Source of the DNA: Aeromicrobium sp. Root344
GTDB taxonomy: Bacteria > Actinomycetota > Actinomycetes > Propionibacteriales > Nocardioidaceae
Direction: 5' to 3'
Assembly: GCF_001425755.1 (NCBI RefSeq)
Contig: NZ_LMDH01000001.1
Coordinates: 647,308-711,307 of the forward strand
DNA: 64,000 bases
Part shown: positions 1 to 64,000 of the stretch, piece after piece
Layout: each line of letters starts with the position of its first letter
How positions within the stretch are numbered: position 1 is the first letter of the stretch
Notes under the pieces: model-generated
What the model was told of the DNA's origin: nothing
The model's input: only the letters and a program-made list of their open reading frames with translations
Database searches by the model: none
Made by a program: the position numbers and the translations under genes

Positions 1-2
1 TC

Positions 3-602
3 TGGCTCCTTGCCGCGGTCGTCGTCGCCGCGGTGTTCCAGCGTGGCGAGCACGTCGTACGCGAGCTCCCCTGGCGGGTCGCAGCTCTCATCGTCGGCGC
101 CGGCCTCATCCGTACGACCGGCATGAACGCGCACGCGACACAAGGCGCGCAGCCCACCTGGGGTGCGGCAGCCGAGTTCCTGCACCTCGTCGGCATCAGC
201 GCCTGGGTCGGTGGTCTCACGGTCATGACCGTGTGCCTGCTCCCACGGCGCAGCATCGCCGAGCTCGAGCGGATCGTGCCGAAGTTCTCGACCATCGCGA
301 TGCTCTCGGTGCTCGTCATCGTGTCGTCCGGGCTGATCCTGAGCTGGCAGATCATCAGCTCCGTCGACGGCTTCTGGCACACCCACTACGCCCGTGTGCT
401 GTTCATCAAGCTCGCGCTCTTCGCCACGGTCCTGCTGGCGGCGATGAAGAGCAAGAGCTGGGTGGGGCGCAACCTGACCAGCTCGACCCACCGGGGCTCG
501 GCCGTCGGCGCGTTCATCGCGTCGGTCGCGACCGAGACCGTGCTGGTCATCGCCGTGCTCGGCGCCGCAAGTGTCCTGGTCACCTCCAGTCCAGGCGTGT
601 GA
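3..602 (+). CDS. CopD-like copper resistance membrane protein, C-terminal part
   Basis: The reading frame is already open at base 3, so the 5' end lies outside the window and the GTG at 33 is probably internal. The visible ~199 residues are hydrophobic, with about five membrane segments. They include a His-containing helix (EFLHLVGISAWVGGL) and a later WHTHYARVLFIKL segment, both typical of the CopD/YcnJ C-terminal domain implicated in copper movement across the membrane. Two cupredoxins follow on the same strand, which supports a copper role. The substrate is inferred from the family. The missing N-terminus could carry a CopC domain or more membrane helices. Confidence 0.75.
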   Translation, partial: WLLAAVVVAAVFQRGEHVVRELPWRVAALIVGAGLIRTTGMNAHATQGAQPTWGAAAEFLHLVGISAWVGGLTVMTVCLLPRRSIAELERIVPKFSTIAMLSVLVIVSSGLILSWQIISSVDGFWHTHYARVLFIKLALFATVLLAAMKSKSWVGRNLTSSTHRGSAVGAFIASVATETVLVIAVLGAASVLVTSSPGV

Positions 603-643
603 ATCACCATCCGAAGGAACCCTCCCTCAGGAAGGCAAGACAG

Positions 644-1339
644 ATGAACCCCACACCGTCCACCAGTCCATTCCGATCTCCGGAGCTGCGCAACCGCAGT
701 CTCGTGGTGGTCGCCCTGCTGGCAGCGCTGGCGGCTGCCCTGTCGTTGTTCGCGCTGCGTACGTCGCCAGCGACCACCGACGCTCTCGCGCCTGCTGCCT
801 CGGTCACCGGCACCAGCTCGCCCGGTGGTCTCCTCGACGGTCTCGTGCCGGCCGCGAGCCCCGTCACGACACCGGTCGTCAAGACCGCACCGGCGGCAGC
901 GCCGGCTGCGGCGACACCTGCTGCGGCGAAGGGCGGCACGGCGGCACCCGCACCGGCAGCGACGACCGATCCGATGGCGATGCCGGCGCCGAGTGACGTG
1001 TGCACCGGGCTCGAGTCCTCGGTCGACGTGTTCCTGCAGCACCTCTACGCAGCGCACCTCGAGACGGGCGTCGGCCAGCAGGTCACCGACGCCCTGAACC
1101 TCGACCAGTACCTCAAGACGCACCTCGTCCTGGTCGAGAACATGCTCAAGCCGCTCCTCGGAGGCTCCCAGCAGACGTTGGCCGCGTTCCTGCAGCACGT
1201 CTACTCGGCACACCTCGAGACGAGCGTCGGTCAGCAGGTCACCGACGCCCTGGCGATCGACCAGTACGCCAAGACCCACACGGTGTGGGTCGAGAGCCTG
1301 ATCAAGCCGCTCATCGGTGCCGATCTCAGCTCGTGCTGA
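644..1339 (+). CDS. Secreted or anchored protein with a tandem His/Glu repeat domain, function unknown
   Basis: Not a family I recognise. The 231-residue product has an N-terminal hydrophobic helix (about residues 18-37), a long Ala/Pro/Thr linker (about 40-117) and a 114-residue C-terminal domain bounded by Cys120 and the final Cys231. The domain is two units with a 52-residue period. Each reads FLQH-x4-HLE, then GQQVTDAL, QY-x-KTH, VE and KPL. His133, 138 and 160 recur as His185, 190 and 212. The same domain follows a cupredoxin in the next gene, so a periplasmic metal-related role is plausible but unproven. The Cys pair could form a disulfide. ATG 644 was chosen because it begins a good signal-anchor. 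Confidence 0.8.
   Translation: MNPTPSTSPFRSPELRNRSLVVVALLAALAAALSLFALRTSPATTDALAPAASVTGTSSPGGLLDGLVPAASPVTTPVVKTAPAAAPAAATPAAAKGGTAAPAPAATTDPMAMPAPSDVCTGLESSVDVFLQHLYAAHLETGVGQQVTDALNLDQYLKTHLVLVENMLKPLLGGSQQTLAAFLQHVYSAHLETSVGQQVTDALAIDQYAKTHTVWVESLIKPLIGADLSSC
1031..1321 (+). repeat. Repeat pair, copy 1 (two units of 52-residue period)
   Basis: Unit a starts at 1031 and unit b at 1187, each opening with codons for FLQH. They are homologous to the pair at 2079-2369. Unit a of this gene matches unit a of the other gene better than its own unit b, so the unit duplication came before the gene duplication. Nucleotide similarity between the two a units is very high over long runs, suggesting recent duplication or gene conversion. 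Confidence 0.85.
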
Positions 1340-1360
1340 TCCTGTCCCCCATCCAGACAA

Positions 1361-1399
1361 CCGGAGCTCTGGCCGAGTCGCAGTCGGCCAGCTGTCCGG
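1361..1399 (+). terminator. Hairpin between the first two repeat-protein genes
   Basis: Inner arms CTGGCCGA (1369-1376) and TCGGCCAG (1384-1391) enclose a 7-base loop. Outer arms CCGGA (1361-1365) and TCCGG (1395-1399) extend the stem across a 3x3 internal loop. No T-run follows, so it may act as a weak terminator or mRNA stabiliser. The segment around the loop resembles that of the hairpin at 2401-2439. Confidence 0.5.
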
Positions 1400-1430
1400 G
1401 TGAACCACAACCCACAGAAGGAGCGGCTCG

Positions 1431-2387
1431 ATGAGACCACGCATGACCAGCACGACCAGCAGGACCGACACCCACCCGACCCCGAAGCGATGGGGTCTCA
1501 TGGCGCTCGTGATCGGCGGGGTGCTCACCGCGATCGTGTCCGTCGCCGGGCTCTCCGCCGGAGCGTCCGAGTCCTCGGACACCCTCTCGGCGAGCGCCGC
1601 GACGACGAAGGCCAAGGCCGCTGCGGCCTCGGCCACAGCCGCCTCTGCGGCCACTGCCACGAGCACCACGACGAAGGCGGCGGTCACGAAGCAGGTGATG
1701 ATCGAGAACTACAAGTTCACCCCTGCGTCCTTGACCGTCGCCGTGGGCGACACCGTCAAGTGGACCAACATGGACACGGCGCCCCACACGGTGACGGTCA
1801 CGAGCGGCCCGGTGAAGTTCAACTCCGGAAACCTCTCCAAGGGGCAGAGCTTCTCGTACACGTTCAAGACGCCCGGTACGTACTCGTACTACTGCGCGGT
1901 GCACCCGGACATGACGGCCAAGGTCACGGTGACGGGCTCCGGCACGACCCCGACGCCGACGCCGACCACGCCGACGCCCAAGCCCACTGACACGCCGACG
2001 CCCACACCGACGCCGACGATGCCGCCGATGGGCGGCGGGGACGACGTCTGCACGGGCCTGGACTCGACGGTCAACGTGTTCCTGCAGCACCTCTACGCAG
2101 CGCACCTCGAGACGAGCGTCGGGCAGCAGGTCACTGACGCCCTGAGCCTCGACCAGTACCTCAAGACCCACCTGGTCCTGGTCGAGAACATGCTCAAGCC
2201 GTTGCTCGGCGGGGTCCAGTCAACGCTGGACACGTTCCTGCAGCACGTCTATGCCGCGCACCTGGAGACTGGGGTCGGCCAGCAGGTGACCGACGCACTC
2301 GCGATCAACCAGTACGTCAAGACGCACACGGTGCTCGTCGAGAACATGATCAAGCCGCTGGTCGGTGAGGATCTGAGCTCCTGCTAG
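1431..2387 (+). CDS. Cupredoxin (plastocyanin-like) fused to the tandem His/Glu repeat domain
   Basis: The 318-residue product has a signal-anchor helix (about 22-42), a Ser/Ala/Thr linker, and a cupredoxin domain (about 85-169) with a complete type-1 copper set: His119, Cys155, His158 and Met161. A Pro-Thr linker (about 171-200) follows, then the repeat domain (205-318) bounded by Cys207 and Cys318. It probably binds copper outside the membrane. The C-terminal domain is unfamiliar and is shared with the preceding gene. ATG 1431 follows an AGAAGGAG Shine-Dalgarno sequence. What the repeat domain does, for example dimerisation, partner docking or metal storage, cannot be decided from sequence. 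Confidence 0.85.
   Translation: MRPRMTSTTSRTDTHPTPKRWGLMALVIGGVLTAIVSVAGLSAGASESSDTLSASAATTKAKAAAASATAASAATATSTTTKAAVTKQVMIENYKFTPASLTVAVGDTVKWTNMDTAPHTVTVTSGPVKFNSGNLSKGQSFSYTFKTPGTYSYYCAVHPDMTAKVTVTGSGTTPTPTPTTPTPKPTDTPTPTPTPTMPPMGGGDDVCTGLDSTVNVFLQHLYAAHLETSVGQQVTDALSLDQYLKTHLVLVENMLKPLLGGVQSTLDTFLQHVYAAHLETGVGQQVTDALAINQYVKTHTVLVENMIKPLVGEDLSSC
2079..2369 (+). repeat. Repeat pair, copy 2
   Basis: Unit a starts at 2079 and unit b at 2235, homologous to 1031-1321. The His and Glu positions (FLQH, HLE, KTH, VE) are invariant in all four units, while surface positions vary (N/S/D, G/S, L/V/A). This pattern suggests selection on those residues. Confidence 0.85.
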
Positions 2388-2400
2388 GAGCGGAACAGAT

Positions 2401-2439
2401 GTGGTGGTCCGGCCGAGTCGCAACCGGCCGGACCACCAC
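2401..2439 (+). terminator. Perfect 15-bp stem-loop between cupredoxin genes
   Basis: Arms GTGGTGGTCCGGCCG (2401-2415) and CGGCCGGACCACCAC (2425-2439) pair without mismatch around a 9-base loop. No T-tract follows. It could terminate or attenuate transcription, or protect the upstream mRNA end, between the fused cupredoxin and the anchored cupredoxin. Confidence 0.65.
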
Positions 2440-2482
2440 GCCCCCAGTATGACCGGCCGCACCACCCACGGAAGGACATTCC

Positions 2483-3139
2483 ATGTCATCTCGGCTCTCC
2501 ACCGCTCCCCGGAAGGGTCCGCGGGTCCTGCTCGCCAGCCTCCTCGCTCTCCTCACCGTCCTGGTGTGGCCGGCCTCCGAGGCCTCGGCCGCGACGCACC
2601 AGATCACGATCAAGAGCTATGCGTATGGGTCCGGCTCGATGAGCATCACGCAGGGTGACACCGTCACGTGGACCAACCAGGACAGCGTTCCGCACGACGT
2701 CGTCGTCACCAGCGGGCCGGTGAAGTTCCGTTCGCCGATGCTGACGAAGGGCAAGAGCTGGAGCTACACGTTCACCTCGGCCGGCGCCTACTCCTACACG
2801 TGCAGCGTCCACCCGGACATGCACGCGACGATCTCGGCCAAGGCGAAGCCGGCCGCGCCTGCTCCAGCCGCCACGACCCCGGCCGCAGCCGCGCCGAGTG
2901 CCGCAGCGCCGACGACGCCGACCACCACCGCCACGACACCCGCCCCCAGGACCACGACCGAGGCACCTGCGCCCGCGCCGGACTCCGCGTACGTCGCCAC
3001 CACGGCCGACGACAGCCCCTCGCTCGATCCCATGCTCCTGCTGCTCGGGCTCTCCACGGCGATCGTCGTGTTCTGCCTCCTCCTGATGGCGTCCCGCCCC
3101 CACGCCGCCACGACCTCCGGCGACCCCGATGGCGACTGA
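2483..3139 (+). CDS. Membrane-anchored cupredoxin
   Basis: The 218-residue product has a signal peptide (to about residue 37, ending SEASAA) and a cupredoxin domain (about 38-118) with copper ligands His71, Cys107, His110 and Met113. An Ala/Pro/Thr linker leads to a single C-terminal membrane helix (about 184-204) with a short cytoplasmic tail. The domain closely resembles that of the upstream fusion (shared VTSGPVKF and SVHPDM-type motifs), so the two are probably paralogues. It likely carries electrons or copper at the outer membrane face. Its 3' end overlaps the PepSY gene by 11 bases, implying co-translation. Confidence 0.88.
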   Translation: MSSRLSTAPRKGPRVLLASLLALLTVLVWPASEASAATHQITIKSYAYGSGSMSITQGDTVTWTNQDSVPHDVVVTSGPVKFRSPMLTKGKSWSYTFTSAGAYSYTCSVHPDMHATISAKAKPAAPAPAATTPAAAAPSAAAPTTPTTTATTPAPRTTTEAPAPAPDSAYVATTADDSPSLDPMLLLLGLSTAIVVFCLLLMASRPHAATTSGDPDGD

Positions 3140-4544
3140 CACGCTGGCGCCCGCGCGCCGCGACGCCAAGGAGCGCAAGCCGAGCGGTGGGTTGTTCCGC
3201 GCGTTCTGGCGCTGGCACTTCTACGCCGCGTTCATCGTGGCCCCGATCCTGCTGGTGCTGGCCTCGACCGGGCTCATCTACCTCCTGCGGTTCCAGATCG
3301 AGCCGCTGATGCACGCCGACGTCATGAAGGTCGAGCAGCCGGCCGGAGCGACGCAGCGGGTGCCGTACGAGGACCAGCGCGCCGCCGTCGCCAAGGCGTA
3401 CCCGAAGGCCACGATCGCGTCGATGACCGAGCCGAAGGGCGACGACCGGTCGACCGACTTCTACCTCAGCCTGCCGGACGGCTCGAGCCGCGACGCGTAC
3501 GTCAACCCGTGGACCGGCGAGGTGCTCGGCGAGCTCAATCCCGACACGACACTCAGCGGCCTGGCGGTACGCCTGCACACCAACATGATGCTCGGCTCCA
3601 CCGGCGACATCCTGATGGAGCTCGGCGTGTGCTGGGCGATCGTGATGGCGCTGACCGGCTACTACCTGTTCATCCGCGGCCGAGCCGCGCGTCTGCGGCG
3701 CCGTCTCTCGGGCGCCGCCGGGTCAGCGATGCGCAGCAGGCACGCCGTCATCGGCTCGGTCGTCGGCGTGAGCCTGCTGGTCCTGCTGGTCTCGGGACTG
3801 CCGTGGACGGCCTTCTGGGGCAAGCACGCGCAGACCATGGCCACGGACCACAGCACCTCGATGTGGGGCAGTGATCCCGGCGGGGTGTCCAAGAAGGGTT
3901 CCACGCTGGACGAGTCCTTGCCGCACAGCCACGCTCACGAGATCCCGTGGGCGCAGGGCGACTCCACGGTGCCGCAGTCGGCCAAGCCGGGCAAGGATGT
4001 GTCAATCGCCAACATCGACACCGCCGTCGCCGTCGCCGACAAGGCCGGGCTCCACCACCCGCTGACGATCGCGCTGCCCACGGACGACAAAGGCGTCTTC
4101 TCCGCGATCAGCTACGCGTTCCACGACCCGTCACGGGAGAAGACCGTGCACATCGACCAGTACGGCGGGCAGGTCGTCGGCACGTACGGCTTCGCTGACT
4201 ATCCCGCTCTGGCCAAGCTCGTCTCGCAAGGCATCGGGCTGCACGAAGGGCGCAGCTTCGGGCCGGTCAGCTTCTGGGCCGCGGCGCTGTCGTGCCTCAT
4301 GGTGATCTTCATGTGCCTGTCGGGCCCGATGATGTGGTGGCGGCGGCGACCCAGGGGCGGCGGATCCGTGGCAGCACCACGGGGTCGGATGCCGCTGCGT
4401 GGCAGCCCGCTGCTTGCGGTCGCGATCGTCGCGCTCGGGGTCTTCCTGCCGTTCTTCGGCATCTCGTTGCTCGTCGCGCTGCTCGTCGACCAGCTGGTGC
4501 TGCGCCGCATCGCGCGACTGCAGACCTGGTTCAACGTGGTCTAG
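3129..4544 (+). CDS. PepSY-associated membrane protein
   Basis: The 471-residue product resembles PepSY-associated TM proteins, often annotated as iron-regulated or reductase-like membrane proteins. A first helix (about 34-54) is preceded by FWRWHFYAAF. An extracytoplasmic PepSY-like segment follows (about 75-140), then LHTNMMLGSTGD leading into further helices, a second large outside loop (about 235-360) and C-terminal helices (about 380-465). The family may reduce or handle metal-siderophore complexes; here the neighbours suggest electron exchange with cupredoxins. It overlaps the preceding gene by 11 bases and converges on efeB with a 4-base overlap (4541-4544). Confidence 0.8.
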   Translation: MATDTLAPARRDAKERKPSGGLFRAFWRWHFYAAFIVAPILLVLASTGLIYLLRFQIEPLMHADVMKVEQPAGATQRVPYEDQRAAVAKAYPKATIASMTEPKGDDRSTDFYLSLPDGSSRDAYVNPWTGEVLGELNPDTTLSGLAVRLHTNMMLGSTGDILMELGVCWAIVMALTGYYLFIRGRAARLRRRLSGAAGSAMRSRHAVIGSVVGVSLLVLLVSGLPWTAFWGKHAQTMATDHSTSMWGSDPGGVSKKGSTLDESLPHSHAHEIPWAQGDSTVPQSAKPGKDVSIANIDTAVAVADKAGLHHPLTIALPTDDKGVFSAISYAFHDPSREKTVHIDQYGGQVVGTYGFADYPALAKLVSQGIGLHEGRSFGPVSFWAAALSCLMVIFMCLSGPMMWWRRRPRGGGSVAAPRGRMPLRGSPLLAVAIVALGVFLPFFGISLLVALLVDQLVLRRIARLQTWFNVV

Positions 4545-5839
4545 TCGAAGAGCCTCTCGCCCCAGAAACCCTTGCGGCCCACGCCGGGCGGGCAGGCGAA
4601 CAGACCGGAGCTGACGTGCACGATGTACTCGTTGAGCAGGTCGTTCTGCGAGCCCGCGAGCGAGCGCTGGACCTGCACGAACTGCTTCTCGGGGTCACGC
4701 TGGTAGGCGATGAAGAACAGCCCGGCCGACAGCTGTCCGAGCCCGTCCGAGCCGTCGACGAAGTTGTAGCCTCGCCGCAGCAGCTTGGCGCCGTGGTTGA
4801 AGTCGGGGTGCGCGAGGCGTACGTGCGACTTCATGTCGATGACCGGTGCGCCGCGATCGTTCTTCTTCTTGAAGTCGATCGTGGCGAACTCATCGCCGCC
4901 AGACAGCGGGCCACCGGAGCCCTTGGCGCGGCCGATGATGTTCTCCTGGCCCTCGAGGGGCTCACGGTCCCAGATCTCGATGCGCATGTTGATCTTGCGA
5001 CTGACCAGGTAGGAGCCGCCGACGAGCCAGTCCGGGCCGTCCTCCTCGGACACCCAGACGAAGTCCTCGACGTCCTTCTTGTCCTCGACCTTGATGTTGG
5101 CCGTGCCGTCCTTGAAGCCCAGCATGTTGCGAGCCGTGACCTGCGCAGACGACGTCGAGGACGTACGCCCGAAGCCCATCTGCGAGTAGCGCACCGACGC
5201 CCGGCCGAAGGCGATGCGTACGAGGTTGCGCACCGCGTGCACCGCGACCTGCGGGTCGTTGGCGCAGGCCTGGATCGCGAGATCGCCGTCGCTGATCGCC
5301 GGATCGAGCTGGTCGCCGGAGAACGCGGGCAGCTCCTTGAGCTTGTCGGGCAGCTTGCCGTCGAGGCCGAACCGGGGCTTGCCCTTGGCGTCGACGAACA
5401 GGCTGCGGCCGAAGCCCACCGTGATGGTGAGCCCTGACGGCGGCAGGCCGAGCGCCTCACCGGTGTCCTCCGGCGGCGCGAACGGCGACCCGGACACGGC
5501 GCCGAACTTGCCGACGTCGTTGCCCTGCGTCATCTGTCGCGACGCGTCGGTCCAGTCCTTGAGCAACGAGATCAGGTCGGCGCGCTCCTCGCTCGTCATG
5601 TCGAGCGTGACGAAGTAGAGACGGTCCTGCGCCGGCGTGACGATGCCGGCCTGGTGGACGCCCTCGAACGGGATCGGCTGGGCATCGGGATCGGGGACGC
5701 CGGCGGTCGGCTCGTCGCCCTGGCGACCCACGGCGTAGCCACCGCCGGCGCCGGCACCGACAGCCAGCGCACCGATGCCCGCCGCTCCGATCAGCTTGCG
5801 CCTGGAGAGCCCGCTCGTGGATTCGTTCGTCTCGGACAT
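4541..5839 (-). CDS. efeB: Dyp-type haem peroxidase EfeB of the EfeUOB-type iron system
   Basis: The 432-residue DyP peroxidase has an N-terminal Tat signal (SRRKLIGAAG, about 12-21). The DyP hallmark GFKDG lies at 241-245 and the probable proximal haem ligand is His339 in SHVR. It is exported folded with haem and, in the EfeUOB system, oxidises Fe(II) or acts on haem in the periplasm. It starts 9 bases after efeO stops, so the two form one transcript. No efeU permease gene lies in the window. Confidence 0.93.
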   Translation of the reverse strand: MSETNESTSGLSRRKLIGAAGIGALAVGAGAGGGYAVGRQGDEPTAGVPDPDAQPIPFEGVHQAGIVTPAQDRLYFVTLDMTSEERADLISLLKDWTDASRQMTQGNDVGKFGAVSGSPFAPPEDTGEALGLPPSGLTITVGFGRSLFVDAKGKPRFGLDGKLPDKLKELPAFSGDQLDPAISDGDLAIQACANDPQVAVHAVRNLVRIAFGRASVRYSQMGFGRTSSTSSAQVTARNMLGFKDGTANIKVEDKKDVEDFVWVSEEDGPDWLVGGSYLVSRKINMRIEIWDREPLEGQENIIGRAKGSGGPLSGGDEFATIDFKKKNDRGAPVIDMKSHVRLAHPDFNHGAKLLRRGYNFVDGSDGLGQLSAGLFFIAYQRDPEKQFVQVQRSLAGSQNDLLNEYIVHVSSGLFACPPGVGRKGFWGERLFD

Positions 5840-5848
5840 CAGTTCAGG

Positions 5849-6973
5849 CTACGCAGACTCGGCAACCACGGCGGCGACGCGGCTGATCGGTTCGCTGACA
5901 GCGGCCACCAGGTCGGACAGGCGCTTGACCTGCGCCTTCGTGAGCTTGTCGTAGAACGTCCAGTCGCCGTTGTCGTCCTGGTACTGGTCGAGGTCCTCAT
6001 CGAGCGTCTTGAACCTGGCGTCGAGCTCCTTGACCAGGGCGGGATCCTGCTTCACGAGCACGGGGCGCAGCGCCGCGATGGCGGCCTGCGAACCCTCGAT
6101 GTTGGCCTTGAAGTCCCAGAGGTCGGTGTGGCTGAACTCGTCCTCCTCGCCGGTGATCTTGCTCGTCGCGACCTCGTCGAGCAGGCCCTTGGAGCCCTGG
6201 GCCAGCTCGAGCGCCGTGAGCGGCGCGTCCTTGCCGAGCGCCACGATCTTCTTGACGTTGACGAGCAGGTTGTCGGCGTAGGTGGCCATGCCCTCGGTGT
6301 TGTTGTCGACCCAGAGCTGCTTCTCGATGCGGTGCCAGCCGGTGAAGTCGCGCTTCTCGGCCTTGGCGTCGGCCTCGCGGCCGTCGGTCAGGGGATCGAG
6401 GTCGCCGAACTTCTCGGCGACGGGCTCGATGCGCTCCCAGTACGTACGCGCGATCGGGTAGAGCTTCTTGGCCTCGGCGACATCGCCCTCCTTGACGGCG
6501 GTGACGAACTCCTCGGTCTTGGCGATCAGCGCGACGGTCTGCGAACTGACGTAGCGCTCGTACGACGTCGCCGCGGCCTTGAGCTGCTCGGAGTCGGACA
6601 GCTTCTTGGCAGCCTCACCGGTGACGGTGATCTTCTGGCGGATGCCGTCGCCGACCATGCCGGGCTTGCACGCGCCCTGGTAGGTGCCCTTGGGCAGGTC
6701 GACCACGAGGTTGCGGGTCAGACCGGGGCCCACGTTCTCTACCTCGCCCATGATGCGATCGCCGTCGGCATACACGTAGAACTCGGTGACCTTGCTGCCC
6801 TTGTTGGTGACCTTGAACGTCGAGGGGCCGGCCTTGAGGTCGGTCTGCGAGACCTCGCACTTGGAGTCCGTGGCGCTGACCGTGAGCCCACCGGACGCCT
6901 TGGGGTCGGAGGCGCAGGCCGTGAGGCTCAGGGCGGCGATCGTCAGCACGCTGAGCGTGGCAAGAGGCTTCAT
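5849..6973 (-). CDS. efeO: Iron uptake lipoprotein EfeO (cupredoxin plus M75 domains)
   Basis: The 374-residue lipoprotein has a lipobox LTAC with Cys20, an EfeO-type cupredoxin domain (about 28-118, with Cys39, Cys102 and Met106 as possible ligands) and an M75 imelysin-like domain (about 130-370) with the HxxE metal motif HRIE at 214-217. It binds iron outside the membrane and normally hands it to EfeU. It is the first gene of efeOB, with an IdeR-type box 41 bases upstream of the ATG, so iron repression is expected. Confidence 0.93.
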   Translation of the reverse strand: MKPLATLSVLTIAALSLTACASDPKASGGLTVSATDSKCEVSQTDLKAGPSTFKVTNKGSKVTEFYVYADGDRIMGEVENVGPGLTRNLVVDLPKGTYQGACKPGMVGDGIRQKITVTGEAAKKLSDSEQLKAAATSYERYVSSQTVALIAKTEEFVTAVKEGDVAEAKKLYPIARTYWERIEPVAEKFGDLDPLTDGREADAKAEKRDFTGWHRIEKQLWVDNNTEGMATYADNLLVNVKKIVALGKDAPLTALELAQGSKGLLDEVATSKITGEEDEFSHTDLWDFKANIEGSQAAIAALRPVLVKQDPALVKELDARFKTLDEDLDQYQDDNGDWTFYDKLTKAQVKRLSDLVAAVSEPISRVAAVVAESA

Positions 6974-7013
6974 TGCTGGAGATGTCCTTCGGGATCGGGG
7001 CTCCGCCTCAAAA

Positions 7014-7032
7014 TAAGGCTAGCCTCACCATG
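7014..7032. promoter_or_regulatory. Candidate IdeR/DtxR iron box upstream of efeOB
   Basis: The 19-mer beginning TAAGGCTAGCCT matches the published IdeR/DtxR consensus (TTAGGTTAGSCTAACCTAA) at 13 of 19 positions by my hand alignment, including the core AG-G/C-CT. It sits between the MOSC gene and efeO, where an efeO promoter is expected. Confidence 0.65.
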
Positions 7033-7089
7033 CTAAGGCACCCCTGACCCAGCGGGCCAGTCACCCCGGGTGTGATGTGTTCGACGTCG

Positions 7090-7896
7090 CTACGCGATCG
7101 TGACCTCGTCGCCCACCGACACCTTGCCGGTCGCGAGCGGGATGATCCGGATGCCGAACCAGGTCTTCCCGGCCCACTTGCGGTGGCGCGCGAGCGTACG
7201 GATGGGCTCCTTGCCGTGCGCGAGGGTCACCGGGTCGATCGTCGTCACCATGCACCGGTCGCAGTGCTCGGCGAACCGGTAGGGCACGTCGCCGATGTGG
7301 ATGCCGCGCCAGTCGTCCTCGGCGAACGCCACGTCGGAGCCGTCGACGACGACATTGGGCCGGAAGCGCTGCATCGCCATGGGCTCCGGCTCGTGCTCCT
7401 GGGCGATCCACGCCTCGAGCTGGGCGAGCGACGACGTCGTCGTGAGCAGCAACGGTCCGGTGTCGGCGAGGCTCAAGGGCTCCGCGCCCAGGCCACCGTG
7501 CTGCTGGGAGATCGGTCGCCGCGCCGGGTCGTCCTGCCACACCAGGCGTACGGGCTCGTCAAGCAAGCCGCTCAGCCACGCGGCGGCGGCGTCGCCGGCA
7601 TCGATCATCGTCGAGAGCCTGGTGACGTTGACCGGGACCTCCGGGCCACCGATCGGGACGGGCACGGTGAGTGATGCCTGGCTGGGCGCGGTGAGCGTCA
7701 GGGCACCGAGTTCGCCAGGCGTCGCCGTGACCATGAGCAGCCGGTCGTGCGTCGTGGCGTTGAGCCGGGCGCCATGCGGGTCGACCACGGCCCAGCGCCG
7801 GTCGTCGCGCAACCCGGCGAGCTCCACGTGGGCCGACGTGAGGTCGACCGGGGCCGTGGCCTTGATCGGATAGACATGGACCGACTGGACCTGCAT
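7090..7896 (-). CDS. MOSC domain protein (molybdenum-cofactor sulfurase C-terminal type)
   Basis: About 268 residues: an N-terminal MOSC beta-barrel domain (VQSVHVYPIKA start, about 1-115) followed by a MOSC domain (FRPNVVV, EDDWRG, HCDRC at about 190-230). Proteins of this type bind pterin molybdenum cofactor and may act as mARC-like reductases or sulfur carriers; the substrate here is unknown. ATG 7896 is preferred over 7917 because it overlaps the stop of the upstream GNAT gene as ATGA. It is the last gene of the guaB3-GNAT-MOSC run. Confidence 0.85.
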   Translation of the reverse strand: MQVQSVHVYPIKATAPVDLTSAHVELAGLRDDRRWAVVDPHGARLNATTHDRLLMVTATPGELGALTLTAPSQASLTVPVPIGGPEVPVNVTRLSTMIDAGDAAAAWLSGLLDEPVRLVWQDDPARRPISQQHGGLGAEPLSLADTGPLLLTTTSSLAQLEAWIAQEHEPEPMAMQRFRPNVVVDGSDVAFAEDDWRGIHIGDVPYRFAEHCDRCMVTTIDPVTLAHGKEPIRTLARHRKWAGKTWFGIRIIPLATGKVSVGDEVTIA

Positions 7897-8357
7897 CACA
7901 GCAGCTTCTCGAAGCACAGCGAGTAGGTGACGTCCTCGTAGGGCGGGTAGACCGGGATCGGCGTGTAGCCGTGCCGGTCGTAGAACTTCAGCGCCGCATG
8001 CTGCCGGTCGCCGGTGTGGATGATGACCCGGCTCGCCCCCTCGTCGCGGGCCACGTCCTCCATCGCGCCGAGCAGCTCGTCGGCGATGCCGGATCCACGG
8101 CGACTCGGCACGACGTACATGCGCTTGATCTCGAGCTCGCCGTCGAGCTCGCGGAGGCAGGCGTGGCCCACGGGCCCGTCCTCGTCGTACGCGACAACGG
8201 TCGCCACGACGGATGCCGGCTCGATGCCCTCCGAGCCGGAGCGGTGCAGCGACGCGGGGTCGGACGCATAGAGCTGGTTGCCATAGGCCACGTGCTCGTC
8301 GCGCAGCGCCACGGCGTCAGGATGCTCGAACGGCACCCGCTCGACGGTGGTCGTCAA
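7896..8357 (-). CDS. GNAT-family N-acetyltransferase
   Basis: The 153-residue single-domain GNAT has the acetyl-CoA loop PSRRGSGIADELL (about 94-106) after the MYVV strand. The ending LKFYDRHGYTPIP is typical of this fold. Substrate unknown. It overlaps guaB3 upstream and MOSC downstream by 4 bases each, so all three are translated as a unit. Confidence 0.88.
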   Translation of the reverse strand: MTTTVERVPFEHPDAVALRDEHVAYGNQLYASDPASLHRSGSEGIEPASVVATVVAYDEDGPVGHACLRELDGELEIKRMYVVPSRRGSGIADELLGAMEDVARDEGASRVIIHTGDRQHAALKFYDRHGYTPIPVYPPYEDVTYSLCFEKLL

Positions 8358-9460
8358 CCGACGACGACCTCGACCCGCTGGAACTCCTTGAGGTCGGTGT
8401 AGCCGGTCGTCGCCATCGCGCGACGCAGCGCCCCGATGAGGTTCATCGTGCCGTCGGGCACCGACGAAGGGCCGAACAGCACGGACTCGAGGTCGCCGAC
8501 CGTGCCCATCTCGACCCGGGCGCCACGGGGCAGGTCGGGGTGCCAGGCCTCGGCGCCCCAGTGGAACCCGCGACCCGGGGCCTCGACGGCACGCGCGAAC
8601 GGCGAGCCGATCATGACGGCGTCGGCTCCGCAGGCGATCGCCTTGGCGATGTCGCCGCTGCGGCCGATCGAGCCGTCGGCGATGACGTGGACGTAGCGGC
8701 CGCCGGACTCGTCGAGGTAGTCACGACGGGCTGCGGCCACGTCCGCGACGGCCGAGGCCATCGGGACCGCCACACCGAGCACGCTGCGCGTCGTGTGGGC
8801 CGCGCCGCCGCCGAAGCCGACGAGGACGCCGGCCGCACCGGTGCGCATGAGGTGCAGCGCCGCCTGATAGGTCGCGCAGCCACCGACGATGACCGGCACG
8901 TCGAGCTCGTAGATGAACTCCTTGAGGTTGAGCGGCTCGGTCTGTCCCGAGACGTGCTCGGCCGACACCGTCGTGCCGCGGATGACGAACAGGTCGACAC
9001 CGGCCTCGACGACGACATCGGCGAACTGCTTGGTCCGTTGCGGGGAGAGCGCCCCGGCCACCGTGACGCCGGACTCGCGCATCTGGTGCAGACGCGCCGT
9101 GATGAGCTCGGCCTTGATCGGCTCGGCGTAGATCTCCTGGAGCCGCTTCGTCGCGAGCGGTCCGTCGATGCCGGCGACCTCCTCGAGCAGCTTCTCCGGG
9201 TCCTCGTAGCGGGTCCACAGTCCTTCGAGGTCGAGCACGCCGAGGCCGCCGTGCTTGCCGAGGGCGATCGCCGTCTCGGGGCTCATGACCGAGTCCATCG
9301 GGGCGGCGATGACGGGCAGCTCGAAGCGGTAGGCATCGATCTGCCACGCGGTCGAGACCTCCTCGGGGTCGCGCGTACGCCGGCTCGGGACGATCGCGAT
9401 GTCGTCGAAGGAGTACGCCCGCCGACCGCGCTTGGCCGTGCCGATCTCGATGTCTGCCAT
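8354..9460 (-). CDS. guaB3: GuaB3-family IMP dehydrogenase-related protein
   Basis: The 368-residue TIM-barrel of the IMPDH/GMP reductase superfamily lacks CBS domains. The phosphate-binding parts are kept (IADGSIGRSGDIAKA, GADAVMIGSPFA). The loop that carries the catalytic Cys in IMPDH reads GGGAAHTT here (217-224), without Cys, whereas guaB at 10709-12226 has GSICTT. The actinobacterial GuaB3 group is defined by similarity, and I know of no settled activity. It sits near guaB but is separated from it by the NYN gene. Confidence 0.88.
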   Translation of the reverse strand: MADIEIGTAKRGRRAYSFDDIAIVPSRRTRDPEEVSTAWQIDAYRFELPVIAAPMDSVMSPETAIALGKHGGLGVLDLEGLWTRYEDPEKLLEEVAGIDGPLATKRLQEIYAEPIKAELITARLHQMRESGVTVAGALSPQRTKQFADVVVEAGVDLFVIRGTTVSAEHVSGQTEPLNLKEFIYELDVPVIVGGCATYQAALHLMRTGAAGVLVGFGGGAAHTTRSVLGVAVPMASAVADVAAARRDYLDESGGRYVHVIADGSIGRSGDIAKAIACGADAVMIGSPFARAVEAPGRGFHWGAEAWHPDLPRGARVEMGTVGDLESVLFGPSSVPDGTMNLIGALRRAMATTGYTDLKEFQRVEVVVG

Positions 9461-9495
9461 GCGTACAGCCTAGGGCGTACCGGTGACCCTCTGAC

Positions 9496-10662
9496 CTACT
9501 GGACGCCTCGTTGGATGTCGTCGAGCGACAGGTCGGGCAGCATGCCGGCGGGCTTGGTCGAGCGGCGCACGAGCACGGGCTGGACGTCGTCGCTCTCGCG
9601 GGCCAGGGCGTACTGCGTGCCGGCCAGCGCGAACCGGAGCGCCCGCGACAGCGAGCTGACCCTGGCGTCCGACGGACTGAGCTTGGGCGCCGCCGCCTTG
9701 ATCGCCATCGCCAGGATCGGCAGCGGGCCACCGTGGTTGGCCAGCTGGTCGCTGAAGCTGCGCACCTTGGAGTCGGAGAGGACCTTCTTGATGATCGCCT
9801 TGTAGTCCTCCGGCGAGGTCGCGGCCTCGCCGTGGACGACGGGGATCTCCTGCGCCAGGGCGTGCCAGTTGACCTTGCCCTTGCCAGCGGCAGCCGGTGC
9901 CTGGCTCGCGGACTTCTTGGCTGAAGCCTTCTTGGCGGGCTCAGCCTTCTTGGCGGCGGCCTTCTTGGCCGGCTTGTCCTCCTTGGCCGGCTTGTCCTCC
10001 TTGGCCGCGGCCTTCTTCGCCGTGGCCTTCGTCGCCCGCGGTTCGGGCTGCTCCTCGACTGCCGGCTTCTCGGCCGGCGCCTTGCGTGCGCTCTTGCGCG
10101 GGCGGCTCTCGGCCGGCGCTGCCTGCTCGCCGGACGAGAACAGCGGCTTGAGTGCTGCGACCGGCGGAGGCTTGGCGGCCAGCTTGAGCGTGACGTACTG
10201 GTCGACCTCGCGCTCGAGGACGTTGTTGGGGCGGTGGTCGGGAAGCGTCGCACCGACCACGTACTTGTTGAGCTCGTGCAGACGACGCACGAGCGGCACG
10301 AAGTCGCCGTCGGCGGACACGATCACGAAGACGTCTATCTGCTCCAGCTCGGCAGCCACGCGGAGGCAGTCGACGACGAGCACGATGTCAGCCGCGTTCT
10401 TCTCGGCCTTGCTGACCGAGAAGACCTGCACGGTCTGCACCCCGGCCCGCTCCACGTCGCGCCGGTAGTCTTCGAGCCCCAGGGCGTTCCAGTCGGCGTA
10501 CGCCCGCGCGACGGCGATGTTGCCGCCGTCAGCCGCCAACGCGGCGGCGGACTCGAGCTGCTTGAGGATGTCCTCCATCGACACATCAGGGATGTCGAGC
10601 TTGCCGTAACCCTTGAACAGGTTCTCGGCATCGATGAAGACAGCGACATTGCGGGTGGCCAC
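9496..10662 (-). CDS. NYN-domain (LabA/PIN-like) protein with C-terminal OST-HTH/LOTUS-like domain
   Basis: The 388-residue product starts with a NYN nuclease-like domain (about 1-165) with the acidic residues FIDAEN, VVDC and SADGDF expected for metal-dependent RNA cleavage. A Lys/Ala/Glu-rich low-complexity linker follows (about 190-275, with repeated EDKPAK). The C-terminal part (about 280-370; LAQEIP, YKAIIKKVL) resembles OST-HTH/LOTUS RNA-binding domains. RNA processing is the likely role; the target is unknown. It lies between guaB and guaB3. Confidence 0.85.
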   Translation of the reverse strand: MATRNVAVFIDAENLFKGYGKLDIPDVSMEDILKQLESAAALAADGGNIAVARAYADWNALGLEDYRRDVERAGVQTVQVFSVSKAEKNAADIVLVVDCLRVAAELEQIDVFVIVSADGDFVPLVRRLHELNKYVVGATLPDHRPNNVLEREVDQYVTLKLAAKPPPVAALKPLFSSGEQAAPAESRPRKSARKAPAEKPAVEEQPEPRATKATAKKAAAKEDKPAKEDKPAKKAAAKKAEPAKKASAKKSASQAPAAAGKGKVNWHALAQEIPVVHGEAATSPEDYKAIIKKVLSDSKVRSFSDQLANHGGPLPILAMAIKAAAPKLSPSDARVSSLSRALRFALAGTQYALARESDDVQPVLVRRSTKPAGMLPDLSLDDIQRGVQ

Positions 10663-10708
10663 GAGTCGAGGCTATCGGCCGTGAGCGGTGAGCATGGCGG
10701 GGCGCTGC

Positions 10709-12229
<1,521 letters not shown>

Positions 12230-12245
12230 CTATCGCCCGGCGGAA

Positions 12246-12283
12246 GTGCGACCGGCGTGCCGGCCGGGCCGTGCGACCGGCGT
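12246..12283. repeat. 13-bp direct repeat in the guaB / TetR-type divergent region
   Basis: GTGCGACCGGCGT occurs at 12246-12258 and again at 12271-12283, 25 bases apart start to start, separated by a GC-rich palindromic core. It lies between the two divergent starts and could be an operator for the adjacent regulator. GC-rich background makes chance similarity possible. Confidence 0.4.
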
Positions 12284-12317
12284 CACAGAAGAACCGACGG
12301 TTGGACCGTACTCGCAG

Positions 12318-12323
12318 TATGAT
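12318..12323 (+). promoter_or_regulatory. -10 element of a probable leaderless promoter
   Basis: TATGAT ends 6 bases before the ATG at 12330, so transcription should start at or next to the start codon. No Shine-Dalgarno sequence is visible. Leaderless transcripts are common in Actinobacteria. No convincing -35 box is seen. Confidence 0.5.
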
Positions 12324-12329
12324 GCTGGG

Positions 12330-12932
12330 ATGGATCGCAAGCCAGGGCGCCCGCGGGCACTCACAGTCGACGTCATCGCGCAGGCTGCGCTTGACGACGG
12401 AATCGCCACGTTCAGCATGCCGTCGGTAGCCCGTCGGCTCGGGGTTGCTCATTCCGGTCTGTACCGCTACGTCGAGGATCGGGACGACTTGCTCGTCCGA
12501 GCCCTCGACAAGGCGATCCTGGCCGCGACCTGGCCCGATGCCTCCCTGCCTTGGCAGGAGCTGCTGAGGGGCATCGGCCTGACCATCTGGCAGATGTGCG
12601 AGGACCATCCGGGCCTCGACACGGCTGCGCTCGGTGCACCCAAGTCGCCCCGAGCGGTGGAGGAGCGCATCGAGAAGTACATCGAGTCCCTCCAGGGCCA
12701 GGGATTCCTGCTCGAGGACGCCGCCGTGGCTGTCGAGTTCGTCATCACGCTGGCGCTGACCGCGTCGGCGGAGATGCGCCGCCTCAAGGCCATCGAGCAG
12801 AGCCACGCCGACGGGCCCCGACTGCCGGTCCTCAAGGCATACGACACCGAAGAGGTCTGGCGCGGCCGCGGTTGGTACGACCGCAAGCTCGACATCGTGC
12901 TGGCCGGACTCGACCAGCGCCGTTCCGACTAG
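12330..12932 (+). CDS. TetR/AcrR-family transcriptional regulator
   Basis: 200 residues. An N-terminal helix-turn-helix (about 10-58; FSMPSVARRLGVAHSGLYRYVEDRDDLL) is followed by an all-helical ligand domain with a TetR C-terminal pattern. The ligand and targets are unknown; the divergent guaB region holds a direct repeat that might be its site. It converges on the binding-protein gene at 12929 with a 4-base overlap. The start at 12330 fits the TATGAT box. Confidence 0.88.
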   Translation: MDRKPGRPRALTVDVIAQAALDDGIATFSMPSVARRLGVAHSGLYRYVEDRDDLLVRALDKAILAATWPDASLPWQELLRGIGLTIWQMCEDHPGLDTAALGAPKSPRAVEERIEKYIESLQGQGFLLEDAAVAVEFVITLALTASAEMRRLKAIEQSHADGPRLPVLKAYDTEEVWRGRGWYDRKLDIVLAGLDQRRSD

Positions 12933-13915
12933 GACGCATACTTCTCGAGCTCGGTCGCCAGGCGATTCATGATGTCGGCGTACGCCCGATAGCTGGGCGG
13001 CGCGACCGAGGTCCACGGGACGTACGCCGTGTCCTTCGCGGCCCGCAACGTCTGGAACACCGGCTGGTCGTCGAGGATCGCGAGCCCGGCCTTGCCCACC
13101 CGGTCGTCGTAGAGGAACACGTCGGCGGGATAGAGATCGGCCTTCTCCCAGCTCAGCGTCTGGAAGTAGCCACCCTCGTCGGGCTTGGCCGGCACCACCA
13201 GCGGGAGCTTGAGCCGGTCGCGCCAGTACTTCAGGTCCGGGCTGACCTCGGGGTTGGAGACGTAGAAGACATCCTTGGCCGGTGAGCCGACCAGGATCTT
13301 CTTGCTGCCGAGCGCCTGGCCGGCCCGCTCGACCCGCTCCGCCGCCGCCGCGAAGTCGGTGTGCGCCTTCTCGACGGCGTCCGAGTCGACGTCGGCGCCC
13401 AGCGCCTTGGCCGCACGCTCGGTCGAGTCGAGCATCTGCGGCAGCGTCTTGCCGTCGAAGCTCACGACCAGGATCGGCGCGAGCTGCTTGAGCTTCGTGG
13501 CCGTCGCGTCGTTGACGTACCAGAGGTCGCTCTTGAGGTACGCGCTCGTGACGACCAGGTCGGGCTTGAGGCTGGCCGCCTTCTCGAGGTCGATCGAGCC
13601 GTACTCGCCGCCGCCCGTGACGTCCTCCGCCTTGTCGATGTCGAGCCCGGCGACCTGCGAGTCCGGCTGGCCCTCGGCGTTCTTGAGCGGGCCGAACGTG
13701 CCGACGATCTGGTCCCCGAGCCCCAGGTCGGTCAGTGCGGCCGCCATCGAGGACTGCACGATGAGTCGCTTCGGCGCGTGGTCGAGCGAGATCGCGTGCC
13801 CCAGATCGTCCTTGTACGTCCAGGAGCCGGCGCCCTCGTCGTCGGACGCCGAGGAGCCGCAGGCAGCGACCACCAGCAGGGACGCCGACGCCACGATCGT
13901 GCCGAGGCACTTCAC
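12929..13915 (-). CDS. Periplasmic-binding lipoprotein, siderophore/iron ABC type (copy 2)
   Basis: A 328-residue FecB/FepB-like substrate-binding lipoprotein with signal peptide and lipobox VAAC (Cys19). The core has PKRLIVQSS, the GGGEYGSIDLEKAASLKPDLVV segment and a C-terminal WTSVAPPSYRAYADIM. It is a clear paralogue of the upstream gene (shared DLWYVNDATA-type and LSWEK motifs). The GTG start at 13915 overlaps that gene's stop as GTGA. No ABC permease or ATPase is adjacent, so it must use a transporter encoded elsewhere. Confidence 0.85.
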   Translation of the reverse strand: MKCLGTIVASASLLVVAACGSSASDDEGAGSWTYKDDLGHAISLDHAPKRLIVQSSMAAALTDLGLGDQIVGTFGPLKNAEGQPDSQVAGLDIDKAEDVTGGGEYGSIDLEKAASLKPDLVVTSAYLKSDLWYVNDATATKLKQLAPILVVSFDGKTLPQMLDSTERAAKALGADVDSDAVEKAHTDFAAAAERVERAGQALGSKKILVGSPAKDVFYVSNPEVSPDLKYWRDRLKLPLVVPAKPDEGGYFQTLSWEKADLYPADVFLYDDRVGKAGLAILDDQPVFQTLRAAKDTAYVPWTSVAPPSYRAYADIMNRLATELEKYAS

Positions 13916-14886
13916 AGCTGGTCCTCGATGTCGTCGGCGAGGCGGTCGATGACGTCCGCGTACGCCGCGAAGCTGGCCGGCGCGACGGCCGCCCACGGCA
14001 CCCAGGCGTCGTTCTTCGCTGCCGTGATGGTGGAGAACACCGGCTGGTCCTTGAACTGCTGGAGGGTCGAGCCACCCTCGCGAGAGTCCCACATCACGAC
14101 GTCGGCGTCGTACGTGTCGGACTTCTCCCAGCTCATGTCCTCCCAGTAGGTCCCCGGCTTGGCCTTGGCCTTGATGACCGGGAGGCCCAGCGACTCGTAG
14201 TAGTCCAGGTCGGGGAACTGGGCGGGATCGGCGACATAGAAGAGGTCCTTGGTGCCGGACACGACCAGCACCTTGCGGTCGGCCAGCTCTGCTCCGACGT
14301 CGGTGAGCCGCTTGCTCGCCGCGTCGAAGTCCGTGCGGCCCTTGAGCACCTTGGCCGAGTCGAGGTCGGCGCCCAGCTTCGCGCCGACCTTCTGGACGTC
14401 CTCGATGCTCTCGATGATCGAGTCGCCGTGGAAGTCCACGGCCAGGATCGGGGCCAGCTTGGCGACCTTCTTGGCCGTCGCGTCGTTGATGTACCAGAGG
14501 TCCGGCGGGAGGTACATGTTCGTCACCACGAGGTCGGGCTTGAGGGCGGCCAGCTTCTCGAGGTCGAGGCTGCCGTACTCCCCACCGGCGGTGACGTCGG
14601 TGATCGTGTCGGGATCGAGGCCCGCCGCCTGCGGGTCGAGCGAGCCGTCGGCGAGCTTGAGCGGGCCGAAGACGCCGACCACGTCGACGCCGAGATCCTT
14701 GAGCCCCGCGGCGAGGGAGGACTGGGCGACGACGCGCTTCGGCGTCTCGTCGAGCGTGATCGTCGTGCCGCGGTCGTCGGTGTAGGTCCAGGGACCGCTC
14801 CCCGAGTCGTCCGGGGAGGAGGTGCCACAGGCGGCGAGGGTCACGAGGGCGATCGCTGCGGAGGCTGCGAAGTATCTGCGTTTCAT
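13912..14886 (-). CDS. Periplasmic-binding lipoprotein, siderophore/iron ABC type (copy 1)
   Basis: A 324-residue lipoprotein with lipobox LAAC (Cys20). It has the same two-lobe binding fold as its downstream paralogue: PKRVVAQSS, GGEYGSLDLEKLAALKPDLVVTN, WYINDATAKK and MSWEKSDTYDADVV. A near-consensus iron box abuts its ATG, so it is almost certainly iron-repressed and likely binds a ferric siderophore or a similar iron complex. The substrate cannot be read from the sequence. Confidence 0.87.
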   Translation of the reverse strand: MKRRYFAASAAIALVTLAACGTSSPDDSGSGPWTYTDDRGTTITLDETPKRVVAQSSLAAGLKDLGVDVVGVFGPLKLADGSLDPQAAGLDPDTITDVTAGGEYGSLDLEKLAALKPDLVVTNMYLPPDLWYINDATAKKVAKLAPILAVDFHGDSIIESIEDVQKVGAKLGADLDSAKVLKGRTDFDAASKRLTDVGAELADRKVLVVSGTKDLFYVADPAQFPDLDYYESLGLPVIKAKAKPGTYWEDMSWEKSDTYDADVVMWDSREGGSTLQQFKDQPVFSTITAAKNDAWVPWAAVAPASFAAYADVIDRLADDIEDQL

Positions 14887-14904
14887 AAGGGCAGCCTAAC
14901 CTAA
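14886..14904. promoter_or_regulatory. Strong IdeR/DtxR iron box abutting the start codon
   Basis: By hand alignment 16 of 19 positions match the IdeR/DtxR consensus; read on the minus strand it starts TTAGGTTAGGCT. The last base of the box is the A of the ATG at 14886. A TAGGTT -10-like hexamer inside the box (14903-14898) would place the transcript start within a few bases of the ATG. Confidence 0.85.
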
Positions 14905-14912
14905 GGAAATGC

Positions 14913-16325
14913 CTACTCGGCAGGGCCCCCGAACGTGAACTGCACCTCACGACGTACCTCGTCGACCTCGCTCAGACGCACGCTGACCTGCTCTCCTTCG
15001 GGCAGTCCGGCGCCGCGGCACCGAGCGATGACCGGAGGCTCGAGCACCGCGACCTCGCCCCCCTCGCGGTCGGCGTGCATGACGACGGCGTCGAAGGACT
15101 CGCCGACCCGACCCGCCAGCGCCCACACCTCGGCCTGGTCGATGCACGTCCGGTCGGCCTTGGACGCACGCCGGTCCGACTCCTTCATGATGTCCGGCAG
15201 CGACGGGAGCGCCTCACGAACCCAGTCGGGCACGGGTTGCTGCGCGCAGATCGCGAGGCACACCTCGGTGCCGAAGCGGTCGGCCAGGCGTCGCAGCGGT
15301 GCGGTCACGTGGGCGTACGGGCCACCCACTCCGGCATGGTCGACCTGCGCCGGCCTCGAGCCGTCGAACGCCTCGTAGCCGGCTCCGCGGAGCAGCCGGG
15401 TCGCCTCGGTCATCAGCGCTATGGAGGCCGGAAGGGTGGGATCGAGCCCGATGAGCACGTGTGCGGGCGTGGCGCCCTCGGGCACGGCGACCTTGAGCGT
15501 GCGCGCGGTGCGCAGGAAGTCGGCCTCGGCCCGGTCGTCGGCCGGCGGGAGGGTGCGGAGCAGGCCGACCTCGGCGTCGAGCATCAGCTGCGCCGCCGCC
15601 ATGCCGGTCAGCAGGGAGATCTCCGCGTTCCACCCGTCGACCTCCGTGCGTACCCGCATGACGACCCGCCAGCCGTCGCCGTCGCGCTCGACCTCCTGCT
15701 CCGGCAGGGCGAGCTCGATCGCACCACGATCGACACGCACGCGTTGACGGAGCCGGCCGAGGTCGGCGAGCGGCTCGACTGACGGATGCGGCGTGCCGGC
15801 GTCGAACGTCTGCTGCACGCCCTCGTAGTCGAGCTGTGCAACGGACTTCACGCGCGCGCGGCGTACGGAGACGTTGCTCAGCGTGCCGTCTGCGGCGACG
15901 TCCATCGTCCAGACCGCTGCGCCGCGCACCTGGTCGGCGAGCAGGCTCAGGGCATCCTCGGACAGCACCGGCGGGTGCAGGGGCACACGTCCGTCGGGCA
16001 GGTAGATCGTCTGGCCACGGCGGCGAGCCTCGGCGTCGACGGCGCCGCCGGGCGGGATGGCGGCACCCAGGTCCGCGATCGCGTAGTGGACCCGGAACCC
16101 GTCGTCGACGCGCTCGAGGAACATCGCCTGGTCGAGGTCACGCGCGCCGGGCGGGTCGATCGTGACGAACGGGATCGCGGTCGCGTCCTCGACCTCCGGC
16201 CGATCGGCTCCGGCGATCGTCTCGGCCTCGGCGAGCACGTCGGGCGGGAAGTCGGCGGTCTCGGCGACGGGTGGGAGGTCGAGCTCGGCGCGTACGCCTT
16301 CGAAGTCGTGCGGCGAGGTGCTCAC
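14913..16325 (-). CDS. RNB-domain ribonuclease (RNase II/R-like)
   Basis: A 470-residue protein built mainly of the RNB catalytic domain. The acidic motif DPPGARDLDQAMF (about 58-70) supplies the metal-binding Asp residues, and YAIADL and DRFGTEVCLAI are further family marks. It lacks the long N-terminal cold-shock domains of E. coli RNase II and R; the C-terminal ~90 residues look S1-like. It probably degrades single-stranded RNA 3' to 5'. It is monocistronic, after the groEL terminator. Confidence 0.85.
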   Translation of the reverse strand: MSTSPHDFEGVRAELDLPPVAETADFPPDVLAEAETIAGADRPEVEDATAIPFVTIDPPGARDLDQAMFLERVDDGFRVHYAIADLGAAIPPGGAVDAEARRRGQTIYLPDGRVPLHPPVLSEDALSLLADQVRGAAVWTMDVAADGTLSNVSVRRARVKSVAQLDYEGVQQTFDAGTPHPSVEPLADLGRLRQRVRVDRGAIELALPEQEVERDGDGWRVVMRVRTEVDGWNAEISLLTGMAAAQLMLDAEVGLLRTLPPADDRAEADFLRTARTLKVAVPEGATPAHVLIGLDPTLPASIALMTEATRLLRGAGYEAFDGSRPAQVDHAGVGGPYAHVTAPLRRLADRFGTEVCLAICAQQPVPDWVREALPSLPDIMKESDRRASKADRTCIDQAEVWALAGRVGESFDAVVMHADREGGEVAVLEPPVIARCRGAGLPEGEQVSVRLSEVDEVRREVQFTFGGPAE

Positions 16326-16352
16326 CCGAAGGAATCTAGCCCGAACGCGAAA

Positions 16353-16380
16353 GCGGGCCCCACCCGAAGGTGGAGCCCGC
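16353..16380 (-). terminator. Intrinsic terminator of groES-groEL
   Basis: 12-bp stem with one mismatch and a UUCG tetraloop when read on the minus strand (arms 16353-16364 and 16369-16380), followed by TTTCG. It lies 15 bases past the groEL stop. Confidence 0.8.
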
Positions 16381-16395
16381 GATCATCCGCTGGTT

Positions 16396-18018
<1,623 letters not shown>

Positions 18019-18082
18019 TTATGGGTGCGACGGGGAAACGTGAGAGGCCCCGGCGCCCTCGGAAGGGCGCCGGGGCGTCAGA

Positions 18083-18376
18083 TCACGAAACGACAGCGAG
18101 GACGTCGCGAGCGGACAGGATGAGGTACTCCTGGCCGTCGTACTTGACCTCGGTGCCGCCGTACTTGCTGAAGATGACCTTGTCGCCGACGGCGACGTCA
18201 AGAGGAACGCGGTTGCCGTTGTCGTCGACCCGACCGGGTCCGACAGCGATGACGTTGCCCTCCTGGGGCTTCTCCTTGGCAGTGTCCGGGATGACCAGAC
18301 CTGATGCAGTGGTCTGCTCGGCTTCGACAGCCTGGATGACCAGGCGATCCTCGAGCGGCTTGATGGTGACCGACAC
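18083..18376 (-). CDS. groES: 10-kDa co-chaperonin GroES
   Basis: The 97-residue co-chaperonin starts at GTG 18376 ([13 protein letters not shown]), with a strong GGGGAGGT Shine-Dalgarno about 8 bases upstream; the longer frame to 18448 has no such support. The mobile loop ([23 protein letters not shown]) and the roof segment are present. It caps GroEL. Two CIRCE elements upstream indicate HrcA control. Confidence 0.97.
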
Positions 18377-18454
18377 GTGTCGACCTCCCCTTTCAGGCGG
18401 TGGAACGTTGGACGCTGGTGGGCACGCCGTCGCGGGGGTCGTACTCACCGATGC

Positions 18455-18481
18455 TTGGCACTCTCATGCCGAGAGTGCCAA
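18455..18481. promoter_or_regulatory. CIRCE operator 1 (HrcA site) of groES-groEL
   Basis: TTGGCACTC, nine bases, GAGTGCCAA: a perfect inverted repeat with the spacing of the CIRCE consensus (TTAGCACTC-N9-GAGTGCTAA). It overlaps the expected transcript start. Confidence 0.93.
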
Positions 18482-18486
18482 TACGA

Positions 18487-18516
18487 AATCTAGCACGGCG
18501 CTGGCACTCGACCCAA
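18487..18516 (-). promoter_or_regulatory. groES promoter between two CIRCE elements
   Basis: On the minus strand TTGGGT (18516-18511) and TAGATT (18492-18487) lie 18 bases apart, a plausible sigma-70-type pair. CIRCE 1 would cover the start site and CIRCE 2 the -35 region. Confidence 0.5.
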
Positions 18517-18527
18517 GAGACTGCTAA
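18501..18527. promoter_or_regulatory. CIRCE operator 2, degenerate
   Basis: CTGGCACTC, nine bases, GACTGCTAA: 7/9 and 8/9 matches to the CIRCE arms with the exact N9 spacing, 46 bases from CIRCE 1. Two CIRCE copies upstream of groES are known in other Actinobacteria. Confidence 0.75.
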
Positions 18528-18577
18528 TCGCGAGATGCAGGCTCGATGGACCATCGAGCACACGGCAGACTGCCTCC

Positions 18578-19732
18578 ATGGATCTGGCGACGTTCGAGCA
18601 GCTGCTGTCCCCCGCGGGCCAGCTGTTGCTCGACGAGGTGGCGCAACGGGCCGGCGTCGAGTCGGACCTGGCGCTCGGCACCCGCCTGCGGAAGACGTAC
18701 GCCCCATCGCTCGTCGCGGCAGCCGTGACGCAGAACCACCTGCGCGGCAAGGCGGCGACCAAGTTCGGTGCCGACGCGGCGCGGATGTACTTCACGCACG
18801 ACGCGCTCGAGCAGTCGACGCGCATGTCCGTGGCCACCCATCGAGCCCACAGACTGGCTTCGACCGGCGCGACCAGCGCGATCGACCTCGGCTGCGGCAT
18901 CGGGGGCGACCTCGTGGCGCTGGCGCGAGCCGGGCTGCAGGTCCGCGGCGTCGAGCTGGATCCCGTACGCGCAGCGGTCGCGGCGGCCAACCTGCGAGCC
19001 CACGGGCTCGACGGCGAGGTCATCTGCGCCGACGCGCGCTCGGTCGACAGGCGGCGCGACGAGGTCGCCTTCATCGACCCAGCGCGCAGGGACGGCCGCG
19101 GTCGTACGTTCTCGACGTCCGACCTGCAGCCACCCTGGGACTGGGTGCGGGAGCTGCTCGCGGGGCGCGCCGTCGCCAAGCTGATGCCGGGCCTCGCGCA
19201 CGACGCGGTGCCGGCCGGCGTCGAGGCCGAGTGGGTCAGCGACGGGGGCAGCCTCGTCGAGGCGTGCCTGTGGGGCGCGCCATTCGCATCGGCGACGCGC
19301 AGGGCCACGGTGCTGCCGTCGGGCGCCGGGCTCGTGTCGACCGGTGAGCCCGTGGCGGTGGCCGATGTCGGGGCCTACCTCTACGAGCCCGACGACGCCG
19401 TCATCCGCGCCGGCCTCGTCAGCGAGCTCGCCGCGACGATCGGCGGCTGGCTGCCCGACGCCCACATCGCGTACGTCGCCTCGGACGGCGTGCACCCGAC
19501 GCCGCTGGCGCGGGGATTCCGGATCGTCGACGAGCTGCCGTTCAGGGAGAAGCCACTCAAGGCGGCGCTCCAGGTGCGGCGCGTCGGGACGCTGACGGTC
19601 AAGAAGCGCGGTGTCGACGTCGTGCCCGAGGAGCTGGTCCGCCGGCTCAAGCTCAAGGGCCCCAACACCGCGACGATCATCATGACCCGGGTCCTCGGCA
19701 ACGGCCGGGCCTACCTCGTCGAGCGCCTCTGA
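18578..19732 (+). CDS. SAM-dependent methyltransferase with THUMP-like C-terminal domain
   Basis: 384 residues. A helical N-terminal part (about 1-90) precedes a class I methyltransferase core with SAM motif AIDLGCGIGGDLVAL (about 99-113), the acidic GVELDP after strand 2, and the motif FIDPARR in place of a catalytic NPP. The C-terminal ~100 residues match the THUMP-like domain of actinobacterial proteins of this kind. RNA methylation is the likely role; the target is unknown. It diverges from groES. Confidence 0.85.
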   Translation: MDLATFEQLLSPAGQLLLDEVAQRAGVESDLALGTRLRKTYAPSLVAAAVTQNHLRGKAATKFGADAARMYFTHDALEQSTRMSVATHRAHRLASTGATSAIDLGCGIGGDLVALARAGLQVRGVELDPVRAAVAAANLRAHGLDGEVICADARSVDRRRDEVAFIDPARRDGRGRTFSTSDLQPPWDWVRELLAGRAVAKLMPGLAHDAVPAGVEAEWVSDGGSLVEACLWGAPFASATRRATVLPSGAGLVSTGEPVAVADVGAYLYEPDDAVIRAGLVSELAATIGGWLPDAHIAYVASDGVHPTPLARGFRIVDELPFREKPLKAALQVRRVGTLTVKKRGVDVVPEELVRRLKLKGPNTATIIMTRVLGNGRAYLVERL

Positions 19733-19736
19733 CGCA

Positions 19737-19801
19737 CCGAGATATGGATTCTCGTGCACCACAGACGGCCCTTTCGTGGTGCACCGGCATCCATATCTCG
19801 G
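19737..19801. repeat. 65-bp compound palindrome between the methyltransferase and pxpA
   Basis: Outer arms CCGAGATATGGAT (19737-19749) and ATCCATATCTCGG (19789-19801) pair perfectly. A 4x4 internal loop leads to perfect inner arms GTGCACCAC (19754-19762) and GTGGTGCAC (19776-19784) around a 13-base loop. The AT-containing outer arm stands out from the GC-rich surroundings. No T-run follows, so it looks more like a REP/MITE-type element than a standard terminator. Confidence 0.75.
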
Positions 19802-19817
19802 GGCATAGGCTGGCCGC

Positions 19818-20534
19818 ATGCGGATCGACCTGAACGCGGATCTCGGCGAGTCGTGGCCTCGGTGGGAGTCGGGTGAGGACGTCGCGCTGCTGGACGTCGT
19901 GACCAGCGCCAACGTGTGCTGCGGCGCCTACGCCGGAGACGCCGATCTCATGCGGGTGACGTGCGAGGCGGCGGTCGAGCGGGGCGTGGCGATCGGTGCC
20001 CAGGTCGGCTATCCCGACCGGGACAACTTCGGCCGGCTCCACCTCGACATGCCGTCCGACGAGCTCACCGGCGAGCTGCTGAGCCAGATCCTGCTGCTCG
20101 ACGAGATCGCCCGGGCGGCCGGCGGGGTCGTGGCGTACGTCAAGCCGCACGGCGCGCTCTACAACCGCATCGTCGACGACGACGTCCAGGCACAGGCGGT
20201 GGTCGACGCCCTCCAGGGTCTCGCGACACCGCTCCCCCTGCTCGGGTTGCCGGGCTCGGTGTCGCTGGCGATCGCCGAGGCGTGCGGCATCCCGATCATC
20301 CGCGAGGGCTTCGCCGACCGGGCCTACACGTCCGACGGACGGCTCGTCCCGCGCAGCGAGCCCGGCGCCGTGCTCGAGGATCCCGAAGCCGTCGCCGCCC
20401 AGGCCGTACGCCTGATGGAGCGGGTGTCGTCGGTCTGCGTGCACAGCGACAGCCCCGGCGCCCTCGCGCTGGCGCAGGCCGTACGCGCCGCGCTCGAGGC
20501 GCACGGAGCCGAGCTCACGAGCGTCATCGCGTGA
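19818..20534 (+). CDS. pxpA: 5-oxoprolinase subunit PxpA (LamB/YcsF family)
   Basis: The 238-residue LamB/YcsF protein starts with the signature MRIDLNADLGES and carries SANVCCGAYAGD, QVGYPD and YVKPHGALYN, the conserved active-site segments. With PxpB and PxpC it uses ATP to open 5-oxoproline (pyroglutamate), a damage product of glutamine and glutamate, to glutamate. It overlaps pxpB by 4 bases. Confidence 0.96.
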   Translation: MRIDLNADLGESWPRWESGEDVALLDVVTSANVCCGAYAGDADLMRVTCEAAVERGVAIGAQVGYPDRDNFGRLHLDMPSDELTGELLSQILLLDEIARAAGGVVAYVKPHGALYNRIVDDDVQAQAVVDALQGLATPLPLLGLPGSVSLAIAEACGIPIIREGFADRAYTSDGRLVPRSEPGAVLEDPEAVAAQAVRLMERVSSVCVHSDSPGALALAQAVRAALEAHGAELTSVIA

Positions 20535-21112
20535 ACCTCAAGCCGTACGGCGACACGGCGTTGCTGCTCGACTGCAAGTCCCTGGACGAGGCACAGCGCT
20601 GGTTCGCCGCGCTCCACGACGAGGCCGAGGTCGTGCTGGGAGCCAGGAGCGTGCTGCTCCGCGGCGACCCGGCTGCGCTGCGTTCGCTTGTCGGTCGTAC
20701 GTCGCCGGCGTCGTCGACCGGGTCGGCGGCCGGGCAGGAGGTCGAGATCCGGGTGGTCTACGACGGTGCCGATCTCGACGAGGTCGCCCGGCTCACCGGA
20801 CTGACGCCGGTCGAGGTCGTCGAGGCGCACACCGGCACACCGTGGACGGTGGCGTTCGGCGGTTTCGCGCCGGGGTTCTCCTACCTCGCCGGCGGAGACC
20901 CACGCCTGCAGGTCCCGCGCCGCGACTCCCCTCGCCACCGGGTGCCGGCCGGATCGGTGGGGCTCGCGGGCGAGTTCAGCGGCGTCTATCCGCGGGAGTC
21001 GCCCGGCGGTTGGCAGCTCATCGGCCGCACCGAGCTGGCGATGTGGGACACCAGCCGCGAACCGCCGGCTCTGTTGACGACCGGCGCGACTGTCAGGTTC
21101 GTCGTCGCATGA
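20531..21112 (+). CDS. pxpB: 5-oxoprolinase subunit PxpB
   Basis: The 193-residue product of the allophanate hydrolase subunit 1 family starts at GTG 20531 (VNLKPYGDTALLLD), overlapping the pxpA stop as GTGA. Family motifs seen are FGGFAPGFSYL, PRRDSPRHRVPAGSVGLAG and YPRESPGGWQLIGRT. It forms the 5-oxoprolinase complex with PxpC and overlaps pxpC by 4 bases. A longer frame beginning at 19916 is a shadow of pxpA. Confidence 0.95.
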   Translation: MNLKPYGDTALLLDCKSLDEAQRWFAALHDEAEVVLGARSVLLRGDPAALRSLVGRTSPASSTGSAAGQEVEIRVVYDGADLDEVARLTGLTPVEVVEAHTGTPWTVAFGGFAPGFSYLAGGDPRLQVPRRDSPRHRVPAGSVGLAGEFSGVYPRESPGGWQLIGRTELAMWDTSREPPALLTTGATVRFVVA

Positions 21113-21960
21113 CCCTCGTCGTCGAGTCGCCCGGGTTGCTCACGCTCGTGCAGGACCTCGGCCGACCAGGTCTCGGACACCTCGGGGTCAGCCCCTCAGG
21201 CGCGTTCGACCGGTCGGCGCTGCGCCAGGTCAACCTCGTGCTGGGCAATGAGGCAGGCGCCGCCGCCCTCGAGGTGCTGCGCGGGGGGCTCGTGCTGCGG
21301 GCCGAGGCTCCTGCATGGATGGCGGTGACGGGAGGGGCCGGCAGCATCACGGTCGACGGCGACACCCAGGCGTACGGGCGGGCGATCCGGCTGCAGCCCG
21401 GCCAGCGCCTCGCGCTCGGCGCACCCACGGCGGGGCTGCGGGCGTACGTCGGGGTGGCCGGGGGTTTCGCCGTGCCGGAAGAGCTCGGCTCGCGCTCGAC
21501 CGACACCCTGGCCGGGCTGGGACCGGCGGCGTTGAGGGCCGACGAGCGGCTCGCGGTGGGCACCGCGACACATCCGCCCGGCATCGAGGACGTGCCGACC
21601 CTCGGGCGTACCGGCGAGCTGATGCTCGACGTGATCCTCGGCCCGCGGGACGACTGGTTCACGACGGCGGCCGTGCGCCGGCTGCTCGAGTCGCCCTGGC
21701 AGGTCAGTCCGGCAGCCAACCGGGTCGGCGTACGCCTGACGGGGCCTGTGCTCGAACGGTCGCGCCACGACGAGCTGCCCAGCGAGCCGTGCGTGCGCGG
21801 CAGCATCCAGGTCTCGGCGGACGGCCAGCCGATCGTGTTCGGCCCGGACCATCCGGTGACCGGTGGCTACCCGGTCATCGCGGTCGTGCTCGACCGGCAC
21901 ACCGACCGGCTCGCCCAGGCCGCGCCGGGGCAGGCCGTGCGGTTCGGTCGGGTCGGCTAG
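21109..21960 (+). CDS. pxpC: 5-oxoprolinase subunit PxpC
   Basis: The 283-residue allophanate hydrolase subunit 2-type protein has hallmarks [20 protein letters not shown] near the N-terminus, the [12 protein letters not shown] segment and [17 protein letters not shown] near the C-terminus. It is the last gene of pxpABC. It converges on tsaD with a 4-base overlap of the stop regions (21957-21960). Confidence 0.95.
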
Positions 21961-23003
21961 GCAGCGACGACGTCGGTGACCGGCATGCTCGAGTCGGCCG
22001 GCAGGTTGAGCGATGACGGCGGCAGCCCACGGCGTACGACCTCGGCGCCCAACGCCGCGACCATCGCGCCGTTGTCGGTGCACAGGCCGATGCGCGGCAC
22101 CCGGATCTGGATGCCGGCCCTGGCCGCGCGCTCCTCGGCGAACTGGCGCAGGCGGCCGTTGGCGGCCACGCCACCGCCGATGATGAGGGTCTTGACGTCG
22201 TGGTCGAGGCACGCGTCGATGGCCTTCTTGGTCAGCACGTCGCAGACCGAGTCCTGGAACGACGCGGCGATGTCGGCGACGGCGAACGTACGCCCCATGC
22301 GGTCCTCGTGCTGCACATGGCGCGCCACCGCGCTCTTGAGGCCGGAGAACGAGAAGTCGTACCTGTGCTTGTCGAGGTCGCGCCCGCCGGTGAGGCCGCG
22401 GGGGAAGGCGATCGTCGACGCGTCACCCTCGCGGGCGACGCGATCGATGTGCGGGCCGCCGGGATAGGGCAGGCCGAGCAGCCGGGCGACCTTGTCGAAC
22501 GCCTCGCCGGCGGCGTCGTCGATCGTCTGGCCGAGCAGCGTGATGCCGGTGACGATGTCGTCGACGAGCAGGATCTCGGTGTGGCCACCGCTGACCAGCA
22601 GGGCCACGGCACGTTCGTCGAACCGGCCGTGCTCGAGCTGGTCGACCGCGACGTGGGCGGCGAGGTGGTTGACGCCGTAGAGCGGCTTGTCGTGCGCCAG
22701 CGCCAAGGCCTTGGCCGCTGCCACGCCGACCAGCAGCGCGCCGGTGAGGCCCGGTCCGCTGGTGACCGCGATCGCGTCGACGTCCTGCACACGTACGCCG
22801 GACTCCGCGTAGGCCTGCTCGAGTGTCGGCACCATGGCCTCGAGGTGGGCCCGGCTGGCGACCTCGGGGACGACGCCGCCGAAGCGTACGTGCTGCTCCA
22901 TGCTCGACGAGAGGGCATGCGCCAGCAGCTCCGTGCCACGCACGATGCCGACCCCGGTCTCGTCGCAGGACGACTCGATGCCCATCACCAACGGCTCATT
23001 CAC
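21957..23003 (-). CDS. tsaD: tRNA N6-adenosine threonylcarbamoyltransferase TsaD
   Basis: The 348-residue catalytic subunit of t6A37 synthesis has an ASKHA-fold ATPase core, [10 protein letters not shown] at the N-terminus, metal-binding His residues in NHLAAHVA, and [11 protein letters not shown]. It joins threonylcarbamoyl-AMP to A37 of ANN-decoding tRNAs together with TsaB and TsaE, whose genes lie at 25.6-27.3 kb. GTG 23003 ([12 protein letters not shown]) fits family N-termini; upstream in-frame codons are not supported. Confidence 0.95.
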
Positions 23004-23041
23004 GCCCCCATTGTGACAGTCGCCTGTGGCAGGCTCGACGC

Positions 23042-23554
23042 ATGACGAGAACTGACGACCCGGGACCCGACGGACCATGGGATGAGCGCACGTTGCTGCT
23101 CACGATGTTGAAGTACGTCCAGGAGACCGCGGTGTTCAAGGTGCAGGGCCTCGACGAGGACAAGGCCCGCCACGCGCCGATCGAGACCTCGCCCCTGACG
23201 ACGCCCGCGGCGCTGCTCAACCACCTGCGCTGGGTCGAGCGGTCGTGGGTCAACGCCGACCTGTTCGGCGGCGAGGACGACGGACCGTGGACCGAGGAGG
23301 ACCCCGACGCGGAGCTGCGTCAGGGCCTGGAGCTGCCGCTCGACGAGGTCATCCGGCTCTATGAGGAGGAGGCCGCACGCACGCGAGCGGTGTTCGAGAC
23401 CGTCGACCTCGACATGACGATGCAGGGCAAGCAGTCGCGCAACATCCCGCTGACCGCGCGGTGGATCCTGCTGCACCTCATCGAGGAGACCGCCCGGCAC
23501 AACGGCCACCTCGACCTGCTGCGCGAGATGGCCGACGGCTCGGTCGGCGACTAG
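23042..23554 (+). CDS. DinB-family protein (DUF664 type)
   Basis: The 170-residue four-helix DinB-superfamily protein has a probable metal site from His in [12 protein letters not shown] (about 62) and the pair in [18 protein letters not shown] (about 143-160). Actinobacterial members often act in mycothiol-dependent conjugation or isomerisation, but the substrate is unknown here. It is divergent from tsaD, with a 38-base gap. Confidence 0.87.
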
Positions 23555-23560
23555 CGAGTC

Positions 23561-24322
23561 CTACTCGGCGTTCTTGGCGGCCCGGCGCGCGGCGCGGGCG
23601 ATCAGCTCTTCCTCGTCGAGCTTCTTGGCCTGCTCCAACGTCGGAGCCGTGCCGCCGTGCCGGGCGGGCGCCCACCACTTGCCCTCGGGGCTGATGGGAT
23701 AGTCGGCGATCGCCTTGTCGAGCAGCGCCGTCATCGCCTCGCGGAGTCGGGCGGTCTCGGCGACCGGGTCCTCGCCCGTCACCGCGAGCGGCTCGCCGAC
23801 GTGCAGTCCGATCGTCTTGCCGCGACCCTTGAGGTCGGACGGGTGGTCCTTGGTCTTGAGCAGCTGGGTCCCCCACGTGACCATGGGGATCAGCGGCACG
23901 CCGGCCTCGGCGGCCATGCGTACGGCGCCGGTCTTGAGCTCCTTGATCTCGAACGAGCGACTGATCGTGGCCTCGGGGAAGATGCCGACGATCTCGCCGT
24001 TGCGGGCGTACTCGACCGCTTGCTCGTACGATGCCTGGCCGTTGTCGCGATCGACCGAGATGTGGTGCAGGGACCGCATGATCGGGCCGGAGATCTTGTG
24101 GTCGAAGGCGTCCTTCTTGGCCATGAAGCGCACGAGGCGACCGCTGGGATGCGCGGCGAAGCCGTCGAAGATGAAGTCGACGTAGCCGATGTGGTTGGCG
24201 GCGAGGATCGCGCCGCCGGTGCGCGGGATGTGCTCGGTGCCCGACATCTGGAACGTCATCCCGAGGGCCTTGAAGAGTGTCTTGGCGGTCAGGATCACCG
24301 GGGGGTACGTGATGTCGCGCAT
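23561..24322 (-). CDS. PlsC-type 1-acylglycerol-3-phosphate acyltransferase
   Basis: The 253-residue acyltransferase has motif I NHIGYVD (H-x4-D, about 44-50), a motif II-like FMAKKDAF, and motif III FPEATIS instead of the usual FPEGTRS. It probably esterifies lysophosphatidate or a related glycerolipid at the membrane. The C-terminal ~40 residues are charged and specific to this group. It is monocistronic and converges on the DinB gene. Confidence 0.87.
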   Translation of the reverse strand: MRDITYPPVILTAKTLFKALGMTFQMSGTEHIPRTGGAILAANHIGYVDFIFDGFAAHPSGRLVRFMAKKDAFDHKISGPIMRSLHHISVDRDNGQASYEQAVEYARNGEIVGIFPEATISRSFEIKELKTGAVRMAAEAGVPLIPMVTWGTQLLKTKDHPSDLKGRGKTIGLHVGEPLAVTGEDPVAETARLREAMTALLDKAIADYPISPEGKWWAPARHGGTAPTLEQAKKLDEEELIARAARRAAKNAE

Positions 24323-24389
24323 CAGGTCACCTTAGTGGACACGTGTGCACCGAGGCGATGATCGAGAGCAGGCTCACGCCTGGTCCCGC

Positions 24390-24791
24390 TCAGTCCTCCT
24401 CCACGACATGGACGGCGGCTTCCTCGGCGCTCGCACCGGCGCCGTCGATGCCGACATCCTCGCCGACGAGGTCCTTCTCGGTGTCCTCGCCGAAACCCTC
24501 GTCGGGATCGACCAGGCGGCCCGCGCGCTCGGTGCCGACCTCGCCGTCGTCGAGATCCTCGCCCTGCTCGGCGTAGGGGTCGGCGTCGGGCTCCTCCTGG
24601 CGCAGGCGTTCGTCCAGCGACTCGCCCTGCTGGGCCTCGTCCGCGGTCGTGCCGAATCCCTCGCCCCGATAGCTCTCCGGGGGCGAGTAGCCGGAGTCGA
24701 GCGTCTCGTCGGGATCATCGAAGATCGCGTCCTGGTCGGGTCCGTGGTCGCCGTCGTCGAGGTTGTCGTCGAAGTCTGGGGTCTCGGTCAT
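24390..24791 (-). CDS. DUF5709-type acidic protein, function unknown
   Basis: The 133-residue, very acidic protein resembles DUF5709 of Actinobacteria: ETLDSGYSPPESYRGEGFGTTADEAQQGESLDERL. There is no signal peptide or membrane segment. The end is low-complexity acidic, and the product is probably disordered. It is the last gene of the long minus-strand run; its ATG overlaps the ridA stop. Confidence 0.78.
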   Translation of the reverse strand: MTETPDFDDNLDDGDHGPDQDAIFDDPDETLDSGYSPPESYRGEGFGTTADEAQQGESLDERLRQEEPDADPYAEQGEDLDDGEVGTERAGRLVDPDEGFGEDTEKDLVGEDVGIDGAGASAEEAAVHVVEED

Positions 24792-25198
24792 GTCCCCAGC
24801 CTTCCACGCCACCCCGAAGGCGCAATGTGTGCGTCGATCTCGACCTCCACGAGGTGCTCGGGCCGGGCCAGTGCCACGACCTGCACCATCGTGGCCACCG
24901 GACGTACGACGTCGAAGAGCTCCTTGTGCGCCCGGCCGACCGCGTCGAAGTCGGCGATGTCGGTGACGTACATCCGCGTACGGACGACGTGCTGCGTCTC
25001 GAGCCCGGCCGTGCCGAGCGCCGCCAGCGCGATGCCGAACGCCACCCGGGCCTGCTCGTACGCGTCGCCGACCCCGACGACCTCGCCCCGAACCGTCGCG
25101 GTGGTGCCGGCGACCCAGGCGCTGTTGCCGACTCGGACGGCGCGGGAGTAGCCCACGACGTCCTCGAACGGTGATGGTGAGCTGACGTTCTTCCTCAT
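24788..25198 (-). CDS. RidA/YjgF-family protein
   Basis: The 136-residue Rid-family protein has the VAGTTATVRGEVVGVGDAYEQARVAF and VVRTRMYVTDIADFDAVGRAHKE segments; the conserved Arg in VRTRMYV is present. Such proteins hydrolyse reactive enamine/imine intermediates of PLP enzymes; an alanine racemase is encoded upstream in the same run. ATG 25198 overlaps the rimI stop, and the gene overlaps the DUF5709 gene by 4 bases. Confidence 0.87.
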   Translation of the reverse strand: MRKNVSSPSPFEDVVGYSRAVRVGNSAWVAGTTATVRGEVVGVGDAYEQARVAFGIALAALGTAGLETQHVVRTRMYVTDIADFDAVGRAHKELFDVVRPVATMVQVVALARPEHLVEVEIDAHIAPSGWRGRLGT

Positions 25199-25626
25199 CG
25201 GTCCTCCTGGAGCTCGAGCTGCATGACGAGCGCGTCGATGCCGCCACGGTAGTAGCCGGTGCGCCGGCTGATCGTCGTGAACCCGTGCGCGGCGTAGAAC
25301 GCGATCGCCGCGGCGTTGTCGGCAGCGACCTCGAGCAGCATGCGGTCCGCCTCCTGCTCGCGGGCGGCGGCACACAGGGCGTCGAGGACCCGGCCCGCGA
25401 CGCCCTGACGTCGGCGAGACGGCATGACGGCGATGCGCTCGAGATCGGCGACGTCGCCGGCGACCCCGATCACCCCGTACGCGTCGAGGTCGTCGATCAG
25501 GACGGTGCTGCGCCCCCCTTCGACGGCAGCGGTGACGAGCGTCTCGCTCCACGCGTCCGCGCCGAAGCAGGCACGCTCGATCACCACGACCGCATCGACG
25601 TCGGCGAGGACGGCGCGACGGATCAT
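25195..25626 (-). CDS. rimI: Ribosomal-protein-alanine acetyltransferase RimI-like
   Basis: The 143-residue GNAT protein has the acetyl-CoA loop MPSRRRQGVAGRVLDAL (about 68-84) and the LEVAADNAAAIAFYAAHGF stretch typical of RimI. It overlaps tsaB by 4 bases. In many bacteria rimI lies between tsaB and tsaD. RimI acetylates the N-terminus of ribosomal protein S18 in E. coli; the target here is inferred. Confidence 0.88.
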   Translation of the reverse strand: MIRRAVLADVDAVVVIERACFGADAWSETLVTAAVEGGRSTVLIDDLDAYGVIGVAGDVADLERIAVMPSRRRQGVAGRVLDALCAAAREQEADRMLLEVAADNAAAIAFYAAHGFTTISRRTGYYRGGIDALVMQLELQEDR

Positions 25627-26258
25627 GCGCGCTTGGTCGTCACCGATGGGGTGGCGTCGGGGCGCCGCAGGTAGAGCGGCTCGAGCGGCAGCACCTGCGC
25701 CGTGCCGGCGACGACGATCCGGGCCAGCGCCGCCGCGCGCGGATCGTTCGCCTCCCCGGCCGCACGCAGGACACCGTCGTAGAGCTGGGCACCGCGCCCG
25801 TACGTCGGAAGGTCGGGGTGCCGGCTCGCGAGGTCGGCCGGGAAGTCGACATGTGGACCGTCGAGGCGTACGTGATCGGCTCCGTAGCGAGCCCAGTAGA
25901 CCTCCTTGCGGCGCGCATCCGTGGCGACCAGGAACTCGCCCTCGACCTGGGTGTCGGCCGCGATGATGTCGAGCGTGCAGACGCCGTGCGTCGTCAGGCC
26001 CAGCGTCGACCCGAGGGTCAGCGCCGTGACGACACCGACCCGCAGACCGGTGAACGGCCCGGGTCCCACGCCGACCGCGACGTCGGTGAGATCGGCCATC
26101 GTGGCGCCGGCCTGGGCGACGGCGTCCCTGATCGCCGGCGCGAGCAGCTCGCCGTGCGCCATCGCGCCCTCGCCAGCAGCTTCGCCGACGACGCGCTCGC
26201 CGTCGTGGACGGCGACCGTGATGGCCGGGGTGGCGGTGTCGAACGCAAGCAGCAGCAC
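25623..26258 (-). CDS. tsaB: t6A biosynthesis subunit TsaB
   Basis: The 211-residue TsaD-like partner protein starts at GTG 26258 (LLLAFDTATPAITVAV) and contains GVGPGPFTGLRVGV. It lacks the metal-binding His of TsaD. It bridges TsaD and TsaE in threonylcarbamoyl transfer. It follows the GNAT-TsaE gene by 34 bases and overlaps rimI. Confidence 0.94.
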   Translation of the reverse strand: MLLLAFDTATPAITVAVHDGERVVGEAAGEGAMAHGELLAPAIRDAVAQAGATMADLTDVAVGVGPGPFTGLRVGVVTALTLGSTLGLTTHGVCTLDIIAADTQVEGEFLVATDARRKEVYWARYGADHVRLDGPHVDFPADLASRHPDLPTYGRGAQLYDGVLRAAGEANDPRAAALARIVVAGTAQVLPLEPLYLRRPDATPSVTTKRA

Positions 26259-26292
26259 GCCATGAACCCTAACGCTGACCAGTGAGCGAGGG

Positions 26293-27261
26293 TCAGGAGA
26301 GGAGGGTCGAGCGCAGCGGCACGCCGACCCAGCGAGGACCGTGAGGCTTGACCGTCACGACGCGCGGCTCTGCCTCGTCGACGAGGTCACCTTCGTGCGG
26401 CGTGCCGAGCGGGTCGATGGGACGCGCGCCGCGTACCTCGATGCGTACGTGCAGCCAGCTGTCCGAGAGCTGTTCGGCCATGCCGTCGCCCCACTCGACG
26501 ACCGTGACGGCTTCCTCCGTCGTGGCGTCGAGGTCGATGTCGTCGAGCTCGGCGGCGCTCCCGAGCCGATAGGCGTCGACGTGCACGAGCGGCGGGCCGT
26601 CGGCGAGCGACGGATGCGTACGGGCGATGACGAACGTCGGCGACGTGATCGGACCGCGTACGCTCAGCGCTTCGCCGAGGCCTTGGGTGAACGTCGTCTT
26701 GCCGGCGCCGAGGTCACCCGACAGGACGAGCAGGTCGCCGGGCCGCAGCAGGGTCGAGAGCTTGGCGGCGAGATCGTGCATCTCGTCGGGTGTCGGCACC
26801 TCACGGGCCAGCCACAGCGTCTTGCCGAACTCGATGAACTGGCGATCGCGGCCGACCGGGTAGTAGAGCCGCCGCGACCAGAACTGCACCGTCTCGGGCA
26901 GCTCCTCACGCACGTCGAGCCAGATGCCGTCCTTGCCCCGCTCCTCGGCGGTGTCCTCCGCAACGCCGACCATCGCGGACGCGACGCCGCGCGCCTGGAT
27001 GTCGGGATCGACGCAGACCCGCTTGAGGCCGAGCTGGCCGGGCCGCGACTCGTCGAACAGCATCGCGCCCATGGGCAGCCCGCGACGCTCGACCAGCAGT
27101 CCCCCGGCGGTGCCGAGCACTGCGGCGACCGACTCGACGGTCTCCTCCGACGCCGTCGACGGCGGGTCGAGGGCGGGACGCGCCCCGAACGAACGGTGGA
27201 TGATGTCGACGATCTGCGGGGCGTGCTCCGGCCCGGCGTGGATGACATTGAGTGCCGTCAT
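26293..27261 (-). CDS. tsaE: Fusion protein: GNAT acetyltransferase domain plus TsaE ATPase
   Basis: 322 residues in two parts. Residues ~1-150 form a GNAT domain (LKRVCVDPDIQARGVASAMV at about 79-98; FWSRRLYYPVGRDRQFIEFG). Residues ~155-300 are TsaE: P-loop GDLGAGKTT (182-190), SPTFVI, VHVDAYRL and VEWGD. TsaE drives the t6A complex with ATP. The GNAT part could modify a translation component. ATG 27261 overlaps the upstream hydrolase stop as ATGA. The frame is open across the junction with no stop, and both halves look intact. Confidence 0.9.
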   Translation of the reverse strand: MTALNVIHAGPEHAPQIVDIIHRSFGARPALDPPSTASEETVESVAAVLGTAGGLLVERRGLPMGAMLFDESRPGQLGLKRVCVDPDIQARGVASAMVGVAEDTAEERGKDGIWLDVREELPETVQFWSRRLYYPVGRDRQFIEFGKTLWLAREVPTPDEMHDLAAKLSTLLRPGDLLVLSGDLGAGKTTFTQGLGEALSVRGPITSPTFVIARTHPSLADGPPLVHVDAYRLGSAAELDDIDLDATTEEAVTVVEWGDGMAEQLSDSWLHVRIEVRGARPIDPLGTPHEGDLVDEAEPRVVTVKPHGPRWVGVPLRSTLLS

Positions 27262-28235
27262 GCCAGTCCCTCCAGGACGTCCTCGATGACCTCGGTGACC
27301 TTCTCGTGCTCCTCGAACATCACCATGTGGCCGACGTCGTCGAGCGCGACGAGCTTGGCACCGGGGATCGCCTCCGCGAGGCGGCGGCTGTGCTTGATCG
27401 GTGTGATCAGGTCGGCCGTGCCACCGACGACCACGGTCGTGGCCCGGCCCATGACCTCGAGCCCGGACGTCACGTCGAGGGAGACGAAGATGGGATAGAA
27501 GTCCATCAACACGTGGGTCGGCGACTTCAGGATCAGCTCGTTGGTCATGTCGACGTGGCGCTCCTGCGCGTTCGGGCCGAGTCCCCAGCGCCGAACGATC
27601 GAATAGCTGTTGAACGTACGCCCCCAGTCCAGCACGGGCGACGCCACGCGCAGGAACGGGATCAGGTAGCGCAGGGCCGGGCTGCTGCGCATCAGCCTGC
27701 CCGAGCTCGTGGCGATCAGCACGACGCCCTTGACCCGGCGGCCGAACTGCTTGGGCTCCGTCGCGGCCAGCTCCATGATCGCCATGGCACCCAACGAGTG
27801 CCCGACGAGCACGATCGGTCCACGCGGCACCAGCGTGCTGATGACCGTGCGCAGGTCGTCGGCGAGGTGCGGGATCGACGAGTTGTCGAGGTACGAACGA
27901 CCCGACCCGCCGTGCGAGCGCAGGTCGACGAACACCATGCGGACCTTGCCGCGCAGGGCGAGCCGTTGGTAGTGCCACACGTCGATCGACTCGACCCAGC
28001 CGTGCACGAACACCACTGTCGGGGTCTTGCGCTCGGCCTCGTCGATCTCGACGTTGAGCAGCACTCCGTCGGTGGCCGTGACCTGCACGGGATCGCTGTG
28101 GACCGAGCCGAACTCGACGTCCTCGCCGCGCCGCAGGCGTCGCTGGTGCCGCTGCCGGCCGTTGAGCAGCGTCGCGACGACGCCGGCGGCCACGAACGCG
28201 CCAGCCGTGGTCGCGACCTTCGCCGTACGACTCAT
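27258..28235 (-). CDS. Alpha/beta-fold hydrolase
   Basis: 325 residues. An N-terminal hydrophobic segment (about 6-25) may anchor it to the membrane. The hydrolase core has the oxyanion motif HGW, the nucleophile elbow GHSLG (about 145-149), an acid around VGGTADLITP and the base His in DVGHMVMFE. Substrate unknown; similar genes sit beside alr and tsaE in other Actinobacteria. It overlaps alr and the GNAT-TsaE gene by 4 bases each. Confidence 0.88.
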   Translation of the reverse strand: MSRTAKVATTAGAFVAAGVVATLLNGRQRHQRRLRRGEDVEFGSVHSDPVQVTATDGVLLNVEIDEAERKTPTVVFVHGWVESIDVWHYQRLALRGKVRMVFVDLRSHGGSGRSYLDNSSIPHLADDLRTVISTLVPRGPIVLVGHSLGAMAIMELAATEPKQFGRRVKGVVLIATSSGRLMRSSPALRYLIPFLRVASPVLDWGRTFNSYSIVRRWGLGPNAQERHVDMTNELILKSPTHVLMDFYPIFVSLDVTSGLEVMGRATTVVVGGTADLITPIKHSRRLAEAIPGAKLVALDDVGHMVMFEEHEKVTEVIEDVLEGLA

Positions 28236-29356
28236 GCAGACTCCCCCACGTACGTACGCTCGATGCGGCCGCCGAGGCGGGTGACGACCTCGTACGCGAT
28301 CGTGCCCGCGGCCGTGGCCCAGTCCTCCGCGGTCGGCTCACCGTCCGTGCCCGGCCCGAGCACCGTGACGAGGTCACCCCTCGAGGCCTCGGCGTCGCCG
28401 AGGTCGACGACGAACTGGTCCATGCACACCACGCCGACCTGGCGCGCGCGGCCGCCGGCGAAGCCGACCTCGGCGAGGTTGGACGCCGTGCGCAAGATGC
28501 CCTCGCCGTAGCCGATCGGGACGAGGCCGAGTGTGGTCTCGCGCTCGGCGGTCCACGTGTGGCCGTAGGAGACGCTGGCGCCGGCCGGCACGCGCTTGAC
28601 CGCGGCAAGGCGCGCCCGCAGCGTCATGACCGGGGTCAGGGGTGTGTCGTACGTCAGGCCGGGATCGGGCCGGATGCCGTACGCCGCGATGCCGGCGCGG
28701 ACGAGCTCGTAGTGCGCCGACGGCCGGGTCAGCGTCGCGGCGGAGTTGCTGAGGTGCCGCAGCGCCGGCGTGATGCCGGCCGCCTTGAGCTCGTCGACCG
28801 CAGCGGTGAACGCAGCCTCCTGGGCGTCGTTGGCGGGGTGCCCGGGCTCGTCGGCGCACGCGAAGTGCGACCACACGCCGGTGATCTCGACGGCACCGCG
28901 CGTCTGGGCGACGGCGGCCGACGCGACGAGCTCGGTCCACTGCTCGCCGAACGCACCGTTGCGCGACAACCCCGTGTCGACCTTGAGCTGGACCTTCGGA
29001 CGTACCGTCGCCGGAGCCGCCAGGATCTCCGCCAGCTGGTCGGACGACGAGGCCGTGACCTCGACGCCGGCGTCGATGACCGCGGCGAAGTCCGCACCCG
29101 GCGCCGCGAGCCAGCACAGCAGGTCACCGCGATCGCCGGCCCGTCGCAGCGCAAGCGCCTCGTCGAGGGTCGCGACACCGAGCCACTCGGACCCGGCGTC
29201 ACGCGCAGCCCGCGCCACCTGCGCCGCACCATGGCCGTAGCCGTCAGCCTTGACCACCGTCATGAACGCCGACTGCGGTGCGCACGCCTTGAGCGCGGCG
29301 ATGTTGGTCCGGAACGCGTCGAGGTCGATGACCGCCTCGGCCTGTGGCGCGGTCAC
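28232..29356 (-). CDS. alr: Alanine racemase
   Basis: The 374-residue PLP enzyme makes D-alanine for peptidoglycan. The PLP Lys is in VVKADGYGHGA (about 34-44); the catalytic Tyr segment ASVSYGHTW and the C-terminal beta domain (VCMDQFVVDLGD) are present. It overlaps nnr upstream and the hydrolase downstream by 4 bases. Confidence 0.96.
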   Translation of the reverse strand: MTAPQAEAVIDLDAFRTNIAALKACAPQSAFMTVVKADGYGHGAAQVARAARDAGSEWLGVATLDEALALRRAGDRGDLLCWLAAPGADFAAVIDAGVEVTASSSDQLAEILAAPATVRPKVQLKVDTGLSRNGAFGEQWTELVASAAVAQTRGAVEITGVWSHFACADEPGHPANDAQEAAFTAAVDELKAAGITPALRHLSNSAATLTRPSAHYELVRAGIAAYGIRPDPGLTYDTPLTPVMTLRARLAAVKRVPAGASVSYGHTWTAERETTLGLVPIGYGEGILRTASNLAEVGFAGGRARQVGVVCMDQFVVDLGDAEASRGDLVTVLGPGTDGEPTAEDWATAAGTIAYEVVTRLGGRIERTYVGESA

Positions 29357-30750
29357 GCGAGGTCCCCTCGTACGAACGCAGCGACCGCCGCCGGCAGCGC
29401 GTACGCGACGTCGGTGGCCACGATGGGGCCGTCAGGATTGGCCTGGACCGAGGCGACGCCGTGGAGGTAGGCCGCGACGGAGCCCGCGTCACGCGGGTCG
29501 AGTCCCGCGGCCAGCAACGAGCCGGCGAACCCGGCCAGCACGTCGCCGGCACCCGCCGTGCCGAGCCAGGCCGACCCGCTGAGGTTGACCCGCGTCGGCG
29601 CACCGGTCTGGGCGACGAGCGTCCGCCGGCCCTTGAGCAGCACCGTCGCGTTCCAGCGTTCGGCGGCCGCGGTGGCGTGCCCGAGCGGGTCTGCCTCGAC
29701 CTGCTCGCGCGTCGTGTCCATCATGGCGGCCAGCTCGCCGGCATGCGGTGTCAGGAGTGCTGGGACGTCGAACCGGTCGGGTACGTGCTGCAGCGCGCTC
29801 GCGTCGACCACGACTGGCACGCGGTCCTCCAGCGCCATCGCCAGCTGCGACTCGGCGTCGTCGCCACTGCCGGGACCCACGACCCAGGCCTGCACGCGGC
29901 CGCGCCCCGCCACGACCTCGGGTGCCCGGTCGACGACCCGCTGGCTGAGTGCCGTGCTGCCGACGAATCGAATCATCCCCGCCAGCCCTGCCTGGGCGCC
30001 GGCGACGCAGAGATGAGCCGCCCCGGCGTACTGCTCCGAACCGGCGGCGATGCCCAGGACGCCACGGGAGTACTTGTGCGAGCTGCGACCCGGCAGCACG
30101 GGGTCGAGCAGGTGACCGTCGAATGCCTCGATCGCCTCGATCGACGGCGTGGGCAGGTGAGGGGCGAGCCCGAGGTCGACCAGCGAGACAGCGCCGGCGG
30201 CGTCGGCCGCGGGATCTGCGAGCAAGGCGTTCTTGTAGGTCCCGAACGTGATCGTCGCCTCCGCGCTGACGTGGCTGCCGGGCAGCGTCGCCCCGTCGAC
30301 GTCGACACCCGAGGGCACGTCGACCACGAACGTGTAGGGCGACTCCTGGACGAGCCAGCGCTCCCAGTCCGCCGCCTTGCCGGTGAGCCCCGGCCGCGCG
30401 CCGATGCCGAAGATCGCGTCGAGGCACCAACGCTGCGCGCCGGGCGCCGCGACGATCTGAGCCCCAGCAGCCTGAGCCGCCGCCAGCCCTTCGGCGTGCA
30501 CCGTGGACTCGTCGAGCAGGCAGAGGTCGACCCGCACACCGCGATCCAGGAGGTGCGTCGCGGCATACAGCGCATCGCCGCCGTTGTTGCCCGGACCGAT
30601 CAGGCACACGACGACGTCGCCGGCCGGGATCAGCCCCAGGCTGTCGGCGAGCCCGCGCGCGGCCCTCTGCATGAGCTCACCCTCAGGAAGCGTCGCGGCA
30701 AGCGCCTCCTCGGCGGCACGGATGTCGCCGACGGTGTGGGCACTCAGCAT
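29353..30750 (-). CDS. nnr: Bifunctional NAD(P)H-hydrate epimerase / ADP-dependent dehydratase
   Basis: The 465-residue fusion repairs hydrated NAD(P)H. The N-terminal epimerase (about 1-200) has GPGNNGGDALYAA and VDVPSGVDVDGA. The C-terminal ribokinase-like dehydratase (about 215-460) has LTPHAGELA and GTAGAGDVLAG. Both halves look intact. It overlaps acpS by 7 bases and alr by 4. Confidence 0.95.
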   Translation of the reverse strand: MLSAHTVGDIRAAEEALAATLPEGELMQRAARGLADSLGLIPAGDVVVCLIGPGNNGGDALYAATHLLDRGVRVDLCLLDESTVHAEGLAAAQAAGAQIVAAPGAQRWCLDAIFGIGARPGLTGKAADWERWLVQESPYTFVVDVPSGVDVDGATLPGSHVSAEATITFGTYKNALLADPAADAAGAVSLVDLGLAPHLPTPSIEAIEAFDGHLLDPVLPGRSSHKYSRGVLGIAAGSEQYAGAAHLCVAGAQAGLAGMIRFVGSTALSQRVVDRAPEVVAGRGRVQAWVVGPGSGDDAESQLAMALEDRVPVVVDASALQHVPDRFDVPALLTPHAGELAAMMDTTREQVEADPLGHATAAAERWNATVLLKGRRTLVAQTGAPTRVNLSGSAWLGTAGAGDVLAGFAGSLLAAGLDPRDAGSVAAYLHGVASVQANPDGPIVATDVAYALPAAVAAFVRGDLA

Positions 30751-31097
30751 TCAGCCACCACGAAGGCCGTCGCCACGCTCGTGTCGTGGGAGATCGACAG
30801 GTGCGCCGTCGTGATGCCGAGCTCCTTGGCCCGGTCCAGCGCCGCGCCGTAGAGCTGGAACTCGGGTGCGCCTTGCGGGCCGTTGACGATCTCGATGTCC
30901 TGCCACGACATGCCGGCAGGTGCTCGCAGCGCCTTGACGAACGCCTCCTTGGCGGCGAAGCGCCCCGCGAGCGACTCGACCGGCAGGTGTGCCTCGGCGT
31001 CGGTGAACAACCGGCTGCGCATCGTCGGCGTACGTTCGAGGGTCTCGGCGAAGCGCGCGAGATCCACCACGTCCACCCCGATGCCCAGAATGGTCAT
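30744..31097 (-). CDS. acpS: Holo-[acyl-carrier-protein] synthase
   Basis: The 117-residue phosphopantetheinyl transferase has the metal-binding GIGVDVVDLARF (about 5-16) and FAAKEAFVKAL (about 47-57). It attaches 4'-phosphopantetheine from CoA to ACP. It begins directly after the glmS stop and overlaps nnr. Confidence 0.95.
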   Translation of the reverse strand: MTILGIGVDVVDLARFAETLERTPTMRSRLFTDAEAHLPVESLAGRFAAKEAFVKALRAPAGMSWQDIEIVNGPQGAPEFQLYGAALDRAKELGITTAHLSISHDTSVATAFVVAEC

Positions 31098-32942
31098 CTA
31101 CTCGACCGTGACGGACTTGGCCAGGTTGCGGGGCTGGTCGACGTCGTGGCCCAGCACCGAGGCGAACTCGCTGGCGAAGATCTGCAGCGGCACGACCGCG
31201 ACCAGGGGCTGCAACAGCGTCGGGACCTTGGGCAGCCGGACGAGATGGTCCGCGTACGGCACGACGTCCTCGTCACCGTCCTCCGCGAGGACGATCGTGC
31301 GGGCGCCGCGGGCGCGGATCTCCTGGATCGAGCTGACGGTCTTCTCCTGCAGCTGGTCACGCCCCTTGGGCGGCACGACGACGAAGACCGGCAGGCCCTC
31401 CTCGATCAGCGCGATGGGCCCGTGCTTGAGCTCACCGGCGGCGAAGCCCTCGGCGTGGATGTAGGCCAGCTCCTTGAGCTTGAGCGCACCCTCGAGCGCG
31501 ACCGGATAGCCCGCATGCCGGCCGAGGAACAGGATCGACCGCGAACCTGCCAGATCGGCGGCGAGCTTGCGCATCTGGTCGCCGTCGTCGAGCATCCGCT
31601 GCACGGCCGCCGGGATCTGCTGGATGTCGGCGATGATGTCGCTGATCTCGTCGCCGTACTTGGTGCCCTTGACCTGCGCGAGATAGAGCGCGAGCAGGTA
31701 GCAGGCGACGATCTGCGCGAGGAAGCCCTTGGTCGAGGCGACCGCGATCTCCGGACCGGCGTGCGTGTAGATCACGGCGTCGGACTCGCGCGGGATCGTC
31801 GAGCCGTTGGTGTTGCAGATCGACAGCACGCGCGCCTTCTGCTGGCGGGCGTAGCGGACGGCCATGAGCGTGTCCATCGTCTCGCCGGACTGGCTGATCG
31901 ACACGACGAGCGTCGACCGGTCGATGATCGGGTCGCGATAGCGGAACTCCGAGGCGAGCTCGACCTCGCACGGGATGCGGGTCCAGTGCTCGATGGCGTA
32001 CTTGGCGACGAGCCCCGCGTACGCCGCGGTGCCGCACGCCACGATGATGATGCGGTCGACGTCGCGCAGCTCGCTGTCTGACAGCCGCATCTCGTCGAGC
32101 TGCAGGCGACCGTCGGCGGAGTGCCGACCCAGCAGGGTGTCCGCGACGGCCTGCGGCTGCTCGGCGATCTCCTTGAGCATGAACCAGTCGTAGCCACCCT
32201 TCTCGGCGGCCGACACGTCCCAGTCGACGTGGTACTCCTTGGTCTCCGCGGGGTTGCCGTCGAAGTCGGTCACGACGATGTCGCCCGGCGTGATCGTGAC
32301 GACCTGGTCCTGGCCGAGCTCGATCGCGTCGCGGGTGAACTCGATGAACGCTGCGACGTCGGAGCCGAGGAAGTTCTCTCCGTCGCCGCGGCCGACGACC
32401 AGCGGCGAGTTGCGACGGGCGCCGACGACGACGTCCGGCCTGGCGGCGTCGCAGATCACGAGCGTGAACGCGCCCTCGAGCTTGCGGCACACGGTGCGTA
32501 CGGCCTCGGACAGGTCGTCGGTGTGCTCGAGCTCGTCGTGCAGCAGGTGCGCGACGATCTCGGTGTCGGTCTCGGAGAGCAGCTCGTGGCCGCTCGCCTC
32601 GAGGCCGGCACGCAGCGTCGCGAAGTTCTCGATGATGCCGTTGTGGACCACGGCGATGCGCCCGGACTGGTCCAGGTGCGGGTGCGCGTTGACGTCGTTG
32701 GGGGCACCGTGCGTCGCCCACCGGGTGTGGCCGATGCCCGTGTGCGCGACCGGCAGCGGGCGGGCCTCGAGCTCGGCGTCGAGGTTGACGAGCTTGCCGG
32801 CCTTCTTGGCCGACACGATCGTGCCCTCATGGACGAGGGCGACTCCGCCGGAGTCGTATCCGCGGTACTCAAGACGCCTCAGACCACCCATGACGACGTC
32901 GAGCGCAGAGCGCTGTCCGACATATCCGACGATTCCACACAT
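31098..32942 (-). CDS. glmS: Glutamine-fructose-6-phosphate aminotransferase
   Basis: The 614-residue enzyme makes glucosamine-6-phosphate, the first step to UDP-GlcNAc. An N-terminal glutaminase domain (MCGIVGYVG with Cys2 nucleophile; GHTRWATHG) is followed by two SIS domains ([29 protein letters not shown]) and the C-terminal NLAKSVTVE. It heads the long minus-strand run. glmM, the next pathway step, is at 36.2 kb. I saw no glmS ribozyme-like leader, but I did not fold the region. Confidence 0.97.
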
Positions 32943-33044
32943 GGGGTCCAGACTACCGGCGGGACGGGCGGCGGCCGCCGTCGCGTGAGGGCTGCGAGGG
33001 GACCGCGTGTGCCCGTCATACGAGGCAGGCGCGAGAATGGCGGC

Positions 33045-33986
33045 ATGACGCGCGACCAGTCACCGTATGTCGAGCTCGAACGCGCCGCGTGGGCCGCGCT
33101 CGCCGGTGACGCCCCGCAGCCGCTGCAACCGGCCGAGATCGAGCGCGTACGGGGCCTGGGCGACGAGCTGGACCTCGAGGAGGTCCGCCAGGTCTACCTG
33201 CCCATGACGCAGCTCATCAGCATGCGCGTACGCCTCGCCGGCGCTCTCTACCAGGCCACCGAGGCGTTCCTCCACGCTCCGCAGGCCAACCGCACGCCCT
33301 TCGTCATCGGCATCGCCGGATCGGTCGCGGTGGGCAAGTCGACCACGGCGCGGCTGCTCAGGGAGCTGCTGTCCCACTCCCCCGACCACCCTGTCGTCGA
33401 CCTGGTCACGACCGACGGCTTCCTGTTCCCCAACGCCGAGCTCGAGCGCCGCGGGCTGCTGGAGCGCAAGGGATTCCCGGAGTCGTACGACCGCAAGGCG
33501 CTGCTCCGGTTCGTCATGGAGGTCAAGTCCGGCGTCGAGGTCGTCTCGGCCCCGGTCTACTCGCACCTCACCTACGACCGCACCGAGGAGGTCGTGACGC
33601 TCAAGGCGCCCGACATCGTCATCGTCGAGGGCCTCAACGTCCTCGCGCCGGCGCGGCCCCGCGGCGACGGCAGCCCCGGTCTGGCGGTCAGCGACTTCTT
33701 CGACTTCTCGATCTACGTCGACGCGTCAGGACGCGACCTGCGTCGCTGGTACGTCGATCGCTTCCTCACGCTGCGCAAGACCGCGTTCGCCGACCCGGCG
33801 TCGTACTTCCACCGCTACAGCGCGCTGACCGACGAGCAGGCGGAGGCCCGCGCAGGCGAGCTGTGGGACACGATCAACCTGCCCAACCTGCGCGAGAACA
33901 TCCAGACCACCCGCGGCCGGGCATCGCTCGTCCTGCGGAAGGGACCCGATCACTCGGTCGAATGGGTCCGCCTCCGCAAGATCTGA
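33045..33986 (+). CDS. coaA: Type I pantothenate kinase
   Basis: The 313-residue CoaA has P-loop [11 protein letters not shown] (about 99-109), TTDGFLFPN and the [12 protein letters not shown] segment. It phosphorylates pantothenate, the first committed and CoA-feedback-regulated step of CoA synthesis. ATG 33045 gives the family N-terminus ([14 protein letters not shown]); the longer frame upstream is a shadow of glmS. It diverges from glmS. Confidence 0.95.
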
Positions 33987-33990
33987 GCGA

Positions 33991-34656
33991 TCAGAAGTTG
34001 CAGAACGACTGCGAGTACGTGAACGGTGCCGAGCTCTTGGCAGGTGCACCGCTGGCCAGGTCCGTCGTCGCGACCGCAGGGAACGAGTACTCGGCGGTGC
34101 CGGGATAGAAGTTGACCGCCGCGTTGCCCTTGCCGTCCTGGTACGCCTGCCGCGAGACGCCGAAGGTGGCGAAGTGCACCGACCGGTAGGGCCGCGCCGG
34201 GTAGAAGTGCGCGAACATCGTGATGTTCCCCGCGTCGTTCGAGCACTGGAAGCTCGGGGTCACCGCGAAGAACGTGACCGATTGCGCCACGACCGTGACC
34301 TTCCTGGAGTAGCCGGAGATCGCCGGGTCACCACCGCTGGGCGGCGCGTAGAACCGGTAGTAGCGGGAGCGGCTCGTCGTGAGGGCGAACTCGAAGTTGC
34401 CGGACAGGCTGCTTTGCTGGGTCGACTTGGTGGTCCAGGAGTCGTCCGTGTGGTTGCGGTACTGCAGCTTGACGGTGCGGATCTTGTGAGTCGAGAGCGT
34501 GCCGAAGGCCGAGAACTTCTCGTACTTGATGACCTTGGAGTACGACACGTTGAGGTCGCGTGAGCTGGCCGCGTTCGCGGCCGCGGTCGTGACGCCGACC
34601 GCGATGAGTGCAGCGCTGCTGAGGATCGCGGCGCCGAGCAGACGAGTGGAACGCAT
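33991..34656 (-). CDS. Secreted protein of unknown function
   Basis: Not recognised. The 221-residue product has a clear signal peptide (MRSTRLLGAAILSSAALIAVGVTTAAANA, to about residue 29) and a mature part rich in Ser, Thr, Tyr and Phe, with beta-strand-like alternation (KYEKFSAFGTLSTH; VTVVAQSVTFFAVTPSF). Two Cys (in QCSND and the last CNF) could pair. The N-terminal half resembles a small Ig-like bacterial surface domain. ATG 34656 follows an AGGGAG Shine-Dalgarno; the frame further upstream adds an unlikely 21 residues. Confidence 0.7.
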   Translation of the reverse strand: MRSTRLLGAAILSSAALIAVGVTTAAANAASSRDLNVSYSKVIKYEKFSAFGTLSTHKIRTVKLQYRNHTDDSWTTKSTQQSSLSGNFEFALTTSRSRYYRFYAPPSGGDPAISGYSRKVTVVAQSVTFFAVTPSFQCSNDAGNITMFAHFYPARPYRSVHFATFGVSRQAYQDGKGNAAVNFYPGTAEYSFPAVATTDLASGAPAKSSAPFTYSQSFCNF

Positions 34657-34767
34657 GAGGATCTTCTCCCTGTGGATGGTTCCCGAGAAGCGTTCGAAAA
34701 CTAGTGCACGCCGAGGCAACCTGTCTCGCGAATGCGGAAAATGTCTGGACTTTTTATGGGGGCCGGC

Positions 34768-35742
34768 TCAAGTCGTTCGGACGTACTCGCCGAGCCAGCC
34801 GACCTGCCGGAACCCCAGCCTCTCGTTGACGGCGATCATCGGCCCGTTGCTCGCGGCGTTGAACGTGTGGACCTGGCGCCGGGTCGCGAGGAGGTCCGCG
34901 GCCTCCTCCATCGCCCGCACCTTCAGCGAGAGCCCGAGGCCGTGCCCGCGGTGGTCGGCCAGCACGAGGGTGTCCCACTGGTACGCGTTGTGGGCGTCGG
35001 TCTCGGAGAGCTGCAGCTGCGTGTGGCCCGCCAGCACGCCGTCCGGAGAGACGGCGGCCACGACCTGCATCACCCGCCCCTGCTGCTGGAGGAGCCGCTC
35101 GTCGGAGCGGATGCGGGCCCGGTCGAAGAACTCGTTCTCGAGCGGATAGTCGCCCGAGGGCGCCTCCTGCACGATCAGCGACAACAGGCGGGCGTACTGG
35201 TCGATCCACTCCTCGGGGCACGGGCCGCGCCAGGCGTGCAGCGTGTAGCCGTCGCGCGGCGGCGCCTCCGGGAGCTGCGCAGGCAGCGTCAGCACCCGGT
35301 GCGCGTCGACGAGGTCGCGGCGGAAGCCCATCGCCTCGGCGAACGCCGTGCGGCCGGAGCCCTCCTGACCGAGGTCCCATCGCACCTCGACGTACAACGT
35401 GTGCCGGCCTGCCGTCCGCGCGATCTCGGCGATCCGCGCCAGGACCGCGGCGCCGTGACCCTGCCGGCGATGCTCCGGCCGTACGACGACGTCGACGTAG
35501 CCGAGGTCGAGATTGTCCTTCTGCGGCATCTCGATGTAGCCCATGCCCACCGGCTCCCCGGAGTCGTCGCGGGCGAGGACACCCGCGATCTGGAGGTGCG
35601 GCGCGTCCTGCAGCAGCTCGGCTCGCTGCTCTCGCGCCGTGTAGGGCCGGTCCCACTCGTCGTCGTGCCCGGCGACGTAGACGTCGTGAAAGGCGGCGAA
35701 CTGGTCGTCGTCCGCGGGATCGAGGAGCTCGACGATCGTCAT
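34768..35742 (-). CDS. Tandem GNAT-domain acetyltransferase
   Basis: 324 residues with two GNAT folds. The first (about 1-155) has the loop RPEHRRQGHGAAVLARI. The second (about 165-324) ends with the strand-loop LADHRGHGLGLSLKVRAM and VNERLGFRQVGW. Double-GNAT proteins of this size are common in Actinobacteria, where one domain is often catalytically inactive. Substrate unknown. Monocistronic. Confidence 0.87.
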   Translation of the reverse strand: MTIVELLDPADDDQFAAFHDVYVAGHDDEWDRPYTAREQRAELLQDAPHLQIAGVLARDDSGEPVGMGYIEMPQKDNLDLGYVDVVVRPEHRRQGHGAAVLARIAEIARTAGRHTLYVEVRWDLGQEGSGRTAFAEAMGFRRDLVDAHRVLTLPAQLPEAPPRDGYTLHAWRGPCPEEWIDQYARLLSLIVQEAPSGDYPLENEFFDRARIRSDERLLQQQGRVMQVVAAVSPDGVLAGHTQLQLSETDAHNAYQWDTLVLADHRGHGLGLSLKVRAMEEAADLLATRRQVHTFNAASNGPMIAVNERLGFRQVGWLGEYVRTT

Positions 35743-35801
35743 CTCGCGAGTCTACGAAAGCCGCGTCGCCTTCTGTCGGTGCCGAGCGGCAGCATCGACA
35801 C

Positions 35802-36164
35802 ATGACCTCATCACGACACCACCGCCTCGACTACGTCGAGCTCGCCGCCACCGACCTGGCCCGGCTCAAGACGTTCTACGCCGGCACGTTCGGGTGGACG
35901 TTCAACGACTACGGACCCGACTACGCCGGCATCCAGGGCGCCACCCCGGAGGATGCCGAGGTCGGCGGACTCAACCCCGAGGCCACGCCGAGCCGCGGCG
36001 GCGTCTTCGTCCAGCTCTACTCCGACGATCTCGACGCCACCGCCGAGGCCATCGCGACGAACGGCGGAGAGATCGTCAACGGACCCTACGGCTTCCCCGG
36101 TGGCCGCCGGCTCCACTTCGTCGATCCCAGCGGCAACGAGCTGGGAGTCTGGTCCGAGCAGTAG
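35802..36164 (+). CDS. VOC (glyoxalase/bleomycin resistance) family protein
   Basis: The 120-residue VOC protein has the paired beta-alpha-beta-beta-beta halves: LDYVELAATDLARLKTFYAGTFGWTFNDYG and LHFVDPSGNELGVWSE. Metal ligand positions are not complete on inspection. The substrate cannot be assigned. It converges on glmM. Confidence 0.87.
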   Translation: MTSSRHHRLDYVELAATDLARLKTFYAGTFGWTFNDYGPDYAGIQGATPEDAEVGGLNPEATPSRGGVFVQLYSDDLDATAEAIATNGGEIVNGPYGFPGGRRLHFVDPSGNELGVWSEQ

Positions 36165-36170
36165 CCGCCG

Positions 36171-37517
36171 TCAGAGCGCGAGGGTCGAGCGGACGACTCC
36201 CGCGAGGTGCTGCGCGACCTCGGTGGCCTCGTCGTGCGTGGCCGCCTCGACCATGACGCGAACGAGCGGCTCGGTGCCGGACTGGCGCAGCAGCACGCGG
36301 CCGCTGTCGCCGAGCCGCGCCGCGGCGATCGCCACCTCGCCCTGCAGCACGGGGTCGGTGTCGGCACGGGCCTTGTCGACGTCGGGCACGTTGATCAGCA
36401 CCTGGGGCAACCGCGTCATGACCGACGCGAGCTCCTCGAGGGTCTGGCCGGTCTCGCGGATGCGCGAGGCGAGGTGCACCGCCGTCAGCACGCCGTCGCC
36501 GGTCGTCGCGAAGTCGGCCATGATGACGTGCCCCGACTGCTCGCCACCGAGGTTGAAACCGCCGGAGCGCATCGCTTCGAGGACATAGCGATCGCCGACC
36601 GCCGTCTGGATCACCGTGATGCCGGCTGCGTGCAGGGCCTGGACGAACCCGAGATTGCTCATGACGGTCGCCACGACCGTGTCGTCGGCGAGCCGGCCGG
36701 CATCGCGTGCGGCGATGCCCAGGATCGCGAGGATCTGGTCACCGTCGACGACGGCACCGGAGTGATCCACGGCCAGGCAACGGTCGGCGTCGCCGTCGAA
36801 GGCGAAGCCCGCGTCAGCACCGTGGTGGATGACGGCCTTCTGCAGGTCGTCGAGGTGCGTGGAGCCGCAGTTGAGGTTGATGTTGAGGCCATCGGGCTCG
36901 GCGTGGATCGGGATGATCGTGGCGCCGAGCTGCTCGAAGACCTGGGGCCCGACCTCGAAGGCCGCCCCGTTGGCACAGTCGAGCACGATCGTGAGGCCGT
37001 CGAGGGGGCCAGGGGACGACGCGACGAGGTGCTTGACGTATGCCCCGACTCCCGCGTGGCTGTCGCCGATGCGACCCACGCCTGACCCGGTCGGCCGGTC
37101 CCAGGGCTCCTCGAGACGCTGCTCGATCTGCAGCTCGAGGTCGTCATCGAGCTTGAGGCCGCCGCGGGCGAGGAACTTGATGCCGTTGTCAGGCATCGGG
37201 TTGTGGCTCGCCGAGATCATGACGCCCATGTCGGCCTGGAGATAGGACGTCAGGTAGGCGGCGCCGGGGGTCGGCACGACGCCGAGCCGGTGCACGTCGA
37301 CCCCGGCAGACGCAAGACCCGCGACCACCGCAGCCTCCAGGAACTCTCCTGAGGCGCGGGGATCGCGGGCAACGACTGCGGTCGGACGCTGGTCGGCGAA
37401 AGCACCGACCTCACCGAGGATGTGGGCCGCCGCGACCGCGAGGTCGACGGCCAGCTCTGCGGTCAGATCACGATTCGCAAGTCCGCGAACGCCATCTGTG
37501 CCAAAGATCCGGCCCAC
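36171..37517 (-). CDS. glmM: Phosphoglucosamine mutase
   Basis: The 448-residue mutase converts GlcN-6-P to GlcN-1-P. The phosphoserine loop [15 protein letters not shown] (about 99-113), the metal site [12 protein letters not shown] and the sugar-binding loop GGEQSGHVI are intact. The C-terminal [15 protein letters not shown] phosphate-binding motif is present. It follows rpsI by 6 bases, as in the common rplM-rpsI-glmM arrangement. Confidence 0.97.
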
Positions 37518-37523
37518 AGCGGT

Positions 37524-38021
37524 CTAGCGCTTGCTGTACTGGGGAGCCTTACGGGCCTTCTTGAGGCCAGCCTTCTTGCGCTCCTTGATGCGCGAGTCGC
37601 GCGTCAGGAGTCCGGCCTTCTTGAGCACCGGGCGATTGACCTCTTCGTCGATCTGGTTGAGCGAGCGGGCCACACCGAGGCGCAGCGCGCCGGCCTGGCC
37701 GGTCATGCCACCACCGGTGACGCGAGCGATGACGTCGAAGCGGTCCTGCAGACCGGTCTCGGCGAACGCCTCCTTGGCAATCTGCTGGTGCAGCTTGTTG
37801 GGGAGGTACTCCTCGAGCGGCTTGCCGTTGACGGTCCACACGCCGGTGCCCGGCACGATGCGGACGCGCGCGATGGCTTCCTTGCGGCGGCCCGTCGCGG
37901 CACCCGGTGCGATCGTCGCGGGCTTGTCGGAGGTGACAGCGGAGCCAACGGTCTCCGAGGTGTATGCGACACCCTCGGCGTTGGTCTCGAACTCGGTCTC
38001 TTCGGTGCTGGTCTCAGTCAC
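37524..38021 (-). CDS. rpsI: 30S ribosomal protein S9
   Basis: 165 residues. The conserved S9 core begins at about residue 44 ([15 protein letters not shown]) and ends in the positively charged QYSKR tail that reaches the ribosomal P site. The acidic Thr/Glu-rich N-terminal extension of about 40 residues is usual in Actinobacteria. It follows rplM after 11 bases. Confidence 0.97.
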
Positions 38022-38032
38022 GATGCTCTTCT

Positions 38033-38476
38033 TTACTGGGAGATCTGCGTGATCTCGAACGGCTGGGGCTTCTGGGCGTGGTGCGGGTGCTCGGGGCCGG
38101 AGTAGACCTTGAGCTTCGTGATCAACTGATCACCCAGACGGTTCTTGGGGAGCATGCCGCGCACCGACTTCTCGATCGCCTTGCGGGCATCCTTGTCGAG
38201 CAGGTCACCGTAGGCGATGGACTTGAGTCCGCCCGGGTAGCCGCTGTGGCGGTAGGCCAGCTTGTCGGTGCGCTTGTTGCCCGACAGGGCGACCTTCTCG
38301 GCGTTGACGATGATGACGAAGTCGCCACCGTCGACGTGAGGAGCGTACGTCGGCTTGTGCTTGCCGCGCAGCAGCGTCGCAGCCTGGACGGCGAGACGGC
38401 CCAGGACGATGTCCTCGGCGTCGATGACGTGCCACTGACGGGTGATGTCAGACGGCTTGGGGCTGAACGTACGCAC
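38033..38476 (-). CDS. rplM: 50S ribosomal protein L13
   Basis: The 147-residue L13 starts at GTG 38476 with a GAGAAGG Shine-Dalgarno. The core has [41 protein letters not shown] and the C-terminal [14 protein letters not shown]. It is first in rplM-rpsI-glmM. The 248-base gap to divergent gltA must hold both promoters; I cannot assign them with confidence. Confidence 0.97.
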
Positions 38477-38724
38477 GGCGTGACCTTCTCGTTCTTGGTG
38501 GTGTGGCGGTTGATCAAAACTTTCGGCGGTCGCATCCGCGGCTCAAGCCGACGGAGACACGACACACAAGGTTAACCGGCGGCAGCCACTCGGGTCAAAA
38601 CGAGGTGGCCCCCCGTCTCACACCCACGACCCCAGATCGTGTGAATTGCAGACCCGCACTAAGTTGGTTGATGGCTGCATCACCTCGCAGCAGGGCAATT
38701 CCCCGCCGTCACAGGAGACCCATC

Positions 38725-40020
<1,296 letters not shown>

Positions 40021-40043
40021 GTCTCGCCACCTGCTCGTTCCGT

Positions 40044-40074
40044 GACCTTGTCGAAAGGACCCTTCGACAAGGTC
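40044..40074. repeat. Perfect 12-bp inverted repeat downstream of gltA
   Basis: GACCTTGTCGAA (40044-40055) and TTCGACAAGGTC (40063-40074) flank a 7-base loop, 24 bases past the gltA stop. The TTCGACAAG core is seen in REP-like dispersed palindromes of many high-GC genomes. It may also act as the gltA terminator, although no T-run follows. Confidence 0.7.
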
Positions 40075-40095
40075 AAGGTGCGGCACAGTGTCCGC

Positions 40096-40653
40096 ATGAG
40101 CGAGACGCTGACCGCGGTGCCGGTACGACGGCTCGGAGTGCTGCTCATCAGCGTCGTCGTCCTCGCACTCACGCTGACGTGGGCGTTCCTCAGCATGCGG
40201 GCCGTCATGGAGGTCGGCGGCTCGTGCGCTGACGGTGGCCCGTACGTCAGCGCGCAGCCGTGCCCCGGCGGCGCCGGCTTCATCGGCATCGCGGTCCCGG
40301 TCATGATCCTGGCGACGTTCGTCGGCAGCTTCGTGGCGATCAGCCTCAGCGCGCCCAACCTCCTCGTCCCGATGTGGACGCTGCTGTTCGGCTCGCTGGG
40401 CTGGAACTTCCTGGAGTACGCGATCGAGTGGCCCGGTGGCGTCGACCCCGGGTGGCTGATCTGCGGCATCGTGTTCGAGCTCATGGCGTTGCCCGGGCTG
40501 GTCGTCATCGTCATGTCGCGCGGCGCGATGTGGACGTCGGGCAAGGGCGCCACCAGCGCGCCGAACGATTCCGGGCTGTGGTGGGGCATCTATGCCGCGC
40601 TCGGCACGATCGGCGCAGCCCTCGGGGCGTGGTCCTTCTACTCGTGGCGCTGA
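40096..40653 (+). CDS. Membrane protein of unknown function
   Basis: Not recognised. The 185-residue product has five predicted membrane segments (about 13-34, 54-77, 83-104, 109-132 and 150-173). The first outer loop carries two Cys (GGSCADGGPYVSAQPCPG) that may form a disulfide. A conserved-looking WNFLEYAIEWPGG lies in the third segment. ATG 40096 was chosen because the longer frame would start inside the palindrome; no good Shine-Dalgarno is visible. Confidence 0.7.
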   Translation: MSETLTAVPVRRLGVLLISVVVLALTLTWAFLSMRAVMEVGGSCADGGPYVSAQPCPGGAGFIGIAVPVMILATFVGSFVAISLSAPNLLVPMWTLLFGSLGWNFLEYAIEWPGGVDPGWLICGIVFELMALPGLVVIVMSRGAMWTSGKGATSAPNDSGLWWGIYAALGTIGAALGAWSFYSWR

Positions 40654-40674
40654 CCTGCCCGGTAGCGTGACCGG

Positions 40675-41466
40675 GTGCGACTGCGACTCGACCTCTCCTA
40701 CGACGGCACCGGCTTCCGGGGATGGGCCGTCCAACCCGGCCTGCGCACGGTCCAGGGCGAGATCGAGGCCGCCATCGCGATGATCCTGCGTCTCCCCCGG
40801 TCGGCTCAGCTGACATGTGCCGGCCGCACGGATGCCGGCGTGCATGCGCGCGGGCAGGTGGCCCACGTCGATCTCGACGACGTCGACCCGGGGCACCTCG
40901 AGCGGCGGTTGCGCCGGTTGCTGCCCGACGACATCGTGCTGCGGTCGCTCACCGTGGCCGCCGATGGCTTCGACGCCCGGTTCGCAGCGCTGGAACGCCG
41001 CTACGCGTACCGGATGTTCGACGGCCCGCCCGGCCCCGACCCGCTGACCCGCACCTCGGTCGTACGCTGGCCCCGCCGGCTCGACGTCGAGGCCATGAAC
41101 GCCGCCGGCGACCGCCTGGTCGGCGAGCACGACTTCGCCTCGTTCTGCAAGAAGCGTGAGGGCGCGACGACGATTCGCACGCTCCGCCAGCTCAGCACCG
41201 TGCGCGACGGCGACAGCCTCGAGACAACCGTGCGCGCCGACGCGTTCTGCCACTCGATGGTGCGATCGCTGATGGGGCTGCTCGTCGCGGTCGGCGAGCG
41301 ACGCTACGAGCCGGAGTGGACCGACGAGGTGCTCGCCAAGGCCACGCGCGACGCCCGGGTCATGGTCATGCCGCCGCACGGTCTCGTGCTCGAGGAGGTG
41401 GTCTACCCCGATGACGCCGGGCTCGCCGCCCGCGCCGCCGAGTCACGTCGCAGGAGGGACGAATGA
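40675..41466 (+). CDS. truA: tRNA pseudouridine(38-40) synthase
   Basis: The 263-residue TruA has the catalytic Asp in [15 protein letters not shown] (about 43-57), RRYAYR, and [17 protein letters not shown] near the C-terminus. It isomerises U38-U40 in tRNA anticodon arms. It usually lies between rplQ and rplM on the same strand; here it is on the opposite strand, among unrelated genes. GTG start at 40675; the 3' end overlaps the GNAT gene by 4 bases. Confidence 0.95.
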
Positions 41467-41966
41467 CGCTGCACCTGGTCCGCCTCACGCTGCCCGTGTT
41501 CGAGGCACTGGCGGCCGAGAAGGTCACCGAGGCCGAGCAGCTCACCGGGTTGACGATGGGTCCGTGGTTCGCCGAGCGGGTCGAGATCTGGCACTACATG
41601 ATCTCGCTGCTCGAGGGCCGGCCCGACAACGCCGACTGGCTCATGCAGGCCGTCGTGATGCACGGCGCGGCCATCGGCAACGCCGGGTTCAAGGGCGCGC
41701 CGCTCGACGGCCAGGTCGAGCTCGGCTACAGCATCGCGCCCGAGCTGCGCCGCCGCGGCTACGCGTCCCAGGTCGTGCGCCTGCTGCTCGAGCGCGCCGC
41801 GCAGGACGCCCGGGTCGACCGGGTCATCGCCCGGATCAACCCCGACAACGCGGCCTCGCTCGGCGTCATCGCCAAGGCCGGGTTCGTCCCGGACGGCGAC
41901 CACCTCAGCGCCAAGGCGGGCCTCCAGCTCCAGTTCGCGCATCCGATCGACCGACCACCGCGATGA
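41463..41966 (+). CDS. GNAT-family N-acetyltransferase
   Basis: The 167-residue RimJ/RimL-like GNAT protein has [27 protein letters not shown] (about 90-116), which supplies the acetyl-CoA loop, and [18 protein letters not shown], typical of RimJ/RimL-type enzymes. Substrate unknown. It overlaps truA by 4 bases and is probably co-translated. Confidence 0.87.
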
Positions 41967-41979
41967 GAGACTGATCGGC

Positions 41980-42321
41980 ATGGGGGTCACCTGGGAAGAC
42001 GTCGTGGCGTACGCCGCGACCCTGCCCGAGGTCGCGGAGTCGACGTCGTACGGGACCCCGTGCCTCAAGGTCGCCGGCAAGCTCATGGCGCGGCTGCGCA
42101 CCGAGGACGACGGTGGGCTCGCGATCAAGTGCTCGACGTCCGACAAGGTGGCGCTCACCGGCGGTGACGACCCCGCCTACTACACGACCCCGCACTACGA
42201 CGGCTACAACTACGTCCTCGTACGCCTCGAGCTCGCCAGGGCCGACGAGCTGTTCGAGCTCATCGCGGACGCCTGGCACATCGCGGCACCGGCGACCTTG
42301 CGCAAGCGGCACGCCCCGTGA
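41980..42321 (+). CDS. MmcQ/YjbR-family DNA-binding-like protein
   Basis: The 113-residue MmcQ/YjbR fold protein has a TWEDVVAYAATLPEVAESTSYGTPCLKVAGKLMARL start and the YYTTPHYDGYNYVLVRL middle strand. The family has a double-wing fold and is often called DNA-binding, but with no proven function here. It overlaps the next gene by 4 bases. Confidence 0.87.
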   Translation: MGVTWEDVVAYAATLPEVAESTSYGTPCLKVAGKLMARLRTEDDGGLAIKCSTSDKVALTGGDDPAYYTTPHYDGYNYVLVRLELARADELFELIADAWHIAAPATLRKRHAP

Positions 42322-43082
42322 GCCCGTTCCTCGCGGCGCTGACCGCGCTCCTCGGCCTCCTGGCGAGTCCACCGGTTGCGGGTGTCACCGACTACCAGCT
42401 CGGCGGCGCCTACGCTCCCGAGGCGAACGTCCAGGTCGTCACCCGCGACCGCACCGAGAAGCCCGCTGAGGGGACGTACTCGATCTGCTACGTCAACGCG
42501 TTCCAGACCCAACCCGGCTCGTACGCCTGGTGGAAGGCGCACCATCCTGACCTGCTGCTGCGCAACGCGAGCGGCACGCTGGTGCGCGATCCGGGCTGGC
42601 CCGACGAAGTCCTGCTGGACATCCGTACGCCCGCCAAGCGCGCCACGCTGGCCACGGTGGCTGGAGCGTGGTTCGTGAAGTGCGCGGCTGACGGGTTCCA
42701 GGGCACCGAGCCGGACAACCTCGACTCCTGGACGCGCTCGCGCGGCCTGCTCCGCGAGTCCCACGCGGTGGCGTTCGCCAAGCTGCTCGTCCGTGACGCG
42801 CATCGTGCCGGGCTCACCATCGCCCAGAAGAACGCGCCGGAGCTGTCCGGCAAGGGCATCGGCTTCGACTTCGCCGTGGCCGAGGAGTGCGAGGTCTACC
42901 GGGAGTGCGGGGCGTACACCACGACGTACGGGCGCCGGGTCATCGAGATCGAGTACACCGACAACGGCCGTGCCGCCTACCGCCGCGCCTGCGCTGCGCG
43001 GTCCGGCACCCACTCGATCATGCTGCGCGACCGCGACGTGGTGCCCCGCGGCGCTGCGGGCTACGTCTTCCAGACCTGCTGA
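42318..43082 (+). CDS. GH114-like endo-alpha-1,4-polygalactosaminidase family protein
   Basis: 254 residues with a short signal peptide (to about residue 22). The barrel has a YVNAFQTQPGSYAWW start, a VLLDIRTPAKRATL strand, GFQGTEPDNLDSW (acidic residues at the expected catalytic place), IAQKNAPEL and AVAEECEVYRECGAY. GH114 enzymes cut galactosamine-rich exopolysaccharide; the substrate here is inferred. GTG start at 42318 overlapping the YjbR stop. Confidence 0.83.
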   Translation: MSPFLAALTALLGLLASPPVAGVTDYQLGGAYAPEANVQVVTRDRTEKPAEGTYSICYVNAFQTQPGSYAWWKAHHPDLLLRNASGTLVRDPGWPDEVLLDIRTPAKRATLATVAGAWFVKCAADGFQGTEPDNLDSWTRSRGLLRESHAVAFAKLLVRDAHRAGLTIAQKNAPELSGKGIGFDFAVAEECEVYRECGAYTTTYGRRVIEIEYTDNGRAAYRRACAARSGTHSIMLRDRDVVPRGAAGYVFQTC

Positions 43083-43094
43083 GACAATGGGCCA

Positions 43095-43679
43095 GTGCCG
43101 GACCACTACTTCGACGCCAGCCCTTCCGTCCCCGACCGGCGGCAGGACGTCACGACGCGGATCTGGGGCAAGGAGCTGACGTTCACCACGTCGGCAGGGG
43201 TGTTCTCGCACGACGGTCTCGACAAGGCGACTGCGGTCCTGTTGCGCACCTCGAACCCGCCGACGGGCGGCACGATCCTCGACCTCGGCTGCGGCTGGGG
43301 ACCCATCGCCTGCGCCCTCGCAGGCGCCGGGGCGACGGTGTGGGCGATCGACCCCAACGAGCGCGCGCTCGAGCTGACCGCGCTCAACGCGTCCCGTCTC
43401 GGCGTCACGGTGCACACGGCGCTGCCCGATGACGTACCGGCGGACCTCGTGCTCGACGAGATCTGGTCCAACCCGCCGATCCGCATCGGCAAGCAGGCCC
43501 TCCACGACCTGCTGCTGAGGTGGCTCCCCCGCCTCGCCCCCGAGGGCGTCGCCCGTCTCGTGGTCGGCAAGAACCTCGGCGCTGACTCGCTGCAGCGCTG
43601 GCTCACCGACCAGGGCTGGCCGACCGAGCGCGTCGCGAGCGAGAAGGGCTTCCGGGTCCTGGAGACCCGCCGCGGCTAG
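43095..43679 (+). CDS. RsmC-like class I methyltransferase
   Basis: 194 residues with SAM motif ILDLGCGWGPIACALA (about 61-76), acidic IDPNERALEL and the catalytic SNPPIR (about 130-135) typical of N2-guanine methyltransferases acting on rRNA. It matches the C-terminal catalytic half of RsmC; the N-terminal regulatory domain is absent. GTG start at 43095. The stop overlaps that of the subtilase on the other strand. Confidence 0.88.
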   Translation: MPDHYFDASPSVPDRRQDVTTRIWGKELTFTTSAGVFSHDGLDKATAVLLRTSNPPTGGTILDLGCGWGPIACALAGAGATVWAIDPNERALELTALNASRLGVTVHTALPDDVPADLVLDEIWSNPPIRIGKQALHDLLLRWLPRLAPEGVARLVVGKNLGADSLQRWLTDQGWPTERVASEKGFRVLETRRG

Positions 43680-46114
43680 TAGGAGGTGATCCGCCGGCTG
43701 ATCGAGTACTTCGACGCCACGTACGTGTTGCCGCCGAACTTGACCTTGATGGAGTGCGCGCCCTTCTTCAGCAGCGGCAGCCTGATCGTCTTCCTGCCGA
43801 GGGCACTCCCGTACAAGGTGGTGGAGACGATGCGTCGCGATCCGTCGAAGACCTGGATCGTGCCGGTCGGCCCGGGGTTGCTGAACGGTGGTGCCGTGAC
43901 CGTGACACGCACCGAGGCGTGGGAGGTGTGCCGCACCCTGGTCGCGAGCGATGTCGCGACAGCCGGGACGACCCGGCGTATCGCGAACGGCTGCTGCTCG
44001 GACGATGCCGCCGGTGTCGAACCGGCACCGAGGTAGGCGGCCCGCAACAGGTCCGTGCCCGGCTTCCACGCTGTGCCCGGGATCGTGATCTCCGCGGCGA
44101 CCCGGTTCGGCTGGCCGTCCTGGGGTGCCACGTCATGAGTCGTGCCGGTCGCCACCACGGTGCCGTCGGCCCGCCGGATCTGGATCTCGCCGTTGTCGAT
44201 GACCTGGTCCGGCTGGTAGTAGTCGGCCACGACCTCGACCGTCGTGGTGAACGGTTTGCCGTACGTGATCGGGTCCGGACTCGTCGTCATCCAGACATCG
44301 GGTCCGGCCGGGACCGGCACGGTGGCCGCCGAGGTCGACGGGAACTTGGAGAACGGGTAGATGCGCGGCTGGATCGTGACCGTCAGCGACTTGCCCACAT
44401 CCTGCTGAGTCGGGTGGTACACCTTGGAGTAGGCGCCGGTGATCGGCTCCCCGTCCCGCATCCAGATGTAGTACGGGTCGGCCGGAACACGGACCCACGA
44501 TCCGGGCGTGGCCGTGAGCGGCTCGCCGATCCGCACGTCACCGGTGATCGTGGTCGGAGTCAGGGGCACCTCCACCCGACTCAGGTCGAGCAGCCCGCGA
44601 CCGCACCACGAGTGGCCCGTGCAGTTCAGGTCGACGTAGTAGGCGTCTCCGTTGAACACCACGCGCTTGTTGGCGTACGTGCTGGACTTCGCCCGGAACG
44701 GTGACACGGAGGCATAGAGCGCCGTCTCGACCTCGCTTGCCGTCGGAGTCCCCACGGTGTCGAGCAACGAGCGCAGGAGCGCGGCGCCGGCGGAGACCTC
44801 CGGAGCCGCCATGCTGGTGCCTTCGTAGCGCACGTACGCCGGGGCCGCTGCCCCGGTCTTCCCCGTGTTGCCGAGCCCGAGGACGGAGTCGCCGGCACCC
44901 TCGACCAAGGTGTCGCCACCGGGTGCCGAGATGTCCACGGTCGACCCGATGTTGGAGTAGATCGAGCTGAAGCCCTTCAGGCTCGTGGCACCCACCGACA
45001 CGAATCCCGAGCAGGAAGCCGGTACGGCGAGGTTCGCGTTCGCCCCGTCATTGCCGGCGGCGGCGACGATCACGGACCCGCGTGCGCGCGCTGCCGACGC
45101 GGCCGCTGCGTAGGGGACACAGAACTCATCGCGCTCGGCCTTGGTGTCGTACGTGGAGCCGAGGGACAGGTTGAGGACCTGCGACGGCGTCGCGTTGTCC
45201 GGGACGCCGGCCACGTGGCCGCCTGATGCCCAGGTGATCCCGGCGATGATGTCGGAGTCCCACCCGCCGCAGTGACCCAGCACGCGTACGGGCTGGACCT
45301 TGACGCCCGGCGCGACACCGGCGATGCCGATGCCGTTGTCCGCCTTGGCCGCGACCTGGCCGGCGACGAACGTCCCGTGCCACGAGCTGGGATAGGCGGG
45401 CGAGTTGCGACCGCAGTAGCCCGCCGTTGCCCAGTCTCCCGGGTCGGTCGGGTCACCGTCGCGGCCGCCACCGTCTCCCGCGTTCTTGAGCGCCATCGGG
45501 CTGTCGGCGCTGATCATGTCCCAGCCCGGGACGACCTGTCCGTCGAGGTCGGGGTTCGGGAGGATCCCGGTGTCCAGGACGGCGACCTGGGCGGAGTCGG
45601 AGCCCGTGGTCTTCCGCCACAGGGAGGGCGCCTTGACGCTGTAGCCGCCGGCCGGCGATGTCGCGGTCGAGTCCCACACGTTCCTCTGGTTCGGGAAGTA
45701 GGGATCGTTGACCGGGGTCGGCGACGCCGCCTGGTGCTGGCGCAGGGTGTTGGGCGCTGCCCAGACGACGTCGGCGCGCTTGGCGACCTCGTCGGCGACC
45801 TTCGAAGCGACCTCGGTCGAGACGGTCTGGTCGAAGTCGATCGTCGAGATCTTGCCGGTCAGCTTGTCGTCTGTCGCGACATCAGCCTTCGAGCCCAGCG
45901 CGTCGTCGGTCGCCGCGAGAGCGCCGTCCGACGGTGTCGTCGTCGTGGTCTGGACGATCAGGCCGCGGGCCACGGGGGCGCGTTGCTCGGGGACCGGGCG
46001 ACCCGCCGCTGTCGTCGACGGAGCCACCGGCGCCGCAGTGGCGTTCACACCGAGACCGGCGAGGGTCAGGGTCGCGACGGCGACAACGGTCAGAGAGCGG
46101 CGAGGCAACGACAC
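43676..46114 (-). CDS. Secreted subtilisin-family (S8) protease with Ig-like C-terminal repeats
   Basis: 812 residues with a signal peptide (to about 28), propeptide (about 45-140) and S8 domain (about 165-510). The catalytic triad is Asp181 (VLDTG), His246 (WHGTFVAG) and Ser434 (GTSMAAP), with oxyanion Asn355. Several Cys in the catalytic domain suggest disulfides. The C-terminal ~300 residues hold beta-rich Ig-like modules (TITGDVRIGEPLTATPGSWV; YYIWMRDGEPITGA) related to those in the CHAP protein at 52.6 kb. GTG 46114 has a GGGGGA Shine-Dalgarno; the TTG 15 bases upstream is less likely. Confidence 0.92.
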   Translation of the reverse strand: MSLPRRSLTVVAVATLTLAGLGVNATAAPVAPSTTAAGRPVPEQRAPVARGLIVQTTTTTPSDGALAATDDALGSKADVATDDKLTGKISTIDFDQTVSTEVASKVADEVAKRADVVWAAPNTLRQHQAASPTPVNDPYFPNQRNVWDSTATSPAGGYSVKAPSLWRKTTGSDSAQVAVLDTGILPNPDLDGQVVPGWDMISADSPMALKNAGDGGGRDGDPTDPGDWATAGYCGRNSPAYPSSWHGTFVAGQVAAKADNGIGIAGVAPGVKVQPVRVLGHCGGWDSDIIAGITWASGGHVAGVPDNATPSQVLNLSLGSTYDTKAERDEFCVPYAAAASAARARGSVIVAAAGNDGANANLAVPASCSGFVSVGATSLKGFSSIYSNIGSTVDISAPGGDTLVEGAGDSVLGLGNTGKTGAAAPAYVRYEGTSMAAPEVSAGAALLRSLLDTVGTPTASEVETALYASVSPFRAKSSTYANKRVVFNGDAYYVDLNCTGHSWCGRGLLDLSRVEVPLTPTTITGDVRIGEPLTATPGSWVRVPADPYYIWMRDGEPITGAYSKVYHPTQQDVGKSLTVTIQPRIYPFSKFPSTSAATVPVPAGPDVWMTTSPDPITYGKPFTTTVEVVADYYQPDQVIDNGEIQIRRADGTVVATGTTHDVAPQDGQPNRVAAEITIPGTAWKPGTDLLRAAYLGAGSTPAASSEQQPFAIRRVVPAVATSLATRVRHTSHASVRVTVTAPPFSNPGPTGTIQVFDGSRRIVSTTLYGSALGRKTIRLPLLKKGAHSIKVKFGGNTYVASKYSISRRITSY

Positions 46115-46135
46115 GGGTGGATCCCCCAAAGAAAG

Positions 46136-46160
46136 GGCGCGGCTCCTGTGAGCCCGCGCC
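46136..46160 (-). terminator. Hairpin just upstream of the subtilase start
   Basis: Arms GGCGCGGCTC (46136-46145) and GAGCC-C-GCGCC (46150-46160) pair with one bulge, and on the minus strand a CTTTCTTT tract follows. It could be a second terminator of the ribosomal operon or a structured 5' leader of the protease mRNA. Confidence 0.5.
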
Positions 46161-46216
46161 TACCAGGACACCCTATCGAGTCAGGGAGTCACGCGAAGCG
46201 GAGGTGAGACAGATGG

Positions 46217-46252
46217 CAGGAGGCCCGCCACCTTGCGGTGACGGGCCTCCTG
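46217..46252 (-). terminator. Terminator of the rpoA-rplQ transcript
   Basis: 11-bp perfect outer stem (CAGGAGGCCCG, 46217-46227, with CGGGCCTCCTG, 46242-46252), one mismatch, then CACC/GGTG and a 4-base loop. It lies 12 bases past the rplQ stop. No long T-tract. Confidence 0.7.
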
Positions 46253-46264
46253 ACGAGCTGATGC

Positions 46265-46864
46265 CTACTTGGCGTCGTCCTCGGTGGTCTCCTCTGCAGG
46301 AGCCTCCTCGGCGGCGTCGGTGTCCGTGGCCTCGGCGACCGTCTCGGCTGCCTCAGCAGCGTCGTCGGTGGCGTCGACGGGCACGTCGGTGCCCAGGTCC
46401 TCGGTCGCGACGACCTCGATCTCCTCGACTGCCGGCTCCTCGACGGGCGCGGCGGCCTTGGGAGCAGCCTTGGCCTTCTTGGGCGTCTGGTTCTGCGCGC
46501 CGAACTGCTTGGCCTCGACGATCTCGATGACGGCCATGGGGGCGTTGTCGCCCTTGCGCGGCGCGACCTTCGTGATGCGCGTGTAGCCGCCGGGACGGGT
46601 CGCCATGGCGGGACCGATCTCGGTGAACAGCGTGTGCAGGATGCTCTTGTCACGGATGACCTTGACGACCTGGCGGCGGTTGGCCACCGTGTCGGTCTTG
46701 GCCTTGGTGATGAGCGCCTCTGCGTAGGGACGCAGACGACGGGCCTTGGCCTCGGTCGTCGTGATCTTGCCGTGCTCGAACAGGTTCTGCGCGAGGTTGG
46801 CGAGGATCAGACGCTGGTGGGCCGGGCTACCGCCGAGGCGAGGTCCCTTGGTGGGGGTGGGCAT
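46265..46864 (-). CDS. rplQ: 50S ribosomal protein L17 with acidic C-terminal extension
   Basis: 199 residues. The L17 core (about 1-118; [29 protein letters not shown] start, [14 protein letters not shown]) is followed by a ~75-residue tail very rich in Glu, Ala, Asp and Thr. Actinobacterial L17 proteins often carry such tails. It is the last gene of infA-rpmJ-rpsM-rpsK-rpsD-rpoA-rplQ. Confidence 0.97.
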
Positions 46865-46914
46865 GGTTTCGTCTCCAAATGTGTTCGGGCTGAGCCGTCA
46901 AGGACGGGCAGTAC

Positions 46915-47925
46915 TCAGTACTGCTCGTCCTCGGCGAAGCTGGCGTCGTCGTCGTAGGCGTCGATGACGGCCGACGGGTCGAAACCGGCCGGGCTGTCCT
47001 TGAGCGCGAGACCCATCTCGGCGAGCTTGGCCTTGACCTCGTCGATCGACTTCGAACCGAAGTTGCGAATGTCGAGCAGGTCCTGCTCCGAGCGCGTGAT
47101 GAGCTCACCCACGGTGTGGATGCCCTCGCGCTTGAGGCAGTTGTAGGAGCGCACCGTGAAGTTGAGGTCCTCGATCGGCAGGGCCAGGTCGGCAGCGAGC
47201 TGCTCGTCGACCGGGCTCGGACCGATGTCGATGCCCTCGGCCTCGACGTTGAGCTCACGGGCCAGGCCGAACAGCTCCACCAGGGTGGAACCGGCCGACG
47301 CGATCGCGTCACGCGGCAGGATCGACTTCTTGGTCTCGACGTCGATGACGAGCTTGTCGAAGTCCGTACGCTGCTCGACTCGGGTCGCCTCGACCTTGTA
47401 GGTCACCTTGAGGACCGGCGAGTAGATCGAGTCGACCGGCATGCGGCCGATCTCTTCGTCGCCGGACTTGTTCTGCACGGCCGAGACGTAGCCACGGCCA
47501 CGCTCGACGACGAGCTCGATCTCGATCTTGCCCTTGGCGTTGAGCGTCGCGATGTGCAGGTCGGGGTTGTGGACCTCGACGCCAGCCGGGGGCTGGATGT
47601 CGGCGGCGGTCACGTCACCGGCGCCCTCCTTGCGGAGGTACATGACGACGGGCTCGTCGTTCTCCGAGGAGACCACGAGCTCCTTGAGGTTGAGGATGAT
47701 CTCGGTGACGTCCTCGGTCACGCCGGGGACAGTCGAGAACTCGTGCAGGACGCCGTCGATCTTGATCGACGTGACGGCCGCACCCGGGATCGACGACAGG
47801 AGCGTACGACGAAGCGAGTTGCCGAGGGTGTAGCCGAAGCCGGGCTCCAGGGGCTCGATGACGAACCGCGAACGGAACTCGTCGACGACCTCTTCGGACA
47901 GGGCGGGGCGCTGGGCGATGAGCAT
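46915..47925 (-). CDS. rpoA: RNA polymerase alpha subunit
   Basis: 336 residues. The N-terminal assembly domain (about 1-230; [31 protein letters not shown]) and the C-terminal DNA/activator-binding domain (about 250-315; LIRS-like [28 protein letters not shown]) are complete. A hairpin lies just upstream of its Shine-Dalgarno. Co-transcribed with rpsD and rplQ. Confidence 0.98.
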
Positions 47926-47938
47926 TGTTTCTTCCTTT

Positions 47939-47966
47939 CCGGACCAACCTCTATTTGAAGGTCCGG
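47939..47966 (-). promoter_or_regulatory. Hairpin in the rpsD-rpoA gap
   Basis: CCGGACC (47939-47945) and GGTCCGG (47960-47966) pair perfectly around a 14-base loop; on the minus strand the stem ends directly before the rpoA ribosome-binding site. It could tune rpoA translation or be a processing site. Confidence 0.5.
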
Positions 47967-47996
47967 GTTGTTTTCTCTGGTGAGAGCGGGGCCAGA

Positions 47997-48605
47997 TCAG
48001 ATCTTGGAGTAGAACTCCACGATCAGCTGTTCGTTGATCGGGACCGTGATCTGCTCGCGCACAGGCTGGCTGTGGACGAGGATCCGACCGCGCTCGGGCG
48101 CGACGTCGAGCCAGGCCGGCACGGTGTCGCGGTCGTGGGTCTCACGCGCGACGATGAACGGCGTGGTCTCCAGGGACTTGGTCTTGACGTCGATGATGTC
48201 GTGCTTGCTCACCTGGAACGACGGGATGTCGGTCTTGACGCCGTTGACCACGAAGTGACCGTGGTTGACGAGCTGGCGGGCGTGACGACGCGTACGGGCG
48301 AAGCCGGCACGGTAGACGACGTTGTCGAGGCGCGACTCGAGGATCTGCAGCAGGTTGTCGCCGGTCTTGCCGGGACGACGCGAGGCGAGCTCGTAGTACT
48401 TGCGGAACTGCTTCTCGAGCACTCCGTAGGTGTAACGCGCCTTCTGCTTCTCGAGCAGCTGGTTGCGGTACTCCGACTCCTTGACGCGCGCGCGGCCGTG
48501 CTGGCCGGGAGGGTAAGGACGCTTTTCGAATGCAGCGTCACCACCGACGAGGTCGATGCCGAGGCGGCGCGACTTCTTGGTGAGAGGTCCGGTGTAACGG
48601 GCCAT
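47997..48605 (-). CDS. rpsD: 30S ribosomal protein S4
   Basis: The 202-residue zinc-free S4 has an N-terminal [22 protein letters not shown] and an S4 RNA-binding domain (about 92-155; [32 protein letters not shown]). The Cys cluster of the zinc-binding form is absent. It nucleates 30S assembly. Confidence 0.98.
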
Positions 48606-48638
48606 GGTTGATAGCTCCTAGAAAGAATTCAGTCGACG

Positions 48639-49034
48639 TCAGAGACGACGGTGCTTGGGGGGACGGCAGCCGTTGTGGGGGCTGGGTGTCACGTCGGAGA
48701 TGGTGCCGACCTCGAGGCCGACTCCGCTCAGCGACCGGATCGCCGTCTCGCGGCCCGAACCGGGGCCCTTCACGAAGACGTCGACCTTCTTCATCCCGTG
48801 CTCCATCGCCTGACGACCGGCCGACTCGGCAGCCATACCGGCTGCGAACGGCGTCGACTTGCGCGAGCCCTTGAATCCGACGGTTCCGCCGGAGGCCCAT
48901 GCGATCACGGCGCCCGAAGGATCCGTGATGGTGACGTGGGTGTTGTTGAACGTGCTCTTGATGTGGGCCTCGCCCTGAGCGACGTTCTTCTTCTCCTTGC
49001 GGCGAACCTTCTTGCCAGCTGTCTTAGGAGGCAT
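48639..49034 (-). CDS. rpsK: 30S ribosomal protein S11
   Basis: The 131-residue S11 has the core [27 protein letters not shown] and the C-terminal [16 protein letters not shown]. It sits 6 bases after rpsM. Confidence 0.98.
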
Positions 49035-49040
49035 GCGCTA

Positions 49041-49409
49041 TCACTTCTTCTTTCCGGCGACGGTGCGCTTGGGGCCCTTGCGGGTACGCGCGTTGGTCTT
49101 GGTGCGCTGGCCACGAACGGGCAGGTGCGCACGGTGGCGACGGCCCTGGTAGCTGCCGATCTCCATCTTGCGGCGAATGTCACCGGTGACCGTACGACGC
49201 AGGTCGCCCTCGGTCTGGTAGTTCGCTTCGATGTGATCGCGCAGAGCGACGAGGTCGTTGTCGTCGAGCTCGTGGACGCGCTTGTCCGGGCTGATGCCGG
49301 TTGCTGCGAGGGTCTCGGCGGCGCGGGTGCGGCCGATCCCGAATACATACGTGAGTGCGATCTCAATGCGCTTTTCGCGCGGGAGGTCGACTCCTACGAG
49401 GCGTGCCAT
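49041..49409 (-). CDS. rpsM: 30S ribosomal protein S13
   Basis: The 122-residue S13 has [30 protein letters not shown] at the start and [21 protein letters not shown] near the basic C-terminus. A 176-base gap separates it from rpmJ. That gap contains a short AGGATC/GATCCT inverted repeat and could hold a promoter, but I see no clear -35/-10 pair. Confidence 0.98.
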
Positions 49410-49585
49410 CTAGGCATTTCCTTCCATTCGGCGAGGTATGGCCACCTGAGGCATCCCGACTGCCTCCAGGATCTTTGGTCGATCCTGAGTCGGGCTCCGG
49501 CCTACGCTTCCGGAGGTGACCCGCCACGATCGTGCTGTGACGGGAGCGATCAGATGTTTCGTGTTGCTGTGTGAAGAACTTCTGC

Positions 49586-49699
49586 TCAGCCCTGGCGCTG
49601 CTTGTGACGCGGGTTTTCGCAGATCACCATGACGTTGCCGTGGCGACGAATCACCTTGCACTTGTCACAGATCTTCTTCACGCTCGGGTTGACCTTCAT
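49586..49699 (-). CDS. rpmJ: 50S ribosomal protein L36
   Basis: The 37-residue L36 of the zinc-binding type has CDKC and C-x4-H spacing ([22 protein letters not shown]) supplying three Cys and one His. ATG 49699 gives [11 protein letters not shown], the family start. It lies 35 bases after infA. Confidence 0.97.
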
Positions 49700-49734
49700 C
49701 GAGATTCTCTCTTTGGGATCTGAACGTGGTGGAT

Positions 49735-49956
49735 TTACTTGTAGCGGTAGACGATGCGGCCGCGGGAGAGGTCGTACGGCGAGAGCTCCACCACAACGCG
49801 GTCCTCGGGGAGGATGCGGATGTAGTGCTGGCGCATCTTGCCGCTGATGTGCGCGAGAACCTTGTGGCCGTTGGCCAGCTCCACGCGGAACATCGCGTTG
49901 GGAAGTGCCTCTACTACGGCGCCTTCCATCTCGATGACGCCTTCTTTTTTCGCCAT
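49735..49956 (-). CDS. infA: Translation initiation factor IF-1
   Basis: The 73-residue OB-fold IF-1 starts at ATG 49956 ([12 protein letters not shown]) and has [32 protein letters not shown]. The longer frame to 50040 is not conserved. It heads the alpha-type operon here, cut off from map and adk by the 5-kb insertion at 50-55 kb, so it needs its own promoter in 49957-50097. Confidence 0.97.
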
Positions 49957-50097
49957 AACCTCTTCTTTGTGTCGCTTGTCCGGCCGATCGGCCCGTTCTG
50001 GCGCACCCCAGCGAAGCCGCCTGAGCGGTAGCCACGACATGGGAATGCAGACCTGAAAAGGCCGACTCCCGATTCTACGCTCACACAGGCGGCAGAC

Positions 50098-50985
50098 TCA
50101 AATCGCCGACAGTCCCGCGACCGCGGCGCGGGCCACCGCGTCGACCAGCGCGACGCCGTCATCGTACGAGGCGTTGCCGTCCGAGAGCACGGCGACGAGG
50201 TACGTGTGGCCGCCGGCCTCGATCTCGCCGATGCTCGTGACGTCCCACAGCCCGGTCGCCGACCGCTGCAGGTAGCCGACCTTGAGCGCTGCGTCGTCGG
50301 CGTCGTCGGCGGCAGCCGAGACCCCGAAGTTCTGTGAGTCGACGACGTGCGACATGAGCTCCTGCTCGTACGCCTGGGAGTCGGCCGTCAGCACGGAGCC
50401 GACCCCGAAGACCACCTCGAGGAGCTTCACCTGGTCGGCCGCTGTCGTCTGCGTGAGCCCCCAGCTGCCGTGCGAGCCGACCACGGTGTCGTCGAGCCCG
50501 ACGATGTCGTTGAACGCCTCGAGGCCGGCCTTGCCGCCGACGGCGTTGAACAGTGCGGTCGCAGCGGAGTTGTCGCTGCGCTCGATCATCGCGGTCGCCA
50601 GTGCCCCCTCCGACGCCGTGAGGGTCCGACCGGCCTGCTGGGCCTGGTGGAGCAGTGCCGCGAGGATGTCGACCTTGACGATGCTCGCGGTGTCGTACGA
50701 GCCGTCGCCGTACGTGAGAGTCGCTCCCGTCTCGACGTCGACCGCCGACACGGCGAACTCCGCGTCGGTGTCGATCGCCGCGAGCGCAGCCGTCGACGGC
50801 TCGGTCGGGACGGTGGCGGCGGCCGGCCTGGTCGGCGCGGTGGTCGTCGTCGGCGTCCGCGTGGGCGTGGCAGCGCCAGAGTCCTGCGACGCCAAGGTCA
50901 GACCACTGATCGCGACGAGCGCGCTCACGAGCAGCCCCGCGAGCCCGTAGAGGGGCGATTTCGCCATGCCGAGGACGCTAGGCAT
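50098..50985 (-). CDS. Secreted serine hydrolase, beta-lactamase class A-like fold
   Basis: 295 residues. A signal-anchor (about 8-32) and Thr/Pro linker precede a penicillin-recognising-type domain with SIVK (S101xxK104), SDN (137-139) and KVG (235-237) where class A beta-lactamases have KTG; no clear omega-loop Glu is visible. It could be a cell-wall-related hydrolase or an inactive homologue rather than a resistance enzyme. ATG 50985 has an AGGA about 9 bases upstream; ATG 50967 is an alternative. Confidence 0.78.
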   Translation of the reverse strand: MPSVLGMAKSPLYGLAGLLVSALVAISGLTLASQDSGAATPTRTPTTTTAPTRPAAATVPTEPSTAALAAIDTDAEFAVSAVDVETGATLTYGDGSYDTASIVKVDILAALLHQAQQAGRTLTASEGALATAMIERSDNSAATALFNAVGGKAGLEAFNDIVGLDDTVVGSHGSWGLTQTTAADQVKLLEVVFGVGSVLTADSQAYEQELMSHVVDSQNFGVSAAADDADDAALKVGYLQRSATGLWDVTSIGEIEAGGHTYLVAVLSDGNASYDDGVALVDAVARAAVAGLSAI

Positions 50986-51076
50986 CGGCCTGTTTCCTGT
51001 GGGTTTCCATGAGCGTGACGCTAGGAATCGCGGCTGGGATCTCCCTCCACGTCGGGTGTCAGCCGCCTGTGAGCCA

Positions 51077-51544
51077 TCAGGTCGGCGGGCTGAACTCCGA
51101 CTGGCCGGGTCCGTAACGCTCGATGAGTCGCGACAGGACGATCGCGGTCTCGGTGTGGTCGATGTTGTCGGTCTCGACCCGCACGCGTTCGAGTGCCCGC
51201 TCGAGATCGCGTACGTCCTTGGCCACGATGTGCAGGATCGCGTCGGCGGTGCCCGACACCGTCGCCGCTGCATGCACCTCCGGCACCCGGCTGAACGCCG
51301 CGCGGAGCTCGTCGGGCGAGATCGTGCCCTTGCAGTGCACCTCGACGTACGCCTCGGTGCTCCAGCCGACGAGGTCCGGGTCGAGGACGGCGGTGAACCC
51401 GCTGATCACGCCGTCTGCCAGCAGCCGGTCCATGCGGCGCTTGATCGCCGGGGCCGAGAGGCCGATGCGATCGCCGATCGTGGCGTAGCTGGCCCGCCCG
51501 TCCTCGAGCAGGCAGCCGATGAGCTTGCGGTCCAGATCGTCCAT
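51077..51544 (-). CDS. Lrp/AsnC-family transcriptional regulator
   Basis: 155 residues. The N-terminal winged HTH (about 1-60; LDRKLIGCLLEDGRASYATIGDRIGLSAPAIKRRMDRL) is followed by a RAM ligand domain (about 65-140). It is divergent from the dimethylargininase gene, so the 145-base gap is a likely operator; arginine-related ligands are a guess from context. The gap has several TTGC/GCAA half-sites. Confidence 0.88.
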   Translation of the reverse strand: MDDLDRKLIGCLLEDGRASYATIGDRIGLSAPAIKRRMDRLLADGVISGFTAVLDPDLVGWSTEAYVEVHCKGTISPDELRAAFSRVPEVHAAATVSGTADAILHIVAKDVRDLERALERVRVETDNIDHTETAIVLSRLIERYGPGQSEFSPPT

Positions 51545-51689
51545 CGAGCCAGTATTGCAAGAATCCGCCGCTGAATCGCCATTGACGCAACAAATCGCCG
51601 GGCTTGACGACAGTTTCCGATTCGTTGAGCCGTTCTGCCCGGCTCTAGCATTGATTCATTGCGCAGCACCTCACCCCTGGAGGCTCACG

Positions 51690-52559
51690 TTGACCGTTCT
51701 CGACACCCGCACCGTCGTCCGTACCGCCGCCCCGTACGCCCGAACGTCGAGAACCCGGCACTACCTGATGTGCGAGCCGACGCACTTCGAGGTGACCTAC
51801 GCGATCAACCCGTGGATGGACCCGAGCAACCCGGTCAACGTCGATCGCGCGCGGTTGCAGTGGGACGTCCTGCGCAACACCTACCTGAGCCTCGGCCATC
51901 GCGTCGACCTCATCGAGCCGATGCCGGGCCAGCCCGACATGGTGTTCGCGGCCAACGGCGGCCTCGTCGTCGGCGGTCGCGCGTACGGCGCGAAGTTCCG
52001 CTTCCCCGAGCGCGCTGCGGAGGGCCACGCCTACGCGTCGTGGCTCGTACGCTCCGGCGTCACGGTCGCCGAGCCGACGCACACCAACGAGGGCGAGGGC
52101 GACTTCCTGGCCCTCGGCTCGATGATCCTCGCCGGCACCGGGTTCCGTACGTCGCTGGCGGCGCACATCGAGGCCGCCGAGGCACTCGACCGGCCCGTCG
52201 TGTCGCTGGAGCTCGTCGACCCGCGGTTCTACCACCTCGATGTCGCGATCGCCGTGCTCGACGACGGCAACGGTGACGCACCGGCCGAGATCGCCTACTA
52301 CCCCGGCGCGTTCAGCAAGCACAGCCAGCGCACGCTGCGCGACCTGTTCCCGGACGCCGTCATCTGCTCCGAGGCCGACGCCCGCGTGCTGGGCCTCAAC
52401 GCGGTGAGCGACGGACGCCATGTCGTGCTGCCGGCAGCGGCGACCGGGCTCGCGGCCTCGCTCACGGCGCGTGGCTACACCCCGGTGCCGGTCGACCTGG
52501 GCGAGTACATGAAGTCCGGGGGCAGCGTGAAGTGCTGCACGATGGAGCTGCACCGCTGA
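51690..52559 (+). CDS. ddaH: Dimethylarginine dimethylaminohydrolase (dimethylargininase)
   Basis: The 289-residue guanidino-modifying-superfamily enzyme has the substrate Asp in QPDMVFAANGG, the catalytic His in RFYHLDVAI and the catalytic Cys near the end (KCC, 282-283). It hydrolyses methylated or free arginine-type guanidino groups to citrulline. TTG 51690 is chosen because GGAGG sits 6 bases upstream and the next residues match the family start (TVLDTRTV). The longer frame runs into the regulator's promoter region. Confidence 0.88.
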   Translation: MTVLDTRTVVRTAAPYARTSRTRHYLMCEPTHFEVTYAINPWMDPSNPVNVDRARLQWDVLRNTYLSLGHRVDLIEPMPGQPDMVFAANGGLVVGGRAYGAKFRFPERAAEGHAYASWLVRSGVTVAEPTHTNEGEGDFLALGSMILAGTGFRTSLAAHIEAAEALDRPVVSLELVDPRFYHLDVAIAVLDDGNGDAPAEIAYYPGAFSKHSQRTLRDLFPDAVICSEADARVLGLNAVSDGRHVVLPAAATGLAASLTARGYTPVPVDLGEYMKSGGSVKCCTMELHR

Positions 52560-52574
52560 ATTTGCAGGGCAAAT
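52560..52574. promoter_or_regulatory. Small perfect palindrome after ddaH
   Basis: ATTTGC-AGG-GCAAAT spans the last base of ddaH and 14 bases after it, 64 bases before the CHAP gene. It resembles operator half-sites of the size bound by Lrp- or TetR-type regulators. The function is a guess. Confidence 0.3.
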
Positions 52575-52637
52575 GCCACTGTTGTAATTCAGTTCAATTC
52601 ATTCCCACCAGTCACACCAGTCACGTAGGGTAACCGG

Positions 52638-54758
52638 GTGTCACGCTCCCGGGTCCTCATGGTGGTGCTGTTCTGCGCTGCCCTCCTGGTCCCGATCTCG
52701 GCCGCTCAGGCGAGCTATTCGCTGATCTGCACGGGGTACACGTCCTGCGCCGACAAGGGCTACTCGCACTCCGGGTACGCGACTCACAAGTCGACGAGCT
52801 ACTGGCGGATGTACACCGGCACCAACTGCACCAACTACGTCGCCTACCGCCTCGTGACGACCAACGGGATGCCCAACGAACGACCGAGGTCCGGCGTGGG
52901 CAACGCCGAGGACTGGGGCTTCGCGATGGCGTCGATCACCGACTCGACTCCCGTCGTCGGATCGGTGGCGTGGTGGGGCAGGACCGGCCACCACGTCGCG
53001 TACGTCGAGAAGGTCGTGTCATCGAGCGAGATCTGGGTGTCGGAGTCCAACTGGAGCGGCGCCTTCGACTGGCGCAAGATCACCAAGTCCGGGTCGGGAT
53101 GGCCTGACGGCTTCATCCACTTCAAGGACCTCAAGCTCGTCAACAACGTACGCCCGACCATCAGCGGCGTCGTCAAGGTCGGTGGCGCCCTGACCGCCTG
53201 GGGCGGCGACTGGACCCCCAAGGGCAACACGTACGTCTACCGGTGGCGCGCCGACGGCGTCAACATCCCGGGCGCCGAGGGCAAGACCTTCACCCCCACC
53301 GCCGCGCAGCTCGGCAAGCAGCTGTCGGTCTCCGTGACCGCCAGCCGGCCCAGCTATCCGACGCTGCGGGCCTACTCCGTCTCCAAGAAGGTGGCTCCGG
53401 GCACGCTCAAGGCGACGGTGGCTCCGGAGATCACCGGCACCGCGCGGGTCGACTCAACCCTGTCGGCATCGGTCGGCACCTGGTCCCCCACCGGCGCGAC
53501 GTACGCCTTCCAGTGGAACGTCGACGGCAACCCCGTCACCGGCGCGACCGGCGCGACCTACACCCCCGGTCCGGCCGAGGTCGGCCGCCGGGTCACGGTC
53601 ACGGTGACCGCCTCCAAGCTCGGCTACGACAGCGTCGCCTCGACCTCCACGCCGACGGCCGAGCTCGCGCCGGGCCCGCTGACCGCGACCATCAAGCCGA
53701 GCATCACCGGGACGCCCAAGGTCGGTCTGCCCCTTTCGGCGCACCACGGCACCTGGTCCAAGCCGGACCTGACCTTCAGCTACCAGTGGTTCGTCGACGG
53801 TTCCGAGGTGAGCGGTGCGGACAGTGCGACGTTCGTCCCACGCGCCGCCGACGTCGGGCTCCCCGTCACGGTGCACGTGACGGCCAGCCGCGCCGGCTAC
53901 GCCACGACGACGGCCATCTCACCGCAGACCACCCCCGTCGAGCGCGGCACGTTCAGGCTCGTCGAGAAGCCGGCGATCACCGGCAACCACACGCGCGTCG
54001 GGTCGCGGCTCACTGCCACGACTGGGCAGTGGTCGCCCGGTGGGACCTACACCTACACGTGGTACGCCGACGGCAAGCCGATCACCGGCGCGACGAGCCA
54101 GTCGTTCATCCCGACCAGCCGTCAGCTCGGCGCGAAGATCCGCGTCCGGGTGTTCGCCCACCGTGCCGGTTACGCCACAGCCTCAGCACTCGCGGACAAC
54201 ACCGAGAGGATCGAGCGCGGCCGCATCCAGAACGTGACGGCCCCGCGGATCACCGGCACAGCCCGCCTCGGTTCCTCCGTGGCGGTCTCTCCCGGTGAGC
54301 ACACGCCCTCCGGTGCGACGCTCCGCTACCAGTGGCTACGCGACGGCAAGGTGCTGACAGGCGCCACGGGTCGTACGCGCAAGATCACGGTCGGCGACCT
54401 CGGCCACAAGCTCTCGGCGCGGGTCCGGTTCGCCGCACCGGGCTACACCGCGCACACCGTCACGACGGCTCCGACGGGCTGGGTCAAGGCGAGGACGACG
54501 ATCGGTGTCTCCGCGACGCCGGGCACGCGACGCGTCTCGTTCACGATCAAGGTCACGGCGGCGGGTCTCCCGGCTCCGGACGGCACGGTCCAGGTTCGCT
54601 TCGACGGCGACCACTACCGCACCGTGACGATCGTCGACGGTCGCGGCAAGGTGACGCTCACGAACCAGGCCTCCGGCCCCCATGCGTACGTCTTCACGCT
54701 GCGCGGCACGCTCAAGCTCACCTCGGCGACCTACCGCAAGACCGTCACGATCAGCTGA
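52638..54758 (+). CDS. Secreted CHAP-domain protein with about five tandem Ig-like repeats
   Basis: 706 residues with a signal peptide (to about 25) and CHAP amidase/endopeptidase domain (about 35-165) with the catalytic Cys64 (TNCTNYVAYR) and His118/119 (TGHHVAYVEKV). Then come about five ~90-residue repeats (165-630), each with ITGTARVGSTL-, WSPTGATY- and YQW-x2-DG-x2-(V/I)-x-GA-type motifs, and a final beta domain. CHAP enzymes cut peptidoglycan; the repeats may bind cell wall or polymer. GTG start at 52638. Confidence 0.88.
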   Translation: MSRSRVLMVVLFCAALLVPISAAQASYSLICTGYTSCADKGYSHSGYATHKSTSYWRMYTGTNCTNYVAYRLVTTNGMPNERPRSGVGNAEDWGFAMASITDSTPVVGSVAWWGRTGHHVAYVEKVVSSSEIWVSESNWSGAFDWRKITKSGSGWPDGFIHFKDLKLVNNVRPTISGVVKVGGALTAWGGDWTPKGNTYVYRWRADGVNIPGAEGKTFTPTAAQLGKQLSVSVTASRPSYPTLRAYSVSKKVAPGTLKATVAPEITGTARVDSTLSASVGTWSPTGATYAFQWNVDGNPVTGATGATYTPGPAEVGRRVTVTVTASKLGYDSVASTSTPTAELAPGPLTATIKPSITGTPKVGLPLSAHHGTWSKPDLTFSYQWFVDGSEVSGADSATFVPRAADVGLPVTVHVTASRAGYATTTAISPQTTPVERGTFRLVEKPAITGNHTRVGSRLTATTGQWSPGGTYTYTWYADGKPITGATSQSFIPTSRQLGAKIRVRVFAHRAGYATASALADNTERIERGRIQNVTAPRITGTARLGSSVAVSPGEHTPSGATLRYQWLRDGKVLTGATGRTRKITVGDLGHKLSARVRFAAPGYTAHTVTTAPTGWVKARTTIGVSATPGTRRVSFTIKVTAAGLPAPDGTVQVRFDGDHYRTVTIVDGRGKVTLTNQASGPHAYVFTLRGTLKLTSATYRKTVTIS

Positions 54759-54763
54759 CCGGA

Positions 54764-55180
54764 TCAGGCGGCGGAGTCGAACACGACCTTCCATCGAGTG
54801 CCGATGCGCTGCACGTCGTAGGACTCGGTCGGATAGCCGTTGCCCCAGGTGATGCTGACCGTGGCGCTGGCGTCGTGCAGCGCTCCGACGCGATAGGACA
54901 CCTCGTCGAGGTCGATGCCCTCGTCGGCGAACGAGTCCTTGGACTGCTCGACGACGTCGCAGCCGAGCTCTGTCGGCGTGACGACGAGCTTGCGGGCGGC
55001 CTTGCAGTCGCCGGCGTCGAGGGCCCGCATCAGTGCGTCGACCGCCGCGGCGGCCGGTTCGAGTGCGGGGGCGGACGTCGCCGTGCGCGTCGGTGTCGAC
55101 GCGGGCGACCTCTCCGGCGGGTCCGAGGTGCCGCAGGCCGCGGCGACCAGCAGTACGCCCATCGCCACCGCCAGCCTCAT
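54764..55180 (-). CDS. Small lipoprotein of unknown function
   Basis: 138 residues. Lipobox AAAC (Cys16) follows a short signal peptide; a Ser/Thr/Pro linker (17-40) leads to an alpha/beta domain (about 42-138) with CKAARKLVVTPTELGCD, then DSFADEGIDLDEVSYRVGAL and the strand RWKVVFDSA. It resembles NTF2-like lipoproteins in length and order but I cannot assign it. ATG 55180 gives a compact signal peptide. Confidence 0.75.
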   Translation of the reverse strand: MRLAVAMGVLLVAAACGTSDPPERSPASTPTRTATSAPALEPAAAAVDALMRALDAGDCKAARKLVVTPTELGCDVVEQSKDSFADEGIDLDEVSYRVGALHDASATVSITWGNGYPTESYDVQRIGTRWKVVFDSAA

Positions 55181-55184
55181 GCCC

Positions 55185-55997
55185 TCAGTGTCCCCCGTAA
55201 GGCACACCGAGCTCGGCGAGCCGGGCCGCGCCGCCGTCGATCGCCGTCAGCACCCAGGCTCCGGCGTCGGTCAGGGTGAACGTGTGCTCGTAGTGAGCCG
55301 CCCAGGAGCCGTCCGTCGTCACGACGGTCCAGTCGTCAGCCAGCGTACGCGTGTCCGGCGAGCCGAGGGTCACCATCGGCTCGACCGCGAGGGCCAGCCC
55401 CTTGACGAGCTTGGGCCCGCGCCCCGGCTTGCCGTAGTTGGGGACGTTGGGCGGCTGGTGCATCGCCGAGCCGATGCCGTGGCCCGTGTAGCCCTCGACG
55501 ATGCCGTAGTCACCGGCCGCGTCGACCGTGGTCTCGACCGCGTGGCTGATGTCAGACACCCGGCCACCGAGATGCGCCGCCGCGATGCCCCGCCACAACG
55601 CCTCCTCCGTGACCCGCATCAGCTCGGTGACCTCGTCGGGCACCTCACCGATGGCCACGGTCGTCGCGGCGTCGCCGTGCCAGCCGTCGACGATCGCACC
55701 GCAGTCGATCGAGATGATGTCGCCGTCCCGAAGGACCCGCGTGCCGGGGATGCCGTGCACCACCTGGTCGTTGACCGACGTGCAGATGACACCCGTGAAG
55801 CCGTGATAGCCCAGGAAGTTGGACGTCGCGCCCTGCGAACGGATGTGGTCGTGGGCGATCGCGTCGAGCTCCGCGGTGGTGACGCCGGCCACGGCAGAGC
55901 TACGCAACACCTCGAGTGTCGACGCCACGACGCGCCCAGCTCTTCGCATCGACTCGATCTGGGCCGGCGTCTTGATCTCGATGCCGCGTTCGAACAT
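55185..55997 (-). CDS. map: Methionine aminopeptidase, type I
   Basis: The 270-residue MetAP removes N-terminal Met. Metal ligands are visible in DCGAIVDGWHGDAA, GHGIGSAMHQPPNVP, the VEPMVTLG Glu and YEHTFTLT. ATG 55997 gives MFERGIEIKTP, the usual start; the longer frame overlaps adk and is not conserved. It follows adk in the usual secY-adk-map order. Confidence 0.97.
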   Translation of the reverse strand: MFERGIEIKTPAQIESMRRAGRVVASTLEVLRSSAVAGVTTAELDAIAHDHIRSQGATSNFLGYHGFTGVICTSVNDQVVHGIPGTRVLRDGDIISIDCGAIVDGWHGDAATTVAIGEVPDEVTELMRVTEEALWRGIAAAHLGGRVSDISHAVETTVDAAGDYGIVEGYTGHGIGSAMHQPPNVPNYGKPGRGPKLVKGLALAVEPMVTLGSPDTRTLADDWTVVTTDGSWAAHYEHTFTLTDAGAWVLTAIDGGAARLAELGVPYGGH

Positions 55998-56013
55998 GGC
56001 TGTTGGCCGACCC

Positions 56014-56577
56014 TCAGCCGGGCAGGGCGGCGTCGATCCTTCGGGTGACCTCGTCGACGTCACCCATGCCGTCGACCTCGATGACCAGGCCTCGGGAACC
56101 GTAGACCTCGAGCAGGGGCGCCGTCTCGGCGGTGTAGACCTCTTGGCGGTGCCGGATGACGTCCTCGGTGTCGTCGGCGCGGCCGCTGGTCTCGGCCCGC
56201 TTGAGCAGGCGCTGGATCAGCTCCTCGGGATCGACGACGAGCTCGAGCACGCCGTCGAGCTTGGTGCCGAGCCCGTCGAGGATGCGATCGAGGGTGTCGA
56301 CCTGGTCGACCGTGCGGGGATAGCCGTCGAGGATGAACGCGTCGCGGGCGTCGTCCTGCGCCAGCCGGTCCTCGACCATCGCGTTGGTGACCTCGTCGGG
56401 GACGTACTCACCGGCGTCCATGTAGCGCTGCGCGGTCTTGCCGAGCTCGGTCTGCTGCTGCACGTTGGCGCGGAAGATGTCGCCCGTCGAGATGTGCGCT
56501 CCGCCGATGCGCTGGGCCAGCGCCACTGCCTGGGTTCCCTTGCCCGCTCCCGGGGGGCCCATGATCAGCAGCCGCAT
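56014..56577 (-). CDS. adk: Adenylate kinase (short form)
   Basis: The 187-residue ADK has P-loop GPPGAGKGTQ (about 7-16), ISTGDIFRANV and DGYPRTVDQVD. It lacks the long zinc-type LID, giving the short form common in Actinobacteria. It interconverts AMP, ADP and ATP. Its ATG overlaps the secY stop by one base (TAATG). Confidence 0.97.
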   Translation of the reverse strand: MRLLIMGPPGAGKGTQAVALAQRIGGAHISTGDIFRANVQQQTELGKTAQRYMDAGEYVPDEVTNAMVEDRLAQDDARDAFILDGYPRTVDQVDTLDRILDGLGTKLDGVLELVVDPEELIQRLLKRAETSGRADDTEDVIRHRQEVYTAETAPLLEVYGSRGLVIEVDGMGDVDEVTRRIDAALPG

Positions 56578-57881
56578 TACTTGAGGAACCCTTCGTAGTT
56601 GCGCTGCTGCAGCTGGCTCTCGATCTGCTTGACGGTGTCGAGGCCCACGCCGACGATGATGAGGATCGTCGTGCCGCCGAACGGGAAGTTCTGGCTGGCG
56701 TTGAGGATCGCGATCGCGATCATCGGGATCAGGGCGATCATGCCGAGGTAGAGCGCGCCGGGTGCCGTGATGCGGCTCAGGACGTACGCGAGGTAGTCCT
56801 GCGTCGGCCGGCCGGCGCGGATGCCCGGGATGAAGCCGCCGTACTTCTTCATGTTGTCGGCGACTTCTTCGGGGTTGAACGTGATCGACACGTAGAAGTA
56901 GGTGAAGAACACGATCAGCACGAAGAACGTGACCATGTAGTAGGGATGGTCGCCCTTGACGAAGTTGTCGTTGACCCACTGGGCCCACGGGGCGCTCTGG
57001 TTGAACTGCGCCATCAACGCTGGGAGGTACATCAGGCTCGAGGCGAAGATCACCGGGATGATGCCGGCCTGGTTGACCTTGAGCGGGATGTAGGTCGAGG
57101 ACCCGCCGAACATCCGGCGACCGACCATGCGCTTCGCGTACTGGACCGGGATGCGGCGCTGCGCCTGCTCGATGAAGATCACCGCGGCGACGATGACGAG
57201 ACCGATCAGCACGACGAGGACGAACGTCGTCCAGCCCTTGGTCTGCTTGATCTGCCACATGGCACCCGGGAACGTGGCGACGACCTGGGTGAAGATCAGG
57301 ATCGACATGCCGTTGCCGATGCCGCGGTCGGTGATGAGCTCGCCGAGCCACATGATGACCGCGGTGCCGGCGACCATCGTGAGGACGATCAGGAGGAACG
57401 ACAGGATGCTGTCGTTGTTGTAGAGCAGGTCGCCGGTGGTCTGGCCGCCGAAGAGGTTGCCGGAGCGGGCGAGTGCCACGATGCCCGTCGCCTGGAGGAT
57501 CGCGAGACCCAGCGTCAGGTAGCGGGTGTACTGCGTGATCTTGGTCTGGCCGGCCTGGCCCTCCTTCTTGAGGGCCTCGAGCCGCGGGATCACCACGACG
57601 AGGAGCTGCAGGATGATGCTCGCGGTGATGTAGGGCATGATGCCCAGTGCGAAGACCGTCAGCTGCAGCAGGGCTCCGCCGGAGAAGACGTTGATCAGCG
57701 CGAAGAGACTGCTGTTGTCACCGTTGGTCGCAGCGTCGACCGAGTCCTTGACGTTGCCGACGTTGATGCCCGGCGCCGGCATGGTCGAGCCGAGGCGGAA
57801 GAGCACGATGATGAACAGGACGAAGAGGATCTTCTTCCGCAGGTCGGGCGTCCTGAATGCATGGACGAAGGCGCTGAGCAC
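56577..57881 (-). CDS. secY: Preprotein translocase SecY
   Basis: The 434-residue channel subunit has ten membrane segments. It starts at GTG 57881 with a GAGGAGG Shine-Dalgarno. Landmarks are RLGSTMPAPGINV and the plug-region helices, and VQYAKRMVGRRMFGGSSTYIPLKVNQAGIIPVIFASS near the centre. Transcription is probably restarted here: two hairpins separate it from rplO. Confidence 0.97.
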   Translation of the reverse strand: MLSAFVHAFRTPDLRKKILFVLFIIVLFRLGSTMPAPGINVGNVKDSVDAATNGDNSSLFALINVFSGGALLQLTVFALGIMPYITASIILQLLVVVIPRLEALKKEGQAGQTKITQYTRYLTLGLAILQATGIVALARSGNLFGGQTTGDLLYNNDSILSFLLIVLTMVAGTAVIMWLGELITDRGIGNGMSILIFTQVVATFPGAMWQIKQTKGWTTFVLVVLIGLVIVAAVIFIEQAQRRIPVQYAKRMVGRRMFGGSSTYIPLKVNQAGIIPVIFASSLMYLPALMAQFNQSAPWAQWVNDNFVKGDHPYYMVTFFVLIVFFTYFYVSITFNPEEVADNMKKYGGFIPGIRAGRPTQDYLAYVLSRITAPGALYLGMIALIPMIAIAILNASQNFPFGGTTILIIVGVGLDTVKQIESQLQQRNYEGFLK

Positions 57882-57941
57882 CGCGATCCTCCTCGTGCAC
57901 CTTGGTGCATATAAAAACGGGCGTCGGTATGACGGACAAAA

Positions 57942-57959
57942 GCGGGCGAGTACGCCCGC
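57942..57959 (-). terminator. Intrinsic terminator upstream of secY
   Basis: GCGGGCG-AGTA-CGCCCGC (57942-57959); on the minus strand it is followed by TTTTG. With the hairpin at 57989-58015 it forms a tandem stop after rplO. Confidence 0.7.
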
Positions 57960-57988
57960 ATCAAGACTCTAACAGTCGGCAAAGCAGC

Positions 57989-58015
57989 CGGGGCAGGACA
58001 TGGCGTCCTGCCCCG
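57989..58015 (-). terminator. Terminator after rplO
   Basis: Perfect 11-bp stem CGGGGCAGGAC (57989-57999) / GTCCTGCCCCG (58005-58015) with a 5-base loop, 6 bases past the rplO stop. Confidence 0.8.
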
Positions 58016-58021
58016 ACAGCA

Positions 58022-58465
58022 TCAACCGAGAACGGTGACGCTGCCTCCGGCTGCCTCGATCTTGGTCTTGGCCGACGCGGAGAACTTGTCCGCCGTGATC
58101 TGCAGCTTGACCGTGATCTCGCCATTTCCGAGGACCTTGACGGGGCGACCCTTGCGGACCGCGCCGTTGGCGACGAGCGACGCGACGTCGACGTCACCAC
58201 CCTTGGGGTAGAGCTCCTCGAGACGCTCGAGGTTGACGACCTGGTACTCCTCGCGGAACGGGTTCTTGAACCCCTTCAGCTTCGGCAGTCGCATGTGGAT
58301 CGGAACCTGGCCGCCCTCGAAGCCCGCGGGGACCTGGTAGCGAGCCTGGGTGCCCTTGGTGCCTCGACCGGCGGTCTTGCCCTTCGAACCCTCACCACGA
58401 CCCACGCGGGTCTTGGCGGTCTTGGCTCCCGGTGCGGGACGCAGGTGGTGCAGCTTGAGCGCCAT
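58022..58465 (-). CDS. rplO: 50S ribosomal protein L15
   Basis: The 147-residue L15 starts at ATG 58465 ([38 protein letters not shown]); the TTG 9 bases upstream is less likely. The core includes [21 protein letters not shown]. It is the last gene of the spc run before the tandem terminators; its start lies one base past the rpmD stop. Confidence 0.97.
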
Positions 58466-58466
58466 G

Positions 58467-58649
58467 TCAGTCAACCTCCTTGACGTCCACGAGGTGCGAG
58501 ATGGACGCAGCCATGCCGCGGATCTCGGGACGATCTTCCTTGACGACGACGTCGCCGATGCGCTTCAGACCGAGCGTGCGCAGGGTCTGTCGGTGATTGG
58601 GCTTGCGGCCGATGCCGGACTTGACCTGGGTGACCTGGATCTTCGCCAT
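58467..58649 (-). CDS. rpmD: 50S ribosomal protein L30
   Basis: The 60-residue L30 starts at ATG 58649 ([33 protein letters not shown]), overlapping the rpsE stop as ATGA. An in-frame GTG one codon upstream is less likely. Confidence 0.97.
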
Positions 58650-59266
58650 CACGCACCCACCCCAGCCTCAGCCTTGGCCTTCGCCTCGGCGATGCCTTCC
58701 TTGCCGGCCCGCAGGAGCGCCGCCGGAGCGACCTCCTCGACCGTCAGGCCGCGACGCGCCGCCACCATCTCCGGCGACTCGAGCAGCTTGAGGGCCGCCA
58801 CGGTCGCGTGGACGATGTTGATCGCGTTGGACGAACCGAGCGACTTTGACAGGACGTCGTGGACGCCTGCCGCCTCGAGCACGGCGCGCACCGGGCCACC
58901 GGCGATGACGCCGGTACCGGGCGATGCGGGACGCAGGAAGACGACGCCAGCCGCCTTCTCGCCCTGCACCGGGTGCGGGATCGTGCCCTGGATGCGCGGG
59001 ACGCGGAAGAAGGACTTCTTGGCCTCTTCGACGCCCTTGGCGATCGCGGTCGGGACTTCCTTGGCCTTGCCGTAGCCGATGCCGACCTGACCGTCACCGT
59101 CGCCGACGATCACGAGAGCGGTGAAGCTGAAGCGACGACCACCCTTGACGACCTTGGCGACACGGTTGATCGTGACGACCTTCTCGATGTAGTTGGACTT
59201 CTCGGCGCCGCGATCGTTTCCACGACCCCGGCCGCCTCCGCCTCCACGGCGTTGCTGCGTGCTCAT
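58649..59266 (-). CDS. rpsE: 30S ribosomal protein S5
   Basis: The 205-residue S5 has an N-terminal Gly/Arg-rich extension (about 1-25), the S5 N domain ([30 protein letters not shown]) and C domain ([34 protein letters not shown]), and an Ala-rich tail. It overlaps rplR by one base. Confidence 0.98.
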
Positions 59267-59649
59267 CAGAACTCCAGTCCTGCTTCACGGGCGCCGTCAG
59301 CGAGTGCCGCGACGCGTCCTGCGTACTTGTTGCCCGCACGGTCGAAGACGACGGTGGCGACGCCGGCAGCCTTGGCACGGTCGGCGACGAGCTCGCCGAC
59401 CTTGCGGGCCTTGGCGGTCTTGTCACCCTCGGACGAGCGCAGATCGGCTTCCATCGTCGACGCGGAGGCCAGCGTGCGGCCCTCGAGGTCGTTGACGACC
59501 TGAGCAACGATGTGCTTGCTCGAACGGGTGATGACGAGACGCGGACGCTCCGCCGAACCCTCGATCTTCTTGCGTCCTCGCACCTGACGGCGCAGACGCG
59601 AAGCCGTACGGGGCGACGTGTGCTTGGCGTGCTTGATCGAGATAGCCAT
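59266..59649 (-). CDS. rplR: 50S ribosomal protein L18
   Basis: The 127-residue 5S-rRNA-binding L18 has [31 protein letters not shown] and [24 protein letters not shown]. It is two bases from rplF. Confidence 0.98.
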
Positions 59650-59651
59650 GA

Positions 59652-60194
59652 CTACTTACCAGCCTTTCCGACCTTGCGGCGGACGTGCTCGCCGGCGTAG
59701 CGGACGCCCTTGCCCTTGTAGGGCTCGGGCTTACGGATCTTGCGGATGTTCGCTGCGACCTCACCGACGGCCTGCTTGTCGATGCCGTGCACGGCGAACT
59801 TGGTGGGCGACTCGACCGAGAACGTGATGCCCTCGGGAGCCTGGACCGGGACGGGGTGGCTGAAGCCGAGCGCGAACTCGAGTGCAGCCGGGCCCTTGGC
59901 CTGGACGCGGTAACCGACGCCGACGATCTCGAGCTTCTTCTCGTAGCCCTCGGTGACACCCGTGACCATGTTGGCGATCAGGGTGCGCGAGAGGCCGTGG
60001 AGAGCCTTGCTCTTGCGCTCGTCGTCGGGACGCTCGATCGCGAGGGTGCCGTCGTCGGACTTGGAGACCGTGATGGGCTCCGCGACCGTGTGCGACAGCT
60101 CGCCCTTGGGACCCTTGACGCGTACGTCCTGGCCCTCGATCGTGACCTCGACCCCGGACGGGATCGTGACGGGAATCTTGCCAATGCGTGACAT
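59652..60194 (-). CDS. rplF: 50S ribosomal protein L6
   Basis: The 180-residue two-domain L6 begins [17 protein letters not shown] and has the C-terminal [27 protein letters not shown]. It lies near the GTPase-associated centre of the 50S subunit. Confidence 0.98.
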
Positions 60195-60209
60195 GTGTTC
60201 AGACCCCTC

Positions 60210-60617
60210 TCACCAGACGTAGGCGAGGACTTCTCCGCCTACGCCCTTCTGGTTGGCCTGGCGGTCCGTGAGCAGACCCTGGCTCGTCGAGATGATCGCC
60301 ACGCCGAGTCCACCGAGCACCTTGGGCAGGCCGGTCGACTTCGCGTAGACGCGAAGACCCGGCTTGCTGATGCGGCGGATGCCGGCGATGGAACGCTCGC
60401 GGTGCGGCCCGTACTTGAGCGTGATCGTGAGCGTCTTGCTCACCTCACCCTCCTTGGGCTCGGTGACCTCGATCGCGGTGATGTAGCCCTCCTGCTTCAG
60501 GATCTCGGCTACGCCGGCCTTGAGCTTGGAGTACGGCATCGACACGCTGTCGTGGTACGCCTGATTGCCGTTGCGGACACGCGTCAGCATGTCGGCGATC
60601 GGATCGGTCATTGTCAT
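60210..60617 (-). CDS. rpsH: 30S ribosomal protein S8
   Basis: The 135-residue S8 begins [17 protein letters not shown] and has the C-terminal [31 protein letters not shown]. Start 60617 fits actinobacterial relatives; ATG 60611 is possible. S8 is a known translational regulator of spc operons in E. coli; no matching site was confirmed here. Confidence 0.98.
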
Positions 60618-60710
60618 AGTTCGTGTGTTCCATTCCTGCCGTGGTTTCCACTCTGGCTCGAGATTCTCATCTCGGACTGGAGGGACCTTCGGCCTGTGAG
60701 GGGTGAGAAA

Positions 60711-60896
60711 TTACCAGGAGCTCTTGGTGATGCCCGGCAGCTCGCCACGGTGTGCCATCTCGCGAAGGCAGATGCGGCAGAGGCCGAACTTCTTGTAGAC
60801 CGACCGGGGTCGGCCACAGCGCTGGCAACGGGTGTAGCCGCGTACCGCGAACTTGGGCTTGCGGGCGGCCTTGACCTTGAGTCCAGTCTTCGCCAT
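60711..60896 (-). CDS. rpsZ: 30S ribosomal protein S14, zinc-binding type
   Basis: The 61-residue type Z S14 has the zinc ligands CxxC...CxxC ([20 protein letters not shown]). It follows rplE after one base. A 93-base gap precedes rpsH, and I see no clear hairpin in it. Confidence 0.97.
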
Positions 60897-60897
60897 G

Positions 60898-61464
60898 TCA
60901 GTTCTCCTTGTACGGGAAGCCGAGCAGCTTGAGCAGCGCGCGACCCTCGTCGTCGTTGGTGGCCGTGGTGACGATTGTGATGTCCATGCCGCGCGACCGA
61001 TCGATCTTGTCCTGGTCGATCTCGTGGAACATGACCTGCTCGGTCAGACCGAACGTGTAGTTGCCGCGGCCGTCGAACTGCTTGGGCGAGAGCCCACGGA
61101 AGTCACGGATGCGGGGCAGCGCGAGCGTCAGCAGACGGTCGAGGAACTCCCACATGCGGTCGCCACGCAGCGTGACGTGCGCGCCGATCGGCATGCCCTC
61201 ACGCAGCTTGAACTGGGCGATCGACTTGCGAGCCTTGGTGACCTGCGGCTTCTGTCCCGTGATGGCCGTGAGATCGCGAAGCGCGCCCTCGATCAGCTTG
61301 CCGTCGCGGGCAGCCTCACCGACGCCCATGTTGACGACGATCTTGGTGAGGCCGGGAACCTGCATGACGTTGGCGTAGTCGAACTGCTCACGAAGCGCCG
61401 GGAGGATCTCCTCGCGGTACCGCGTCTTGAGGCGGGGGGCCGCCGTCGTGGTGGTGTCACTCAT
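60898..61464 (-). CDS. rplE: 50S ribosomal protein L5
   Basis: The 188-residue 5S-rRNA-binding L5 has [51 protein letters not shown] and [23 protein letters not shown]. It has a short Thr-rich N-terminal extension. It is two bases from rplX. Confidence 0.98.
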
Positions 61465-61466
61465 GC

Positions 61467-61829
61467 TCAGATCTCCTTTCCGGTCTTCTTGGCGATGCGC
61501 ACGCTGCGCTGCGCGGTGTAGGTGGAACCGTCGGGACGGTTCTTGGTGACGTCGTCGCGGCGGTAGCCCACACGCGTCGGGGTCTTGTCGGCGAGCAGCA
61601 TCACGTTGGAGATGTGGATCGGTGCCTCGCTGGTGATGATGCCGCCCGAGCCTGCGCCACCGGCCTGTGAAGGCTTGGTGTGGCGCTTGACGCGGTTGAC
61701 GCCCTCGACGATGACGCGGTTCTGGTCAGCGATCACTTCGATCACCGAGCCGGTCACGCCCTTGTCCTTGCCAGCGATGACCTTGACCTGGTCACCCTTG
61801 CGAATGCTGATGGTGCCTTTGCGGGCCAT
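61467..61829 (-). CDS. rplX: 50S ribosomal protein L24
   Basis: The 120-residue L24 starts at ATG 61829 ([29 protein letters not shown]), a KOW motif. A longer frame to 61889 overlaps rplN and is not conserved. It acts early in 50S assembly. Confidence 0.98.
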
Positions 61830-61830
61830 C

Positions 61831-62199
61831 TCAGAGCACCTCCGGTGCGAGCGAAATGATGCGCATGAACTTCTTGTCGCGAAGTTCACGGCCTACGGGA
61901 CCGAAGATGCGCGTACCGCGCGGGTCGCCATCGGCCTTGAGGATCACGGCTGCGTTCTCGTCGAACTTGATGTACGAGCCATCCGGACGACGGCGCTCCT
62001 TGACGGTGCGCACGACGACAGCCTTGACGACATCACCCTTCTTGACGTTTCCGCCGGGGATGGCGTCCTTGACAGTGGCGACGATCGTGTCGCCGATGCC
62101 CGCGTAGCGTCGACCTGAGCCACCGAGGACACGGATGCAAAGGATCTCCTTGGCACCGGTGTTGTCGGCGACCTTGAGTCGCGACTCCTGCTGAATCAT
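61831..62199 (-). CDS. rplN: 50S ribosomal protein L14
   Basis: The 122-residue L14 begins [46 protein letters not shown] and ends IISLAPEVL. It sits one base from rplX. Confidence 0.98.
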
Positions 62200-62209
62200 C
62201 TGTCGTCTC

Positions 62210-62497
62210 CTACTTGGCCTTCTCGAGGATCTCCACGATGCGCCAACGCTTGGTGGCGGACAGTGGACGTGTCTCCATGATCAGGACACGGTCACCGATG
62301 CCGGCGTCGTTCGCCTCGTCGTGAGCCTTGAACTTGATGTTGCGACGCAGGACCTTGCCGTAGCGCGCGTGCTTGACGCGCTCCTCGACGTTGACCACGA
62401 CGGTCTTGTCCATCTTGTCGCTGACAACGAGCCCCTCGAAGGTCTTGCGCGCTGTACGTTCGGTCACTGCCTCGTCCTTCTGGTTCTTGTCGGTCAT
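62210..62497 (-). CDS. rpsQ: 30S ribosomal protein S17
   Basis: The 95-residue S17 has a short charged N-terminal extension (about 1-15) and the OB-fold core [45 protein letters not shown]. It overlaps rpmC by 4 bases. Confidence 0.98.
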
Positions 62498-62718
62498 GCC
62501 TGGACCTCCTCGACGATGCCGAGCTCGCGCTCACGCATGACGGTGTAGATCCGGGCGATGTCCTTGCGCACTGCCCGAAGCCGGGCCGTGTTGTCGAGCT
62601 GACCGGTGGCGTTCTGGAAGCGCAGGTTGAACAGCTCTTCCTTGGCCTCTGACAGCTTGGCTGCCAGGTCGTCGGAAGCGACGCTGCGCAGCTCTGCTGC
62701 GGTTGTGTGCTGCGCCAT
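62494..62718 (-). CDS. rpmC: 50S ribosomal protein L29
   Basis: The 74-residue helical L29 starts at ATG 62718 ([41 protein letters not shown]), overlapping the rplP stop as ATGA. It lies at the tunnel exit of the 50S subunit. Confidence 0.97.
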
Positions 62719-63137
62719 CACAGCTCACCTGTCTCTCGGGTGATGAATCGGGCCTTCATGGGGAGCTTGTGGATCGCGCGGCGCATGGCCTCGCGAGCAA
62801 CCTCCTCGGAGACACCCGACAGCTCGAACATGACGCGTCCGGGCTTGACGTTGGCGACCCACCACTCCGGGGAACCCTTGCCGGAACCCATGCGGGTCTC
62901 GGCAGGCTTCTTCGTGAGCGGACGGTCCGGGTAGATGTTGATCCAGACCTTGCCGCCACGCTTGATGTGACGCGTCATGGCGATACGAGCGGACTCGATC
63001 TGACGGTTCGTCACGTAGGCGGCGGTCACGCACTGGATGCCGTAGTCACCGAACGCGAGCTCGGTGCCACCCTTGGCCGCGCCGCGGCGCGTGGGGTGGT
63101 GCTGCTTGCGGTACTTGACCCTGCGGGGCATCAACAT
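62718..63137 (-). CDS. rplP: 50S ribosomal protein L16
   Basis: The 139-residue L16 begins [24 protein letters not shown] and contains [32 protein letters not shown] 63137 overlaps the rpsC stop; ATG 63131 is a second option, but the longer start matches relatives. Confidence 0.97.
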
Positions 63138-63985
63138 CAGCTCTCCCCTCCTTCAGGTGCTGCAGCGGCGGGCGCGGCAACGGTTGCGGCGGCTTCGGTG
63201 GCCGGAGCCGCAGCAGCGGCGTCGGCCGCCGGAGCGGCGTCCTCACGGGCGGGACGCTCGGGGCGACGAGCGCCACCGGCGGCGCCACCACGGGCGGGAC
63301 GACGGTTGCTGCCCGGAGCGGCCGCGCGCTTGGCCGCCTCGGCCTCGCGCTCGGCGCGGGTGCCCGCGACCTCGCCCTTGTAGATCCAGACCTTCACGCC
63401 GATGCGGCCGAAGGTCGTCTTGGCCTCGTAGAAGCCGTAGTCGACGTCAGCGCGGAGCGTGTGCAGGGGCACGCGGCCCTCGCGGTAGAACTCCGAGCGG
63501 GACATCTCGGCGCCGCCGAGACGACCCGAGCACTGGATGCGGATGCCCTTGGCACCACTGCGCATCGTCGTCTGCATGGCCTTGCGCATCGCGCGACGGA
63601 ACTGCACACGACCCGACAGCTGCTCGGCAACGCCCTGGGCGACCAGCTGCGCATCCATCTCGGGGTTCTTGACCTCGAGGATGTTGAGCTGCACCTGCTT
63701 GCCCGTGAGCTTCTCGAGGTCGCCGCGGATGCGGTCGGCCTCGGCGCCACGGCGGCCGATGACGATGCCCGGACGAGCGGTGTGGATGTCGACGCGTACG
63801 CGGTCACGCGTGCGCTCGATCTCGACACGGCTGATGCCGGCGCGGTCCATGCCCTTGGTGAGCATCTTGCGGATCTTGACGTCCTCGCCGACGTAGCTCT
63901 TGTAGAGCTTGTCGGCGTACCAACGGCTCTTGTGATCCGTCGAGATGCCCAGTCGGAACCCGTGCGGGTTGATTTTCTGTCCCAC
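63137..63985 (-). CDS. rpsC: 30S ribosomal protein S3 with Ala-rich tail
   Basis: 282 residues starting at GTG 63985 ([25 protein letters not shown]). The KH domain carries [24 protein letters not shown]. The C-terminal ~65 residues form an Ala/Pro/Arg-rich tail seen in many Actinobacteria. Its start shares one base with a stop codon of the gene before it. Confidence 0.98.
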
Positions 63986-64000
63986 TATCGGTTCCCGCCC
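63985..64000 (-). CDS. rplV: Probable end of rplV (50S ribosomal protein L22), last codons only
   Basis: A TAG at 63987-63985, preceded in frame by codons for Gly-Gly-Asn-Arg, shares one base with the rpsC GTG (TAGTG). In S10 operons rplV directly precedes rpsC, so this is probably its 3' end. Only four codons and the stop are visible. Confidence 0.45.

Follow-up and report, generated by a model that had tools for sequence, protein, structure and literature searches.

A histidine-repeat domain linked to CopD and type-1 cupredoxins in an unnamed actinobacterial protein family

Copper recognition and acquisition outside the bacterial membrane are called poorly understood (PMC12362106). In Bacillus subtilis, the CopC-CopD protein YcnJ supports respiration in copper-starved cells, and Cu(II) is exchanged between it and an extracellular partner; it has been proposed that such partners retain Cu(II) outside the membrane or exchange it there (PMC13344008, PMC12362106). 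The loci described here resemble YcnJ/YcnI in that a CopC-CopD membrane protein, fused here too, is encoded together with extracellular copper-binding proteins, but differ in pairing it with a cupredoxin that carries His repeats; no YcnI (DUF1775) gene was noticed at the loci read. As in a YcnJ-type cassette, CopD lies beside the protein and is kept among relatives: our survey of gene neighbours finds it directly upstream and in the same orientation at 36 of the 39 loci. Amicyanin- and plastocyanin-type cupredoxins offer a further comparison, since the N-terminal domain of P0002, the fused protein of the locus, has all four type-1 ligands; however, it reaches no NCBIfam equivalog cut-off (57 of 110 bits for amicyanin), and its C-terminal repeat is absent from those cupredoxins. 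The copper storage proteins Csp1 and Csp3 are helical bundles that bind copper on several inward side chains (PMC5171941), and we propose that the repeat domain would likewise hold copper in a helical bundle. Csp proteins are rich in Cys, whereas the invariant residues of the repeat domain are His; the many inward Cys of the Csp four-helix bundle have no counterpart in a domain with at most two Cys.

The window analysed is a stretch of 64,000 nucleotides from Aeromicrobium sp. Root344, whose genome is 3.87 Mb and whose closest named relative in our searches is Aeromicrobium ginsengisoli. Its copper locus shows the following features.

1..602, plus strand: CopD half of a CopC-CopD fusion of 434 aa; the gene starts 703 bases before the window (Pfam CopD 6.7e-17 and CopC 5.5e-10 for the whole gene)
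644..1339, plus strand: P0001, 231 aa (translation), with orthologues in A. ginsengisoli and genome G035
974..985, plus strand: MAMP motif (Met111, Met113) directly before the domain of P0001, read from the sequence
1001..1336, plus strand: His-repeat domain copy A, C120 to C231, with His 133, 138 and 160 in unit 1 and His 185, 190 and 212 in unit 2
1431..2387, plus strand: P0002, 318 aa, consisting of a signal-anchor-like segment, a cupredoxin, a Pro/Thr linker and a two-unit His-repeat domain
1686..1931, plus strand: type-1 cupredoxin domain of P0002 (Pfam Copper-bind 4.5e-12, Cupredoxin_1 4.8e-11), with ligands H119, C155, H158 and M161
1932..2042, plus strand: Pro/Thr linker of P0002 with MPPM (Met197, Met200), read from the sequence
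2049..2384, plus strand: His-repeat domain copy B, C207 to C318 (repeat alignment, BLASTP against copy A)
2483..3139, plus strand: second cupredoxin with a C-terminal membrane anchor (TM), the kept downstream partner (Pfam Copper-bind 2.4e-09)
3129..4544, plus strand: PepSY_TM membrane protein (Pfam 2.1e-55)

An earlier note on this DNA held that two neighbouring genes end in the same 114-residue domain, which BLASTP bears out: the alignment of P0001 and P0002, which share a C-terminal domain of 114 residues, is identical at 97 of 119 positions (82%, E=4e-71). Its description of each domain as two units of 52-residue period with named motifs and a Cys at both ends also holds; F-L-Q-H-x4-H-L-E, GQQVTDAL, QYxKTH, VE and KPL recur in each of the window's four units at a spacing of 52 residues, and the Cys pair stands 10 residues ahead of the first unit and at the very last residue. 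P0001 runs from a signal-anchor-like hydrophobic segment (about residues 18-38) through an Ala/Pro-rich stretch ending in MAMP to the two-unit domain, and its translation contains no cupredoxin; at the position of MAMP, family members have MxM, HxM or HxxxH. The cupredoxin of P0002, which the note had taken for an intact type-1 domain, has its four ligands in place and scores above Pfam gathering (46.7 against 21.2 bits for Copper-bind, 43.1 against 27 for Cupredoxin_1). Codon comparison across three genomes gives a dN of 0.02-0.04 for the domain against a dS of 0.18-0.26, and a dN so far under dS indicates that the domain is under purifying selection. Gene conversion between copies A and B was considered and is not supported, with 4 sites in its favour against 21 paralogue-diagnostic ones.

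The repeat domain defines a real family without a name in the curated databases. Pfam, NCBIfam and PHROGs give no match of the domain above cut-off, a PDB sequence search gives no credible match, and Foldseek with the domain model returns nothing below E 2.8, in keeping with the note's failure to recognise the family. Pfam DUF5663 (PF18908) was considered and rejected: it scores 20.4 and 19.5 bits with the two proteins and 23.6 bits with the domain alone against a gathering cut-off of 23.7, and the match, at 20.4 to 23.6 bits, is local, lies over one unit, covers 35 of 84 positions and is found in 7 of 42 members. A plasmid search yielded matches to the cupredoxin part alone and none spanning most of the protein. 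In the literature outside subscription papers, we found neither CopD, a cupredoxin and YceI together nor any mention of DUF5663. By profile search the family occurs in three Aeromicrobium-like genomes (3 of the 37 genus genomes sampled), and a set of 392 genomes of the order yielded no carrier beyond these three; it is present in 33 of 297 genomes of the Pseudonocardiaceae, the family of Amycolatopsis and Kutzneria. Further carriers are two related, large genomes (G245 and G263), two distant genomes with three-unit proteins (G109 and G141) and G615, from a different class, where the domain consists of one unit. A scan of all bacterial and archaeal species used two short peptides as queries and does not establish absence outside Actinomycetota.

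Conservation was read from an alignment of 91 units of the family. H10, A14, H15, Q23 and H37 (unit numbering) are present in 91/91 units, and very little variation is seen at D26, D31, Y33 (or W), K35 and P47; the five invariant positions form a profile by which annotators can spot the domain. The note had described both His and Glu as recurring at fixed places. This stands for the His; however, E17 occurs in 72 and E42 in 71 of the 91 units, and distant members have lost the Glu and kept all three His. In a helical-wheel projection the hydrophobic face holds H15 (32 degrees off) and H37 (19 degrees off), with H10 at the edge (108 degrees), whereas E17 and E42, about 120-130 degrees from that face, point outward. 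Because the Glu vary across the wider family, the signature is one of His rather than His/Glu, and a His/Glu cluster is not supported. H10 and H15 are five residues, or 140 degrees, apart on one helix; ligands are usually spaced i,i+3 or i,i+4, and the three His might therefore not belong to one site. The helical repeat that the note suggested is supported: both low-confidence AF2 models (pLDDT 61 for the domain, computed from a shallow alignment of nine sequences, and 55 for the full-length protein, from which secondary structure alone was taken) agree on a long, a short and a long helix per unit. Proteins contain one, two or three units. The bracketing Cys are present in one-unit and two-unit members and absent from three-unit members, suggesting that a disulfide would be dispensable.

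A cupredoxin is fused to the repeats in 39 of the 45 proteins examined, and the His, Cys, His, Met set of type-1 ligands is complete in all 39. The repeats follow the cupredoxin in 38 of these and precede it in G615, as a single Cys-bounded unit. Five proteins are stand-alone copies, whose genes each immediately precede the gene of a fused copy and which, by the tree, arose independently two or more times. The one remaining non-fused protein comes from an interrupted gene in Kutzneria sp. 744, where unrelated, stop-rich sequence (L016, about 9650-9980) splits the cupredoxin from the repeats, through either a mobile insertion or an assembly fault. The linkers between cupredoxin and repeats consist almost wholly of Pro, Thr, Ser, Ala and Gly. 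Among their 1203 residues, 52 Met and 32 His together exceed all remaining residues outside those five types (50). At least two Met/His, as MxM, HSM or HPTTHP, are found in 35 of 38 linkers, many of which come from related species and so are not independent samples; the pair is missing from the other three. The exchange of Met for His at one place in the linker would be as expected for copper ligands.

Our neighbour counts were made by tblastn, because the script-made gene calls at the loci are partly wrong. Besides the CopD gene upstream, an additional cupredoxin follows downstream at 37 of the 39 (with L117's own cupredoxin left out of the count), and CopC is fused or close by in 17; the two distant three-unit members have no adjoining CopD. 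The copper context of the family is strong. The flanking CopD, cupredoxin, PepSY and EfeOB genes that the note listed are all present as described, and of the copper/iron handling it read from them the copper part is sustained. The iron part is not: in the window an EfeB-type peroxidase with a twin-arginine-like leader and EfeO, named from sequence, occupy 4541-6973 on the opposite strand, and EfeB/EfeO adjoin the copper cassette, each time on that strand, in 3/3 Aeromicrobium-like genomes and at no other locus, a confinement that, with the strand, leaves an iron role unsupported. PepSY_TM likewise adjoins the domain in the window and the two orthologous loci and at none of the others. Within the genus, a CopCD orthologue (93-95% identical) is found in exactly the three domain-bearing genomes, and thirteen of the other 46 genus genomes have CopCD matches of only 27-33%; this co-occurrence suggests that the cassette has been gained or lost as a block.

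Other genes recur at subsets of the loci. A YceI-like gene follows the domain gene in eight, namely after the single-unit domain gene of G615 (L033, 2610-3143) and in the Amycolatopsis-type loci L014, L017, L084-L086, L090 and L093, which suggests a recurrent link between cupredoxin and YceI. A DUF6802 protein is encoded 1-3 kb downstream of the domain gene in 12 related loci (L097-L107 and L109). In five loci a His/Pro-rich protein with no Pfam match (for instance L098:7939-8556, minus strand) lies between the GTPase-like genes upstream and CopD.

We propose that the domain serves in a CopC/CopD operon for copper uptake as an extracytoplasmic module that binds and relays copper, a reading to which we give a probability of about 50% and in which the binding itself, the identity of the metal as copper and the direction of transfer are all drawn from sequence and gene context. 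Each unit of about 52 residues would be a small three-helix element, in which two invariant His, one in helix 1 and one in helix 3, would face the unit core and the third would sit at the edge, together holding copper; the two Cys, where present, may close the module as a disulfide. The existence of members with one, two and three units makes it probable that every unit is a complete site by itself and not half of a site shared by two metals. The Met/His pair of the flexible linker could relay copper between repeats and cupredoxin; from there it would move on to the CopC/CopD protein encoded next door for import or, alternatively, stay outside the membrane as a reserve, as has been suggested for YcnI/YcnJ. 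A more specific version, which we put forward only tentatively, is that the unit represents a new modular fold, with three helices in 52 residues, three invariant His and one copper per unit, that is used in one to three copies on either side of a cupredoxin for extracellular copper capture and hand-over to actinobacterial CopD importers.

Ala14 and Gln23 equal the His in invariance, as would residues of a conserved interface or packing core, and this makes a docking or structural role the strongest rival: the repeats might fold into an adaptor of helices that keeps the cupredoxin close to CopD or to another envelope partner, its invariant His, Ala and Gln serving in packing or hydrogen bonding. 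The tight CopD neighbourhood would fit partner binding and the low-complexity linkers would fit a tether, but an adaptor would not need the Met/His pairs in those linkers, and, in a copper operon, ligands are the simpler reading of three His kept in every unit, two of them on the buried face; we regard this role as rather improbable. Less probable again is a redox site in which two units together form a dinuclear copper center with three His per metal, loosely of type 3, and act as a cuprous or phenol oxidase or in O2 binding, fed by the cupredoxin. The two-unit form is indeed the commonest; its helical pairs present 3 + 3 His, and it is joined to a domain of the electron-transfer type. Type-3 copper sites, however, are not known to use an i,i+5 His spacing, the domain has no sequence match among solved structures, and members with one unit and with three exist.

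Hemerythrin HHE domains share with the repeat domain helical hairpins with His, and helix 3 of the unit reads H-x4-E-x4-P, the register of hemerythrin helices B and D, so that a divergent diiron domain for O2, NO or iron handling has to be weighed. Hemerythrins head the VIA-align list obtained with the pLDDT 61 model (2awc, Z 5.8, rmsd 5.6, 105 aligned; 3v5z, Z 5.4, rmsd 6.0, 104 aligned), yet a Z below 8 is the stated noise range for helical bundles. Weak hmmscan hints, with Pfam Hemerythrin in 5 of 42 members (best 0.014) and a hemerythrin-type DnrN model also in 5 of 42 (best 0.0083), are set against the PF01814 gathering score, which none of the 42 members reaches, the window copy not being reported even at E 0.1. 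Neither kind of hint finds support from hhalign: against 30 hemerythrin domains the profile obtains a probability of 0.7% and a score of 13.9, where the reversed profile obtains 12.8 and 2 of 60 column shuffles matched the score, and broader profiles and unit profiles do no better than reversed controls. Since the Glu of the motif is moreover variable and outward-pointing, hemerythrin homology is not supported and a diiron role appears very unlikely. A true hemerythrin-domain protein (PF01814, E 2.5e-15) is encoded separately from the repeat domain about 8.4 kb before the window (L119, 326-883). Two invariant His on the buried faces of two helices could also serve as bis-His ligands of a heme, with H15 and H37 as the pair and electrons exchanged with the cupredoxin; no heme-related gene is conserved nearby, however, EfeB and PepSY_TM being limited to Aeromicrobium-like genomes, and we consider a heme module highly doubtful.

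Extracytoplasmic copper binding and relay is therefore the reading we prefer. The family, currently missed by both Pfam and NCBIfam, connects an uncharacterised His-repeat domain with CopD and with complete cupredoxins across dozens of actinobacterial genomes, and concrete genes and residues are now named with which the capture and transfer of copper outside the membrane can be tested.

Follow-up and report, generated by a model that had tools for sequence, protein, structure and literature searches.

A dispersed family of gene-end palindromes in Aeromicrobium whose arms come in dialects that differ at orthologous sites

What kind of element is the 65-bp palindrome that lies between two genes in the window (the whole 64,000-nt stretch of Aeromicrobium DNA that was analysed), and why is it there? 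The original prediction described a compound palindrome with perfect outer (13-bp) and inner (9-bp) arms and a symmetric internal loop, situated in an 85-base gap between co-directional genes, and suggested either a mobile palindromic element (REP- or MITE-like) or a protein-binding site. The description of the anatomy and setting is borne out. The outer arms are complementary at 13/13 positions and the inner arms at 9/9, with a symmetric 4x4 internal loop, and the order along the element is ccgagatatggat, tctc, gtgcaccac, the 13-nt loop, gtggtgcac, cggc, atccatatctcgg; the intergenic gap is 19733-19817 (85 nt), and both flanking genes are on the + strand (Table 1). Among the 20 inverted repeats found in the window at the settings used, this palindrome is the first and the longest (29-nt arms, 86% complementary). 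The RNA fold of 19727-19811 (85 nt) has an energy of -44.2 kcal/mol (z -6.40), and 0/200 dinucleotide shuffles fold as well. The 65-bp palindrome is thus real and no artefact. Nothing in the window attains the gathering score of an Rfam family.

Table 1. The palindrome and its neighbours in the window, the dialects of the family, and the sites at which dialects differ between species. G000 is the genome of the window, G021 A. ginsengisoli, G010 A. massiliense and G024 Aeromicrobium sp. 9AM.
Feature	Position in window	Strand	Remarks
Whole palindromic element, dialect A copy A667k	19737-19801	.	G000:C1:667044-667108
Left outer arm CCGAGATATGGAT	19737-19749	.	frame CCG[A/C]GATnTGG common to dialects A and B
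Left half of unpaired symmetric internal loop (variable spacer)	19750-19753	.	
Left inner arm GTGCACCAC	19754-19762	.	dialect-A motif TGCACCAC
13-nt central loop	19763-19775	.	same length as in the 8 dialect-A copies of the genome, sequence unlike theirs
Right inner arm GTGGTGCAC	19776-19784	.	
Right half of internal loop	19785-19788	.	
Right outer arm ATCCATATCTCGG	19789-19801	.	
Upstream gene, methyltransferase with THUMP-like domain (PF18096, PF13649)	18578-19732	+	stop codon to element, 4 nt
Downstream gene, LamB/YcsF family (PF03746)	19818-20534	+	element to start codon, 16 nt
Dialect A			G000, G021, G047, G024
Dialect B			G000, one copy in G024
Dialect C			G047; GATnTGGCCnCnGATCCACGTCG
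Dialect D, longer			G024; ..GATCAACCGTT..
Dialect E			G009, one copy in G048; GATnTGGCCAGTTGTGGCCCGTT
Dialect F			G039, G023
Dialect H			G049
Two further dialects			A. massiliense
Site A267k			A; C in G047; D in G024
Site A596k			A, A, A; C in G047
Site A3045k			A; C
Site B1058k			B; A, A
Site B1059k			B; A, A, D
Site B1147k			B; D
Site B2096k			B; A; C|B chimera in G047; further interior in G024
Site B2527k			B; A
Site B2602k			B; A, A
Site B3324k			B; A; C; D

The palindrome is not a single copy. The chromosome of G000 contains at least 17 related hairpin-forming elements, eight of dialect A (arm CCGAGATnTGGAT-n5-TGCACCAC) and nine of dialect B (arm CCGCGATnTGGCGG-n4-ACCACCAC), which are of near-constant length (61-65 bp) and have the consensus outer frame CCGAGATnTGG..CCAnATCTCGG. 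The one-arm pattern GAGATATGGATnnnnGTGC, with up to 3 mismatches, matches 66 places in this genome (25 for the backward-read control). Sixteen of the 66 make eight +/- pairs exactly 42 bp apart, which are whole elements, and the remaining 50 are unpaired, 48 of them at 3 mismatches and only two below that. Sorted by mismatch, 15 of the 17 matches with at most 2 mismatches lie in paired elements and 48 of the 49 with 3 mismatches are unpaired, and the element hairpin is absent from all 15 unpaired arm matches that were folded. A covariance model built from the eight dialect-A elements finds 14 places in G000 at E below 1e-4, namely these eight and six more distant dialect-B elements (scoring covered 150 of the 2232 candidates from the first look, and two places at E ~7 were ignored). 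The pattern GATnTGG-N28-56-CCAnATC matches 17 forward places, 13 of which are family members, and adds three dialect-B copies; we treat the total of 17 as a lower bound. This last pattern over-counts, the element-like matches by eye being 13/17 in G000, 13/14 in G047, 5/12 in G049, 1/7 in G048 and 0/9 in G022. The backward-read control is lenient because it misses coding matches, and outside the four closest species many pattern matches are ordinary coding sequence. One copy, B2500k, has a tandem partial repeat of the left outer arm on its left side (L102, G000:C1:2500270-2500300), with CCGCCGCGATGTGGC present twice.

Most of the elements are directly 3' of gene stop codons. The 17 copies in G000 comprise 13 between convergent genes, four between co-directional genes (A26k, B1059k, the window copy A667k, and B2500k) and none between divergent genes. 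For 11 of the 17, the neighbours are convergent and both stop codons are 0-7 bp from a 71-73-bp unit. A596k and B3324k are also convergent, in that a long minus-strand frame that the gene finder overlooked stops 1 bp away from the unit, and B2500k has a downstream + strand ORF of 61 codons whose start is about 15 bp away. Against the background of 7 convergent pairs among 68 neighbouring gene pairs of the window, P is 9e-8 for at least 11/17 convergent copies and 2e-10 for at least 13/17, based on a rough, custom-made gene finder and on one window for the background. The seven convergent pairs of the window, three of which overlap, all lack the element, which is therefore not the usual terminator here; on the same grounds, we discard the idea that convergent genes in general have such a hairpin as their ordinary terminator. 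The window hairpin is strong, yet no T-run terminator-like site occurs in 19000-20500, in agreement with the T-run-free gap described originally, and this distinguishes it from an intrinsic T-run terminator.

The reading that we favour, and to which we give about an even chance, is that the elements are REP-like, RAYT-less, bidirectional 3'-end hairpins whose arms are read by a putative factor and whose dialects are replaced in place; the terminator function, the factor and the replacement mechanism are what we infer. The ~65-bp palindromes of a dispersed Aeromicrobium family would sit directly 3' of stop codons, mostly between convergent genes, where transcription from either side would produce the same strong hairpin, and since the hairpin is the same from either side, it could act as a 3'-end signal in both directions, one for each neighbour. 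It would terminate transcription without the help of a T-run, protect the 3' end, or do both. The arms would remain constant because the putative factor reads them, and the loop would be free to change. A change of dialect would begin with replacement of one arm from another copy (compare the half-and-half element of G047, below), and the second arm would follow, the route being either ectopic conversion or, while an imperfect palindrome is replicated, the use of one arm as template for the other. Template-switch copying of one palindrome arm on the other is a known mechanism. Set against a gene-end hairpin are the missing T-run, the position of the window copy and three others between co-directional genes, the seven convergent pairs of the window without an element, and the failure to find a factor for either binding or replacement.

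The resemblance to REP elements is one of position. REP elements, as outlined in PMC3733652, are short, scattered palindromes that lie downstream of genes, where ORFs converge or run in the same direction, and the Aeromicrobium elements are likewise dispersed extragenic palindromes behind genes, never between divergent ones. They are longer, however (61-65 bp, as compared with 20-40 bp for REP), and their copies number in the tens. With respect to the GTAG- and CGTC-tagged REPs and BIMEs, they differ in that no GTAG or CGTC tag is apparent by eye in the element consensus, no RAYT was found in the genus, and interiors differ at common sites. A linked REP-associated transposase, which the original prediction had raised, was not found: Y1_Tnp (PF01797) at E<=0.001 is found in 0/49 genomes of the genus, with the same search positive in 5/14 control genomes, and the link to RAYT is rejected on this basis.

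Across the genus, the family is patchy. At E<=0.1, model R1 matches 13 of 39 genomes (G000 included), all of them Aeromicrobium (25 of the 39 genomes are of this genus); the other 26 have no match, the matching genomes have from one to about eleven places, and 0/14 genomes from other families of the order match. Arm sequences are genome-specific (Table 1), and the core from GAT to ATC is mostly 57 or 58, with exceptions in length such as a shorter dialect-A copy in G024. Over 16 inner positions in 65 elements, arm-to-arm pairing reaches 0.77 for the two arms of one copy and 0.74 for arms taken from different copies with the same dialect letter, and drops to 0.37 for arms of different dialects. 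A wide contig scan with the strict dialect-A/common outer pattern yields 35 stretches (19 in Aeromicrobium and 16 scattered), which is near chance by rough arithmetic. In 196 genomes of the order, the general element pattern has 0-4 matches per genome outside the genus (controls 0-2), save in G125, and among the matches listed, those in other families resemble recurrent coding sequence; the elements may be present at a low level outside the genus. G125, from another genus of the same family, has seven matches to the general pattern and none in the controls. A possible partition of the dialects between origin and terminus (A near the contig ends, B in the middle) lost support when further B copies came to light, at 1147 kb and at 3324 kb. 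The titles and abstract openings covered by a literature search, and passages of PMC3733652, PMC1852404 and PMC2267715, describe no such elements in Aeromicrobium.

Comparison of the flanks of the 17 G000 sites with G021, G047 and G024 shows that the counterparts in relatives exist. An element is found in at least one of the three at 15 of the 17 sites, A26k and B2500k being the exceptions, although the match is to one flank only for A1140k in G021 and for B2090k, B1059k and B2096k in G024. The dialect differs at 10 of the 15 occupied sites (Table 1). Empty counterparts occur at five sites (A26k in G047, A267k in G021, A3825k in G024 and G049, B2602k in G021, and B3324k in G049), where no target-site duplication is visible and gain and loss are indistinguishable. 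In G024 the window's own site has a remnant, CCGAGATTCGG, and the B2500k site in G021 has an apparent right-arm remnant. At the window's site, the G021 element has a double change in the outer arm, from A-T to T-A, and A. massiliense has two copies. LamB/YcsF is present in 46 genomes, and the stretch upstream of it was inspected in 30 of these; dialect A is present in G000, G021 and G047, G024 has the remnant, G062 has a palindrome with arms that are D-like by eye, and the rest of the 30 have no visible element of the family, though some have other hairpins.

These comparisons bear on whether the palindrome might instead be non-autonomous and mobile (MITE- or REP-like), moved by an unrecognised transposase, with its placement at stop codons reflecting harmless insertion sites. 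MITEs are small non-coding inverted-repeat elements with a patchy distribution, and the Aeromicrobium elements fit this description. Their patchy copy number and the empty counterparts in G047, G021, G024 and G049 agree with mobility, as do the alike loops in A. massiliense and the three loci at which a gene is bracketed by two copies (see below). We nevertheless regard it as unlikely, given that no Y1_Tnp is found in 49 genomes, no target-site duplication is visible, the loops in G000 are unrelated (the last two being differences from MITEs as well), 15/17 sites are common to at least one relative, and the fit between two stop codons is tighter than harmless insertion needs. What survives of the REP/MITE-like suggestion is the many copies and their counterparts in relatives; what does not is the RAYT, and most of the compared sites are common to species with altered interiors.

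How the interiors change can be seen most directly at A596k. Here an odd right outer arm, CCATTTCTGGG, replaces the usual CCAnATCTCGG in G000, G021, G024 and G047, and this right arm (CCATTTCTGGGTGCGTCAG) is kept in G047 despite interior C, the interior in G000, G021 and G024 being A. The odd arm is common to four species, one of them with another interior, so interiors change inside a standing frame; judging from these sequences, the frame of A596k is inherited and the inside is not. At B2096k, the G047 element is half-and-half, with a C left arm; its right arm is the B arm seen in G000, and its loop resembles that of the G000 copy. The loops of 18 cross-dialect ortholog pairs are no more alike than those of 563 non-orthologous pairs (p 0.35), and those of 14 same-dialect ortholog pairs are more alike (p 0.002; pairs non-independent). 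Alike loops are a sign of recent copying. Within G000 the loops are unrelated (0.35 for the eight B copies vs 0.35 shuffled, 0.33 for the eight A copies vs 0.37), so that there is no sign of a single recent source from which whole interiors were copied. The loops of A. massiliense are alike (0.65 vs 0.33 shuffled, reached by 0/400 shuffles), those of G009 weakly so (0.40 vs 0.35, fraction 0.015), and G047 has one pair of copies with alike loops.

The element might alternatively be described as having two parts, a standing frame (CCGAGATnTGG...CCAnATCTCGG) and exchangeable palindromic interiors of ~43 bp that would overwrite each other arm by arm and have their own factors. Dialects would then compete for fixed gene-end addresses, giving concerted rewriting without transposition to new sites. 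We consider this possible, but hold it only tentatively.

For the reading as factor-read 3'-end hairpins, the relevant question is what is conserved. In 15 non-independent pairs from the same site and of the same dialect, identity is 368/390 (94.4%) for the outer arms, 233/240 (97.1%) for the inner arms, 105/150 (70%) for the spacer, and 105/195 (53.8%) for the loop. Between G000 and G021, four loops are identical at 32/52 positions and the four-fold sites of five neighbouring genes at 704/878 (80%; Fisher p 0.0025), although four-fold sites are GC-biased and their identity may be inflated. On these alignments, the arms are held and the loops turn over. In the 22 copies of dialect A, a copy's own arms pair no better than the arms of shuffled copies, which argues that pairing is not all that selection acts on. 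In dialect B (0.002) and dialect E (0.009; both uncorrected, 15 tests), the spacer does show copy-specific pairing. With pairing in B and E, and none that is copy-specific in A, sequence recognition and pairing are each supported, in different dialects.

A sequence-specific binding factor is favoured by arms that are conserved, loops that vary and a length that hardly changes, and to this extent the protein-binding site of the original prediction may stand, but a candidate protein was not found. The same features (conserved half-site motifs, near-constant total length, variable loop), together with the lack of copy-specific covariation in dialect A, are also what one would expect of a binding site in double-stranded DNA, in which two inverted bipartite half-sites at fixed spacing act as a roadblock or in nucleoid or chromosome organisation and the hairpin is incidental. 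This seems doubtful to us, because the elements are confined to gene ends, pairing is copy-specific in B and E, and there is no candidate protein.

Three loci have a single gene bracketed by two elements. In G000, a DUF559-type gene (L097:3209-4322) lies between two dialect-B copies, and the same locus is A,A in G021 and G047; in G049, the two flanks of this locus are 8 bp apart. By eye, the loops of the bracketing copies at L097:3209-4322 look alike when inverted; compared without gaps, B pairs reach an identity of no more than 0.58. In A. massiliense, a gene for a 223-aa membrane protein is bracketed at the site orthologous to that of the window (L099:3122-3968), and the two copies have a common flank of ~17-20 bp on each side. 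The third locus is in G047, with a 43-aa ORF between the C|B chimera and an A copy. As sequences, these arrangements suggest insertion at, or duplication of, elements. The DUF559-type gene was rejected as a general partner, as the element closest to its second match in G000 is ~12.8 kb away and searches of G009, G010, G023 and G048 give none at E<=1e-5, a threshold that also misses the G021 ortholog, so that absence in these four is not firm.

Bracketed genes also recall integron cassettes. An attC site consists of an outer arm, an unpaired spacer, an inner arm and a variable tip behind a stop codon, and dialect A has a comparable anatomy; attC-like recombination sites behind the stop codon of a gene that itself travels as a cassette would account for the three bracketed loci and for the 8-bp spacing of the DUF559 flanks in G049. 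We think this very improbable, as the elements are mostly single and scattered, with no arrays seen, the spacer of dialect E is largely paired, and the end sequences differ from those of attC. Integron integrase (TIGR02249) is above its curated cut-off in 0/49 genomes and in 0/14 controls, that is, with no positive control; its sub-cut-off matches are far below, and likewise occur in 13/14 controls.

Even less probable, to the point of being barely credible, is that the arms are DNA uptake signals, paired in inverted orientation within terminators and differing in dialect from species to species, as they do in Neisseria and Pasteurellaceae. According to passages of PMC1852404, paired uptake signals are inverted copies of a fixed motif between convergent genes and form bidirectional terminators, and both this placement and the species dialects are matched here. 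The Aeromicrobium elements, however, are few (17 copies vs hundreds or more) and lack a T-run, exact single motifs are rare, and the half-sites are long, so that the recognised unit would be ~25 bp.

Short palindromic repeats are often explained as having been spread by a transposase. Here, sites are common to species, both arms change together, and no RAYT was found, and the sets of orthologous sites offer material for work on the concerted evolution of dispersed hairpins. Should a factor indeed read the arms, these high-GC actinobacteria would possess a 3'-end signal that is sequence-specific and distinct from the T-run terminator, and the dialects would show co-evolution of the factor and its sites.

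Upstream of LamB/YcsF, other species have hairpins of different kinds. One, with arms GCGAGTGG.., is found at L084, L082, L071 and L072 (G046, G008, G013 and G055, respectively); by eye these have a similar central GACGTT..GACGGCGTGTC stretch, the strict pattern matches L084 only, and no Rfam family reaches threshold for this hairpin at the LamB/YcsF site. A further hairpin, GCGTGACGTTC..GAACGTCAC, occurs in four species at L087, L088, L089 and L090 (G006, G060, G045 and G007).
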